From assembly GCA_030147925.1 (NCBI GenBank), contig JASBUK010000091.1, positions 1 through 45,627 on the forward strand: 45,627 nucleotides of DNA, read 5' to 3'. Under the pieces are notes generated by a model. It made no database searches and was not told the origin of the DNA. It saw only the letters and a list, made by a program, of their open reading frames with translations. Position 1 is the first letter of the stretch, and the number at the start of each line of letters is the position of its first letter. The stretch comes from Trueperaceae bacterium. Its GTDB lineage: Bacteria; Deinococcota; Deinococci; Deinococcales; Trueperaceae. Of the stretch, positions 1-45,627 are shown in pieces. Position numbers and translations under genes: made by a program.

Positions 1-2
1 TG

Positions 3-125
3 CGTCGCAGTGGTATGCGTTGGTCACATTCAGGCATCAACCGTATGGCAGCTCTGAGAGCTGAGTTCGCCTCCGCTAAGCCCATGCTCGACTTTCACGA
101 TGTTCGACTTGCTGCCTTCCCCTAA
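3..125 (+). pseudogene. Transposase C-terminal fragment, cut by the window edge
   Basis: An open frame enters from the left edge and stops at 123-125. It encodes about 40 residues ending in DVRLAAFP. The stretch SGMRWSHSGINRMAALRA resembles the extreme C-terminus of transposases of the ISKra4/ISLre2 kind (MRWS followed by an LRA motif), but the fragment is too short to fix the family. It lies next to two other transposase remnants. Whether the upstream part is intact cannot be seen from this window. Confidence 0.45.
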
Positions 126-169
126 ATCTTGGACGCACCCAGCAAAAAGTCAATTACCCCGTTTGCTAC

Positions 170-391
170 CTAGATACCTACAAGTAAGCCGGAATGAGCA
201 AGATTGTAAGCAGCGATTTTGAGATTTACTTTGGCTCTCAAGGAGCGAAACGTCTTGACTTGGGCGGTGTGTAGGTTGAATGAGCGCACCAGTGAAGAGA
301 AGGCTGTCTCTATGCGTTTTCTGAGGCGGCTAAGGGTCTTAGTCCAGCCCGTATCACGGGTCATATTCTTAAGTCTAACCTCAGTTCGGGG
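170..391 (-). pseudogene. DDE transposase C-terminal fragment
   Basis: The frame encodes RDTGWTKTLSRLRKRIETAF and continues to IAAYNLAHSG. RKRIET, then an F-L stretch, then AAYNL is the usual C-terminal glutamate region of IS4/IS5/IS982-type DDE transposases. The frame stays open a little upstream of its first ATG (to about 391-400), where it runs into the end of the IS982-like remnant. It therefore looks like a truncated second element abutting the first. No catalytic aspartates remain, so it is not functional. Confidence 0.55.
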
Positions 392-392
392 T

Positions 393-1239
393 TTAAATAA
401 GCACCGGTAGCTGGGCCAATTCCTGCGGCAGCCGGATGCAAGGCTTTTTAGGCTGAAGCGTATAGGCGATTAGTCCGGCGATAAGGTTGACAGCAAAGTC
501 AACGGGACTACGGTGGCGGCTGTGCTCAATTTGCGAAATGTTCTTAAGCTGATCATTAATGGTTTCGATGATGAAACGCTTGCGCAGCAAAAGCCTGTCT
601 GAGAGCAACATGAGCTGCCCCTTCATGTTCTTGCACAGTGAGGTGATTAGCTCAAGTCCTCGTTCAAAGAGTCTTTCGAACAGCGTTTGTGAGAGATAGC
701 CCTTATCAGCGAAGAGCTTGCCGAACAAGTTCTTGCTCATCTCAGGCAGTGGCTTACGGTCATCTACGTTGCCGTGAGTGAGATGAACCGCCAAGAGTTC
801 ACCTTGCCCATTAACTATCAGATGCAGTTTGAAACCAAAAAACCAGCCCACCGTACTACGACCTCGGGTTGCCAAATCACGCAAGACCTTGTGTCTGGTG
901 ATGCGTTGATTGTGACAAACGGCTAACGGCGTGCTGTCCACAAAGGCAATACCGCTACACTCTCCAAAGTGCTTTTTTAGATAAGCGCGAAGGAAAAAGC
1001 AGCACTCGTGGCAACAGCTCGATAAAACGGTTATAGCTAAGCAGGCCGGGGAATTCGCTTTAAGGCATCGATAGCAAAATGACAGGGCGAGGCATCCGGG
1101 AAGGGGCTTTGAGTTTGCGCCCATACAAAATTAGAGGCCAATACTGCTAAAAACAATGCCACAGTTTTTTTCATGTTCTTAAAGTCTAAGCCTCCGCCAA
1201 GCCGACAACGGTGTGGCTGTTTACGTTTGGCAAGCAAGA
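393..1239 (-). pseudogene. IS982-family transposase, frameshifted
   Basis: The downstream frame (393 to about 990) carries IS982 hallmarks in order: FVDSTPLAVC (first Asp), GWFFGFKLHLIVN, GNVDDRKPLPEM (second Asp region), LFADKGYLS, KRFIIETINDQLKN (Glu) and the EHSRHRS tail. The preceding family motif EFPGLLSYNRFIELLPRVL is present but in another frame, at about 1056-990. LAKRKQPHRCRL, resembling the N-terminal basic segment, is in a third frame up to about 1239. At least two frameshifts therefore separate the parts. I read this as a decayed insertion sequence; its exact ends were not found. A long ATG-initiated frame through the catalytic core (393-1124) exists but lacks the correct N-terminus. 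Confidence 0.75.
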
Positions 1240-1270
1240 ACCTTAAAGCCAGTAAGTTCTTGCTGCTAAC

Positions 1271-2278
1271 CTAACGATCACCTTCAACTTGGGCGATAAA
1301 GTCATGTGGATAAGGTGGCGAAAGCTTACTAGCAGCATTAAGTTTTTGCATTTGTGCGTCCGAGAGTTGCCAGCCGACAGCTCTTAAATTGGACTTGAGT
1401 TGCTCAAACGTTCTTACTCCAATAATGGGTGAGGTAATGCCTGCTTGATTCAAGACCCAATTGAGCGCCACTTGAGCCGGGGCATGGCCCGATTCATCAG
1501 CCACTTCGTGTAAGGCATCTAGCACCGTCCAGGTGTATTCATTGTTGTAATTACTCCAGCTCTCACTCCAGCCCTTTTCTTCGGCAATTTCAATGCGGCT
1601 GCCTTGTGGAGGCCCTGTCATCCCGCGCTTGAACTTGCCCGAGAGCCAACCGCCTCTTAAAGGACTCCAGGGAATGATGCCTAAACCCTCATTCTGACAA
1701 ACCGGGATTAAGTCCCATTCGGTTGAGCGACAGAGCAAATTGTACTGGGGCTGTAGACAGCTAAAAACTTCCCAGCCATTGCGGTAGCTTAAATCAATGG
1801 CTTTTTGCAGTTGCCAGCCGGTAAAGTTGCTTGCACCTATGTAGCGCACAAGCCCTCGTTCAACCAGGTTATCAAGAGCACTCAAGCTCTCCTCTAAAGG
1901 AGTACCGGCATCCCAGCAATGAAGTTGATAGAGATCGAGGTAATCTGTCTGTAAACGTTTTAAGCTTGCCTCGACCCCGGCCAGGATGTGTTTACGACTA
2001 AGGCCGACATCATTAGGGCCCTCCCCCATCGGAAAGCGTACCTTGGTGGCGATGACAAAATCATCCCGAACTTTGCCTTTTAGCCACCTGCCCACAATTT
2101 CTTCGGAGGCTCCTTGAATGTAAACATCAGCAGTATCGATAAAATTACCACCGGCTTCTACAAATTGGTCAAGAATTTTATGGCTGTCCCGCTCAGATGT
2201 TTCCCGCCCAAAGGTCATGGCACCCAAGCACAGTTCACTGACTTTTAGCCCGGTTCTTCCCAAATAGCAAAACTCCAT
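1271..2278 (-). CDS. Aldo/keto reductase
   Basis: NAD(P)H-dependent cytosolic oxidoreductase of the aldo/keto reductase superfamily, about 335 residues, the usual TIM-barrel length. The catalytic tetrad is visible: Asp48 and Tyr53 in FIDTADVY, Lys79 in ATKV and His120 in LYQLHCW. The start [21 protein letters not shown] and the C-terminal [12 protein letters not shown] segment are typical of the YajO/general stress protein 69-like branch. A GTG lies directly before the ATG. A GAGGTG Shine-Dalgarno sequence is better spaced for the ATG at 2278, so that start is preferred. The gene stands alone between the transposase graveyard and a repeat element. The substrate cannot be inferred. Confidence 0.9.
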
Positions 2279-2325
2279 CACGTCACCTCATTTCCGTGTT
2301 TGTTTATAGCTTTATCTTACTGCTT

Positions 2326-2530
2326 GTTAAGTGGTGAGTAGTTGGTGGTTGGTGGTAGGTGGGAAAAACGTTTTTTAGAAAGCATTCCTACAAAGTTAGG
2401 TGTGAGGGGTTATGTCAATTCTCAATTACCCGATTCTTGCCCCCTCTAGAAAACCCCTGGTTTCTACTTCCTACTAACCACTTTCTACCTTTTACTCAAC
2501 ATCAATTTGGGAAGCCTTCACCACCTAGCT
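2326..2530. repeat. Intergenic MITE-like repeat, copy R1
   Basis: The left part is a run of GTGGTGAGTAGTTGGTGG-type words. The right part is the complementary TTTCTACTTCCTACTAACCA type, ending in CAATTTGGGAAGCCTTCACC. The same words recur at 4990-5268, 6919-7091, 26984-27222 and 30655-30735. The left terminus is not recognisable here. It lies in the divergent intergenic region between the aldo/keto reductase and the NAD(P)HX repair gene. Confidence 0.6.
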
Positions 2531-2559
2531 AAGTACGAATTCAGTAATAAAATACAAAT

Positions 2560-4059
2560 GTGAAACTGTTTACAGCCGCCGAGATGCGTGCAGCAGATAA
2601 AGCCGCAGCAGCCGCGGGTATCCCCTCGCTGCTACTAATGGAAACAGCAGGTCGCAAAGTAGCCAAAGACGCCATAGAGCACTTTCCCGAGGCAAAGCAG
2701 GTGTTGATTCTATGCGGCAAGGGAAATAATGGTGGAGACGGTTATGTCGTAGCCCGATATTTGCTTTTGGCCAGGAAAACTGTGCAGGTCTTAGCAACGG
2801 ATGCTCCGGGCTCGAGCGAAAGCCAAAGCATGCGTGCAGCGTATTTAGCCCATGAGCAAGCTCAGCTAAAACCACTGGATATCACTACACTAGACGACGC
2901 TCTGACAAACTCCCAACTCATCATTGACGGGCTTTTTGGCAGTGGCCTGAGCAGACCACTGACAGGCTTAGCTGTCAAGATAGTAACCACCGCTAATCAC
3001 AGCAAGCTACCGATCCTCAGCATCGACGTGCCCAGCGGCATTTTAGCTGATAGTAGCCAGATTCCTGGGTCACATATCCAGGCAAGTCGTACCTTACAAC
3101 TGGCCGGAGCCAAAATCGCCAGCGCCTTTTACCCGGCTCGATCTGCCTTTGGGGCTTGCCAACTTGTCGATATCGGTATTCCGGCGTCACTGCTTGATAA
3201 GCATGGCTCAGTGCAATTGCTGGACAAAGCAGCCAGCAAACTTGCTTTGCCAACGCGAACAGCCCAAAGCCACAAGTATCAGGTTGGTACAGTCCTGGTC
3301 ATTGCTGGTTCGCAAAATTATCAGGGCGCAGCAGAACTGGCCTGTCGCGCTGCGCTGCGTGCAGGGGCCGGGCTGGTCACTTTAGTCAGCGCAACAAGGC
3401 CGACAAACAGTTGGCCGGAAATCATCTTTCAACCGCTTGACTGGTCGCACGATGCCCTGGGTCAAATCAAGGCGCTGGACGCCAAACGACAGCAGGTGAG
3501 GGTAATTGGCCCTGGCCTAGCGGCAAAGGCTAACGACAAACTGCCCCAACTGATTCAGCAAAGCCCAGCAGCCACTGTGCTGGACGCCGCTGCCCTGCAA
3601 GCAAATGAAGCCTGGTTTGCAGCAGTACGTCAGCAGGGCAACTGTGTAATCACGCCTCATGTTGGCGAAGCGGCTAAGCTGTTAGGGGTCGCCAGCAAGG
3701 AAATAGAGGCTGAACCGCTGTTAGCGGCAAAAGAACTAGCGCAAAAGACTCAGGCTATTGTCGTGCTGAAAGGCCCGACGACGGTCATTGCCACGGCGGA
3801 TGGCAAGCTGGCAGTAAGCACGGCAGGGCATCCGGGCATGGCTACAGCCGGTGCCGGAGACGTGCTGGCTGGGTTGATTGGAGCCTGGCTGTGTGCTGCT
3901 AACGACATTTATGAGCGCGTTTGTGCCGCAGTCTTTGTCCATGGCTCAGCAGGTGAGCTGGCTGCCAAAAAGCAAGGGGACGGCCTAACTGCTGGCGATC
4001 TTATAGAGGCAATTCCGCAAGCCTGGTCAGAAATTGCTCATGGTAGGCTGCCTCTTTAG
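2560..4059 (+). CDS. nnr: Bifunctional NAD(P)HX epimerase/dehydratase
   Basis: Repairs hydrated NAD(P)H: the N-terminal domain epimerises NAD(P)HX and the C-terminal domain dehydrates it using ATP or ADP. The N-terminal YjeF_N part (residues 1 to about 215) shows MRAADKAAAAAGIPSLLLME and the GKGNNGGDG loop at 54-61. The C-terminal ribokinase-like part (about 235-499) shows VLVIAGSQNYQGAAELACRAAL, CVITPHVGEAAKLLG and GMATAGAGDVLAGLIG near 425-440. At 499 residues it has the normal length of the fused form. The start is GTG; an overlapping ATG at 2558 runs straight into TGA. The next gene, thrB, begins on the base after the stop codon, so the two are probably co-transcribed. Confidence 0.95.
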   Translation: MKLFTAAEMRAADKAAAAAGIPSLLLMETAGRKVAKDAIEHFPEAKQVLILCGKGNNGGDGYVVARYLLLARKTVQVLATDAPGSSESQSMRAAYLAHEQAQLKPLDITTLDDALTNSQLIIDGLFGSGLSRPLTGLAVKIVTTANHSKLPILSIDVPSGILADSSQIPGSHIQASRTLQLAGAKIASAFYPARSAFGACQLVDIGIPASLLDKHGSVQLLDKAASKLALPTRTAQSHKYQVGTVLVIAGSQNYQGAAELACRAALRAGAGLVTLVSATRPTNSWPEIIFQPLDWSHDALGQIKALDAKRQQVRVIGPGLAAKANDKLPQLIQQSPAATVLDAAALQANEAWFAAVRQQGNCVITPHVGEAAKLLGVASKEIEAEPLLAAKELAQKTQAIVVLKGPTTVIATADGKLAVSTAGHPGMATAGAGDVLAGLIGAWLCAANDIYERVCAAVFVHGSAGELAAKKQGDGLTAGDLIEAIPQAWSEIAHGRLPL

Positions 4060-4977
4060 ATGATTTCGATTCGCGTTCCTGCTACCAGCGCCAATTTAGG
4101 CCCCGGTTTTGACTGTCTCGGCTTGGCCGTTAACCTCTTTCTGGAAGTCAAACTTACACTCTCTGAGCGTGATGGCTTGAGCTATCACGGTCAGGGGCAA
4201 CTTGCTGACACGGCAGACAATCTGATACACCAGGGATTTCGCGCCGCCTTTGCTGCCTGTGATAAGAGTGCTCCCACCGCGCATTTTGAGGCCCATAATC
4301 CCATTCCACTTGCCCGTGGTTTGGGGTCTTCTTCTGCTGCGCTGGTCGCCGGAGTCGCCTTGGCCGATGTACTGCTGGGGCACCGTCTTGGCCGCGAAGG
4401 TATTTTTCAACTTGCCGCCCAAATCGAAGGACATCCAGATAACGTGGCCCCGGCGATTTTTGGGGGCTTTACCGTAGCAGCCTTAACTGCCCAGGGAAAC
4501 TACCTCTACCAGGCGCTCCCGATACCCAAAAATTGGCAGTTTATCTTTGCCGTGCCCGATTTTGAGTTACTCACCAGTCAGGCAAGAACCGTTCTGCCGG
4601 AAACTTATTCGCGTGCCGATGTAATCTTTACCTCCAGCCGCAGCGCCCTGTGGACAGCGGCGGTGGCACTAAATAAACCTGAACTTTTGACTGTAGCGGC
4701 TCAGGATGTGCTGCATGAGCCTTACCGCGAGGCTCTGATAACGGGTTTTAGCGCTTGCCGACAAAGTTTGAGTAATGCGGGTGCCACTGCCGTTTATCTC
4801 TCGGGAGCCGGGCCTACCGTGGCCGCTATTAGCTTAGACGACAGCACGACCAAACGCTGCAAGGCGGTGATGCGTGATTTTATCGGTACAGGTGGTCGCA
4901 TTTACGAGCTAAGCACCAGCGAGGGCTTTAGTTATCTCGATGCTTCAGCTAAGGTCGCGAGCAAACCGATTCTCTAG
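4060..4977 (+). CDS. thrB: Homoserine kinase
   Basis: GHMP-family kinase that phosphorylates L-homoserine with ATP in threonine biosynthesis. The N-terminus ISIRVPATSANLGPGFDCLG is the homoserine kinase signature. PLARGLGSSSAAL (about 83-95) is the GHMP ATP-binding loop. EGHPDNVAPAIFGGF and a C-terminal LSGAGPTVAAI glycine motif follow. The length of 305 residues is standard. The ATG directly follows the TAG of nnr (TAGATG), pointing to translational coupling. No thrC or hom gene is in the window. Confidence 0.95.
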   Translation: MISIRVPATSANLGPGFDCLGLAVNLFLEVKLTLSERDGLSYHGQGQLADTADNLIHQGFRAAFAACDKSAPTAHFEAHNPIPLARGLGSSSAALVAGVALADVLLGHRLGREGIFQLAAQIEGHPDNVAPAIFGGFTVAALTAQGNYLYQALPIPKNWQFIFAVPDFELLTSQARTVLPETYSRADVIFTSSRSALWTAAVALNKPELLTVAAQDVLHEPYREALITGFSACRQSLSNAGATAVYLSGAGPTVAAISLDDSTTKRCKAVMRDFIGTGGRIYELSTSEGFSYLDASAKVASKPIL

Positions 4978-4989
4978 AAAGCTGAAAAG

Positions 4990-5268
4990 AAGTGAATGAT
5001 GGGTAGTTAGTAGTGAGTGGTGGGTAGTAGGTAGAAAAAAGCATTTCTAGGGGATTTACTCAATTTTGTGTATGCAACCTCTCCAGCAGTCTATCACCAA
5101 AGAGCTGGGCAAACCAGTTGAGGGCTTTTTTCCAATTCGGTTGGGAAAGCGCCTTTGAGTTTGACCGATTTCTTGAGGCTGTAATTTAAGGATTCAATAA
5201 CGTTGGTGGTGTAGATTGCCCCATTTTCTAAAACCACCTCCCACTTCCTACTTACCACTTACCCTTCT
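4990..5268. repeat. Composite intergenic repeat, copy R2, with IS256 remnant inside
   Basis: The left arm (about 4993-5035) is a GGGTAGTTAGTAGTGAGTGG-type sequence. The right arm (about 5231-5267) is the inverse CACTTCCTACTTACCACTTA type. Between them lies a 3' remnant of an IS256-type transposase gene. The arms use the same vocabulary as the MITE-like copies elsewhere. The stretch sits between thrB and trpE, which converge. Confidence 0.55.
5060..5222 (-). pseudogene. IS256-family transposase C-terminal remnant
   Basis: Reading the minus strand from 5222, one frame gives IYTTNVIESLNYSLKKSVKL followed by KGAFP, the C-terminal signature of IS256 (Mutator-type) transposases. After an internal deletion a second frame gives NWKKALNWFAQLFGDRL and stops at 5060-5062, matching the family's last helix. 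The first segment is the same protein sequence as the remnant at 45250-45600. The two therefore derive from one element type and this copy carries an internal deletion. Confidence 0.7.
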
Positions 5269-5271
5269 CTA

Positions 5272-6708
5272 CTAACTTAGCCCTTCTATGGCCATTTCAA
5301 CGGCTTTGCGGAGTGCCGCTAGTTTGTTAAGGGATTCGTTGTATTCAAATTCGGGGTCGGAATCGGCTACTACGCCGCCACCTGCTTGCAGATGAATTTT
5401 GCCCTTGGTAATCACAAAGGTTCGCAGTGTAAGGGCCATATCCATTGCCCCGCTTACGCTCAGGTAGCCAAAAGCGCCGGCATAGGGGCCGCGACGAGTG
5501 GGCTCGAGCTCCTCAATAATTTCCATGGCCCGAATTTTGGGCGCGCCGCTGGCCGTGCCCATCGGCAAAGTGCTGGCCAAAGCATCTAAGGGCGTTTTGT
5601 CTTTGGCAAGTTCGCCGCTTACCGTCGAAACGATGTGCATGACATGGCTGTAGCGCTCGATACGCATGAGGTCTGTCACCTTCACACTGCCAAACTTGCA
5701 GACCCGGCCCAAATCATTGCGGCCCAAATCCACCAGCATGATGTGCTCGGCACGCTCCTTTTCGTCGGCAAGTAGTTCTTCGGCCAGTGCCTGGTCCTCG
5801 TCGGGAGTAGCTCCCCGGGGGCGCGTACCGGCAATTGGCCGCGTCTCCACGTAACTGCCGTCACTGCTAACCAAGCTCTCCGGGCTGCTAGCTACCAGCG
5901 TCACCGGGCCAAGGTCCAGATAACCCAGATACGGACTTGGGTTGATAGTGCGCAAGGCACGGTAAAGCGCAAAGGGATGCACGCCTAACTCAGCACTGAG
6001 TCGCTGACTCGGCACCACCTGAAAGACGTCACCAGCATGAATATAGTCAACCGCCCTGGCTACCGCCGCCATAAAACCTTCCCGGCTGAAATTGCTCTGA
6101 AATTCAACCCTGCGCCCGGCCCGGTCTCCCGGCACACCCGGCAGAGGCCCACGCAAACGTTGATAGAGCGTTTCAACCAGTGCATTCGCCCTTGCTATGT
6201 CGGCTTCATCATCGACTTCGGCGGCTACCACAATAAACAAACGGTGTTTGAGATGATCAAAGATAATCAGCGCTTCGGGTTCAATAAAAAGCAAATCAGG
6301 GATATTTAATTCGTCAGGATTATCGTCAGGCAGGTTTTCATAAAGCCTGATCAGGTCATAACTGGCATAACCCACCGCCCCCGTCCAAAAGTCCGGCAGC
6401 GCCGGGTCATGCTGCGCCTCGCGAACGGTCTGATCCCAGAGAACCTGCAAGGGGTCGGCAGATTCAAAGGTCTCCACATTTTCTGCGGTGGTGATTTTTA
6501 CTTGTGAACCTTTGGCTTCGATACGCCGGCGCTCGCCCGTACCGATAAAAGAGTAGCGTGCTAACGACAGGCCCTGTTCGACGCTTTCAAGCAAAAAGGC
6601 AGGATGACCGGCCACCTTTAAATAGGCAGTCAACGGCGTCTCTAAATCGGCAAGGATTTCTTTGTAAACGGGTTTAATAGCGGCACGTGATGCAGTTTTT
6701 ACAATCAA
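5272..6708 (-). CDS. trpE: Anthranilate synthase component I
   Basis: Converts chorismate to anthranilate with the glutaminase TrpG, the first step of tryptophan synthesis. LLES at 39-42 is the tryptophan feedback-binding motif. The chorismate-binding domain contains GDVFQVVPSQRL, YVETRPIAGTRPRG, DLGRNDLGRV and GAPKIRAMEIIEELEPTRRG, all characteristic. The 478 residues are normal for a stand-alone subunit. The start is TTG (TTG ATT GTA), supported by a GAGGG Shine-Dalgarno six bases upstream. No trpG or other trp gene lies beside it. About 400 bp of upstream non-coding DNA holds an inverted repeat and a MITE-like element. Confidence 0.95.
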   Translation of the reverse strand: MIVKTASRAAIKPVYKEILADLETPLTAYLKVAGHPAFLLESVEQGLSLARYSFIGTGERRRIEAKGSQVKITTAENVETFESADPLQVLWDQTVREAQHDPALPDFWTGAVGYASYDLIRLYENLPDDNPDELNIPDLLFIEPEALIIFDHLKHRLFIVVAAEVDDEADIARANALVETLYQRLRGPLPGVPGDRAGRRVEFQSNFSREGFMAAVARAVDYIHAGDVFQVVPSQRLSAELGVHPFALYRALRTINPSPYLGYLDLGPVTLVASSPESLVSSDGSYVETRPIAGTRPRGATPDEDQALAEELLADEKERAEHIMLVDLGRNDLGRVCKFGSVKVTDLMRIERYSHVMHIVSTVSGELAKDKTPLDALASTLPMGTASGAPKIRAMEIIEELEPTRRGPYAGAFGYLSVSGAMDMALTLRTFVITKGKIHLQAGGGVVADSDPEFEYNESLNKLAALRKAVEMAIEGLS

Positions 6709-6841
6709 GATAGACCCTCATTTTCGTTGGAGATGTTTTTTACTAGCGTCCTTTAATACAGCTTATCAAGGTCTTTAACGCCATCGCCCCAAAACACCAG
6801 TCCAAGAAAAAGAGTTAAACATAGCTCAAGTATAACCCAGA

Positions 6842-6893
6842 GCACTCTGCCGGAGTTCTGGGACCTAACGATAAAAAACGTACCGCAGAGTGC
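6842..6893. other. Inverted repeat in the trpE upstream region
   Basis: GCACTCTGC at 6842-6850 is exactly complementary to GCAGAGTGC at 6885-6893, with a 34-base loop between. It lies about 135-185 bases before the trpE start. It could fold in a trpE leader or be a binding site. No leader peptide with tandem Trp codons was found. Confidence 0.4.
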
Positions 6894-6918
6894 GTTTCTC
6901 AACTTTGTCTAATAAAAC

Positions 6919-7091
6919 GGTGGTGTACCACCAGTAGTGAGTGGTGGGTAGTAGGTAGTTTGTAGGAGAATCTCCACTCTCCCCATTCCCTAAAAAACCC
7001 AGGATCGAGGAATGTGGAGCGGGGAGCGAAGAGCCAGCTTACTCTATTCCCTTATCCTCGTTCCCCTCAACACCCAATTTGGGACACCTTC
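6919..7091. mobile_element. MITE-like element with 8-bp target duplication, copy R3
   Basis: The element is 173 bp, beginning GGTGGTGTACCACC and ending CAATTTGGGACACCTTC. The termini form an imperfect inverted repeat (GGTGGTGTACC against GAAGGTGTCCC). It is flanked on both sides by AATAAAAC (6911-6918 and 7092-7099), an exact 8-bp direct repeat as expected for a target-site duplication. The interior holds the GTAGTGAGTGGTGGGTAGTA words shared with other copies. It has no coding capacity. It lies between trpE and fabI. Confidence 0.75.
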
Positions 7092-7106
7092 AATAAAACT
7101 GCTTTT

Positions 7107-7901
7107 TTAGTCTTCGCTTGGTTCTAAAAACATGCCAATGGCATGAAAACCGGCGTCTACATAGATGGTTTCCCCGGTAATGCCGCCACCCAGTTGGTCT
7201 GCAATAAGTGACAGGGCCAAACCGGCGACTTCTTCTTGGGTGATATTGCGTTTGAGCATGGACTGGGCACCGGCTTTTGAGTACATATCACCAAAACCGG
7301 CAATACTCCGCGCGGCAATGGTTCGTACAGGCCCGGCACTAATGGCGTTTACGCGTACACCCTGAGGGCCTAAGTCATAAGCTAAAAAGCGTACGCTGGC
7401 CTCTAAAGCCGCCTTGGCCACACCCATCATGTTGTAGTGCGGCACTACGCGCTCGGCTGCTAAGTAGCTCAGGGTGATAATGCTCCCGCCTGCGCTCATC
7501 AGCGGCTGCGCCCGCTGCGCTATGGCTACCAGTGAGTATGCTGAAACATCCATGGCAGTGTGCCAGTCACTACGCTGGGTCTGATAAAAGGGTGCTTCAA
7601 AAGTAGTCGGCGGGGCATAAGCTACTGAATGCACGATGAAATCAAGCGTGCCAAAGTTCTTCTCCAGGGTATTAAACACAGCATCGAGTTCATCGTCTTT
7701 GCTGACGTCGCAAGCCATTAGCAGCGGGTCCTGGAAATCCTTAGTCAGCTTTTCTATGGTTTCTTTAAGGCGTTCGCCCTGATAGCCAAAGGCTAGTCTG
7801 GCCCCGGCCTGATGCAGCGTTTCGGCAATCGCCCAGGCGATAGAACGCTTGTTGGTAACACCAAAAACAATGCCTTTTTTACCCTTTAAGTCAATCAACA
7901 T
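7107..7901 (-). CDS. fabI: Enoyl-[acyl-carrier-protein] reductase (NADH)
   Basis: Last reduction step of fatty-acid elongation and the triclosan target enzyme. At 264 residues it has the FabI SDR fold. The N-terminus shows GIVFGVTNKRSIAWAIAETL, the atypical FabI nucleotide-binding loop. The catalytic residues Tyr146, Tyr156 and Lys163 (LSYLAAERVVPHYNMMGVAKAAL) fall at the same numbers as in the E. coli enzyme. AYSLVAIAQRA and SAGPVRTIAARSI are further family motifs. The ATG is preceded by GAGGAG. It is followed on the same strand only after a gap and the MITE, so it is probably monocistronic or co-transcribed with the upstream regulator gene, 64 bp away. Confidence 0.96.
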   Translation of the reverse strand: MLIDLKGKKGIVFGVTNKRSIAWAIAETLHQAGARLAFGYQGERLKETIEKLTKDFQDPLLMACDVSKDDELDAVFNTLEKNFGTLDFIVHSVAYAPPTTFEAPFYQTQRSDWHTAMDVSAYSLVAIAQRAQPLMSAGGSIITLSYLAAERVVPHYNMMGVAKAALEASVRFLAYDLGPQGVRVNAISAGPVRTIAARSIAGFGDMYSKAGAQSMLKRNITQEEVAGLALSLIADQLGGGITGETIYVDAGFHAIGMFLEPSED

Positions 7902-7965
7902 AATGGCTCCTCGATGCTAAAGCTTAAGATGTTTGGCACCCTGTGGGCAAATATTTATATCAAGC

Positions 7966-9030
7966 TTAGTCAAAATCACGCGCCAGGATGCTGGCAAAGC
8001 GTTCACGGACTTCTTCTGCCTTAGCAGGCTCACCCCGGTCCTCCCAGCTTGTAGCCAGACCCTCCCAGGCTTCGTCGCTGTAGGGTTCATGTTTCGTCAT
8101 GGTTTGATAATAGCGTGTGGCCAAGTCGTAGTCATGGGCTTCGCGCGCTGTTTCAGCGGCTTCGGATAGCAGGTTTAGCTGTTCCGAGTGCAGGCCAAGG
8201 CGCACATTTTCCACCCAGGCCGAATGGAAACCCGACAAATACTCGCCACCGTAAAGCGCCAGTGCCTGCGCGTAATCATCGAGCTTGCTGCTCTCACGGG
8301 CCTGTCGGCTCAGTTTCCGGTAGTTGTCTACGTCGTAATCAATCTCAAATTTGCTGTGCAGATAGTAACGGCGGTTAGCCGACTCAATCAACTCACCGCC
8401 CATCACCTTGCGCAAGCGATAAAGGGTGGTGTGAAAACTGCTGCTGGCCTTTGATTCGGTTTTACCCGGCCACAGGGCTTCGGCCACTTCAAAGGTGTTG
8501 ACCCCGGAGCGGTGCTCGAGCAGATAAAAGAGCAGCTCGAGCGCTTTTAGCGAATCCCAGTCAAGCCTGTCACCATCCCGCTCGATTACCGGGCTGCCCA
8601 GGGCCAAAGCCTTGACACTGCCCTCTAGAGGCCGGCGCAACTCGGCAATACGTTGCAAGCGCACTTTAACCGCCTGAACCAGTTCCTCACGTTCAAAGGG
8701 TTTGGTGATATAATCGTCAGCGCCAATCGACATGCCCTGGCGCACGTGTTCGCGGTCACCAAGAGCGGTAAGGAACAAAAACGGCACGGCCCGCAATTCC
8801 TGAACCTTGCGCACCTGCTCGTAAAAGCCAAAGCCGTCAAGAACCGGCATGGATATATCTGAAACAATCACATCGGGGCGCAGGCCTTCAGCAATTTCCT
8901 CCAGAGCTTCTAAGGCATTGTCAAAAGCCAACACGGCATAGCCCGCCGCGCTCAGACTCATCTCAATCAATTTCAAGATTCCCGGGTTGTCATCGACGGC
9001 CAGAACTAAGGTGGCTGACATTTTACTCAT
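7966..9030 (-). CDS. Response regulator with SARP/BTAD output domain
   Basis: Cytosolic two-component regulator. The receiver domain (about 1-120) has acidic residues Asp13 and Asp14, phospho-acceptor Asp58 (VIVSDISMP), Thr88 and Lys110 (ITKPF). A winged-helix segment follows (DSLKALELLFYLLEHRSG through TTLYRLRKVMGGELI). A C-terminal helical bacterial transcriptional activation (BTAD) domain with TPR-like helices ends the protein. No sensor kinase gene is adjacent. I prefer the ATG at 9030 because GGGGATGG sits just upstream; an in-frame ATG at 9048 would add six residues. The target genes are unknown. Confidence 0.85.
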   Translation of the reverse strand: MSKMSATLVLAVDDNPGILKLIEMSLSAAGYAVLAFDNALEALEEIAEGLRPDVIVSDISMPVLDGFGFYEQVRKVQELRAVPFLFLTALGDREHVRQGMSIGADDYITKPFEREELVQAVKVRLQRIAELRRPLEGSVKALALGSPVIERDGDRLDWDSLKALELLFYLLEHRSGVNTFEVAEALWPGKTESKASSSFHTTLYRLRKVMGGELIESANRRYYLHSKFEIDYDVDNYRKLSRQARESSKLDDYAQALALYGGEYLSGFHSAWVENVRLGLHSEQLNLLSEAAETAREAHDYDLATRYYQTMTKHEPYSDEAWEGLATSWEDRGEPAKAEEVRERFASILARDFD

Positions 9031-9077
9031 TTTTAGCACCATCCCCATCTATCATCTCAGAGCCCTTTAAGGGCGGT

Positions 9078-9272
9078 TTAGCCTTCGCCCCAAGCTTCCG
9101 TTTCCTGATAATGAACCAGCGCACTATACTCAATGCTCGAGCCCGACATAGCGGTGGAAAACTTAACGTCTACAATGATGTTGTCAACCCCCAAAGAAGA
9201 CATAAAGCGGTTAAGACGCTCGTCAAAAAGCTCAACGCTATTTGAGCTAATCAGCTTGAACTTTGCTTCCAT
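9078..9272 (-). CDS. Cse60-like small protein
   Basis: 64 residues. It resembles the sporulation protein Cse60 family in layout: an N-terminal Lys/Leu strand, FDERLNRFMSSLG, a short VDNIIVDVKFSTAMSG strand and a SALVHYQ C-terminal strand. The family's function is not known. In this context sporulation is unlikely, and the name reflects similarity only. It lies 47 bp upstream of the response regulator on the same strand and downstream of the GDPD gene, so it may share a transcript with either. The family call rests on memory of the pattern, not on a search. Confidence 0.6.
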   Translation of the reverse strand: MEAKFKLISSNSVELFDERLNRFMSSLGVDNIIVDVKFSTAMSGSSIEYSALVHYQETEAWGEG

Positions 9273-9322
9273 AAACCCAAACTAACACCTTGCAGCACTA
9301 TCTGCCAAGCAGTTTTTCATAT

Positions 9323-10111
9323 TTATACCCTGTCAGCCGCACGTTTTAAGGCCTCCGGGTCATCGGCCATCACAGCGCTAACACCTAGGGCAATGGCCTC
9401 CTGCACGCGGTAAGCCTCATTGACCGTCCAGGTATTTACCGGCAAATTACGTCCTTGGGCACGCTTTATCAGCCCGGGCCGCAACTGTGAGTGATGCGGG
9501 TGCACGGCATCGACATGCAGCCAGCCCGCCAACCACCCAGAGCGCAGCCAAGCTGGCAAATCGGGGGCAAAAAGCAAAGCCGTGCGCAGTTTCGGTGCTT
9601 TTACACGAATGCGTAGTAAAGACACGGGATTAAAGCTGGAAACCAGCACCCGGTCGGCCACAGCCGACGCTTTAACCGCCGCTGCAATCTTGCGCTCGAG
9701 CCCTCCTGTGCGCAAGCCAGCAGTTTTGACCTCTAGGTTTAAGAGCCGTCCGGGATAACGCTCCGCTAGCTCAAAAAGCTGCTCTAGCTTAGGAATATTT
9801 GAGTCGGCCTCCTGCAATTCGGCAAAGCTCAAAGAACTTAGTTTGCGGCCATCGGGCAGCTCAAAGTCGTGATAAATTGCCAAAACACCATCGCGGCTTT
9901 GCTGCACGTCAAACTCGATGCCGTCCAGATCGGCTTCAAAAGCAGCCGTAAAAGCAGCCAAGCTGTTTTCGGGCAGGCTGCCCCGCACCCCCCGATGGCC
10001 GAGCAAGAGCGGCGTGGGCCGCGTCAGTCCGGGCAACGCCCGGGGCCGCCACAAAATCGTGCGCCAGAGAATTAGCAGCAGCAAGACTATTAACCACCAC
10101 AAAACAAACAT
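9323..10111 (-). CDS. Glycerophosphodiester phosphodiesterase, membrane-anchored
   Basis: Hydrolyses glycerophosphodiesters to glycerol-3-phosphate and an alcohol. Residues 2-20 form one hydrophobic helix (FVLWWLIVLLLLILW), probably an uncleaved anchor. The GDPD barrel follows with LLGHRG (His39), PENS (Glu48), GIEFDVQQSRDG (Glu66, Asp68), YHD (His81) and LNLEVK. A late VNTWTVNE segment and AVMADDPEAL at the C-terminus are also typical. The length is 262 residues. AGGGAG upstream supports the ATG. It is transcribed away from a CDP-alcohol phosphatidyltransferase only 28 bp off, so the two lipid genes share a divergent promoter region. Confidence 0.92.
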   Translation of the reverse strand: MFVLWWLIVLLLLILWRTILWRPRALPGLTRPTPLLLGHRGVRGSLPENSLAAFTAAFEADLDGIEFDVQQSRDGVLAIYHDFELPDGRKLSSLSFAELQEADSNIPKLEQLFELAERYPGRLLNLEVKTAGLRTGGLERKIAAAVKASAVADRVLVSSFNPVSLLRIRVKAPKLRTALLFAPDLPAWLRSGWLAGWLHVDAVHPHHSQLRPGLIKRAQGRNLPVNTWTVNEAYRVQEAIALGVSAVMADDPEALKRAADRV

Positions 10112-10139
10112 AGGACACTCCCTGAACCCTTAAAAAGAT

Positions 10140-11024
10140 GTGTTAAGTATATCGCCGCGAAATATCGGCGGTACAAGGCTAAAGCAAATGCTAGGATTTT
10201 TGATAATGCCCTTAGCGGACGCGCCAAAGCCACGACCACGCCGAGAACTAATTATGATCGTCATTCAACCTTTAGCTTTGGTGCTCATTCGGCTCTTAGC
10301 CCCACTTAGGCTCAACCCTTTATATGTTGTCTTAGCGCATGGCCTTATTGGTTTCTTGGCGGCTTTTTTGATTGCCCCGGCTGGTCAATTTTTGGCGGCG
10401 GCGCTGCTGTTGCAAGTAAAAACCCTGCTGGACAATGTCGACGGCGGTTTGGCTCGAGCCACCGGACAAGTCACGCTTATGGGCCGCTATTTTGACACCG
10501 TGATGGATTTTTTTGTCAATGTCGCGCTCTTTGCCGCGCTGGCGGCCTATGGCTCCATCTGGCTGCTGATACCGGCATTTTTAATCCTGAGTTTTATTCT
10601 CTCGCTTGACTATAAGCTCGAGCTGGCTTACCAGCAGTTGCGCCGCCCGGAACCTGGGTCACAAGACATTGCCCGGGGCGCGTCCCAAGCTCTCTACAAT
10701 TTCTTTAAAAATACCTATGAACTGGTCTTTTCGCCACAAGACCGCCTTATCGACAGCTTAGAAGCCCAGAGCTTTAAACGTGTTAGCGGTCTGGACTTTG
10801 CATCCGCACCGTTGGACATACGCCTAGCCTGGAATGACATGTTTTCCACCGCCAGCATCGTAAACTTAGGGCTGAGCAGTCAGTTTTTGCTCTTAGGAAT
10901 ACTGGTATTCATCGAAAAACCGTTTTGGTATGTAATCAGCCTTTTTGTGCAGGCGCTTTATGTTTTGTGTCTTCAGCTACTGCGCTACTGGCGTTTTCGC
11001 AGATACCTTCAAAATAGAGAGTAA
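10140..11024 (+). CDS. CDP-alcohol phosphatidyltransferase family protein
   Basis: Integral membrane enzyme that transfers a phosphoalcohol from a CDP-alcohol. The full family signature DG-x2-AR-x8-G-x3-D-x3-D is present as D101 G102, A105 R106, G115, D119 and D123. Several hydrophobic helices flank it, including two near the C-terminus (about 225-285). The 294 residues include a soluble loop of about 70 residues (roughly 165-230). The GTG start at 10140 is the furthest upstream; ATGs at codons 17, 23 and 39 are alternatives, and a true start inside this hydrophilic leader is possible. The substrate alcohol cannot be told from the sequence. A Nudix gene follows after 42 bp. Confidence 0.85.
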   Translation: MLSISPRNIGGTRLKQMLGFLIMPLADAPKPRPRRELIMIVIQPLALVLIRLLAPLRLNPLYVVLAHGLIGFLAAFLIAPAGQFLAAALLLQVKTLLDNVDGGLARATGQVTLMGRYFDTVMDFFVNVALFAALAAYGSIWLLIPAFLILSFILSLDYKLELAYQQLRRPEPGSQDIARGASQALYNFFKNTYELVFSPQDRLIDSLEAQSFKRVSGLDFASAPLDIRLAWNDMFSTASIVNLGLSSQFLLLGILVFIEKPFWYVISLFVQALYVLCLQLLRYWRFRRYLQNRE

Positions 11025-11066
11025 GATGACTAAAAGACAATCTCGCCTTATAAACAAGGTTTCTAA

Positions 11067-11477
11067 ATGCAGCCTCTAGCCACCGTCGGCGCACTGCTTG
11101 TCGGCCCTTCAAAGCGAGTGCTGATTATCAAAACGCATAAATGGCGCGACAGTTGGGGTGTGCCCGGCGGTAAAATCCATTACGGTGAAACCATTGCAGC
11201 GGCTCTAAAACGAGAATTTAAGGAAGAAACTGGGCTCGAGCTGAGCAGCATCCAGCCCGGCCCCGTGCAGGAGGCCGTAAATTCTCCAGAGTTTTACAAA
11301 GAGGCGCATTTTATCCTGCTAAACTTCATCGCCTACTGTGACAGCGAGGCCGTAATCCTAAACGAAGAGGCTGAAGCCTATGCCTGGCTCGAGCCAAGGC
11401 ATGCTCTTGACTATCCGCTCAATACCCCTACCCGCAAATTGCTTGAGTTTTATCTCGCCCAACAGGAGAACGCCTGA
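11067..11477 (+). CDS. Nudix hydrolase
   Basis: Hydrolyses a nucleoside diphosphate linked to another moiety. The Nudix box is complete at residues 35-57 (G35 ... E41 ... R49 E50 F51 K52 E53 E54 T55 G56 L57). The N-terminus ATVGALLVGPSKRVLII gives the first strands. At 136 residues it is a single-domain family member. The last base of its TGA is the first base of the following ATG, so translation of the downstream SDR is coupled. The preceding gene is a CDP-alcohol transferase, so a CDP-linked substrate is conceivable but unproven. Confidence 0.9.
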   Translation: MQPLATVGALLVGPSKRVLIIKTHKWRDSWGVPGGKIHYGETIAAALKREFKEETGLELSSIQPGPVQEAVNSPEFYKEAHFILLNFIAYCDSEAVILNEEAEAYAWLEPRHALDYPLNTPTRKLLEFYLAQQENA

Positions 11478-12187
11478 TGCCTGGAGCGCTGGTTACCGGC
11501 TCGGCCAAGGGAATTGGCAAGGCGCTGGTGCTGGCGCTGGCCAAGCAGGGTTATGACGTGGCGATTCACTACCGCTCGAGCCACAACGAGGCAAGCGAAG
11601 TCGCCCGGCAGGCGAGTGCCCAGGGTGTTAAGAGCATAGTCCTGCAAGCCGACCTTAGCGATATTAAGCAAGCTCAGCACTTAGTCACAGAGGCACATAA
11701 GCAACTCGGGGGCTTATATGTGCTGATAAACAACGTGGGCAATTATCACCGCACTCCACTGGCCGAGCTTAAAGCCACAGACTGGCACGCCATGTTTGAC
11801 AGCAACTTGCACAGCACCTTTTACACCTGCCAGGCCGCCGTGCCGCTAATGCGCAGCGCCGGTGGTGGGCGCATCATCAACTTAGGCTATGCCGGAGCCG
11901 AAAAGCTGGTGGCACGACCCGGCATTATCGCTTACAGCATTGCCAAAACCGGAGTAATTCTCTACAGTAAGGCGCTGGCCAAAACCGAAGCCAAAAACAA
12001 CATCACCGTCAATGTCTTAAGCCCCGGCGTGATGGACAACAGCATGACCCAACCAACCGAAGAAATACCCATGGAGCGCACCGGCAGATTATCAGAACTC
12101 ACGGCGGCGGCACTCTATTTGCTTTCACCCGCAGCGGCTTATGTCACCGGTTCTACCTTAGAAGTTGCCGGGGGCTGGAATCTTTAG
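11477..12187 (+). CDS. Short-chain dehydrogenase/reductase, catalytic Ser not conserved
   Basis: A 236-residue SDR of the FabG-like fold. The nucleotide loop is VTGSAKGIGKALVLAL, the structural motif is INNVGN, and the Tyr/Lys pair lies in AYSIAKTGVILYSKALAK. Where FabG has its catalytic serine (GSVVG-type), this protein reads INLGYAGAEKLVA, with no Ser or Thr at the expected place. NVLSPGVMDNSM and a C-terminal YVTGSTLEVAGGW (in place of the usual Gly-Gly-tail) are otherwise typical. Similar NLGYAGA-type sequences occur in SDRs annotated as pteridine/dihydrofolate reductase-like, which is one possible role. It overlaps the Nudix stop by one base. Confidence 0.85.
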   Translation: MPGALVTGSAKGIGKALVLALAKQGYDVAIHYRSSHNEASEVARQASAQGVKSIVLQADLSDIKQAQHLVTEAHKQLGGLYVLINNVGNYHRTPLAELKATDWHAMFDSNLHSTFYTCQAAVPLMRSAGGGRIINLGYAGAEKLVARPGIIAYSIAKTGVILYSKALAKTEAKNNITVNVLSPGVMDNSMTQPTEEIPMERTGRLSELTAAALYLLSPAAAYVTGSTLEVAGGWNL

Positions 12188-12326
12188 GCTCTGTTGATCC
12201 TGCAGCTGATCTACATGAGCTTTTCCCATAAGGAAGGAGCGAGGAGATAGTGTGAGGTGTTTCGCGGTAAGCTATAGCCATGAATTTAGCCTCTAGTCTC
12301 CTGCCGTTTCTCGGTGTAAACGCCTT

Positions 12327-14894
12327 ATGAACAGCCAGAACCAGCCCTCGCTTTTTAGCACGCCCCAGGGTGAAGCCGCCAAAATTAACGGTCACAAAAT
12401 TGTCATTATCGACGGTCACGCGCTGGCCTTTCGCAGCTACTACGCCATCCGTGAGCTGTCAAACAGCAAGGGGCAACCAACCAATGCCATCTTTGGCTTT
12501 ATCCGCTCGCTGCTGCGCATTCTCAAAGAAGAAGGTCAGCACGACGCCACCGTGGTCACTTTTGACGCTCCGGCCAAGACCTTTAGGCATGAACAATACG
12601 GAGACTATAAGGCAGGGCGGGCACCCATTCCCGAGGACTTACCCTGGCAGATCGACACCATCAAAAAACTGGTCGATTTATTGGGGCTTTATCAAATCGA
12701 GGTGGTGGGCTTAGAGGCTGACGACTTGATTGGCACCATCGCCAAACGCTGTGAACACAGTGGTTACGGCGTCGAGATTGTCACCAGTGATCGTGACGCC
12801 TATCAGCTTGTCAGTGAACGCGTCTGCGTGCGTGGCCTCGATAAAACCGAGCGCTACGGTCCCGAGGAAGTCTTGGCAAAATATGGCGTGCGGGTAGACC
12901 AGTGGACGGATTATCGCGCACTCACCGGCGACGCCTCGGACAACATCCCGGGCGCTAAGGGCATCGGCCCCAAAACAGCCGCCAAGCTGCTGCAAAGTTA
13001 TGACTCGCTCGACTATATTCTGGAGCATCTTGATGAAGTCAAACCGGAAAGTGCCGCTAAAAAAATTCGTGACAGCCTCGAAGACGTCAAATTTTCGCGC
13101 GAACTCTCCAGAATTGTTACCAACGCCGACCTGGACATTGAGCCCGAGAACTGGGCCGACCGGCAGATGCAGAGCGAGCAGCTCAAGACGCTGTTAAACG
13201 AACTGGAATTCGGCTCGATTATGCGCGAACTGGGTTTGAGCAACAGCCGCAGCGTTCAGGAAGTCAGCTGGTCGGAGCTGTCCACAGAGCTACCCAAAGA
13301 AGCCGTCAGTATTGGTTATGTGCTTTCGGATTTAAGTGCCATGACTGCCGAACTGAGCGAGCTGGCTATAGCAGCAGGCGGACGCGTGGCTCGAGCCACC
13401 AACCAAAAAGAACAGCTCGAGCTCTTAAAGTCACAGCCAATAATCAACGCCTGCGACGCCAAAGCTTTGGCCGTCTACGCCCGGCGCCGGCAGATAGACA
13501 TTGCCGCCGGCGACGACCCGCTGCTACTGGCCTATGTGCTCGACCCCAACAGCTCTCAGGCCGAAGCCGTAGCCCGGCGCTATGGCGCGGGTGAATGGGA
13601 GGCAAACGCTCAGGCTCGAGCCGTCGTCACCGCCGAACTACTCAAGGTTCTACCTACAAGACTGGAAGAAAAACAACGGGCGCTCTATCAGGAAATCGAA
13701 AAACCTCTGTCAAACATTCTAGCGAATATGGAATACAGCGGTATTCGCTTGAATAGCGAGCTACTAGAGCGGCAATCTTTAGAACTCGCCAAGCAGCTAA
13801 AGGCTGCCGAAGACCGGGTGCGCAAAATCGCCGAAAATCCCCTGCTCAACTTAAACTCGCGGGATCAACTGGCCGAACTGCTCTATGACAAGCTAAAACT
13901 TCAGGCAGGTAAACGAACTTCCACGGGCAAACGCAGCACCGCAGTCAGTGCGCTCGAGCCCTTAAAGGGTGAACACGAGGTCGTTCAGCTCATACTCGAC
14001 TATCGGGAACTGTCCAAGCTAAAAAACACCTATCTCGACCCATTACCCAAACTGGTTCACTCTGAAACCGGACGGGTTCACACCACCTTTAATCAAGCGA
14101 TAGTGGCCACCGGCAGACTCTCCAGCACCAATCCCAATCTGCAAAACATTCCGGTGAGAACCGAAATAGGCAGACAAATCCGCAAGGCTTTTATCGCTGC
14201 TGAAAAACACAAGCTCTTGGTGGCCGACTACTCGCAGATTGAATTACGCATTCTGGCCCATATTGCCAATGAAACTGCGCTGATAGACGCCTTTAATGCC
14301 GGTGAAGACATCCACCGCCGCACCGCTGCCGAAGTGCATAATGTGGCCTTATCCGAAGTAAATCCGGAGATGCGCCGCGTTGCCAAAATCATCAATTTCG
14401 GAGTGCTCTACGGCATGTCCGCCCACCGGCTCACCCGCGAGTTGGGCATCGGCTATGAGGAGGCAGACAGATTCATAAGCACTTATTTTGCCCGCTACCC
14501 CAGGGTGCGGCAATACATTGAAGACACGCTGGCTTTTGCCCGCAAGACAGGCTATGTCGAGACGCTTTTGGGCCGCCGCCGCATGATTCCTGATATAAAC
14601 AGCAAAAACCGCAACCAGCGCGAATATGCCGAAAGAACTGCTTACAACATGCCCATCCAGGGAACAGCGGCTGACATCATGAAGCTGGCTATGGTCAAGC
14701 TCGAGCCCCAACTAAAACCCTATGAGGCGAAATTGCTGCTGCAAGTCCATGACGAAATCATCGTAGAAGCACCCGAGGACCGCGCGCCTGCAGTCGCCAA
14801 AGCTATCCGAGAGACTATGGAAACTGCCTATAAGCTAGCCGTCCCGCTACTTACCGATATAGGCGTGGGAGACAACTGGCTGGAAGCGAAATAA
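12327..14894 (+). CDS. polA: DNA polymerase I
   Basis: 855-residue family A polymerase for gap filling and repair. A flexible N-terminal extension (1-22) contains QPSLF at 6-10. The 5'-3' exonuclease domain (about 23-310) has IIDGHALAFRSYYAI, VVTFDAPAKTFRHE, GLEADDLIGTIA, TSDRDAYQLV and GDASDNIPGAKGIGPKTA. The middle 3'-5' exonuclease-like domain lacks the DxE motif and other acidic residues, so proofreading is presumably absent, as in Taq polymerase. The polymerase domain has TGRLSSTNPNLQNIPVR, DYSQIELRILAH near 633, the RRVAKIINFGVLYGMSAHRL O-helix and LLQVHDEIIVE near 805. It stands alone after a 139-bp gap, and glmM follows 48 bp later. Confidence 0.97.
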   Translation: MNSQNQPSLFSTPQGEAAKINGHKIVIIDGHALAFRSYYAIRELSNSKGQPTNAIFGFIRSLLRILKEEGQHDATVVTFDAPAKTFRHEQYGDYKAGRAPIPEDLPWQIDTIKKLVDLLGLYQIEVVGLEADDLIGTIAKRCEHSGYGVEIVTSDRDAYQLVSERVCVRGLDKTERYGPEEVLAKYGVRVDQWTDYRALTGDASDNIPGAKGIGPKTAAKLLQSYDSLDYILEHLDEVKPESAAKKIRDSLEDVKFSRELSRIVTNADLDIEPENWADRQMQSEQLKTLLNELEFGSIMRELGLSNSRSVQEVSWSELSTELPKEAVSIGYVLSDLSAMTAELSELAIAAGGRVARATNQKEQLELLKSQPIINACDAKALAVYARRRQIDIAAGDDPLLLAYVLDPNSSQAEAVARRYGAGEWEANAQARAVVTAELLKVLPTRLEEKQRALYQEIEKPLSNILANMEYSGIRLNSELLERQSLELAKQLKAAEDRVRKIAENPLLNLNSRDQLAELLYDKLKLQAGKRTSTGKRSTAVSALEPLKGEHEVVQLILDYRELSKLKNTYLDPLPKLVHSETGRVHTTFNQAIVATGRLSSTNPNLQNIPVRTEIGRQIRKAFIAAEKHKLLVADYSQIELRILAHIANETALIDAFNAGEDIHRRTAAEVHNVALSEVNPEMRRVAKIINFGVLYGMSAHRLTRELGIGYEEADRFISTYFARYPRVRQYIEDTLAFARKTGYVETLLGRRRMIPDINSKNRNQREYAERTAYNMPIQGTAADIMKLAMVKLEPQLKPYEAKLLLQVHDEIIVEAPEDRAPAVAKAIRETMETAYKLAVPLLTDIGVGDNWLEAK

Positions 14895-14942
14895 ACCACA
14901 AGGTGACTACCCTAATAAGCTCAGCACGTTAGAATAACGGCC

Positions 14943-16280
14943 ATGTCAGCACGCCAGTATTTTGGAACCGATGGGATTCGCGGCATTGCCGGCGAAGAAC
15001 CCATGACCGCCGCCTTTGCCTTTAGGCTGGGCATGGCCACCGCCGAAGGTTTAAAGCAAGCGGGGCTTAAAAAACCAAGACTTGTCATCGGTATGGACAC
15101 GCGCCGCTCCGGCCCCATGCTGGCCCACGCCGTCAGTGCGGGCCTAAGCTCAAGGGGCGCCGATGTCGTTTACTTAGGTGTCATACCCACGCCCGGAGTG
15201 TCTTATCTATGCCGACACTTAGGTGCCGATGCCGGGGTGGTAATAAGCGCCTCGCACAACCCTTTTAACGACAACGGCATCAAGTTCTTTAACGCCCAGG
15301 GCGAAAAGCTTTCCGACCAGCTAGAAAGTAAAATAGAGGGCTTTTTAGCCGACGGGGTCATCAGCGGCCTCCCACCGGTGGTAGGAACGGCTATCGGCAG
15401 CTCTCAGCGTTATCGCCGAAATAGCGATGACTACTATAAGTTCCTGCTGGACAACGCCCCTTATCTCGACGGGCTCAGAGTTGGCTTAGATTGCGCCAAT
15501 GGCGCCAGTTATGAAATCGCCCCGCGTGTGTTTCAGCAAATCGGTGCTCGTTTAGACGTAATCAACGCCAAGCCCGATGGCAGCAACATCAATCTTAATT
15601 GTGGCTCTACTCATCCCGAAACCTTACAAAAACGCGTGCTGGAACAAGGTTTGGATGTGGGTATCACTTTTGACGGCGACGCCGACAGAGCTTTATTGGT
15701 TGACAAAAAGGGGCGCTTAGTCACCGGGGACCACATGCTGGCTATCTGTGGGGTGAACCGTCAGGAGAGCGCCATTGTGGCTACGGTCATGACTAATCTC
15801 GGGCTCGAGCACTACTTAGCAAACAAGGGTATCGACCTTATCCGCACGGATGTTGGCGATCGCTATGTCCATGAAACATTAAGCAGCAAAAATTTATCTT
15901 TAGGCGGCGAACAATCCGGGCACCTACTCTTTCTCGATAAGGCCCCGACGGGTGACGGTATCCTATCGGCCCTGCAAACCTTAGCCGCCGTGCGGCAATC
16001 CGGCAAAGCCTTAGAAGACTGGATAGATGAAATTCCTATGTATCCGCAAACACTGCTAAACGTCCCGGTAGCAGCCGGAGCGAAGTTCAACATCGTTGAA
16101 CATGATGACGTTCGCTTGGCGCTGAAAGACGCCGAAGTCAAATTAGCAGGCAAAGGACGCATAAATTTGCGCCCAAGCGGCACCGAACCGCTGGTGCGCG
16201 TGATGGTTGAAGGCCCCGAGCAGGAAATGATTGAGGCTATTGCCAAAGACGTTGCGGCGGTAGTGGAGAAGTCCTTATAG
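14943..16280 (+). CDS. glmM: Phosphoglucosamine mutase
   Basis: Interconverts glucosamine-6-phosphate and glucosamine-1-phosphate for peptidoglycan and UDP-GlcNAc synthesis. The N-terminus YFGTDGIRGIAGEEPMT, the active-site phosphoserine loop VISASHNPFNDNGIKFF (Ser about 104), the metal loop TFDGDADRALLVD (about 242-252), the sugar loop GGEQSGH and the C-terminal phosphate loop LRPSGTEPLVRVMVE are all intact. Length 445, normal for bacteria. It follows polA closely and ends at a perfect hairpin. Confidence 0.97.
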   Translation: MSARQYFGTDGIRGIAGEEPMTAAFAFRLGMATAEGLKQAGLKKPRLVIGMDTRRSGPMLAHAVSAGLSSRGADVVYLGVIPTPGVSYLCRHLGADAGVVISASHNPFNDNGIKFFNAQGEKLSDQLESKIEGFLADGVISGLPPVVGTAIGSSQRYRRNSDDYYKFLLDNAPYLDGLRVGLDCANGASYEIAPRVFQQIGARLDVINAKPDGSNINLNCGSTHPETLQKRVLEQGLDVGITFDGDADRALLVDKKGRLVTGDHMLAICGVNRQESAIVATVMTNLGLEHYLANKGIDLIRTDVGDRYVHETLSSKNLSLGGEQSGHLLFLDKAPTGDGILSALQTLAAVRQSGKALEDWIDEIPMYPQTLLNVPVAAGAKFNIVEHDDVRLALKDAEVKLAGKGRINLRPSGTEPLVRVMVEGPEQEMIEAIAKDVAAVVEKSL

Positions 16281-16295
16281 CAAAAGTTAGGTGCA

Positions 16296-16317
16296 AGGGG
16301 TGACCAAAGTCACCCCT
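16296..16317. terminator. Hairpin after glmM, possible terminator
   Basis: AGGGGTGAC (16296-16304), loop CAAA, GTCACCCCT (16309-16317) is a perfect 9-bp stem 16 bases after the glmM stop. No T-run follows, so it is an atypical intrinsic terminator at best. It separates two convergent transcripts (glmM and the CHAD gene). Confidence 0.45.
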
Positions 16318-16328
16318 GATACTGAATC

Positions 16329-16387
16329 TGATTAATTCCTGAACGTTATGAAAGGCACTCGGTTCGATTCTTCTTGTTCCACTTACA
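16329..16387 (+). repeat. Dispersed repeat R7, copy A
   Basis: Starting at GATTAATTCCTGAACGTTAT, this stretch recurs almost unchanged in inverted orientation at about 29485-29541. The shared part is about 55 bases with only a few mismatches. It lies between glmM and the CHAD gene. No coding potential was seen. Confidence 0.7.
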
Positions 16388-16399
16388 AATCATGCCAAC

Positions 16400-17479
16400 T
16401 CAGGATAAATCGACCGGTGGTGTCACAAGTTGGCTACCGAACTCCTCGATTTGCGCAGAAATTTCTTCGGCCTGCTTGACCAGCTGGGTTTTGGTCAGCC
16501 GGGCAAAAAGCTGTTTCCTTTCGTCGTATACGTATTTTATAAGCGCAGCCAGGGCGTGACAACGCTGCAATTCGGGGATGTTTCGCACAATGTCTGCCAC
16601 ACGCGACTCGCTGACAGCAAGTTCGAACAGTCGCACCGAGTAAGCTTGTGATGAAGATTCGAGTGCTGTGACAATCCGCAGTTCTAATGTATCCAGATCA
16701 TGGAGTTCGCCCAAAATTTCCTGTAAGTTTTTCAGTTGCTGGATCATCCCGCGTCCGCCCACTAGCTCCTTGCGCAAGGGCTCGAGCACATAGCGCAATT
16801 TCTTAACGCTAAGACGGGCTTGGTGTAAAGGGTCGGCGTCTTGCGGCGACTTGATCTGCCCGAGTTGCTTGCCCAACTTAGCTGACAACTTGGCTAAAAC
16901 AGCACTAGTGGCCTCGGCAAAACCAGTGTTTTCAGAAACGTCTTTTGGCTGCGCGGCCTTCTCTGCTCGCGACAAGCGCTTACGCAGCTTCCCCTCGACA
17001 GAGTTAAATTCCTCGATAATCTCGTCAAAAGGTGCAGTTGTTTGCATCTCCTGGCTAAGGGTCTCCAGCATGAGGTCAATACCGCCATGCTGCAAACCGG
17101 TCAAGCGGTGACTTTGCTGCCTGAGCCAGGCGACATGAACCTGGGTGTCTCGGCCCATATTGGTGCGCGACATTAGCTGTGCGATTTCTCGGCGCAACTT
17201 AGCAACCGAAGGCTTGCCCAAATACCCCCGGTAAGCCTGTAAAAAAGCCCGCAAGCGTCGCAAACTCACCCGGAAGTCATGCAGCGCTTCCGCGTCGGCA
17301 GAATCGTTTAACCGCTTACTTGCCCTCGTCGCTTCGTCAAGAAGCGTCAAGGCTAAGCGGCGGGAGGCTAAGTTAGCTGGTTCAGTCAACAAACTGCGGG
17401 CCTGCGTTATCGCCTTAGAACCCTCCTCTTGCCTGCACAAAATCCAGCGCCTCTTGCTCATAAGCCATAAAGTTAGCAC
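16400..17479 (-). CDS. CHAD domain protein
   Basis: About 330-359 residues, strongly helical, with the conserved-histidine pattern of CHAD domains: LHDFRVSLRRLRAFLQAY near the N-terminus and DPLHQARLSVKKLRYVLEPL in the second half. Both carry the His-x2-R-x3-K/R-x2-R signature. CHAD proteins bind polyphosphate through this basic surface; enzymatic activity is not expected. The first ATG lies 65 bases inside the end of iolC. The codons after the iolC stop offer only TTG starts, so the true start is uncertain (17479, 17458 or a downstream TTG). It is the last gene of the inositol-type operon, with no obvious role in it. Confidence 0.85.
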   Translation of the reverse strand: MLTLWLMSKRRWILCRQEEGSKAITQARSLLTEPANLASRRLALTLLDEATRASKRLNDSADAEALHDFRVSLRRLRAFLQAYRGYLGKPSVAKLRREIAQLMSRTNMGRDTQVHVAWLRQQSHRLTGLQHGGIDLMLETLSQEMQTTAPFDEIIEEFNSVEGKLRKRLSRAEKAAQPKDVSENTGFAEATSAVLAKLSAKLGKQLGQIKSPQDADPLHQARLSVKKLRYVLEPLRKELVGGRGMIQQLKNLQEILGELHDLDTLELRIVTALESSSQAYSVRLFELAVSESRVADIVRNIPELQRCHALAALIKYVYDERKQLFARLTKTQLVKQAEEISAQIEEFGSQLVTPPVDLS

Positions 17480-18449
17480 AGCCGTGTCGCGTAACCACGA
17501 TAGCTCCGCAGGCGTTGCCCATGCGGGCGCTCTTAAACCAGTCCCAGCCTTTTAGTCGTCCATAGATAAAGCCGCTAGCAAAGGCGTCACCAGCACCAAG
17601 CACATTATGCACCTCAACCGGGAAACCAGCTGCCGCAATTACTTCACCCGAGCGCAAATGAACTGTAGCACCCTCGGCGCCCCTTTTTACCACCAATGCC
17701 TCAGGGCCCGAGGGTGCTGCCAATATCGCCCTGATATTGGCAACTAAGTCCCCCTGAATTTCCGGCGCCGTAATTTGCTGCTCGACAATCTTAAGCTGAC
17801 TGGGGTCACTAAGCATGGCGGCGTTGATTTCTTCTTCGGTACCAATGGCGACATCCACCAGTGGCAAAATGGCTCGCACATTCACGCCAAAGGCCCTGGG
17901 ATCATGCCACTGATCGGCCCTAAAGTCAAGGTCCATGAAGACAGTCGCCCCGGCAGCTTTGGCCTGTTCAGCAGCAAAAAAAGTGGCGCTGCGCCCCGGC
18001 TCTTTACTGAGGCCCGTACCAGAGATTTCCAGGGCGCGACTCTCTGAGAGTGGCGTAGCCAAAACATCGTCAATGTTCAGCTGGATATCGGCAGCGTTAT
18101 CACGGTAAAACACCAGCGGGAATTTGTCCGGCGGCTCTATACCCAACAGTACGGCGCTGGTACGCACCCCGACCTTGTGTGGAATATAATTGGTGTCCAC
18201 AGTTTCTTTGTTAAGAAAATGCACCACAAAGTCGCCAACCTTGTCCTGCCCGACAGCGGTTAATAGCGCTACATTGAGCCCCAGCCTTCTGGTGCCAACG
18301 GCAATATTGGTCGGGCTACCCCCGACATAGGCGGCAAAACTACTAATATCTTCAAAGGCCACACCGATATCGTTGGCATAAAGGTCGATAGACGAGCGAC
18401 CCATGGTGATGAGGTCGAACTTTTTTTTGACTTCACTCATAAGTGGCAA
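17415..18449 (-). CDS. iolC: 5-dehydro-2-deoxygluconokinase (first copy)
   Basis: PfkB/ribokinase-family kinase that phosphorylates 5-dehydro-2-deoxy-D-gluconate (DKG) in myo-inositol catabolism. FDLITMGRSSIDLYANDIG and FAAYVGGSPTNIAVGTRRLGL are the IolC N-terminal signature. NVLGAGDAFASGFIYGRLKGWDW is the PfkB C-terminal motif with the catalytic Asp. The length of 344 is close to stand-alone IolC; no IolJ-like aldolase domain is fused, unlike some Proteobacteria. It lies 13 bp after iolA. A second IolC is encoded at 29611-30663 on the other strand. Confidence 0.93.
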   Translation of the reverse strand: MPLMSEVKKKFDLITMGRSSIDLYANDIGVAFEDISSFAAYVGGSPTNIAVGTRRLGLNVALLTAVGQDKVGDFVVHFLNKETVDTNYIPHKVGVRTSAVLLGIEPPDKFPLVFYRDNAADIQLNIDDVLATPLSESRALEISGTGLSKEPGRSATFFAAEQAKAAGATVFMDLDFRADQWHDPRAFGVNVRAILPLVDVAIGTEEEINAAMLSDPSQLKIVEQQITAPEIQGDLVANIRAILAAPSGPEALVVKRGAEGATVHLRSGEVIAAAGFPVEVHNVLGAGDAFASGFIYGRLKGWDWFKSARMGNACGAIVVTRHGCANFMAYEQEALDFVQARGGF

Positions 18450-18462
18450 GACCAGTCAAAGA

Positions 18463-19944
18463 CTAAAACTGGCGACTCCACTCCTGAGGCCAACGTTCTA
18501 CCACTACCTTGGTTTGAGTGTAAAACTCGACGCCGTGTCTTGCCTGTGCGTGCAAATCACCAAAAAAACTGTCATTCCAACCACTGAAGGGGAAAAAGGC
18601 CATTGGGGCCGCCACTCCTAAATTGATGCCGATATTGCCGGCGTCCACGGCATAACGGAACTGCCGGGCGGCATAACCCGAGCTGGTAAACAGGCAGGCC
18701 TGATTGCCATAGTTGCGGTTGTTGACCAGGGCGATGGCCTCCTCTACAGTAGCAGTGTGCATCATACTAAGTACCGGGCCAAAGATTTCGGTGCGAGCAA
18801 TTTCGCCTTGTGGGTTTACATCGCCAAGAACCGTGGGATGGACAAAATAACCGTTTCTAAAACCGTCCACTTCCTTGCCGCGGCCATCCACCAAAAGATT
18901 GGCGCCTTCTGCTACGCCTTTTTCCACCAGACCTTCTATGCGGGTTTTACTGGCATCATTAATCACCGGGCCCATGACCACGTCTTCATCGAGGCCATAA
19001 CCCACCCGGCGGCTCGTAGCGTCCTCGATGATTCTGGCGGTGAATTCTTCTTTGGCTTTGCCCACAGTAATAGCCACGGACGTCGCTAGACAGCGCTGCC
19101 CCGCGCAACCAAAGGCGCTGTCGGCCAGAATGCGGGTCGCCATTTCCATATCGGCGTCAGGCAGTACCACCGCGGGGTTTTTAGCGCCACCCTGGCACTG
19201 GGCACGTTTGCCGTTGGCCGTGGCGCGACTGTAAATGTATTTGGCTACCGGAGTGGAGCCGACAAAGGAAATGGCGCGAACATCCGGGTGGTCTAAAAGC
19301 GCGTCTACGGTGTCCTTACCACCGTTGACCAACTGCACCACCCCCGGCGGGAAGCCCGAGAGCTCGAGCAGTTCAAAGATTTTTTGTGTGGTCATAGGCA
19401 CTTTTTCGCTGGGTTTAAGGATAAAGCAGTTACCCGTCGCCACTGCGTAAGGCAAAAACCACAGCGGAATCATGCCCGGAAAATTAAAAGGTGTAATGGC
19501 CGCCACCACACCAAGCGGCTGGCGAATCATGTGTTCGTCTATACCCCGGGCAATATCTTCGTTGTTTTGCCCCTGCATCAAAATGGGCGTGCCACAGGCC
19601 ACCTCAACATTTTCTATGCCTCGGCGCATCTCCCCTATGCTTTCTTTATAAGTCTTGCCACATTCGTTGGTGATGGTTTTAGCCAGTTCGTCAAGCCGCT
19701 CCTCTAAGAGCATTTTGAATTTAAAGAGAGGCTGAATCCGGTCACCAACAGGTGTCATACGCCAATCTTTAAAAGCTTCTTTGGCCTTTGTTACCGCCTC
19801 CGCAATTTCGTCTTTGGGGCTGAGCGGCACTTCAGCAATCACTTCGGCGGTGGCCGGGTTGCGCACGTCCAGATGGTCGCTGCTTACGCTCTCCCACTGG
19901 CCGCCAATATAGTTGAGCAACTGTTTTGCAGAGGTTGTGGTCAT
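18463..19944 (-). CDS. iolA: Methylmalonate/malonate-semialdehyde dehydrogenase (CoA-acylating)
   Basis: Converts malonate semialdehyde, the last inositol-specific intermediate, to acetyl-CoA with NAD and CoA. A 493-residue aldehyde dehydrogenase. LLNYIGGQW at the start, [51 protein letters not shown] and [15 protein letters not shown] with catalytic Cys285 are characteristic of the MmsA/IolA branch rather than of general ALDHs. Valine degradation is an alternative role. Its position between iolE and iolC makes the inositol role more likely. It starts 44 bp after iolE. Confidence 0.95.
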
Positions 19945-19988
19945 TATTTTTTCTCCTTAAATATCAATGATGATTTTCCGCCAACTTT

Positions 19989-20891
19989 TTATAAACCCAA
20001 ACTCCTTAAGTACTCCCGGTTGCGTTTGGCGCTTTCCCGGGGCTCGCCCATGCCGGGCAAGACATCTTGTTCTACTACCAACCAGCCCCCATAAGCGATA
20101 CGCTTTAAGGTCTTAATTACAGCGGGAAAGTCCACCACACCCTGACCCAACTCGCTGAAAAGACCTTTGCCAATCATGTGGTTGTAATTCCAGCCCGCAA
20201 CTTTGGCCTGCTCGACCACTTTGGGCTCAAAATCCTTTAGGTGCAGCAGCCAAATACGGCTGGCATATTTCTCGATGCCTGTAACCGGGTCGCCGCCACC
20301 CAAGACGTGGTGTCCGGTATCAAAGACAATGCCCACTAATTCAGGATCGGTGAGGCTTAAGAATCTGTCGATCTCCGCAGGAGTTTCTACATAGGTGGAG
20401 CCGTGCGGGTGCAGAGCCGAGCGCAAACCGGTTTCGCGTTTTACCGCTTCGGCAACGCGCATCACTCCCTCACTGTAAATTTTCCAGCCGTCGTCACTGA
20501 GCATGTGCTCCAGTCTGATGCGCCCGGTGTTGCGGTCACGCATAGGCACGGTGCTGTGGTCGTCGCCAATGTTGATAGTACAGCTAGGCCCACCTACTTC
20601 CGCCAGCAAGTCAGCGACTCGCAAAGCCCGCTCAACACCGACATGGTGATAGTCTCGGTCATAAAGCCTAATGGAGACCCAGGAGCCGATCATGCTTAAG
20701 TTTCTGGCCGTTAGCTCAGCTTTTAGCTTTTTGGGATCAGTAGGCATAAAGCCCCAGTCACCCAGCTCGGTGCCTACATAGCCCGTTTCGGCCAACTCAT
20801 CTAACATTTGTGAATAAGAAATGCTGCGTTCGCCTGCCGTGTTTTCTATGGTTCCACAGGAACAAGGAGCGTTGCCTAGTTTTAGTGTCAT
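19989..20891 (-). CDS. iolE: Inosose dehydratase-type sugar isomerase/epimerase
   Basis: A 300-residue xylose-isomerase-like TIM barrel. Candidate metal ligands lie in ELGDWGF, ALHPHGSTYVET, IVFDTGHHVLGGGDP and LLHLKDF, and the C-terminal GGWLVVEQDVLPGMGEPRES is close to IolE and IolI. IolE removes water from 2-keto-myo-inositol to give the trihydroxycyclohexanedione used by IolD. The closely related IolI isomerase is the alternative. Since no other dehydratase candidate is present, iolE is the better call. Its start overlaps the iolG stop by four bases (ATGA), so the two are translationally coupled. Confidence 0.85.
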   Translation of the reverse strand: MTLKLGNAPCSCGTIENTAGERSISYSQMLDELAETGYVGTELGDWGFMPTDPKKLKAELTARNLSMIGSWVSIRLYDRDYHHVGVERALRVADLLAEVGGPSCTINIGDDHSTVPMRDRNTGRIRLEHMLSDDGWKIYSEGVMRVAEAVKRETGLRSALHPHGSTYVETPAEIDRFLSLTDPELVGIVFDTGHHVLGGGDPVTGIEKYASRIWLLHLKDFEPKVVEQAKVAGWNYNHMIGKGLFSELGQGVVDFPAVIKTLKRIAYGGWLVVEQDVLPGMGEPRESAKRNREYLRSLGL

Positions 20892-21895
20892 CTTATCTCC
20901 GCAATCTCTACCGGACGTTGCTCTTTGAGGCTTTTGGTCGCGGCGTCCGCTACGCGCAATGACTCGATGGCGTCACTCGCGCCCGGCTCGGGGCTGCACC
21001 CTTTAAGTACGGCATTTACAAAATTCTGGAGCTCGAGCCTGTAAGCGGCGGTAAAACGCTCGATAAAAAAGTAATAAAAGTCGCCGTGAATACCCCTCTT
21101 ATCATAACGCCATACTTTAGTCGCCCGTTCGTCCTCGGTAAGCAGTTTGCCCTTTTCACCGTGCACTTCTACCCGCAGGTCATAGCCGTAAACGGTGCGG
21201 CGGCTGTTTTGAATCACACCAATAGCCCCTGAGGCAAACTCTAAGGTGAGGATGCTGGTGTCCACATCGCCGTATTTTTCGTAGACCGGATCAACCAGCA
21301 CCCGCCCCAAGGCCGTAACCCGCTCAATCTCACCGGCCACAAAACGAGCCGTGTCAATATCATGAATGACCGAATCGCGGTAAAAACCTCCCGAGCTGGC
21401 AATATAAGCCTCGGGTGAAGGCCCCGGATCACTGGACTGGCTGCGGAAAATCTCCACTTTACCAATCTCCCCGGCATGTACGGCTCGAACCACCTCCGCA
21501 TAACCCGGGTCAAAACGGCGGTTGAAGCCAATTTGAAAAGGAACAGCGGCCTCTTTAACGGCATTCATGGCGTCAATGGTCTCCTGTAAATCCAGGGCTA
21601 CGGGCTTTTCACAAAAGATGGCCTTGCCTGCTTTAGCAGCGGCTTTAATCTGTGCGGCATGCTGTGTAGTCGGCGAGGCAATCAGCACCGCGTCAATGGC
21701 GCTGTCGGTGAAAATCCGCTCGGCATCCTGGGTGGCATAAGCCCCGCCGTAGGCCGCCTTTTGCGCTGCTTCAGTCAGCGCATCCATCACCCCAACCAAA
21801 TGCGCACCGTCCACGGCGCCGGCAATGTGTCTGGCATGCAAGGCGCCTATGCGCCCGGCGCCAATCACTCCAAAACCTAGTGACTTTGTGCTCAT
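20888..21895 (-). CDS. iolG: myo-Inositol 2-dehydrogenase
   Basis: Gfo/Idh/MocA-family NAD-dependent dehydrogenase, 335 residues, oxidising myo-inositol to 2-keto-myo-inositol. The Rossmann loop GVIGAGRIGALHARHI, CEKPVALDL with the catalytic Lys, GFNRRFDPGYAEV, and DSVIHDIDTARFV with the catalytic Asp/His pair are all present and match inositol dehydrogenases closely. It overlaps iolE by four bases. About 200 bp separate it from iolD upstream, and that gap contains a TTGACA/TGTCAA inverted repeat. Confidence 0.9.
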   Translation of the reverse strand: MSTKSLGFGVIGAGRIGALHARHIAGAVDGAHLVGVMDALTEAAQKAAYGGAYATQDAERIFTDSAIDAVLIASPTTQHAAQIKAAAKAGKAIFCEKPVALDLQETIDAMNAVKEAAVPFQIGFNRRFDPGYAEVVRAVHAGEIGKVEIFRSQSSDPGPSPEAYIASSGGFYRDSVIHDIDTARFVAGEIERVTALGRVLVDPVYEKYGDVDTSILTLEFASGAIGVIQNSRRTVYGYDLRVEVHGEKGKLLTEDERATKVWRYDKRGIHGDFYYFFIERFTAAYRLELQNFVNAVLKGCSPEPGASDAIESLRVADAATKSLKEQRPVEIAEIR

Positions 21896-21974
21896 CGTTC
21901 AGGCATCACTCGCTTTCTAAGATATCTTAATAGTCCGTTTCATTCTCGACTATGTCGGCACCGCTCGGATGGTA

Positions 21975-21988
21975 TTGACAACTGTCAA
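21975..21988. promoter_or_regulatory. Inverted repeat TTGACA-AC-TGTCAA in the iolD-iolG gap
   Basis: Perfect 6+6 inverted repeat with a 2-bp spacer, 80-93 bp upstream of the iolG start. On the plus strand TTGACA is followed after 16 bp by TATAAA, which could act as a promoter antisense to the iolD 3' end. On the minus strand no good -10 was found. It could be an operator. The evidence is sequence symmetry only. Confidence 0.35.
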
Positions 21989-22095
21989 CAACGCTATATA
22001 AAGCCAGAAAACTAACCGGTTGAGGTTTCAACTTATCCACTTAGCAGACATAAAGCTATGGGCTGAAAACCGGCTTTTTAACGGAATCGGTATCC

Positions 22096-23973
22096 CTACT
22101 TAAACAGAACCTGTTTTTTCTTGTCTTCCTCGTAGCTCTCTCGCGCTTTTTTCACGCTTTCTAAGTTTGAGGTTTCGGCAATAGGCACCTCCCACCAGCC
22201 GCCAAAGTCGTAGCTGCCCACGCGTTTTTCCGGGTCAACTTCAACCACGATGACTTTGACACCTTTATCTGTCTTGGCTTTTTGCAAAGCGGCGCGAAAC
22301 TCCGCTTCGGTTTTGCTGTAAAACGCCTGCGCTCCCATAGACTCGGCATGTTTAGCGTAGTCTACTGGCACGTAATCGCCCTCTAAAAGTCCGGTCTTAT
22401 GGTCACGATGGCGCAGCTCGAGCCCAAAATGCGGCGTGCCGCAAGAACGCTGCAAACCGTGAATGCTCTGAAAACCGTGGTTGTCCACCACTACCACAAT
22501 AAGATCAAGACCTTCGGCCACAGCGGTAACAATCTCGCTGTTCATCATCAGATAAGAGCCATCCCCGATCATGACGACCACCTGACGTTCCGGCTCGGCC
22601 AAACGCACGCCAATCCCGGCGGGAATTTCATAACCCATGCAGGAATAACCGTATTCGACATGATAGGCAAGCGGGTCGCTGGCACGCCAGATTTTGGGGA
22701 GTTCGCCGGGCATGCTACCAGCGGCATTTATCATCACGGCGTCACCCCCCATGATCTCGTTTACCATACCCAGTACTTCACCCTGGCCCAGATTTTCCGG
22801 CTCTTTAACCCGGATAATCTCGTCAACCGTGCTATCCCAATCGCTTTTAAGCTGGCTTAACTCGCTGCGACGACTGCTGCTCTGATAGCCTCCGGCTTTC
22901 AGCATCTCGGCAAGTGCGGTAAGCGTAAGTTTGGCGTCGGCGACTACCGGCAGCGCAAAAAGCTTGTGCGCGTCCATAGCCACCACATTGATGCCGATGA
23001 TTTTAGCCTGGGCAGAGAAAGTGGTTTTCGAACCGGTAGTAAAATCGCCAAGGCGCGTGCCAATGGCCAAGATCACATCGGCGTGACTACTGATGCGGCT
23101 GGCCGCTGCGCCCGCCAAGGCGCCGACAGTGCCCATATTCAGCGGATGATCCCAACTCAGGCTTCCCTTGCCCGCTTGTGTTTCCGTTACCGGAATGCCG
23201 AAATCTTTAGCAAAAGCATCTAGTTCTTTAGTTGCCTGGCTATATTTCACGCCGCCCCCGGCAATAATCAGTGGACGTTGAGCATTTTTTAGCAAGTCGG
23301 TGACCTGCGCCAGCAGTTCCGCTTCGGCTGGGGGCCGACGCACCCGCCATACCCGCTTTTCAAACATGGCGGTGGGCCAGTCAAAGGCTTCGGCCTGCAC
23401 GTCCTCAGGCAGTGAGATGGTTACCGCCCCCGTTTCCGCCGGGTCGCTAAGCACCCGCATAGCCTCGGGCAGGGCGTGCAAGAGCTGCTCGGGTCTAGAA
23501 ATCCGGGTAAAGAAACGACTTACCGGCCTAAAGATATCGTTAATGCTCAGGTCGTGTTCGCTGCTGTGCTCGAGCTGTTGTAACACTGGGTCAGGTATGC
23601 GACTGGCAAAATAATCCGAGGGTAAGAGTAAAACCGGCAAACGATTGACCGTGGCTAGCGCCGCACCGGTCACCATGTTGCTCGAGCCTGGCCCCACCGA
23701 AGCGGTACAGGCGAAGGTCGCTAAACGGTTCGTATGTTTGGCATAGGCCGCCGCGATATGCACCTGGGCCTGCTCGTTTTGAGGACGGTAAAAAGGCAAA
23801 TTGAGTTCTTGCCCATATTCCTGTAGAGCCTGACCCAAACCCGCTACATTACCGTGGCCCATAATGCCCCAGACACCGGCAATAAGACGGCGCTCTTCGC
23901 CGTCAAGTTCGCTGTATTGCCTGGCCAGGAAATGTACGAGCGCCTGAGCAACCGTCATACGCACTGTCTTCAT
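22096..23973 (-). CDS. iolD: 3D-(3,5/4)-trihydroxycyclohexane-1,2-dione hydrolase
   Basis: Thiamine-diphosphate enzyme that opens the cyclohexanedione ring to 5-deoxy-D-glucuronate. The 625 residues follow the acetolactate-synthase plan: an N-terminal Pyr domain (GVWGIMGHGNVAGLGQAL, a glutamate-containing PQNEQAQVHIAAAYAK segment), a central Rossmann-like domain (PLIIAGGGVKYS, GTVGALAGAAA) and a C-terminal PP domain (EYGYSCMGYEIPAGIG, VVVMIGDGSYLMMNSE, then VVVVDNHGFQSI). This matches IolD closely. The start ATG overlaps the stop of the upstream dehydrogenase gene (ATGA) behind a GAGGTGA ribosome site. Confidence 0.95.
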   Translation of the reverse strand: MKTVRMTVAQALVHFLARQYSELDGEERRLIAGVWGIMGHGNVAGLGQALQEYGQELNLPFYRPQNEQAQVHIAAAYAKHTNRLATFACTASVGPGSSNMVTGAALATVNRLPVLLLPSDYFASRIPDPVLQQLEHSSEHDLSINDIFRPVSRFFTRISRPEQLLHALPEAMRVLSDPAETGAVTISLPEDVQAEAFDWPTAMFEKRVWRVRRPPAEAELLAQVTDLLKNAQRPLIIAGGGVKYSQATKELDAFAKDFGIPVTETQAGKGSLSWDHPLNMGTVGALAGAAASRISSHADVILAIGTRLGDFTTGSKTTFSAQAKIIGINVVAMDAHKLFALPVVADAKLTLTALAEMLKAGGYQSSSRRSELSQLKSDWDSTVDEIIRVKEPENLGQGEVLGMVNEIMGGDAVMINAAGSMPGELPKIWRASDPLAYHVEYGYSCMGYEIPAGIGVRLAEPERQVVVMIGDGSYLMMNSEIVTAVAEGLDLIVVVVDNHGFQSIHGLQRSCGTPHFGLELRHRDHKTGLLEGDYVPVDYAKHAESMGAQAFYSKTEAEFRAALQKAKTDKGVKVIVVEVDPEKRVGSYDFGGWWEVPIAETSNLESVKKARESYEEDKKKQVLFK

Positions 23974-24983
23974 AACGTCACCTCTTTTCCAAACGTTTGC
24001 ACGTTGACAACTTTGCCGGTTTCTAATGACTGTTGCGCAGCCAGAGCCAAGCGCAAACTCTCGGTGGCATCCGCCGCGGTGGGGCTCACCGGTCGCCCTG
24101 CCTGTATATTTTTGGCAAAAGCAATGATTTCGGCGGCATAGGCCTCGGGAAAACGCTGGTCAAAATGCTGCGGGTAATCATGTATCACGCCTTGCTCACC
24201 CCAAAACTGGAGGTTAAGCTGCTGCTTTTTCTCCAGATGATATTTGCCTTTCTCACCAATTATATCGGCAACGATCTCGTAACCATAGGCGGTGTTAAGA
24301 GCACCCTCAAACGTACCCAGGGCACCGCTGCAAAAGCGCAGCGTGGCAACCGCTAAGTCAAACAAGCCGAATTCCCGCAAACTTTCATCCCGCACCGCAC
24401 CGCCAATGCAGTAAACTTCCTCGACTTCGCCAAAGAAAAAACGTGCAGTATCAAGATCATGAATCCCCAAATCAACCATGATGCCGCCGCTAGTCTTTAA
24501 GAACTCAAGCTTGGGCGCAAAAGGGTCACGGCTAATGGCGCGAAAATTCTCAAGCTTGCCGAGTTCAGCTGACTCGAGCCTTCTTTTTACTTCGATATAA
24601 GCTGGATCGTAACGGCGCTGAAAGCCCACCTGACAAGGCACGCCCGTTTCCTGCACTGTGCGCACCACTGCCTCGGCAGCAGCAAGGGAATCAGCAACGG
24701 GTTTTTCCACAAAAATCGCTTTGCCGGCCTGGGCCGCTTGCATTACTAACTCTGCATGTGTGGGGGTGGGGGTGGTGATGATGACAGCCTCGATACCCGA
24801 GTCATTAAAAACTTCCTCAAGGGTCAAAACCTTGGCATTAAAGACGCTGGCAACCACCTGGGCATTTTCGCTGATATTGTCAACAACTGCGGCAATGCGA
24901 ACGTCAAGAAGACTGCTAAGTACTTTGGCATGGGTTTGCCCCATGCGACCTGCGCCAATCATGGCCACATTTAAGGCTTTCAT
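23970..24983 (-). CDS. Inositol dehydrogenase-like oxidoreductase (second copy)
   Basis: 337-residue Gfo/Idh/MocA protein. It shows NVAMIGAGRMGQTHAKVLSS, VEKPVADSLAAAE with the catalytic Lys, GFQRRYDPAYIEVKRRL and IMVDLGIHDLDTARFF. It is a clear paralogue of the IolG at 20888-21895 and shares the D-x3-H motif. It could oxidise scyllo-inositol or another isomer; the substrate is not determinable here. It is coupled to iolD by a four-base overlap and follows the ABC ATPase gene by 55 bp. Confidence 0.88.
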   Translation of the reverse strand: MKALNVAMIGAGRMGQTHAKVLSSLLDVRIAAVVDNISENAQVVASVFNAKVLTLEEVFNDSGIEAVIITTPTPTHAELVMQAAQAGKAIFVEKPVADSLAAAEAVVRTVQETGVPCQVGFQRRYDPAYIEVKRRLESAELGKLENFRAISRDPFAPKLEFLKTSGGIMVDLGIHDLDTARFFFGEVEEVYCIGGAVRDESLREFGLFDLAVATLRFCSGALGTFEGALNTAYGYEIVADIIGEKGKYHLEKKQQLNLQFWGEQGVIHDYPQHFDQRFPEAYAAEIIAFAKNIQAGRPVSPTAADATESLRLALAAQQSLETGKVVNVQTFGKEVTL

Positions 24984-25038
24984 CTGACCCCTAAGAACTT
25001 ACACAAGAAAAACTTTGGCATGACCCGTCCTTATAAAA

Positions 25039-25938
25039 TTAATTTTGTTCCTTACGAACTTTTTCGCTTTCCTGATGTAACTCTTTAGCCAAGGCTTGTT
25101 CGGCTGCTGCGGTCGCTTCATATTGAGAAGCCTGGCCTTTGGCCTGGGCTTCATCGCTACGAGCAAATTCCTCTAACTCTGATTGGAGCGCATCCAGTTC
25201 CTCGGTGCCTGCCATCATGCCTAAAACTTGCTCGCGGCTGACCTCGTTTTTAGCAAAAGTGCCATAAGATTGACCACGCTTTAAGATGGTGAATTTATCC
25301 CCTACCGGATAAGCATGGTGGACGTTGTGGGTAATAAAGATAACGCCAAGCCCGCGCGTCTTGGCCTGGACAATATAACGCAGCACTACCCCGGCCTGTT
25401 TAACGCCCAGCGCCGCTGTGGGCTCATCGAGGATAAGTATTTTAGCCCCGAAGTAAACCGCGCGTGAAATCGCTACGCACTGCCGCTCACCACCGGACAT
25501 AGTGCCCACGGCCTGGGAAGGGTCTCTGATATCGATGCCCATCTTGGCCATTTCCGCCACCACTGTTTTGTCACCAAAATTCTTATCAAAAAACTTAAAA
25601 GGCCCCCAGCCCTTAACCGGCTCGCGGCCCAAAAAGAAATTGCGGGTCACGCTCATCAGCGGTTGAATCGAGAGATGTTGATGAACCGTAGCAATCCCGG
25701 CTCGCTGGGCATCGCGGGGGGAATTAAAAACTACCGGCTTGCCCTCAATTAAAATCTTCCCAGAGGTCTGTTTGTGAACCCCGGAGATAGTCTTGATCAA
25801 GGTGCTCTTACCTGCGCCGTTATCCCCCAGCAGGCACATTACTTCGCCGGGATTAACAGACATGGACACGTCATTAAGGGCGATAACCGAGCCAAAGGTC
25901 TTGACAATATCCTGCAGTTCCACCAGTGGAGTCGTCAT
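25039..25938 (-). CDS. Sugar ABC transporter ATP-binding protein
   Basis: Energises import of the sugar, here presumably inositol. A single nucleotide-binding domain: Walker [11 protein letters not shown]-loop around [10 protein letters not shown], signature [14 protein letters not shown], Walker [13 protein letters not shown] and an H-loop in [10 protein letters not shown]. The family (RbsA/FrcA-type) is usually either a fused double NBD of about 500 residues or a single domain of about 260. This protein has one domain plus a charged Glu/Gln/Ala-rich tail (about 240-299) likely to form a coiled coil. Its start overlaps the permease stop by one base. Confidence 0.93.
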
Positions 25939-26969
25939 TATTTCGCCTCCGTTGCCCGCTTGCGGATAAAGTTGTTAAAGAGCACCGCGATAAGCAGCAT
26001 GAGGCCTAAAAAGACCTTAAACCAATCGGTATTAACACCGGTAAAGAATATGCCTTGCTGTACCATGCCAAAAATTAGCGCCCCAAAAACCGCCCCAACC
26101 ACCGAACCATATCCGCCTGTGAGCAAACAACCACCGATCACTGCGGCAATGATGGCCTCAAATTCCTTAAGCTGGCCGCGATTTACATCAGCCGAACCCA
26201 AGTCAATCACCTGCAAAGCTGCAAAGATCGTGGCCGCTACGGCAGTGCCCATAAACAAGATGATGCGTACTCTTTCTACTGGCACACCGGTGTTACGCGC
26301 CGCATTGGCATCACCGCCGACACCAAAGACCCAGTTGCCAAATTGAGTGCGGGTCAGTATCCAGGTGGTAAGAACTGCTAAGCCTAACCACCAATAGATA
26401 GAAACCGGCAAACCAAAAATATCACCACGGAAAATTACAGCCAGCCAATCGCCTTCAGCCGCAGGTTTGAGGCCGGAAACTTGGGTTCGACCGGTAATGA
26501 GCCGGGTAAAGCCAATGGTGAGGCCGCGTAAGATAAACAAGAAGGCCAAGGTAACGATAAATGAGGGTAATCTGGTTCTGTTGACAATCATGCCGTTGAT
26601 ATAGCCGACAAAAAGTGCAAAAGCAAAAGCCAGCAAAATAGCCAGCCAAAAAGGCCAGCCATAAACGGCCACCGGAATAGCCATTGCCATACCGGCTGCG
26701 GCAATCATCGAACCAATGGAGAGATCGAATTCGCCGCCAATCATCAGCAATGACGCACCAATTGCCAAAATACCTAGTTGCGCCGAGACCTCTAACCAAC
26801 TGGAAACCCCCCGAAAGCTCAAAAAGCCGCGATTGGCCGCTACAATGGCGAAGAAAATAAAAACTAAAATAGCGCCTGAAACCGCGCCAAGTTCCGGGCG
26901 ACTCAACAGTTTGCGTAAAATGCCGACCTCTCTAATACGTTCGTCAGCACTGCGATCAATGGTTGCCAC
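25938..26969 (-). CDS. Sugar ABC transporter permease
   Basis: 343-residue RbsC/BPD_transp_2-type permease with about nine to ten hydrophobic helices. [22 protein letters not shown] and [30 protein letters not shown]-type (here [15 protein letters not shown]) and [20 protein letters not shown] are family signatures. The start is GTG behind GAGGT. The ribosome site sits immediately outside the end of a MITE-like repeat that separates this gene from the binding-protein gene. Confidence 0.93.
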
Positions 26970-26983
26970 GCTATTACCTCATT

Positions 26984-27222
26984 GAAACTGTCCCAAATTG
27001 GGTGTTAAAGGAAAAGTGAAAAGTAAAAAGAGGAAAGTAAAAAGTAAGTGGAAAGTAGTTGGTAGGAAGTAGAAGCCCGGGATTTCCCAGTGGTGGCATT
27101 CAGACAATGGGAATTTGTCAGTTGACCACAAACATCTAAAATTAACTCGCTGAGGGCTTTCCAAAAATGCCTTTCCTACCGACCACCTACCATTAACCAC
27201 CTACTACTTTTGCTACACCGCC
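26984..27222. mobile_element. MITE-like element, copy R4 (inverted orientation)
   Basis: The left end GAAACTGTCCCAAATTGGG matches the reversed right end of R3, and the right end GCTACACCGCC matches the reversed left end of R3. Flanks CCTCATT and CTTCATT agree at 6 of 7 positions and suggest a decayed target duplication. The interior (239 bp in all) contains AAGTAAGTGGAAAGTAGTTGG words shared with R6. It lies inside the inositol operon between the binding-protein and permease genes. Confidence 0.65.
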
Positions 27223-27231
27223 CTTCATTGA

Positions 27232-27264
27232 CTAAAAGAGGGCCTGGATCAGGCCCTCTTTTAG
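27232..27264 (-). terminator. Strong hairpin after the binding-protein gene
   Basis: CTAAAAGAGGGCCTG (27232-27246), GAT, CAGGCCCTCTTTTAG (27250-27264) is a perfect 15-bp stem 12 bases after the binding-protein stop. T-rich sequence lies in the descending arm on both strands and TCTTTTT follows on the plus side, so it may act bidirectionally. In the operon it would attenuate or process the transcript after the first gene, giving excess binding protein. Confidence 0.75.
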
Positions 27265-27276
27265 TCTTTTTAATAC

Positions 27277-28230
27277 TTAGCGGATACCTTGCGCGCTCAA
27301 TTCAACTACCTGAGCGGCATTGTCCGGGGTTACAAAACCGGGGCCTGTTAACACTACTTCTGAGCCTGGCAACAAACCATACTGAATATAAAGTGTCAGC
27401 ATCGCAACCGGCAGATAGCCCTGGAGGTATTGCTGTTGGTCTATAGCAAAAGCAGCATTGCCATCGGCTAGGGTTTGCAAAATGGTGGGCGAAAGATCAA
27501 AAAAGCCCAATTCAATCTCACCAAGTTGGCCATTTTCTTCTAAAGCGGCAATAGTGGGTTCGCCACCAACCGGGCCTACTGCCAGGACGCCTTCAAGGTT
27601 GGCATTAGCGCTAAAAGCAGCTAATACCGCGTTGCGAATTTCGGTCGGGTCAGTTGAAACAGCCAAGACATCGACACTGGCTCCCTCACCAAGGCCGTCT
27701 TCGAAGCCCTGGCAACGCAAATCCAGCGCTACATTGCCCACTTCGTGATTAACGCAAAGGCCGTTTTGCACCCCTTTAGCAGCCATGCGTTGCCCGGCGC
27801 CAAAGCCGGCTTCGTATTCGGTCTGGCCCACGTGGCGCAAGACGCCTAAGTCTTTAAAGACATCGCTGCCTGAGTTCATCGACATTACCGGAATGCCTGC
27901 TTCTACCGCCGCGCGGATAGAATCGCCAAGCGCATCGGCGTCAGGGATCGAAACAATCAGGCCATCGGGGTTTGAAGCCACAGCGGCGTCGATAAGTTGG
28001 GCCATGCGCGGCATGTCAAAGGTATCCGGGGCACGATACTCGACATTGACACCCATATCAGCGGCAGCCTGATCCACGCCATTTACAACTACCGACCAAA
28101 AGGGGTCCGAAGCAGCACCGTGACTAACCACGACAATGCGGATATCACTGCGCTCCGGTACTTGTGCTAAGGCATTAGCAACTAGGCCAAAAGAAATAAT
28201 TACGCTAAGCGCTAAGAACAATTTTTTCAT
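27277..28230 (-). CDS. Sugar ABC transporter substrate-binding protein
   Basis: 317-residue periplasmic-binding-protein type 1 (RbsB-like). A Sec signal peptide [22 protein letters not shown] is followed by [51 protein letters not shown] and [31 protein letters not shown] are classic sugar-binding segments. It is the first gene after the divergent promoter and is followed by a strong hairpin. Its position upstream of iol genes implies inositol as ligand; that is inference. Confidence 0.93.
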
Positions 28231-28265
28231 TTCACGGCTCCTTCCAAAGTTGGAATTTCAAAACG

Positions 28266-28355
28266 GCGGTGTACCACAAATTGTGTATTGTGGTTTGTGA
28301 ATTATGTCAGGGGCGTTAGCTGGCAGTTTCAACACACACAATTTGGGACACCTTC
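28266..28355. mobile_element. Short MITE-like element, copy R5
   Basis: Begins GGCGGTGTACCAC and ends CAATTTGGGACACCTTC, the same two termini as R3 but only 90 bp apart. The flanks TCAAAAAC and TCAAAACT are nearly identical. It is an internally deleted member of the family, between the binding-protein gene and its promoter, so it becomes part of the 5' leader of the inositol operon. Confidence 0.65.
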
Positions 28356-28455
28356 TCAAAACTACAAAGACTAGTCTAGGGCTTGCCAGAACCGACTTAC
28401 AGAGCATCACCTCCGCTAAAGGAATCTCAGCTATCGTATTGGTTTAGTGTTTCGA

Positions 28456-28484
28456 ATCTTACGCCTAAATCTTTGTTTTGTCAA
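28456..28484 (-). promoter_or_regulatory. Predicted promoter of the inositol transport/catabolism operon
   Basis: On the minus strand TTGACA (28484-28479) and TAAGAT (28461-28456) are separated by exactly 17 bp. The -10 runs into ATTCGAAA (28457-28450), the core also found at the regulator's own promoter. The leader to the binding-protein start is about 220 bases and contains repeat R5. Confidence 0.6.
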
Positions 28485-28503
28485 TAATCTGAAAGCGCTG
28501 TAC

Positions 28504-28532
28504 TTACATTCGAAAGTAATTTTGTGTACTAT
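28504..28532 (+). promoter_or_regulatory. Predicted promoter and operator of the DeoR-type regulator gene
   Basis: TTACAT (28504-28509) and TACTAT (28527-28532) are 17 bp apart. The -35 lies within a near-perfect 16-bp palindrome, TTACATTCGAAAGTAA (28504-28519, 14 of 16 symmetric). Its core ATTCGAAA is shared with the divergent operon promoter. Autoregulation by the encoded DeoR protein is the simplest reading. Confidence 0.55.
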
Positions 28533-28565
28533 AGCCTTATGTTTGAAATTAAATGGAGGTAAGCA

Positions 28566-29387
28566 GTGGCTGCTTTTCCAACTCAGCAGCTCGAGCTCAA
28601 TCCCCGGCAGCAAAGTATCTTAGAGCAGCTCGAGCAACGTGGTCGGGTCAGCGTGACTGAACTCGCCGAAGACCTGGAAGTTTCGGACGTAACCATCCGC
28701 AAAGACTTACAGTTACTCGAAGAATTCAGCCTGTTAAAGCGCGTTCATGGTGGTGCCATTGCCGCCAGGCGCTCTAAGTTCAATCTCTCGATTGCTTACA
28801 AGATTCGCAAACTTGGGCCTAACAAAGAGCGCATTGCCTACCAAGCGCTCGAGCTCATTCATGACGGTGATACTCTCATTCTCGATTCGGGCAGCACCAC
28901 TTTAGCTTTGGCACGTCTCTTGCCCCAGTACAAACGCGGTCTGACCATCGTGACCAATTCGCTGCCCATTATTTCGGAACTGGCAAACGTTTCTGATTTT
29001 GAGTTGATTCTTTTGGGCGGACCGGTCAGAAAACACAGTTTGGCAACTTTCGGCCCACTCACAGTCGAAAATCTCGAGCGACTCCAGGCTGACATTGTCT
29101 TTCTCGGCGCGGATGGCGCTTCTATCGAGCGGGGCTTATCCACGCCCAATCTGGGCGTCGCCGAGACAAAAGCCGCCATGGTCCACGCAGCCACCGAATG
29201 CGTGGCACTGGTTGATCACAGCAAGATAAGTCAGACCAGTCTGGCGTCCTTTGCCAAATGGCGGCAGATTCACACGCTGGTAACCGACTTGTCCTTAGCA
29301 GACGACTTTACCCAGTTTTTGCGAGAAAGCAATGTAAAAGTACTTGTCGCCGAAGAAAAAAGTTACTCGTCACCAGCAGTTAAGTAA
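28566..29387 (+). CDS. DeoR-family transcriptional regulator, probable inositol operon repressor
   Basis: 273 residues. The N-terminal HTH (RQQSILEQLEQRGRVSVTELAEDLEVSDVTIRKDLQLLEE followed by RVHGGA) is the DeoR signature. The C-terminal sugar-phosphate sensor domain shows LILDSGSTTLALARLL, IVTNSLPI, LLGGPVRKHSLATFGP, FLGADG and ALVDHSKI. DeoR proteins usually respond to a phosphorylated sugar; in Bacillus IolR the inducer is DKG-phosphate, the IolC product. The start is GTG with GGAGG nine bases upstream. It is divergent from the inositol operon and upstream of iolC/iolB, so it is likely the functional IolR, though orthology was not tested. Confidence 0.9.
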   Translation: MAAFPTQQLELNPRQQSILEQLEQRGRVSVTELAEDLEVSDVTIRKDLQLLEEFSLLKRVHGGAIAARRSKFNLSIAYKIRKLGPNKERIAYQALELIHDGDTLILDSGSTTLALARLLPQYKRGLTIVTNSLPIISELANVSDFELILLGGPVRKHSLATFGPLTVENLERLQADIVFLGADGASIERGLSTPNLGVAETKAAMVHAATECVALVDHSKISQTSLASFAKWRQIHTLVTDLSLADDFTQFLRESNVKVLVAEEKSYSSPAVK

Positions 29388-29436
29388 AGAGCGATTCGGT
29401 GGTGCTCACAGTTGTTAATAACATTCGAGCAACTGC

Positions 29437-29545
29437 TGATACCAATTCCGTTTAAAAGTCGAATCCTATAAGGCTTTTAAATGTGAGTAGAACGAGAAGA
29501 ATCGAACTGAGTGCCTTTCATAACGTTCAGGAATTAATCGGGCTC
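29437..29545 (-). repeat. Dispersed repeat R7, copy B
   Basis: GAGTGCCTTTCATAACGTTC and its surroundings (about 29485-29541) are the reverse complement of 16329-16387. The left part, ATACCAATTCCGTTTAAAAG, recurs as a shorter match in reverse at about 22068-22090 (ATACCGATTCCGTTAAAAAG). The 223-bp gap between the regulator and the second iolC consists largely of this element. Confidence 0.65.
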
Positions 29546-29610
29546 AGTATGAGATAGTCAAAACTGATTTTGAGTAAAAAGCTAGACAATTAATCTTACT
29601 GTCAAAGAGA

Positions 29611-30663
29611 ATGAAATGGATTGTATTTATTGTGAAACATCACCTTAAACCAAAGAATTTTGATGTTCTGACTTTGGGGCGATCCTCACTTGACTTATTC
29701 TCGGAAAACTTAGGGGCGCCTTTTACACAAATCGAAAGCTTCACGGCCAGCATAGGTGGCAGCCCGATCAATATTGCTGTTGGCACGCGGCGTTTGGGTT
29801 GTAAAGTGGCTATCCTCACGGCTGTCGGCGACGATAAAGCAGGAAGTTTTTTGCGCAGTTATCTTATACGTGAGGGTATCAGCACCGAGTTCATACCAAC
29901 AAAGTTAATGGCGCGCTCGAGCTTAGCTCTGCTGGGCATAGAACCACCGGATTGCTTTCCTCTGGTGTTCTACCGCGAGAACCCCGCCGATGTGCAGCTA
30001 AGTATCGACGATGTGCAGGCTGCACCCATTGCCCAAAGCCGCTGTTTGCTGTTAAGCGGCACCTCTTTAAGCAAATCCCCTGGTCGCGAAGCGATGTTTC
30101 ATGCGGCGGAACTGGCAAAATCTTCCTCTGTAACAGTGTTTTTAGACCTCGATATCCGCCCGGACCAATGGCACGACTCCCGGGCTTTTGGCGTCAACCT
30201 CCGGGCAATCTTGCCACTGGTCGATGTCGCTATAGGCACCGAAGAAGAGGTTTACGCTACCTTGATAGATAACGACAACCCCGCCGACAGCACGGTGATC
30301 AAATCGCTTAACCAAGAGCAGCGTAGCGAGCTTAAACCTCGCATCACAAACTGGCTAAGCCAGGCCCAAAGGCCTAAGGTACTGGTGCTAAAACGCAGTG
30401 CTAAAGGAGTTAGCGTCTTTACACAGGCTCGAGACCCTCTGGATGTGCCTGGTTTTAAGGTCAGGGTCCTAAATACCGTTGGCGCGGGCGACGCCTTTGC
30501 CAGCGGTCTCATTTACGGTTGGCTGCAAGGCTGGGACTGGTTTAAGAGCGCCCGCTTAGGCAATGCCTGCGGCGCTATCGTGGTGACGCGGCATGGCTGC
30601 GCCAGCGCCATGCCCAGCTTGGCAGAGGTTATGGAGTTTATGAGCGCACAAGGTGGTTGGTAG
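29611..30663 (+). CDS. iolC: 5-dehydro-2-deoxygluconokinase (second copy)
   Basis: 350-residue PfkB-family kinase, a clear paralogue of the IolC at 17415-18449. NFDVLTLGRSSLDLFSENLG, FTASIGGSPINIAVGTRRLG, FLDLDIRPDQWHDSRAFGVN, NTVGAGDAFASGLIYGWLQGWDWFKSARLGNACGAIVV and an ending in QGGW are parallel between the two. The first dozen residues (KWIVFIVKHHL) are not conserved, so the real start may be internal. The predicted start has an AAAGAGA stretch just upstream. The last codons and stop lie in the beginning of an intergenic repeat. It precedes iolB, as in a catabolic operon. Confidence 0.9.
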   Translation: MKWIVFIVKHHLKPKNFDVLTLGRSSLDLFSENLGAPFTQIESFTASIGGSPINIAVGTRRLGCKVAILTAVGDDKAGSFLRSYLIREGISTEFIPTKLMARSSLALLGIEPPDCFPLVFYRENPADVQLSIDDVQAAPIAQSRCLLLSGTSLSKSPGREAMFHAAELAKSSSVTVFLDLDIRPDQWHDSRAFGVNLRAILPLVDVAIGTEEEVYATLIDNDNPADSTVIKSLNQEQRSELKPRITNWLSQAQRPKVLVLKRSAKGVSVFTQARDPLDVPGFKVRVLNTVGAGDAFASGLIYGWLQGWDWFKSARLGNACGAIVVTRHGCASAMPSLAEVMEFMSAQGGW

Positions 30664-30735
30664 TTGGTGGAAAGTAGTGGGAAAAACTCTACTTTTCTCT
30701 TTCTCCTTTTTACTTTCCACTTACTTTAGGACGAA
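30655..30735. repeat. Intergenic repeat, copy R6
   Basis: GGTTGGTAGTTGGTGGAAAG at the left and TTTTACTTTCCACTTACTTT at the right are inverse words, also found in R4 and R1. The element begins at the iolC stop codon and fills most of the gap before iolB. No terminal GGTGTACC motif is visible, so this is a partial copy. Confidence 0.55.
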
Positions 30736-30779
30736 AGAATGGTTTCTATTCGGTATCAATCGAAAGGAAAGGAAAAATT

Positions 30780-31613
30780 ATGTCACAGAAACACCACTTA
30801 AGACCCCATGACAACACACAGCTTGTCCATGAGGTCACACCCGAGGATTACGGTTGGTCCTATCTTGCGTATAAGGCCGTAAAACTCACTGCCGGCGAGT
30901 CTTTTAGCTTTGCCACCGAGGCTAACGAGGCCGCGCTCGTCCCCCTGCAAGGACAGGCCGTTTTAAGCGCAGCAGATCAGGACTTTCAGGTAGCGCGCCA
31001 GGGAGTTTTTGAGGAAAAGCCCCAGGTTCTTTATGCTCCACCAGGGCAAAACATTTCTGTTACCACCATAAGCGATTTTGAATTCGCCATCGGGACGGCT
31101 CCCGCCGAAGGCAAGTACCCGCTGCGCCTCTTTAAACCTGAAGAAATGCGCACCGAGGTGCGCGGCGGTGGTGCGGCCTTAAGGGAAGTGCATCACATCC
31201 TCTCGCACCCGCTACCGGCGGAACGCCTCATTCTTTTTGAGGTCTACATTCCCGGCGGCATGTGGTCCGGTTGGCCGCCGCACTGTCACGACCGCTACCT
31301 TGATTCGCCTTATCTGGAAGAAACCTATCACTACCGCTTTAGCAACGAAGCGGGTTTTGGCCTACACCGCAACTACCGCCGCGATAATGATTTTAATGAG
31401 GTCTTTGCCATACATAGCAATGATCTCGTGCTGGTTACGCAGGGCTTTCATCCGGTGGCGGCCAGCCCGGGGACGACTATGTATTTTCTCAATTACTTGG
31501 CTGGAGACTTGCTTGATGAGGCTCGAGCCACCCCGCCGGTGGATGACCCCGATCATGCCTGGATCAAGGACAACTGGGATGCTTATGATGTCAAACTGCC
31601 GCTGATGGACTAA
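30780..31613 (+). CDS. iolB: 5-deoxy-glucuronate isomerase
   Basis: Converts 5-deoxy-glucuronate to DKG, the step between IolD and IolC. The 277-residue bicupin is of normal length. GGMWSGWPPHCHDRYLDSPYLEETYHYRF is the IolB metal-binding signature (His/His/Glu), followed by VLVTQGFHPVAASPGTTMYFLNYLAG with the last His. A strong AAAGGAAAGG ribosome site precedes the ATG. It lies between the second iolC and a dehydrogenase gene. Confidence 0.95.
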   Translation: MSQKHHLRPHDNTQLVHEVTPEDYGWSYLAYKAVKLTAGESFSFATEANEAALVPLQGQAVLSAADQDFQVARQGVFEEKPQVLYAPPGQNISVTTISDFEFAIGTAPAEGKYPLRLFKPEEMRTEVRGGGAALREVHHILSHPLPAERLILFEVYIPGGMWSGWPPHCHDRYLDSPYLEETYHYRFSNEAGFGLHRNYRRDNDFNEVFAIHSNDLVLVTQGFHPVAASPGTTMYFLNYLAGDLLDEARATPPVDDPDHAWIKDNWDAYDVKLPLMD

Positions 31614-31647
31614 AAATGTATTTAGGGCTTACGCCCAGGGAGCAGTT

Positions 31648-32763
31648 ATGAGTCAAAAGATAAATGTGGGCATAGTCGGCACCAGTTGGTGGGTAGACGC
31701 CATGTATTTACCCGCCTTGGCGCAGCACCCGCAGGCCAATATTCAGGCCATCTGTGGTCGCAGGTCTGCACCTACGCTCGAGCTGGCAAAACGCTGGCAC
31801 ATCCCTAAGCACTATCTCGATTTTGCCGAAATGCTCAGTGCCGCAAATTTAGACGCAGTCATAATCGCCAGCGCCAACGCCACCCACTACCCCATGACCG
31901 TGCAGGCGCTAAAAGCCGGTCTCCATGTGCTGTGTGAAAAACCCCTGGCCCTGAGCTATGCCCAGGCCAAAGAAATGGCCGACTTAGCCGAAGCTCTCAA
32001 ACTAAAGCACATGACTCCCTTTACCTACCGCTACATGCCCACTTCACGTTATCTAAAAGAGCTTATCGACCAGGGTTATCTCGGTCAACCCTATCATCTG
32101 AACTTGCGCTACTACACCGGCTTCGGACGCAGCGAAGGCTACCTCTGGCGCTTTGACAAGGCCAAGGCGGGCACCGGCGCAATCGGCGACATCGGCTCGC
32201 ACTTCCTCTATTTAGCTTACTGGTTTTTTGGCGATATCAGCGGCCTATACGCCAGACTTGGCACGCATATAAACCGCCCGGCCAGCGACCCTGAGGGTCG
32301 GCCTTATGAGCAAGCCGACGACAACGCCATGATCATTTTAGATTTCGCCAGTGGCGCTCAGGGCGTCATCCATGCCAGCACCGTCGCCTACGAAGCCAGC
32401 GCTTTCGGGCAAATTCATCAAATGGAGTTTCACGGCTCTTCAGGGAGTTTGCACAGTGTCACCGATTGGGACAGCCTCCAGCAAGTCTCGGGGGCAAAGC
32501 TCGGTGAAGGTCCCTGCAAAGTTCTGGAAATCCCCGAGCACATTTGGCAGGGCGCCCGCCGCGACAGCGTTCACAACAGTTACAAGGACGTGTTTAGAAA
32601 ACAAAATAGCATGGCTCGAGCCTTTATCAACGCTATTGCCGAAGACAAGCCCTTAGAACCATCTTTTCATGAAGGCGCTTACGTGCAAAAGCTCATCGAG
32701 ACCGCGCTGATAAGCCACAGTGAGCAGCGCTGGGTAAACCTAAAAGAACTGACCCCTGACTAA
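31648..32763 (+). CDS. Gfo/Idh/MocA-family oxidoreductase
   Basis: 371 residues. A Rossmann start (NVGIVGTSWWVDAMYLPAL), VLCEKPLALSYAQAKEMADL with the catalytic Lys, TYRYMPTSRYLKEL and GAIGDIGSHFLYLAYWFFG with an Asp-x3-His pair are typical. The GTSWW opening replaces the usual GxGxxG, with only one Gly conserved, a variation seen in some sub-families. The substrate is unknown; inositol isomers or related polyols fit the position 34 bp after iolB. A GGGAG ribosome site supports the ATG. A GC-rich hairpin follows. Confidence 0.88.
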   Translation: MSQKINVGIVGTSWWVDAMYLPALAQHPQANIQAICGRRSAPTLELAKRWHIPKHYLDFAEMLSAANLDAVIIASANATHYPMTVQALKAGLHVLCEKPLALSYAQAKEMADLAEALKLKHMTPFTYRYMPTSRYLKELIDQGYLGQPYHLNLRYYTGFGRSEGYLWRFDKAKAGTGAIGDIGSHFLYLAYWFFGDISGLYARLGTHINRPASDPEGRPYEQADDNAMIILDFASGAQGVIHASTVAYEASAFGQIHQMEFHGSSGSLHSVTDWDSLQQVSGAKLGEGPCKVLEIPEHIWQGARRDSVHNSYKDVFRKQNSMARAFINAIAEDKPLEPSFHEGAYVQKLIETALISHSEQRWVNLKELTPD

Positions 32764-32779
32764 ACCCAAAATAAAAAAC

Positions 32780-32800
32780 CCCCGGGTAGAAAACCCGGGG
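32780..32800 (+). terminator. Hairpin after the plus-strand inositol operon
   Basis: CCCCGGGT (32780-32787), a five-base loop, ACCCGGGG (32793-32800), flanked by an A-run upstream and CAAAAATTTTATTTC downstream. The arrangement fits an intrinsic terminator, although the T-tract is displaced by six bases. It lies 17 bp after the last stop codon. Confidence 0.65.
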
Positions 32801-32971
32801 CAAAAATTTTATTTCGCTTAAATCACCAAAAACAGTGCAAGGCTGACGAAGGCTTAATGCTACTTATCTAGAATTGGTATAACCCCTTACACACCTCGCG
32901 CTTTACACCTTAGCCCTCCCAGGGCTTTAAGATGCAACGCCGACCCAACTACCGAATACGATTACCTCGTA

Positions 32972-33448
32972 TTACTCGACAATAAGCGTCGTCTTTTGAC
33001 CGGCTTCGTAATGTCCGAGCATAAAACAGCCTATTTCCCATTCGCCGCGTTTACTCTCAGGAATAAAGAACTGCATGGTAGCCGTTTCGCCGGGCTGCAA
33101 AATCAGGGCGATAAAGCCATGGTTTTCGTGATCATTTTCATTGCCAAGTAAGTTAACCTTGTATTCACGTTCTTCAAGATCCGGCTCGCGGCCAAAGTGA
33201 ATTTCGTGCGTTACCTGACCTTCGTTTTCAAAGAAAACCAGATACTTTTTGCCGGCCTCCATGCGAATAGGCTCGTTTGGTTCCTGACCGTGCAACTGAA
33301 AGAAAAATTCGCCCATGCCAATAGTCAGATCGGGCTCGAGCGTTACTTCTCCGTGTGCTTTGGCAATACCTGGAACGCTAGCACCCACAATACCGCTTAT
33401 CGCAACTAAACCGGCAGTCTTAAGAAACTTACGACGTGTGTTATCCAC
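32972..33448 (-). CDS. Tat-exported cupredoxin-like protein
   Basis: 158 residues from a GTG start that has GGAGGAG six bases upstream; longer readings lack a ribosome site and would bury the signal. A twin-arginine signal (TRRKFLKTAGLVAISGIVGA, cleaved near AKA-HGE) leads to a single cupredoxin domain. Candidate copper ligands are His81 (VTHEIHF), Cys141 and His146 (GCFMLGHYEAGQ). The position usually occupied by the axial Met is Gln151, as in stellacyanin-like sites. It acts outside the membrane, probably as a copper carrier or electron shuttle. It is the distal gene of the metal-related minus-strand group. Confidence 0.85.
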   Translation of the reverse strand: MDNTRRKFLKTAGLVAISGIVGASVPGIAKAHGEVTLEPDLTIGMGEFFFQLHGQEPNEPIRMEAGKKYLVFFENEGQVTHEIHFGREPDLEEREYKVNLLGNENDHENHGFIALILQPGETATMQFFIPESKRGEWEIGCFMLGHYEAGQKTTLIVE

Positions 33449-33738
33449 TGTGTACTCCTCCAAAAATACTAGATTTAGCTCTTGAGCCACAAAAAGAAAT
33501 CCGGAACTTATATATTTAACTGTTATAAACTTATGCTGCCTCCTCACTAGCCAGCTACAATTTTGCTGTCTGTAGTGGTGTTTTGCTGCTCAGTATAGCA
33601 GGGATCTTGGCGGTATTCTCGCTGAATGAAAAATATATGAAGCTAAGCGCTGGTGGCGGTATTCTTAGGCTCATAGGTACTGATAATCACTTTCCCAAAG
33701 CTTGAAAGATTTTAATTTCTGCTCCCAATTCAGGACTT
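33449..33738. other. 290-bp gap upstream of the cupredoxin gene
   Basis: AT-rich stretches (ATATATTTAACTGTTATAAAC near 33510-33532) may contain the cupredoxin promoter, but no -35/-10 pair of good quality was found. No repeat-family member and no small ORF with a ribosome site was recognised. Confidence 0.4.
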
Positions 33739-34239
33739 TTAGAGCTGTTCCGACACTTCTGGCTGTATTTGGCCACGCATCCGTCGAAAGTTCCGAAGCA
33801 TCATGCGAACTAGCAGAAGGATAAGGGTTAACTCGGTCGATTTGGAAATAACGCTGACCACATCAAACCTCTCTACTTCACCTGCCTCAGGGCCAAAGAA
33901 AGGTATGCCTACCGTTCGAGTGACCAGCCATAAAGTGATGATCAGACCGTTGCCAATTATTCCCACCCAATAAAAAATGCGTTCGTTACGATTGATTTCT
34001 TCGGGGGGCGGGGGTTCCACATCGAGTCTTGGTTCCCAAGGTCGAAAGAAGAGTAAAATCCCATAAAAAATTTGCGCCACCGCAGCCACCATAAAGAAGG
34101 CGCCGTAACCCCACCATTCCTCCATGTGGACCTGGATTACTCCAACATGAATAAACGCTGCTATCCCGGATAGGGCAATAGCCCAAACAAGAAGTTTTTG
34201 AAACGTGTCCCCCTCATCAATGGTCGTTAATACGGCCAC
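33739..34239 (-). CDS. Four-helix membrane protein of unknown function
   Basis: 166 residues. Four hydrophobic segments: about 17-37 (LLVWAIALSGIAAFIHVGVI), 45-66 (YGAFFMVAAVAQIFYGILLF), 88-108 (FYWVGIIGNGLIITLWLV) and 128-148 (SKSTELTLILLLVRMML). A Pro/Glu-rich loop (EPPPPEEINRNE) joins helices 2 and 3. His31 and His38 flank the first helix. I do not recognise the family. The GTG start has GAGGTGA seven bases upstream. It lies between the DUF411 gene and the cupredoxin gene on the same strand, which suggests a role in copper handling. Confidence 0.75.
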   Translation of the reverse strand: MAVLTTIDEGDTFQKLLVWAIALSGIAAFIHVGVIQVHMEEWWGYGAFFMVAAVAQIFYGILLFFRPWEPRLDVEPPPPEEINRNERIFYWVGIIGNGLIITLWLVTRTVGIPFFGPEAGEVERFDVVSVISKSTELTLILLLVRMMLRNFRRMRGQIQPEVSEQL

Positions 34240-34315
34240 AACAATTCACCTCTAAAAAATCTGGCTCGAAAAGCTTAGAGATCCGTTCCAATGATTGGCT
34301 CAACCCAGCTCTGGA

Positions 34316-34792
34316 TTAAAGAGAAAGGAAAGGCTTTAGCTCACCCTCATCAAACTCTATTACTTCGAATGGACTTGCCTTAACACCTGACATCCCTGGT
34401 GAGCCTGCAGGCATACCGGGTAAAGCAATGCCATCGATTTCGGGCCGTTCCGTGAGAAGTTTGGTTAGGGCTTCAAGCGGTACATGTCCTTCGATCACGT
34501 AACCGTCCATAATGACTGTGTGACAGCTCCAAGCCTGATAAGGTACACCATTTTCAAGTTTGACTGCTGAAACGTCGCCGGTGTCTATGACGGCAACTTT
34601 CACTCCCTTCTCTTCTAAGAAAGCCACATATCCTTCGCAGCAACCGCAAGTAGGAGATTTGAACAACGTGGCCTCCAGCCCCTCTAACTGCGCCATGGCG
34701 CTAGAAGCGTTGCCCAGGGCAAAAATCAGTACGCCTGCTAACATCACCGTTTTTGCATAAAACCTATAACCAATTCGCCATTTATTGAGCAT
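34316..34792 (-). CDS. DUF411 metal-binding protein
   Basis: 158 residues with an N-terminal hydrophobic signal (VMLAGVLIFALGNASSAMAQ). The DUF411 core follows: ATLFKSPTCGCCEGYVAFLE, PYQAWSCHTVIMDGYVIEGHVPLEALTKLL and GIALPGMPAGSPGM. The CGCC motif, a further Cys-His pair and the Met-rich end are potential Cu(I) ligands. The family is often found beside copper-resistance genes; the mechanism is not established. A predicted promoter (34831-34859) and GAAGGGG ribosome site precede it, so it can be transcribed independently of the ATPase. Confidence 0.9.
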   Translation of the reverse strand: MLNKWRIGYRFYAKTVMLAGVLIFALGNASSAMAQLEGLEATLFKSPTCGCCEGYVAFLEEKGVKVAVIDTGDVSAVKLENGVPYQAWSCHTVIMDGYVIEGHVPLEALTKLLTERPEIDGIALPGMPAGSPGMSGVKASPFEVIEFDEGELKPFLSL

Positions 34793-34830
34793 ACTTTTTT
34801 CCCCTTCGCGTCATCAGTATCTAAGAATTA

Positions 34831-34859
34831 AAATTAGCGTGCTTCTCTTTTCTTGTAAA
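34831..34859 (-). promoter_or_regulatory. Predicted promoter of the DUF411 gene
   Basis: On the minus strand TTTACA (34859-34854) and TAATTT (34836-34831) are 17 bp apart, giving a leader of about 30 bases. Confidence 0.5.
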
Positions 34860-34890
34860 GCGCTCCGTAATTATCCTACTTCCAGCATTC

Positions 34891-34907
34891 CACCTCCCCT
34901 GGGGGTG
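34891..34907. promoter_or_regulatory. GC-rich palindrome, possible copper-repressor site
   Basis: CACCTCCCCTGGGGGTG is a near-perfect 17-bp palindrome about 30 bp upstream of the DUF411 -35 box. C-run/G-run palindromes are typical of CsoR operators. No CsoR gene lies in the window, and a hairpin after the 39-residue gene is the alternative. Confidence 0.3.
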
Positions 34908-34927
34908 CCTAGATAGCGCGGTACCCT

Positions 34928-35047
34928 CTACTTGTGGCTTTCGTAGACTTCGCCAAAGACAAGTTGTTGGTAATCGTGTGTCACAGCCGTTATTGCGACC
35001 ACCACCAATATAAGTGTGCTACCTAGACCAAGTACAAACATCGGCAT
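34928..35047 (-). CDS. 39-residue single-helix membrane peptide
   Basis: Minus-strand ATG at 35047 to TAG at 34928-34930. The product starts MPMFVLGLGSTLILVVVAIT and ends in a hydrophilic HDYQQLVFGEVYESHK tail. One membrane helix of about 20 residues fits it. The ATG is six bases after the stop codon of the zinc-ribbon gene, so translation is probably coupled; a second in-frame ATG is at 35041. I do not recognise a family. Tight coupling to the zinc-ribbon gene and a clean helix-plus-tail layout support a real gene. Confidence 0.55.
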   Translation of the reverse strand: MPMFVLGLGSTLILVVVAITAVTHDYQQLVFGEVYESHK

Positions 35048-35053
35048 CGAGAC

Positions 35054-35353
35054 TTAAAGCAGCGCCTGCCCACACTCTGGGCAAAACCTAGCGGCAGCCG
35101 TCACACTGGCGCCACAGTTCCCACAGTGGACCGGTTTCATTGCTTGTGAGTATAAGGAATTCCCACACTGAGCACAGAACTTTGCGTTCTCAGCATTCCG
35201 GGCACCGCACGCGGAACAGGTTATCCCCTGTTGCTGTCTATAATCAGGATCATATTTATTCTTGTGATGTCCATGGTGGTGATGACGATTATCTCTATAA
35301 TGTCGGCGCTGCTTACGCCCGAAAAAGAGTTCAAAAATATCATCCAAACCCAT
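35054..35353 (-). CDS. His-rich double zinc-ribbon protein
   Basis: 99 residues. The N-terminal part (about 1-40) is basic and His-rich (RDNRHHHHGHHKNK). Two C-terminal ribbons follow: CSACGARNAENAKFCAQCG and CGNCGASVTAAARFCPECG, each CxxC-x(10-11)-CxxC. The His cluster could bind Ni, Zn or Cu, and the ribbons bind structural zinc. There is no signal peptide, so the protein is likely cytosolic. An AAGGAG ribosome site precedes the ATG. It lies 109 bp after the P1B ATPase and directly before the 39-residue peptide gene, suggesting a metal-buffering or sensing accessory. Confidence 0.85.
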   Translation of the reverse strand: MGLDDIFELFFGRKQRRHYRDNRHHHHGHHKNKYDPDYRQQQGITCSACGARNAENAKFCAQCGNSLYSQAMKPVHCGNCGASVTAAARFCPECGQALL

Positions 35354-35462
35354 GTCAATCTCCTTTCTACTGTTCTAGAGAGCCCCTAGTGTTAACTAAA
35401 GCTAAAGCCTCGTCGTAAACGCCGTTCGTGTTAAAAGTTAGTCTGTAGCCTTCGGTTTATTC

Positions 35463-37880
35463 CTAGTTTGCCGTATCAACCTGCACGGTCACCGGTTTGC
35501 CGGGTCTGGCTCCAGCACTCTCACGTCCCTTGAAACCTAAGAGTCTTAAAGCATTGGCGACCACCACCAGGGTGCTACCTTCATGAAAGACGATGGCAAT
35601 ACTTATGCCTACCAAACCGAAAATAGCCGATGGTACTAAAAAAGCAATGACACCCAAACTGATGGCAAGGTTCTGCACAATCATCCGGCGGCTGGCTCGG
35701 GACAGAGATATAGCGTAGGGAAGTTTAGAGAGATCATCGGCCATCAGCGCAATATCGGCGGTTTCTAAGGCCACGTCGGTACCGGCGCCCCCCATGGCTA
35801 TGCCAACCGTGGACTCGACCATGGCCGGGGCGTCGTTTACGCCGTCGCCGATCATGATGATCTTGTCATAGCGTTCCTTGAGTTCTTTTATAGCCAGCAG
35901 TTTATCTTCGGGCAGTAGTTCGGCCCTGATTTCGTCAAGGCCGAGTTCCGTGCCGATGGCTTCGGCCACAAGGCTGTTGTCACCGGTGAGCATCACCGTA
36001 TGCCGAACGCCAAGGTTTTTAAGGGCCGCAATCGTGCTGCGGGCGGCTTCGCGTGCTTCGTCACGCATGGCAATAATGCCCACTAACTCATCACCATAAG
36101 AGACAAAAACGCTGGTCTTACCCTGAGACTCTAATTGTCTTAGCTGCTGCATGGCTGCTTCGCTTACAAAAACACCGGCCTCGCTCATAAAACCACTATT
36201 GCCAATGCGCACCACCTTGCTGGCAACCGGGGCAATCACGCCCTTGCCGTTATACGCTTCTAGGTCTCCAGTATCAGGGAGCTTAAGCCCCTTTTCCTCG
36301 GCGGCCTGCACTATGGCTTTGGCCAGCGGGTGAGCACTCTTGGCTTCTACGGCGGCAGCTAAAGCCAGCAGTTCATCGCTACTCTGACTATCCTGAACAG
36401 TCCAGAGGTCGGTGACTTTGGGTTTGCCTGCGGTGAGTGTGCCAGTCTTGTCAAAGACGACCACCTGAGCCATGCCGGCATTTTCAAGGTGCACCCCACC
36501 CTTTATCAGCACACCGCTGCGAGCGGCTCGAGCAATTCCGGAAAGCACCGCCGAAGGGGTGGCCAAACCCAGGGCGCAAGGGCTGGCAGCCACCAACAAC
36601 GTCATGGCCCGGATAAAGCTCTTGTCAAAAGGCACGCCAAACAGTGGTGGCAATGCAATCAGCAGAACGGTAGTGATTAGAATAACAGGGGTAAAGTAGC
36701 GTTGGAAACGGTCAGTAAAACGCTGTGTAGGCGATTTGGCGGTTTGGGCCTGCTCGACCATTTCAATGACACGTGAAAGCGTCGAGTCTTCAGGGTTTTT
36801 GGTGCTGCGAAAAATAAGTGAGCCGTCACCGTTGATAGTTCCGGCAAAGACCGTATCACCCACGTTTTTCTCAACCGGTATGGATTCACCGGTAATCGGC
36901 GCCTGATCCACAGCGCTACTACCTTCGACAACCTCACCATCGGCAGGGATGCGCTCGCCGGGGCGCACGATTACGGTATCACCAATGCGGAGTTCACTTA
37001 CAGGTAATTCCTGTTCCACACCATTACGCCTTAGCCGCGCAGTTTTAGGTGTTAAGTCTGCTAAAGCGCGAATGGCGTTTCTGGCCCGGTCCATAGCATA
37101 GTGCTCGAGCGCATGCCCTAAGCTAAAGAGAAAAAGCAGCAACGCCCCTTCCGGCCACTCGCCTAAAGAAGCCGCCCCCAATGCCGCCACCACCATCAGC
37201 GAATCAATATCGAAGCGTCCTTTTAAAGCGGCACGAACCGCATGCTTGCTAGCATCATAACCACCGGTGATGTAGGCAATTACATAAAAGATCAGGGCTC
37301 CGGCAAAAGGCAAACTAAAAAACGTCTCCCCCAACCAGCCGATAAGCAGCGCAGTACCAGCGCTCAGACTCAGGAACAATCCCAAAGATAAACCTAGCAC
37401 CTTTCGTGCGTGTTCGTCTTTGTCCGCCTCTGCATCGGTTTCCTTAACTTGGTAGCCTAAGCTTTCAACCTCCTTTACAATTTGTGCCCGCCCTACCTTG
37501 CGTCTGTCATAAGTCACACTCATCTTTTCGGCAGCATAGTTGGCGCTTACCGCTAACACTCCCTCCAGACGTTGAGTTACCCCTTCAATCGAGGTGGCAC
37601 AATCTGCACAGTGCAGGCCCGAGAGCCTTAAGGTTTCGTGCCGGTAACGCTCTCGCACCTCCGCCCCCGCCTCTTTGGCAACCCGTTTAATCGCGTCTAG
37701 ACTAAGAAGATCAGGGTCATAATGCACACAGAGTTCGGCTTTGCCATTGGTCTTTTTGAAATGTGCCTTCTCAACGCCGCGCCGCTGCGCCAGCGTATCG
37801 TTGATGCGGCTTACACAGGCATCGTTTTCAAGTGGATGCCCCGGCAGAATCAGATTGAGGTCAAGCTGGGTCGTAGTCAT
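35463..37880 (-). CDS. P1B-type metal-exporting ATPase with SPC motif
   Basis: 805-residue membrane pump. The N-terminus holds a degenerate HMA-like repeat (1 to about 75) and a true HMA domain with C91-x2-C94 (LHCADCATS). The pump core has TGES phosphatase loop, the TM4 metal motif S433-P434-C435 (AASPCALGLATP), phosphorylation site DKTGT (Asp477), GDGVNDAPA, and H766-E-G-S (FHEGSTLVVVANALRLL) near the end. SPC in TM4 with HEGx in the last helices is the P1B-4 pattern (Co, Zn, Fe(II), Ni), not the CPC of Cu(I) pumps. The neighbours are copper-like, so the substrate is open. It is expressed from a promoter overlapped by an ArsR-type palindrome. Confidence 0.92.
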   Translation of the reverse strand: MTTTQLDLNLILPGHPLENDACVSRINDTLAQRRGVEKAHFKKTNGKAELCVHYDPDLLSLDAIKRVAKEAGAEVRERYRHETLRLSGLHCADCATSIEGVTQRLEGVLAVSANYAAEKMSVTYDRRKVGRAQIVKEVESLGYQVKETDAEADKDEHARKVLGLSLGLFLSLSAGTALLIGWLGETFFSLPFAGALIFYVIAYITGGYDASKHAVRAALKGRFDIDSLMVVAALGAASLGEWPEGALLLFLFSLGHALEHYAMDRARNAIRALADLTPKTARLRRNGVEQELPVSELRIGDTVIVRPGERIPADGEVVEGSSAVDQAPITGESIPVEKNVGDTVFAGTINGDGSLIFRSTKNPEDSTLSRVIEMVEQAQTAKSPTQRFTDRFQRYFTPVILITTVLLIALPPLFGVPFDKSFIRAMTLLVAASPCALGLATPSAVLSGIARAARSGVLIKGGVHLENAGMAQVVVFDKTGTLTAGKPKVTDLWTVQDSQSSDELLALAAAVEAKSAHPLAKAIVQAAEEKGLKLPDTGDLEAYNGKGVIAPVASKVVRIGNSGFMSEAGVFVSEAAMQQLRQLESQGKTSVFVSYGDELVGIIAMRDEAREAARSTIAALKNLGVRHTVMLTGDNSLVAEAIGTELGLDEIRAELLPEDKLLAIKELKERYDKIIMIGDGVNDAPAMVESTVGIAMGGAGTDVALETADIALMADDLSKLPYAISLSRASRRMIVQNLAISLGVIAFLVPSAIFGLVGISIAIVFHEGSTLVVVANALRLLGFKGRESAGARPGKPVTVQVDTAN

Positions 37881-37902
37881 AATATGCTCCCGACATAAAT
37901 AT

Positions 37903-37927
37903 ATATGAACACTTATTCATATGTCAA
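37903..37927 (-). promoter_or_regulatory. ArsR/SmtB-type operator within the ATPase promoter
   Basis: ATATGAA-CACTTA-TTCATAT (37903-37922) is a perfect 7+7 inverted repeat with a 6-bp spacer, matching the TGAAC/GTTCA-type half-sites of ArsR/SmtB operators. On the minus strand TTGACA (37927-37922) precedes it, and a TATATA-type -10 follows at 18 bp. The palindrome thus sits between the -35 and -10 boxes, an ideal repression position. Confidence 0.65.
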
Positions 37928-37958
37928 GGATAAGAAACCCTTATATCTTTCATGTGCG

Positions 37959-37992
37959 TTGACAAATTGATGGGCTATACCTAGAATAGAAT
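37959..37992 (+). promoter_or_regulatory. Predicted promoter of the DtxR-family gene, very short leader
   Basis: TTGACA (37959-37964), 17-bp spacer, TAGAAT (37982-37987), followed by an overlapping second TAGAAT (37987-37992) that ends six bases before the ATG. Either -10 gives an mRNA with almost no 5' leader, and no ribosome site is present. Confidence 0.6.
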
Positions 37993-37998
37993 TTAGCT

Positions 37999-38673
37999 AT
38001 GCCTAATTATGACAGCAGTAATATATCAACTTCAGTCGGTGACTACCTAAAGGCCATCTGGACGGTTGCCGGCACGGAACAGGCCGCCAACAACGCCCTG
38101 GCCGAGCAACTCGGCATTTCCGCCGCTTCGGTCTCAGGTATGGTCAACAAACTCCAGGATATGGGTATGGTCGAATACGAGCGTTATCAAGGCGTAAGGT
38201 TGACAAAAAAGGGACAGCGCGAGGCCATGCGTTTAATCAGGCGTCATCGCCTGCTGGAAACTTTCTTAATCGAGTATCTGGACTACAACTGGGACGAAGT
38301 CCATGCAGAAGCCGAAGCCATCGAGCACGTCATTTCAGACCGTTTAACCGAGCGCTTGGCCAAACTCCTGGGTTATCCCAGCCACGACCCTCACGGCGAC
38401 CCTATCCCCGAAGCCGACGGCAGTATGCCTGACACACCCAACACGCCCTTAGCGGAACTTGCTGTTGGTGAAACACTAGCGATTTCCAGGCTGATGACGC
38501 AAGATGCCGATGTACTTAACCATCTAGCCAAGTTAGGCATTCAGCCCGGCCAGGAATTGCGGGTGCTTGAGCGCGAACCTTTAGGTGGCCTGGTCCATAT
38601 CATTATCGCGAAAGAAAAAGCCGTACTGTCTAAGGAATTGGCGCTGTTAGTAAGAGGTAAGGTCAGCCGATGA
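37999..38673 (+). CDS. DtxR/MntR-family metal-dependent regulator
   Basis: 224 residues. An N-terminal winged helix (VGDYLKAIWTVAG through LGISAASVSGMVNKLQDMGMVEYERYQGVRLTKKG), a dimerisation domain with candidate metal ligands (RRHRLLETFLIEYL, EVHAEAEAIEHVIS, then GHP-type replaced by GYPSHDPHGDPIP) and a C-terminal FeoA/SH3-like domain (LAELAVGETLAISRL through GGLVHIIIAKEKAVLSKEL). It senses Fe(II) or Mn(II) in known members. Its stop overlaps the following multicopper oxidase start (ATGA). It is divergent from the P1B ATPase gene. Confidence 0.92.
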   Translation: MPNYDSSNISTSVGDYLKAIWTVAGTEQAANNALAEQLGISAASVSGMVNKLQDMGMVEYERYQGVRLTKKGQREAMRLIRRHRLLETFLIEYLDYNWDEVHAEAEAIEHVISDRLTERLAKLLGYPSHDPHGDPIPEADGSMPDTPNTPLAELAVGETLAISRLMTQDADVLNHLAKLGIQPGQELRVLEREPLGGLVHIIIAKEKAVLSKELALLVRGKVSR

Positions 38674-39749
38674 AGCCGCGCAAAACTAACAAAAGCCGCC
38701 GGACTCTGTTGCGCAGCAGTCTGTTAGGCAGCGCCGGAGTCCTTGCCAGCCAATTGGCCAAACCGCTGGCCGCCGCCCAAACGGCTATACAGGCCATGCA
38801 AAATGAGGACGCTATGACCACAGTGGGCGACGTGGACCACGCCAGAAATGGTTTTGATCCCTATCAGATTCTCACAGATTGGGACGGCGGTACAGTTTCC
38901 ACCTTGCCGGGCGGCCAACGCCTGCGCGAGTACAACATCGCCGCCGTAGACAAAGAAATAGAAATTGCTCCGGGTCTGTTTTTCCCGGCCTGGACCTACA
39001 ATGGCCGCGTGCCCGGACCGACCTTGCGGGCCACCGAGGGTGACCGGCTACGCATCAATTTTGTCAACGGCGGCAGTCATCCTCATACCATTCACTTTCA
39101 CGGCATCCACTCGGCGTTTATGGACGGCGTAGCCGGGGTGGGGCGAGGCTCGGTTCAACCTGGCGAATCCTTTACTTACGAATTTGACGCTGCCCCTTTT
39201 GGTTGTCATCTTTATCACTGTCACGCCATTCCCTTAAAACGCCACATTCACAAAGGGCTCTATGGCGGCTTTATCATAGACCCGGACCCGGCAAAACATC
39301 CGCAAAACGTCGAAATAGCCCGTTCACGCCTTTTAGGCACGCCCGAAAATGCCCGCTGGCAGGAATTTATTATGGTCATGAATGGTTTTGACACCAATTT
39401 CGATAATGAAAACGAAGTCTATGCCGTCAATTCGATAGCACATGCCTATATGAAAAAGCCCATCCGCATTGAGCGTGAGCGCCCGGTACGCCTCTATCTG
39501 CTTAACCTCATCGAGTTCGACCCGCTTAACTCGCTGCATTTACACGCTAATTTCTTTGATTATTACGACCACGGCACTACCTTAACGCCGACGCTGAAAA
39601 CCGTGGATACCGTCATGCAGTGTCAGGGCCAGCGAGGCATCTTAGAGTTTTCCTTCGCCGGTTTTGAACCCGGGATATACGTCTTTCACGCCCACCAGTC
39701 AGAATTCGCCGAGCTTGGTTGGATGAGTGCCTTTGAGGTCGTGGCCTGA
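38670..39749 (+). CDS. Two-domain multicopper oxidase
   Basis: 359 residues with a Tat-like signal (NKSRRTLLRSSLLGSAGVLA). Cupredoxin domain 1 holds HPHTIHFHGIHS (His142, His144) and the HLYHCHAIPLKRHIHKGLYG cluster with Cys184. Cupredoxin domain 2 holds SLHLHANFFDYYDHG and FHAHQSEFAELGWMSAFEV. At the axial Met position there is Leu (GLYG), as in high-potential laccases. Two-domain enzymes of this kind form trimers with copper sites at the interfaces. It may oxidise Fe(II), Mn(II) or Cu(I) outside the cell; the operon with a DtxR regulator and a ZIP transporter suggests metal oxidation. The start overlaps the regulator stop. Confidence 0.92.
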   Translation: MKPRKTNKSRRTLLRSSLLGSAGVLASQLAKPLAAAQTAIQAMQNEDAMTTVGDVDHARNGFDPYQILTDWDGGTVSTLPGGQRLREYNIAAVDKEIEIAPGLFFPAWTYNGRVPGPTLRATEGDRLRINFVNGGSHPHTIHFHGIHSAFMDGVAGVGRGSVQPGESFTYEFDAAPFGCHLYHCHAIPLKRHIHKGLYGGFIIDPDPAKHPQNVEIARSRLLGTPENARWQEFIMVMNGFDTNFDNENEVYAVNSIAHAYMKKPIRIERERPVRLYLLNLIEFDPLNSLHLHANFFDYYDHGTTLTPTLKTVDTVMQCQGQRGILEFSFAGFEPGIYVFHAHQSEFAELGWMSAFEVVA

Positions 39750-40925
39750 TAGATTCCATAAGCGGCAAGTCCAAATATGTCTGGCTCTGGGCGGCAATAC
39801 CTCTGGTTATATTAGCCGCCATCATCTGGCTTTTTCTGGCTACCGACCCGCTGAAACCCCTTGGCGTCTCGGCGCCTCCATTAGAAAAGCTCACCGTAGA
39901 GCGCTCGGTGCTAAACGAAGAGGGCATAACACTGCTGGTTCGCGCCGACGGCACCGAACCCGTGCAAATCGTCCAGATACAGATTGACGGCGCTTACTGG
40001 GTCTTTAGTCAAAATCCTCCCGGAGCGCTGCCGCGCTTAGGCACCACCCAGATAAGTATTCCCTATCCCTGGGTCAAAGACGAGACCCACGCCATCACGC
40101 TAATCACCCGTAGCGGCCTTACCTTTGAACATGTCATCGAGGTGGCTGTGCCCACGCCAGGCTTTAGTCTTACGCGGCTACTGGCCTATGCGCTGCTGGG
40201 CATTTATGTCGGCGTCGTGCCGGTGGGTTTAGGACTGCTCTTTTTCCCCTACTTGCGCACGCTGGGCACGCGGGGTTTACAGTTTTTGCTGGCGCTAACT
40301 ATCGGCCTGCTTGCCTTTTTGCTCATTGACACCCTGCAAGAAGGGCTCGAGCTGGCAACTGACGCCCTGGCGGCATTTCAGGCCTCGGCGCTGGTGTGGT
40401 TGGCGGCGGGCCTGTCCTTATATGTTGCTGCTGGCCGTGGGTCGGCGTCGGGGCAAAGCACCGGAGGGCCTGCCACTGGCGACCTATCTGGCGTTAGGCA
40501 TCGGCCTGCATAATTTAGGCGAAGGTCTGGCCATTGGCGCAGCCTTTGCCGTGGGTGAAGCGGCGCTGGGTTCGTTTCTGGTCGTCGGCTTCACGCTGCA
40601 TAATCTAACCGAAGGCATTGGCATCGCCTCGCCGCTGGTAAAACGCAAAAACACTCTGCTGACCTTTATCGGGCTAGCGGCTTTGGCCGGGCTACCGGCG
40701 GTGGCCGGCACCTGGATTGGCGCCTTTGCTTTTTCACCACAATGGGCGGCGCTGTTTTTAGGCATAGGTAGCGGCGCTATTTTGCAGGTCATTGTCGAGG
40801 TTGGGGCCTATCTGGTACGGACTGCGCAAAAGACCCAGGGTAACTGGTTCTCGACAGCCAGCCTAGCCGGGTTCAGCGCAGGTCTGGTGGTTATGTACTT
40901 AACCGCGTTTTTTGTCAATGTTTAA
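39746..40925 (+). pseudogene. ZIP-family metal transporter with extracytoplasmic domain, frameshifted
   Basis: One protein lies in two frames. Frame 1, readable from 39746, gives an N-terminal membrane helix (YVWLWAAIPLVILAAIIWLF), an extracytoplasmic beta-rich domain of about 100 residues, and the first ZIP helices (LLAYALLGIYVGVVPVGLGL, FLLALTIGLLAFLLIDTLQE). Frame 2 (to 40925) continues with GLHNLGEGLAIGAAFA and GFTLHNLTEGIGIASPL, the ZIP metal-site helices, and three more helices. The +1 shift is near 40415-40445. No ATG, GTG or TTG precedes the first helix in frame; CTG at 39746, overlapping the oxidase stop, is the only near-start, and a GTG at 39908 would lose the helix. It may be a sequencing error, a programmed shift or a recent pseudogene. 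Confidence 0.75.
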
Positions 40926-40988
40926 CAGCTAGCCCAAATTGTTAAGGACTAAACCTGCTAAATAGCGTTACTTACGGGCTTCATGAAT

Positions 40989-41011
40989 TGTGCCACGCAA
41001 TTTGTGGCACA
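40989..41011. terminator. Hairpin after the ZIP gene
   Basis: TGTGCCAC (40989-40996), a 7-base loop, GTGGCACA (41004-41011): a perfect 8-bp stem 64 bp after the ZIP stop. No T-run follows; function uncertain. Confidence 0.4.
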
Positions 41012-41115
41012 GGCCCTGTTTAGGATATTTTCTATCGTAATTACGAAGGTGGGACGAGTCATCTTTACTTAAAACTAAGTTTTGGCCGCTTTCTTGTAAG
41101 CAAAGCTAACTGATC

Positions 41116-41144
41116 TTGACATCCACAAGCAGCAGCTATACACT
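41116..41144 (+). promoter_or_regulatory. Predicted promoter of the ArsR gene, apparently leaderless
   Basis: TTGACA (41116-41121), 17-bp spacer, TACACT (41139-41144). Transcription would begin at about 41151-41154, on the ATG at 41154. No ribosome site is present. A TANNNT box directly upstream of the start codon is the leaderless arrangement known from Deinococcus. Confidence 0.6.
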
Positions 41145-41153
41145 TTGATGGTT

Positions 41154-41549
41154 ATGGAAGTGAATATCAAAAAACTGGACGCCCAAGCGGATATATCAAG
41201 CGCAGGTGAGGTTTGTCAGGTTTTTATCTTCAACCCCGACTTGGTCAACCGCCTCAAAGCCGAGTTGGATGACTCTGCTGGTATTGCCGCTCTATTTAAA
41301 TTATTGGGCGATGAAAGTCGCTGCACCATGCTCAGGGCATTGAGTCGCAGTCATGAACTCTGCGTTTGTGATTTGGCGGAAATTACCGACTTATCTCTAC
41401 CAACAGTTTCACATCATCTGCGTAAACTCCGGGAAATGAAGGTCGTTCGGTCACGCCGCGAAGGCAAACTTGTGTTCTACCAATTGGCCGACGAACGCAT
41501 CCGCACCCTTTTGGAGGTTGTAAGCCAAGAGAGCCCCTTAGCCGTTTAA
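41154..41549 (+). CDS. ArsR/SmtB-family metal-responsive repressor
   Basis: 132 residues from the ATG at 41154 (ATG at 41148 and TTG at 41145 would add two or three residues but lie ahead of the predicted transcription start). The winged helix is ALFKLLGDESRCTMLRALSRSHELCVCDLAEITDLSLPTVSHHLRKLREMKVVRSRREGKLV. ELCVCDL is the alpha-3 metal site of CadC-like sensors. An additional Cys21 (GEVCQVF) in the N-terminal arm could complete a thiolate site for Cd, Zn or Pb. It precedes the second P1B ATPase gene and probably represses it; the ArsR-type palindrome at 37903 is another likely target. Confidence 0.92.
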   Translation: MEVNIKKLDAQADISSAGEVCQVFIFNPDLVNRLKAELDDSAGIAALFKLLGDESRCTMLRALSRSHELCVCDLAEITDLSLPTVSHHLRKLREMKVVRSRREGKLVFYQLADERIRTLLEVVSQESPLAV

Positions 41550-41601
41550 AAATTTTTTTTGTAACAACAATTCGATGAGTATAAAAGTGAAAGGAAAAAC
41601 T

Positions 41602-43731
41602 ATGAGTCATCAACATGCTAGTCAAAGCAAAGATATCAGTCTGCGTGTCGCTAATCTCGACTGCGATAACGACGCTGCTAAGCTTAAACGGAGCTTAAAA
41701 AACACTCCCGGCATCACCAGGCTTAAGGTTTATCCCAAAGCAGCAAAAGTTACCCTTAGTTTCAATCAGCAAGAGGTAGGGCTCGAGCAAGTCAAAGAAA
41801 AACTTGCCGCTATAGGCTTTCCAACGCAAGAAGGCCTAAATATGCCCGCGCAGGTCTCGCCCTGGCGCAACCCCAAAGTGATCACCTCACTCAGCGGCGG
41901 CATCCTTCTGCTTGTTGGCTGGTTACTTGGTTTTAGTAGTGCTCCGGCAAATATCAGCCTTATCCTGTACTATCTCGCTATCCTTACAGGAGGCTACTAC
42001 TTTGGACGCGAAGCCTTAGAGGAACTGGTGCTCGAGCGCAAAATCGGCATCGAGCTCTTAATGAGCATTGCGGCTATTACCGCCACAATCATGGGGCAAC
42101 CACTCGAAGGCGCTATTTTAGTCTTCTTATATTCAATCAGCGAAGCCGCCGAGGGTTACACCGAAGAAAAAACCCGCTCTGCGGTTAAGGCGCTGATGAA
42201 CCTCGCCCCTAAAACAGCTCTGGTCAGGCGTGGCGGGCTCGAGCAGCAAGTCCCGGTTGAGAATCTGGTTATAGGCGATATCTTCATTGTCAAACCAGGT
42301 GAGTCTATCGCTACCGACGGCGAGATTATTGCCGGTTTTTCAAGTATCAACGAGGCTCCCGTGACCGGTGAGAGCGTGCCGGTGGAGAAACAAATAGGCA
42401 GCCCGGTCTTTGCGGGCAGTATCAACGGTGCCGGAGCGCTGGAAGTCAGGGTGAGCAAGACCTTTGCCGATAACACCATCTCGCGCATAATTCATATGGT
42501 TGAAGAAGCCCAGGAGAAAAAGGGTAAGGGCCAGCGTTTTATCGAGCGTTTCGGTGCACGTTATAGTCCGCTGGTGCTCTTAGCCGGCATCCTGATTGCG
42601 GTGGTGCCGCCGCTGCTATTCGGGGCTCCCTGGAACACCTGGTTGCTTAGGGCTACGGTGTTCATCGTAGCGGCGGCGCCTTGTGCACTGGTCATCTCCA
42701 TACCCATCACTATGGTAGCCACACTGGGCACTGCTGCGCGGCAAGGCGTGCTCATTAAGGGCGGTGTCTACGTCGAGGAACTGGCCAAGGTACAGGTGGT
42801 AGCTCTGGACAAAACCGGCACCCTGACTAAAGGTGAGCCAGAAGTCACCGATGTGCTTGCCTTACCCGGTGGCCCATCTGTAGCGGAGTTGTTAGCTGCC
42901 GTTGCCGGGCTCGAGCGTTATAGTGAACACCCGCTGGCCAGGGCCATTGTTAACTACGCCGATGCTAAAGGGATTGTTCCTAAAGATGTTAAAAACTTCC
43001 GGGCACTGGCCGGAGCAGGAGCCAGCGCGCAAGTTGGCGAACAAAACCTATATGTCGGCAATCCAGAGCTATTTAGTGGAAAGCTTGGCATAGCCTTAGG
43101 CAAAGCCCACGAAAAAATTGAGCAATTGCAAAACGAGGGCAAGACCGTGGTGATAATCGGTGACGAGAAACTACCCTGGGGACTAATTGCCATCCGCGAT
43201 CAAATTCGCCCCAAGGCTAAAGCAGCCATTAAGGCTTTACATGACGTCGGCATCGGCAAAGTAGTGATGCTTACCGGCGACAACAAAAGGACGGCTCGAG
43301 CCATCGCCGCAGAATTAGGCATTGACGAGGTTTATGCCGACCTCAAACCAGAGGACAAACTGACTAAGGTAAACGAACTGACTGAACGATTCGGACATGT
43401 CGCCATGGTCGGTGACGGCGTTAACGACGCCCCGGCCTTAGCAGAAGCAACGGCAGGCATCGCCATGGGTGCTGCCGGTACCGACGTGGCCATGGAAACA
43501 GCCGACGTGGTACTTATGGCCGACGATCTAGAAAAGCTGGTCTACAGCCTTAAGCTAAGCAAACGTAATCAGCGTGTGGTGAATCAGAATCTTGCCCTCT
43601 CAACTATCGTCATCGGTGGACTGGTAATCGGCGCGGTGGCTGGCTGGTTTACGCTGCCGATTGCTGTGCTCGGGCATGAAATCAGCGAGTTTGTAGTCAT
43701 TGGCAGCGGGTTGAGGATGCTGCGGAGTTAA
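41602..43731 (+). CDS. P1B-type metal ATPase with APC motif
   Basis: 709-residue pump from the ATG with AAAGGA seven bases upstream; an ATG at 41575 would add nine residues. The N-terminal HMA-like domain reads NLDCDNDAAKL, so the CxxC is reduced to a single Cys21. The TM4 motif is A359-P360-C361 (VAAAPCALVISIPITMVATLG) instead of CPC or SPC. The rest is intact: TGES loop, DKTGT (Asp403), GDGVNDAPALAEA, and GHEISEFVVIGSGLRML with His692 near the end. It resembles CadA-type Zn/Cd exporters overall, and the ArsR/CadC-like gene directly upstream agrees. The metal specificity of the APC form is not known to me. Confidence 0.9.
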   Translation: MSHQHASQSKDISLRVANLDCDNDAAKLKRSLKNTPGITRLKVYPKAAKVTLSFNQQEVGLEQVKEKLAAIGFPTQEGLNMPAQVSPWRNPKVITSLSGGILLLVGWLLGFSSAPANISLILYYLAILTGGYYFGREALEELVLERKIGIELLMSIAAITATIMGQPLEGAILVFLYSISEAAEGYTEEKTRSAVKALMNLAPKTALVRRGGLEQQVPVENLVIGDIFIVKPGESIATDGEIIAGFSSINEAPVTGESVPVEKQIGSPVFAGSINGAGALEVRVSKTFADNTISRIIHMVEEAQEKKGKGQRFIERFGARYSPLVLLAGILIAVVPPLLFGAPWNTWLLRATVFIVAAAPCALVISIPITMVATLGTAARQGVLIKGGVYVEELAKVQVVALDKTGTLTKGEPEVTDVLALPGGPSVAELLAAVAGLERYSEHPLARAIVNYADAKGIVPKDVKNFRALAGAGASAQVGEQNLYVGNPELFSGKLGIALGKAHEKIEQLQNEGKTVVIIGDEKLPWGLIAIRDQIRPKAKAAIKALHDVGIGKVVMLTGDNKRTARAIAAELGIDEVYADLKPEDKLTKVNELTERFGHVAMVGDGVNDAPALAEATAGIAMGAAGTDVAMETADVVLMADDLEKLVYSLKLSKRNQRVVNQNLALSTIVIGGLVIGAVAGWFTLPIAVLGHEISEFVVIGSGLRMLRS

Positions 43732-43826
43732 GAATTTTGGTTGGCATTCGTCTTGAAACCACTTTAGTGAAACCCTTGATTTAGCAAGTATTTCTGCATT
43801 TTCGTGGCTAGAGAGGGGAACAAGAA

Positions 43827-45194
43827 ATGACGGCGATGATTCCGGTCAACTTAGTTGAATGGGGTCTACGAACGTTCGAGCAGCACGTCTCTTCGCCAAT
43901 CCATATTAGGCGAGCAGCAAACCTCCTTAAACATTGGTTTAACAGGAAATCTAAAGCCAGTTTCGACATCATATCGGCAATCCAGCAACACCGGTTACAC
44001 AACGCCGTCAACTACATGTATCACCGTTCACCAGCATACCGTCAAATTTTTATTTGTCGAGGACTCGGTCCTTCCGACATCCTTACAGTCTACGATCTTC
44101 AACTACTACCCTTTACTACGTCACAGGATATTAGAGATTGGCAAAATTATCTCTGTATTCAGGCAGAAGCCCTAAGAGCTGTTTTTACTACCGCAGGTAC
44201 CACTGGCGAACCCAAAAGATTTTATTATAGCCAACGCGACCTAGAAACCCTTAGTAATCTCGAAGCTGTCTTTCTTCGCCTACTGGTACCGGAACGGCTA
44301 GTTGTTCTTGTTGCTCTACCAATGATTCATGGTTTGTGGATCGGTTCGGCTAAAGCTCGACGGATCATTGAACGAGCGGGTGGATTACCCATAATTGTAG
44401 GTACAGACAACCCGAAGGAAACCCTCAAGTGGATGCAGCGCTTCTCTCCTAACCTAGTAATCTCTTCGCCTTCGTATTTCACGGCTCTGACACGTGAGGC
44501 TGGGCAAATCGGCTATCAGCTTAGGCTCGAGGCAGTGGTACTTGGCGGTGAAACTTTAACAGATAATCACAAGGCCCTCTTCAGCAAACACTGGGATGCT
44601 CAGGTTTACAACGTCTACGGCTCTACCGAAATCGGTGGTGGAAAAACCATTGCGCTACCCGAATGCAATGCTTTCCACCTAGACGATCTTCAACTGGTAA
44701 CAGAAATTATTGATCCTGATACTGGAGTAACAGCGAATGAAGGTGAACTGGTCTTTACAACACTTAGCCGTGAGGCCATGCCGCTCTTGCGCTACCGCTC
44801 TGGGGATCGCGGACGTTGGACAAAATGCGCATGTGAACGCCCCTTACGTGCAATCCAGTTCTTAGGGCGCATTGATGATCTTATCGTAGCAGGTGATATG
44901 AATCTCTATGGAAATGTCCTCGCAAACGCAATTGCACAAATCCCAAGGGCAAGCGGGCGTGTGGCAATTCTACTTGACAAATTGGGTTTGACAGATCGTT
45001 TGCTCGTGCGGGTAGAAGGAGAGGGAGTAAGTGAAGAGAAGGTACGTCAAGTACTTTTCAGGACTTATCCTGAGCTACCCACCAATATTGCTAACGGTAA
45101 TCTCGTCTTGGTAATTGATGTTGGTGTTAGGTTAGGCAAACAAATCAAAGCCTTAAAAATAGAAGATGCACGGTTTGATACCAGAAAAATATAG
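43827..45194 (+). CDS. PaaK-like AMP-forming adenylate enzyme
   Basis: 455 residues in the phenylacetate-CoA ligase (PaaK) fold. VFTTAGTTGEPKRFYYSQRDL is the ATP phosphate-binding loop, YNVYGSTEIGGG the adenine motif, LLRYRSGDRGRW the ribose-binding Asp region and FLGRIDDLIVAGDMNLYG the hinge. An N-terminal helical segment contains YMYHRSPAYRQIF, typical of PaaK. It probably activates a carboxylate as acyl-AMP or acyl-CoA; the substrate is unknown. GAGAGGGGAA upstream supports the ATG. Wording and base use differ from its neighbours, the octamer GCTCGAGC is absent, and it lies beside an IS256 remnant, all suggesting acquisition by transfer. Confidence 0.8.
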   Translation: MTAMIPVNLVEWGLRTFEQHVSSPIHIRRAANLLKHWFNRKSKASFDIISAIQQHRLHNAVNYMYHRSPAYRQIFICRGLGPSDILTVYDLQLLPFTTSQDIRDWQNYLCIQAEALRAVFTTAGTTGEPKRFYYSQRDLETLSNLEAVFLRLLVPERLVVLVALPMIHGLWIGSAKARRIIERAGGLPIIVGTDNPKETLKWMQRFSPNLVISSPSYFTALTREAGQIGYQLRLEAVVLGGETLTDNHKALFSKHWDAQVYNVYGSTEIGGGKTIALPECNAFHLDDLQLVTEIIDPDTGVTANEGELVFTTLSREAMPLLRYRSGDRGRWTKCACERPLRAIQFLGRIDDLIVAGDMNLYGNVLANAIAQIPRASGRVAILLDKLGLTDRLLVRVEGEGVSEEKVRQVLFRTYPELPTNIANGNLVLVIDVGVRLGKQIKALKIEDARFDTRKI

Positions 45195-45249
45195 CTATGC
45201 TGTTTGTACTAAGGTTCTCTTACCAACCAGTGGCTGGGAGTTTAATTAG

Positions 45250-45600
45250 GACAGCTACCCAACGATTGCTCAATTGTGGCGCAGGCATTGGCAAAACATC
45301 ATTCCCATTTTCGATTACCCAGCGGACGTCCGAAAAGCCATTTACACCACCAACGTTATCGAGTCCTTAAACTACAGCCTCAAGAAATCGGTCAAGCTCA
45401 AAGGCGCTTTCCCAAGCGAAGACACGCTCTTCAAAATCCTTTACCTCGCTATTGACAAGGCTTCAGAGAGATGGACCATGCCGATAGTAATAGCATTTGC
45501 ATCAAATATACCCACAGTGATGAAAGGTCTGCTGAACATCAAGCGGGGTAACAGCAAGGACAGCGTCAGAGAAGGCGAGCATGAGCTCAGGAATAAGTGA
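45250..45600 (+). pseudogene. IS256-family transposase C-terminal fragment
   Basis: Reads DSYPTIAQLWRRHWQNIIPIF and then DYPADVRKAIYTTNVIESLN, the C-terminal IS256 (Mutator-type) signature, after an in-frame stop at 45247-45249. The catalytic Asp residues upstream are missing. After SERWTMPIV the sequence no longer follows the family (usually NW and a final hydrophobic helix), so the 3' end is also altered. The same IS type left the remnant at 5060-5222. Confidence 0.75.
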
Positions 45601-45627
45601 GGGTCTAAGCTGTTTGAGGAAAGCTTT

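Follow-up and report, generated by a model that had tools for sequence, protein, structure and literature searches.

A gene-less MITE family with IS256-like ends, in part carrying a heptad-repeat cassette, in a Trueperaceae genome

A 173-bp sequence close to the 3′ end of a fabI-like gene raised the question of whether it is a mobile element and, if so, what moves it. It lies in the 45,627-nucleotide stretch of DNA that we analysed (the window; contig C71), which is part of a genome of 2,982,247 bases (2.98 Mb) in 151 contigs from the genus' sole species among the genomes compared. The initial annotation had described a MITE-like element that has imperfect inverted ends and lies between exact target duplications of 8 bp, and all of these points were confirmed, coordinates included (Table 1). 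The termini are GGTGGTGTACC and, reverse-read, GAAGGTGTCCC, which are imperfect inverted repeats of each other. No ORF of at least 100 aa is listed over the element.

Copies of the element and their target sites

We searched the genome with the two termini of the element. The right-end word AATTTGGGACACCTTC, with up to two mismatches, gave 58 matches, whereas the reversed-pattern control gave 0. At the same threshold the left end GGTGGTGTACCACC gave 34 matches and its control 21; a lone left-end match therefore means little, and left ends were counted when paired with a right end. Two-ended copies were sought in the stretches surrounding the end matches, which comprise 355,815 bases. This search identified 36 copies, in agreement with the common ends that had been proposed. 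Their sizes range from 68 to 251 bp, with one copy of 68 bp, 24 of 86–92 bp and 11 of 114–251 bp. A 91-bp element represents the canonical form. Median pairwise identity among the 24 copies of 86–92 bp is 77%, the ends being conserved and the interior variable. The consensus ends, compared as inverted repeats, are identical at 18 of 25 positions. Three 91-bp copies at different sites are identical to one another, which suggests that some insertions are probably recent. The copies lie between genes in all gene arrangements with no orientation pattern, and 3 of the 36 overlap an ORF called by a crude ORF caller. The 173-bp sequence is one copy of a gene-less small transposon that is dispersed to several dozen intergenic places.

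Table 1. Features of the MITE, the heptad cassette and IS256-family sequences in the window
Feature	Coordinates	Strand	Remarks
Heptad-cassette element	2331..2519	+	a degenerate MITE right end only (CAATTTGGGAAGCCTTC)
Heptad-cassette element	4997..5277	+	IS256-family IS fragment between the arms
Left target duplication, 8 bp	6911..6918	.	AATAAAAC
MITE, 173 bp, long cassette-bearing form	6919..7091	+	ends GGTGGTGTACC... / ...AATTTGGGACACCTTC
Heptad arm within the 173-bp MITE	6932..6965	+	GTRGTNN units
Right target duplication	7092..7099	.	AATAAAAC; fabI-like gene has its 3′ end 7 bp further on
fabI-like gene	7107..7901	-	
Cassette-bearing MITE, 239 bp	26984..27222	-	flanks CCTCATT / CTTCATT, 6/7 identical
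Left target duplication, 7 bp	28258..28264	.	TCAAAAC
Canonical MITE, 91 bp	28265..28355	+	single hairpin via ~25-bp inverted ends
Right target duplication	28356..28362	.	TCAAAAC
Short heptad hairpin	30653..30728	+	without MITE ends
IS256-family (PF00872) transposase C-terminal fragment	45247..45477	+	one stop; close to the contig end

Six copies had been counted in the window, only three of which are truly two-ended. In addition to the 173-bp element, these are the 239-bp copy, whose kinship was upheld, and a copy placed at 28266-28355 (90 bp). The latter is a real relative, but it is one base longer than stated and has an exact 7-bp duplication that had been overlooked. The three sequences listed as partial copies (2326-2530, 4990-5268 and 30655-30735) do share the interior of the element; however, they are related to it through a heptad cassette only, and their MITE ends are not intact. 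Two families, one defined by the MITE ends and the other by the heptad cassette, had been fused into one.

We also examined whether copies elsewhere might lack flanking duplications. Exact duplications flank 16 of the 36 copies, ten being 7 bp and six 8 bp long, whereas control combinations, with left and right flanks taken from different copies, had none (0 of 1260). At several further copies 6 or 7 flank bases match, as expected of older insertions. The duplications are 69% A+T compared with 49% in the flanks. For one nested copy (contig C49) an empty site was also available. This copy interrupts the core of a heptad element at ...TTCCAACGG|AGTT... and is bordered by TCCAACGG and TCTAACAG, which we read as a decayed 8-bp duplication. 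When the flanks were joined with one duplication removed, they yielded the same core sequence (...TTCCAACGG-AGTT...) as is present without interruption at other loci.

No match to the 91-bp element was present among the 110 other genomes of the phylum that were compared, and the MITE was found in none of 38 other genomes of the family. An exact 20-mer (GAAGGTGTCCCAAATTGTGT) had 0 matches in 84,980 GTDB species, a set from which the own genome was possibly excluded. The MITE family is new, of an ordinary and known kind; what is less ordinary is its heptad cargo. The family provides a clean multi-copy set of IS256-type MITEs in which insertions can be ranked by age from exact versus decayed duplications.

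Relationship to IS256-family elements

Transposases of the IS256 family (PF00872, Mutator-related), or fragments of them, occur at ten places in the genome, one of which is an intact 414-aa frame (contig C43). Contigs C21 and C23 contain IS ends with the sequence GAGGGTGTCCCGAATTTCGTGG, in each case next to a PF00872 piece. The right end of the MITE agrees with this IS end at 17 of 21 positions, a value reached in 0 of 20000 shuffles, and the left end agrees with the same IS at 13 of 21 (p about 0.002), being similar but not identical. Other IS256-type ends match the right end at 13–16 positions. The best-matching IS is split across the two contigs, and its transposase gene on C21 has an insertion carrying a stop; this insertion is roughly 90 bp long and breaks the frame at about 466–553 of locus L083. 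A related genome (G092) contains a complete IS256-family IS of 1263 bp, whose ends read GGTAGCGTTGCAGATTTTGTGT and GGTAGTGTCCCGAATTTTGTGT and which is flanked by an exact duplication of 8 bp, TTTATGAG; its transposase shares 35% identity with the C43 protein. The initial annotation had called for a full-length IS that shares the ends of the element and is flanked by an 8-bp duplication. The search answered this in two halves only: the own genome supplied IS256-family elements with similar ends that were assembled in parts, and the relative supplied the complete form, with similar ends and the exact 8-bp duplication. A contig pattern search of the genome collection for relatives of the transposase gave 35 pattern matches, none of which was confirmed.

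We consider it very likely that the family is a non-autonomous MITE and that a transposase of the IS256/Mutator type mobilises it. Such a DDE enzyme, supplied in trans, would recognise the imperfect inverted ends of ~25 bp (GGCGGTGTACCACAAATTGTGTATT, GAAGGTGTCCCAAATTGTGTGTATT), and insertion at a staggered cut would generate the A+T-rich duplications of 7 or 8 bp. The 91-bp form, which is the commonest, is probably ancestral. We infer that the mover is an IS256-family enzyme, that the route is copy-out/paste-in and that the family is presently active. IS256-family members have been reported to generate A/T-rich 8-bp duplications by this route (PMC7780238), whereas 10 of the 16 exact duplications found here are 7 bp. 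This predominance of 7-bp duplications would also fit mobilisation by another transposase family whose IS makes duplications of about 8 bp, as would our failure to find an autonomous element whose ends are exactly those of the MITE. Such a mover is nonetheless improbable. In the own genome, end matches (up to two mismatches) next to a transposase of PF00872, the family covered by the transposase search, were observed for the C21/C23 element only, and the MITE has GTGTCCC..AATT..GTGT in common with several IS256-type ends from this genome and its relatives.

Apart from this type of end, the MITE resembles IS256-family elements in its A/T-rich duplications, six of the 16 exact ones being 8 bp long, and in having family members in the same genome. 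It differs from them in the lack of a transposase gene, its size, its imperfect end match to the resident ISs and its many 7-bp duplications. A comparable case is MITEPsy1 of Pseudomonas syringae, which is likewise short and gene-less, with terminal inverted repeats, a target duplication and ends like those of a resident IS (PMC3189936). MITEPsy1 is 100 nt long, as against 91 here, has 4-nt duplications and resembles ISPsy2 (PMC3189936). ISPsy2 is a different type of IS, and the present family has more copies and includes a cassette-bearing subset. One review of prokaryotic MITEs does not mention IS256, from which single source it appears that IS256–MITE pairs may be under-described.

The heptad-repeat cassette

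The 11 longer copies, among them the 173-bp and 239-bp elements of the window, carry degenerate 7-base repeats as an internal cassette, in which (GTRGTNN)n and (NNACYAC)n arms flank a core. A search for three GTRGTNN units in a row, as in the short hairpin of the window, gave 333 overlapping matches in the ~3 Mb genome and 0 in the control. Of 70 heptad clusters sampled, a set enriched for MITE loci, ~19 had a recognisable MITE end and ~51 did not. The heptad cassette is a separate family, more abundant than the MITE.

These numbers could be taken to mean that what really moves or is selected is the cassette, the 173-bp element being a cassette with accidental MITE-like ends. We regard this as extremely unlikely. 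Most copies have no cassette, 25 of the 36 being 92 bp or shorter. Moreover, the exact duplications of the cassette-bearing copies sit at the MITE ends (AATAAAAC, GACAAATT and AAACTTC), and the cassette, which has the same orientation in ten of the long copies, is inverted in the copy on contig C114. Taken together, these three observations argue that the ends define the moving unit. The inverted cassette suggests that the MITE took up a cassette at least twice.

According to the favoured explanation, movement by an IS256/Mutator-type transposase, some copies would have gained the cassette between their ends and become mobile units of 114–251 bp, including the 173-bp element; cassette-bearing copies could move because only the ends would be needed. 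As for the cassette itself, we tentatively suggest, at somewhat less than even confidence, that it is an independent dispersed intergenic class, built of complementary degenerate-heptad arms and a core, which grows by gain and loss of units. Its capture by the MITE in both orientations would make it movable by an IS256-type transposase. The family is a natural example of a MITE with an unrelated repeat as cargo and offers a route to asking how simple heptanucleotide repeats spread.

Heptanucleotide intergenic repeats have been described as GGGAATC in Xanthomonas and GGGGAYT in Nostoc (PMC4692102). The cassette is like these in having degenerate 7-base units in intergenic arrays, but its unit is GTRGTNN, two complementary arms surround a core, and it resides partly inside a MITE. 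In Deinococcus radiodurans, 295 small noncoding repeats (SNRs) belonging to at least 9 types have a mosaic build (PMC1978522); by description, they too are many short mosaic repeats in one genome.

Arrays with a GTRGT core were also observed in nine genomes of a different family within the host's order (G048-G053, G055, G059 and G060), where the units are mostly GTRGTRC or GTRGTTC. The reversed control pattern (TGRTGNN repeats) had 66 matches in one genome (G012), perhaps representing a different heptad repeat. In the window, the IS256-family fragment between the arms of the element at 4997-5277 spans ~5049-5228 and consists of an IS end and a C-terminal part of the transposase.

Folding and other observations in the window

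An RNA function for the MITE was considered and rejected. The 173-bp element folded only slightly better than its shuffles (z -1.65) and the 239-bp copy no better (z -0.79). The stem of the 91-bp copy in the window gave z -2.93, but this stem is explained by the inverted ends of the copy, and we therefore claim no RNA role. An Rfam search of the window gave no match.

An additional inverted pair of 72 nt with 89% identity is present at 16316-16387 and 29482-29553 and contains CCTGAACGTTATGAAAGGCACTCGG. Similar sequence is also found as an interruption in heptad elements elsewhere in the genome (contigs C14 and C17), and the pair looks like another small dispersed repeat. We also observed, as a tentative pointer to Deinococcota, that the window encodes a PolA whose score against Taq polymerase is far above its scores against other solved polymerases.
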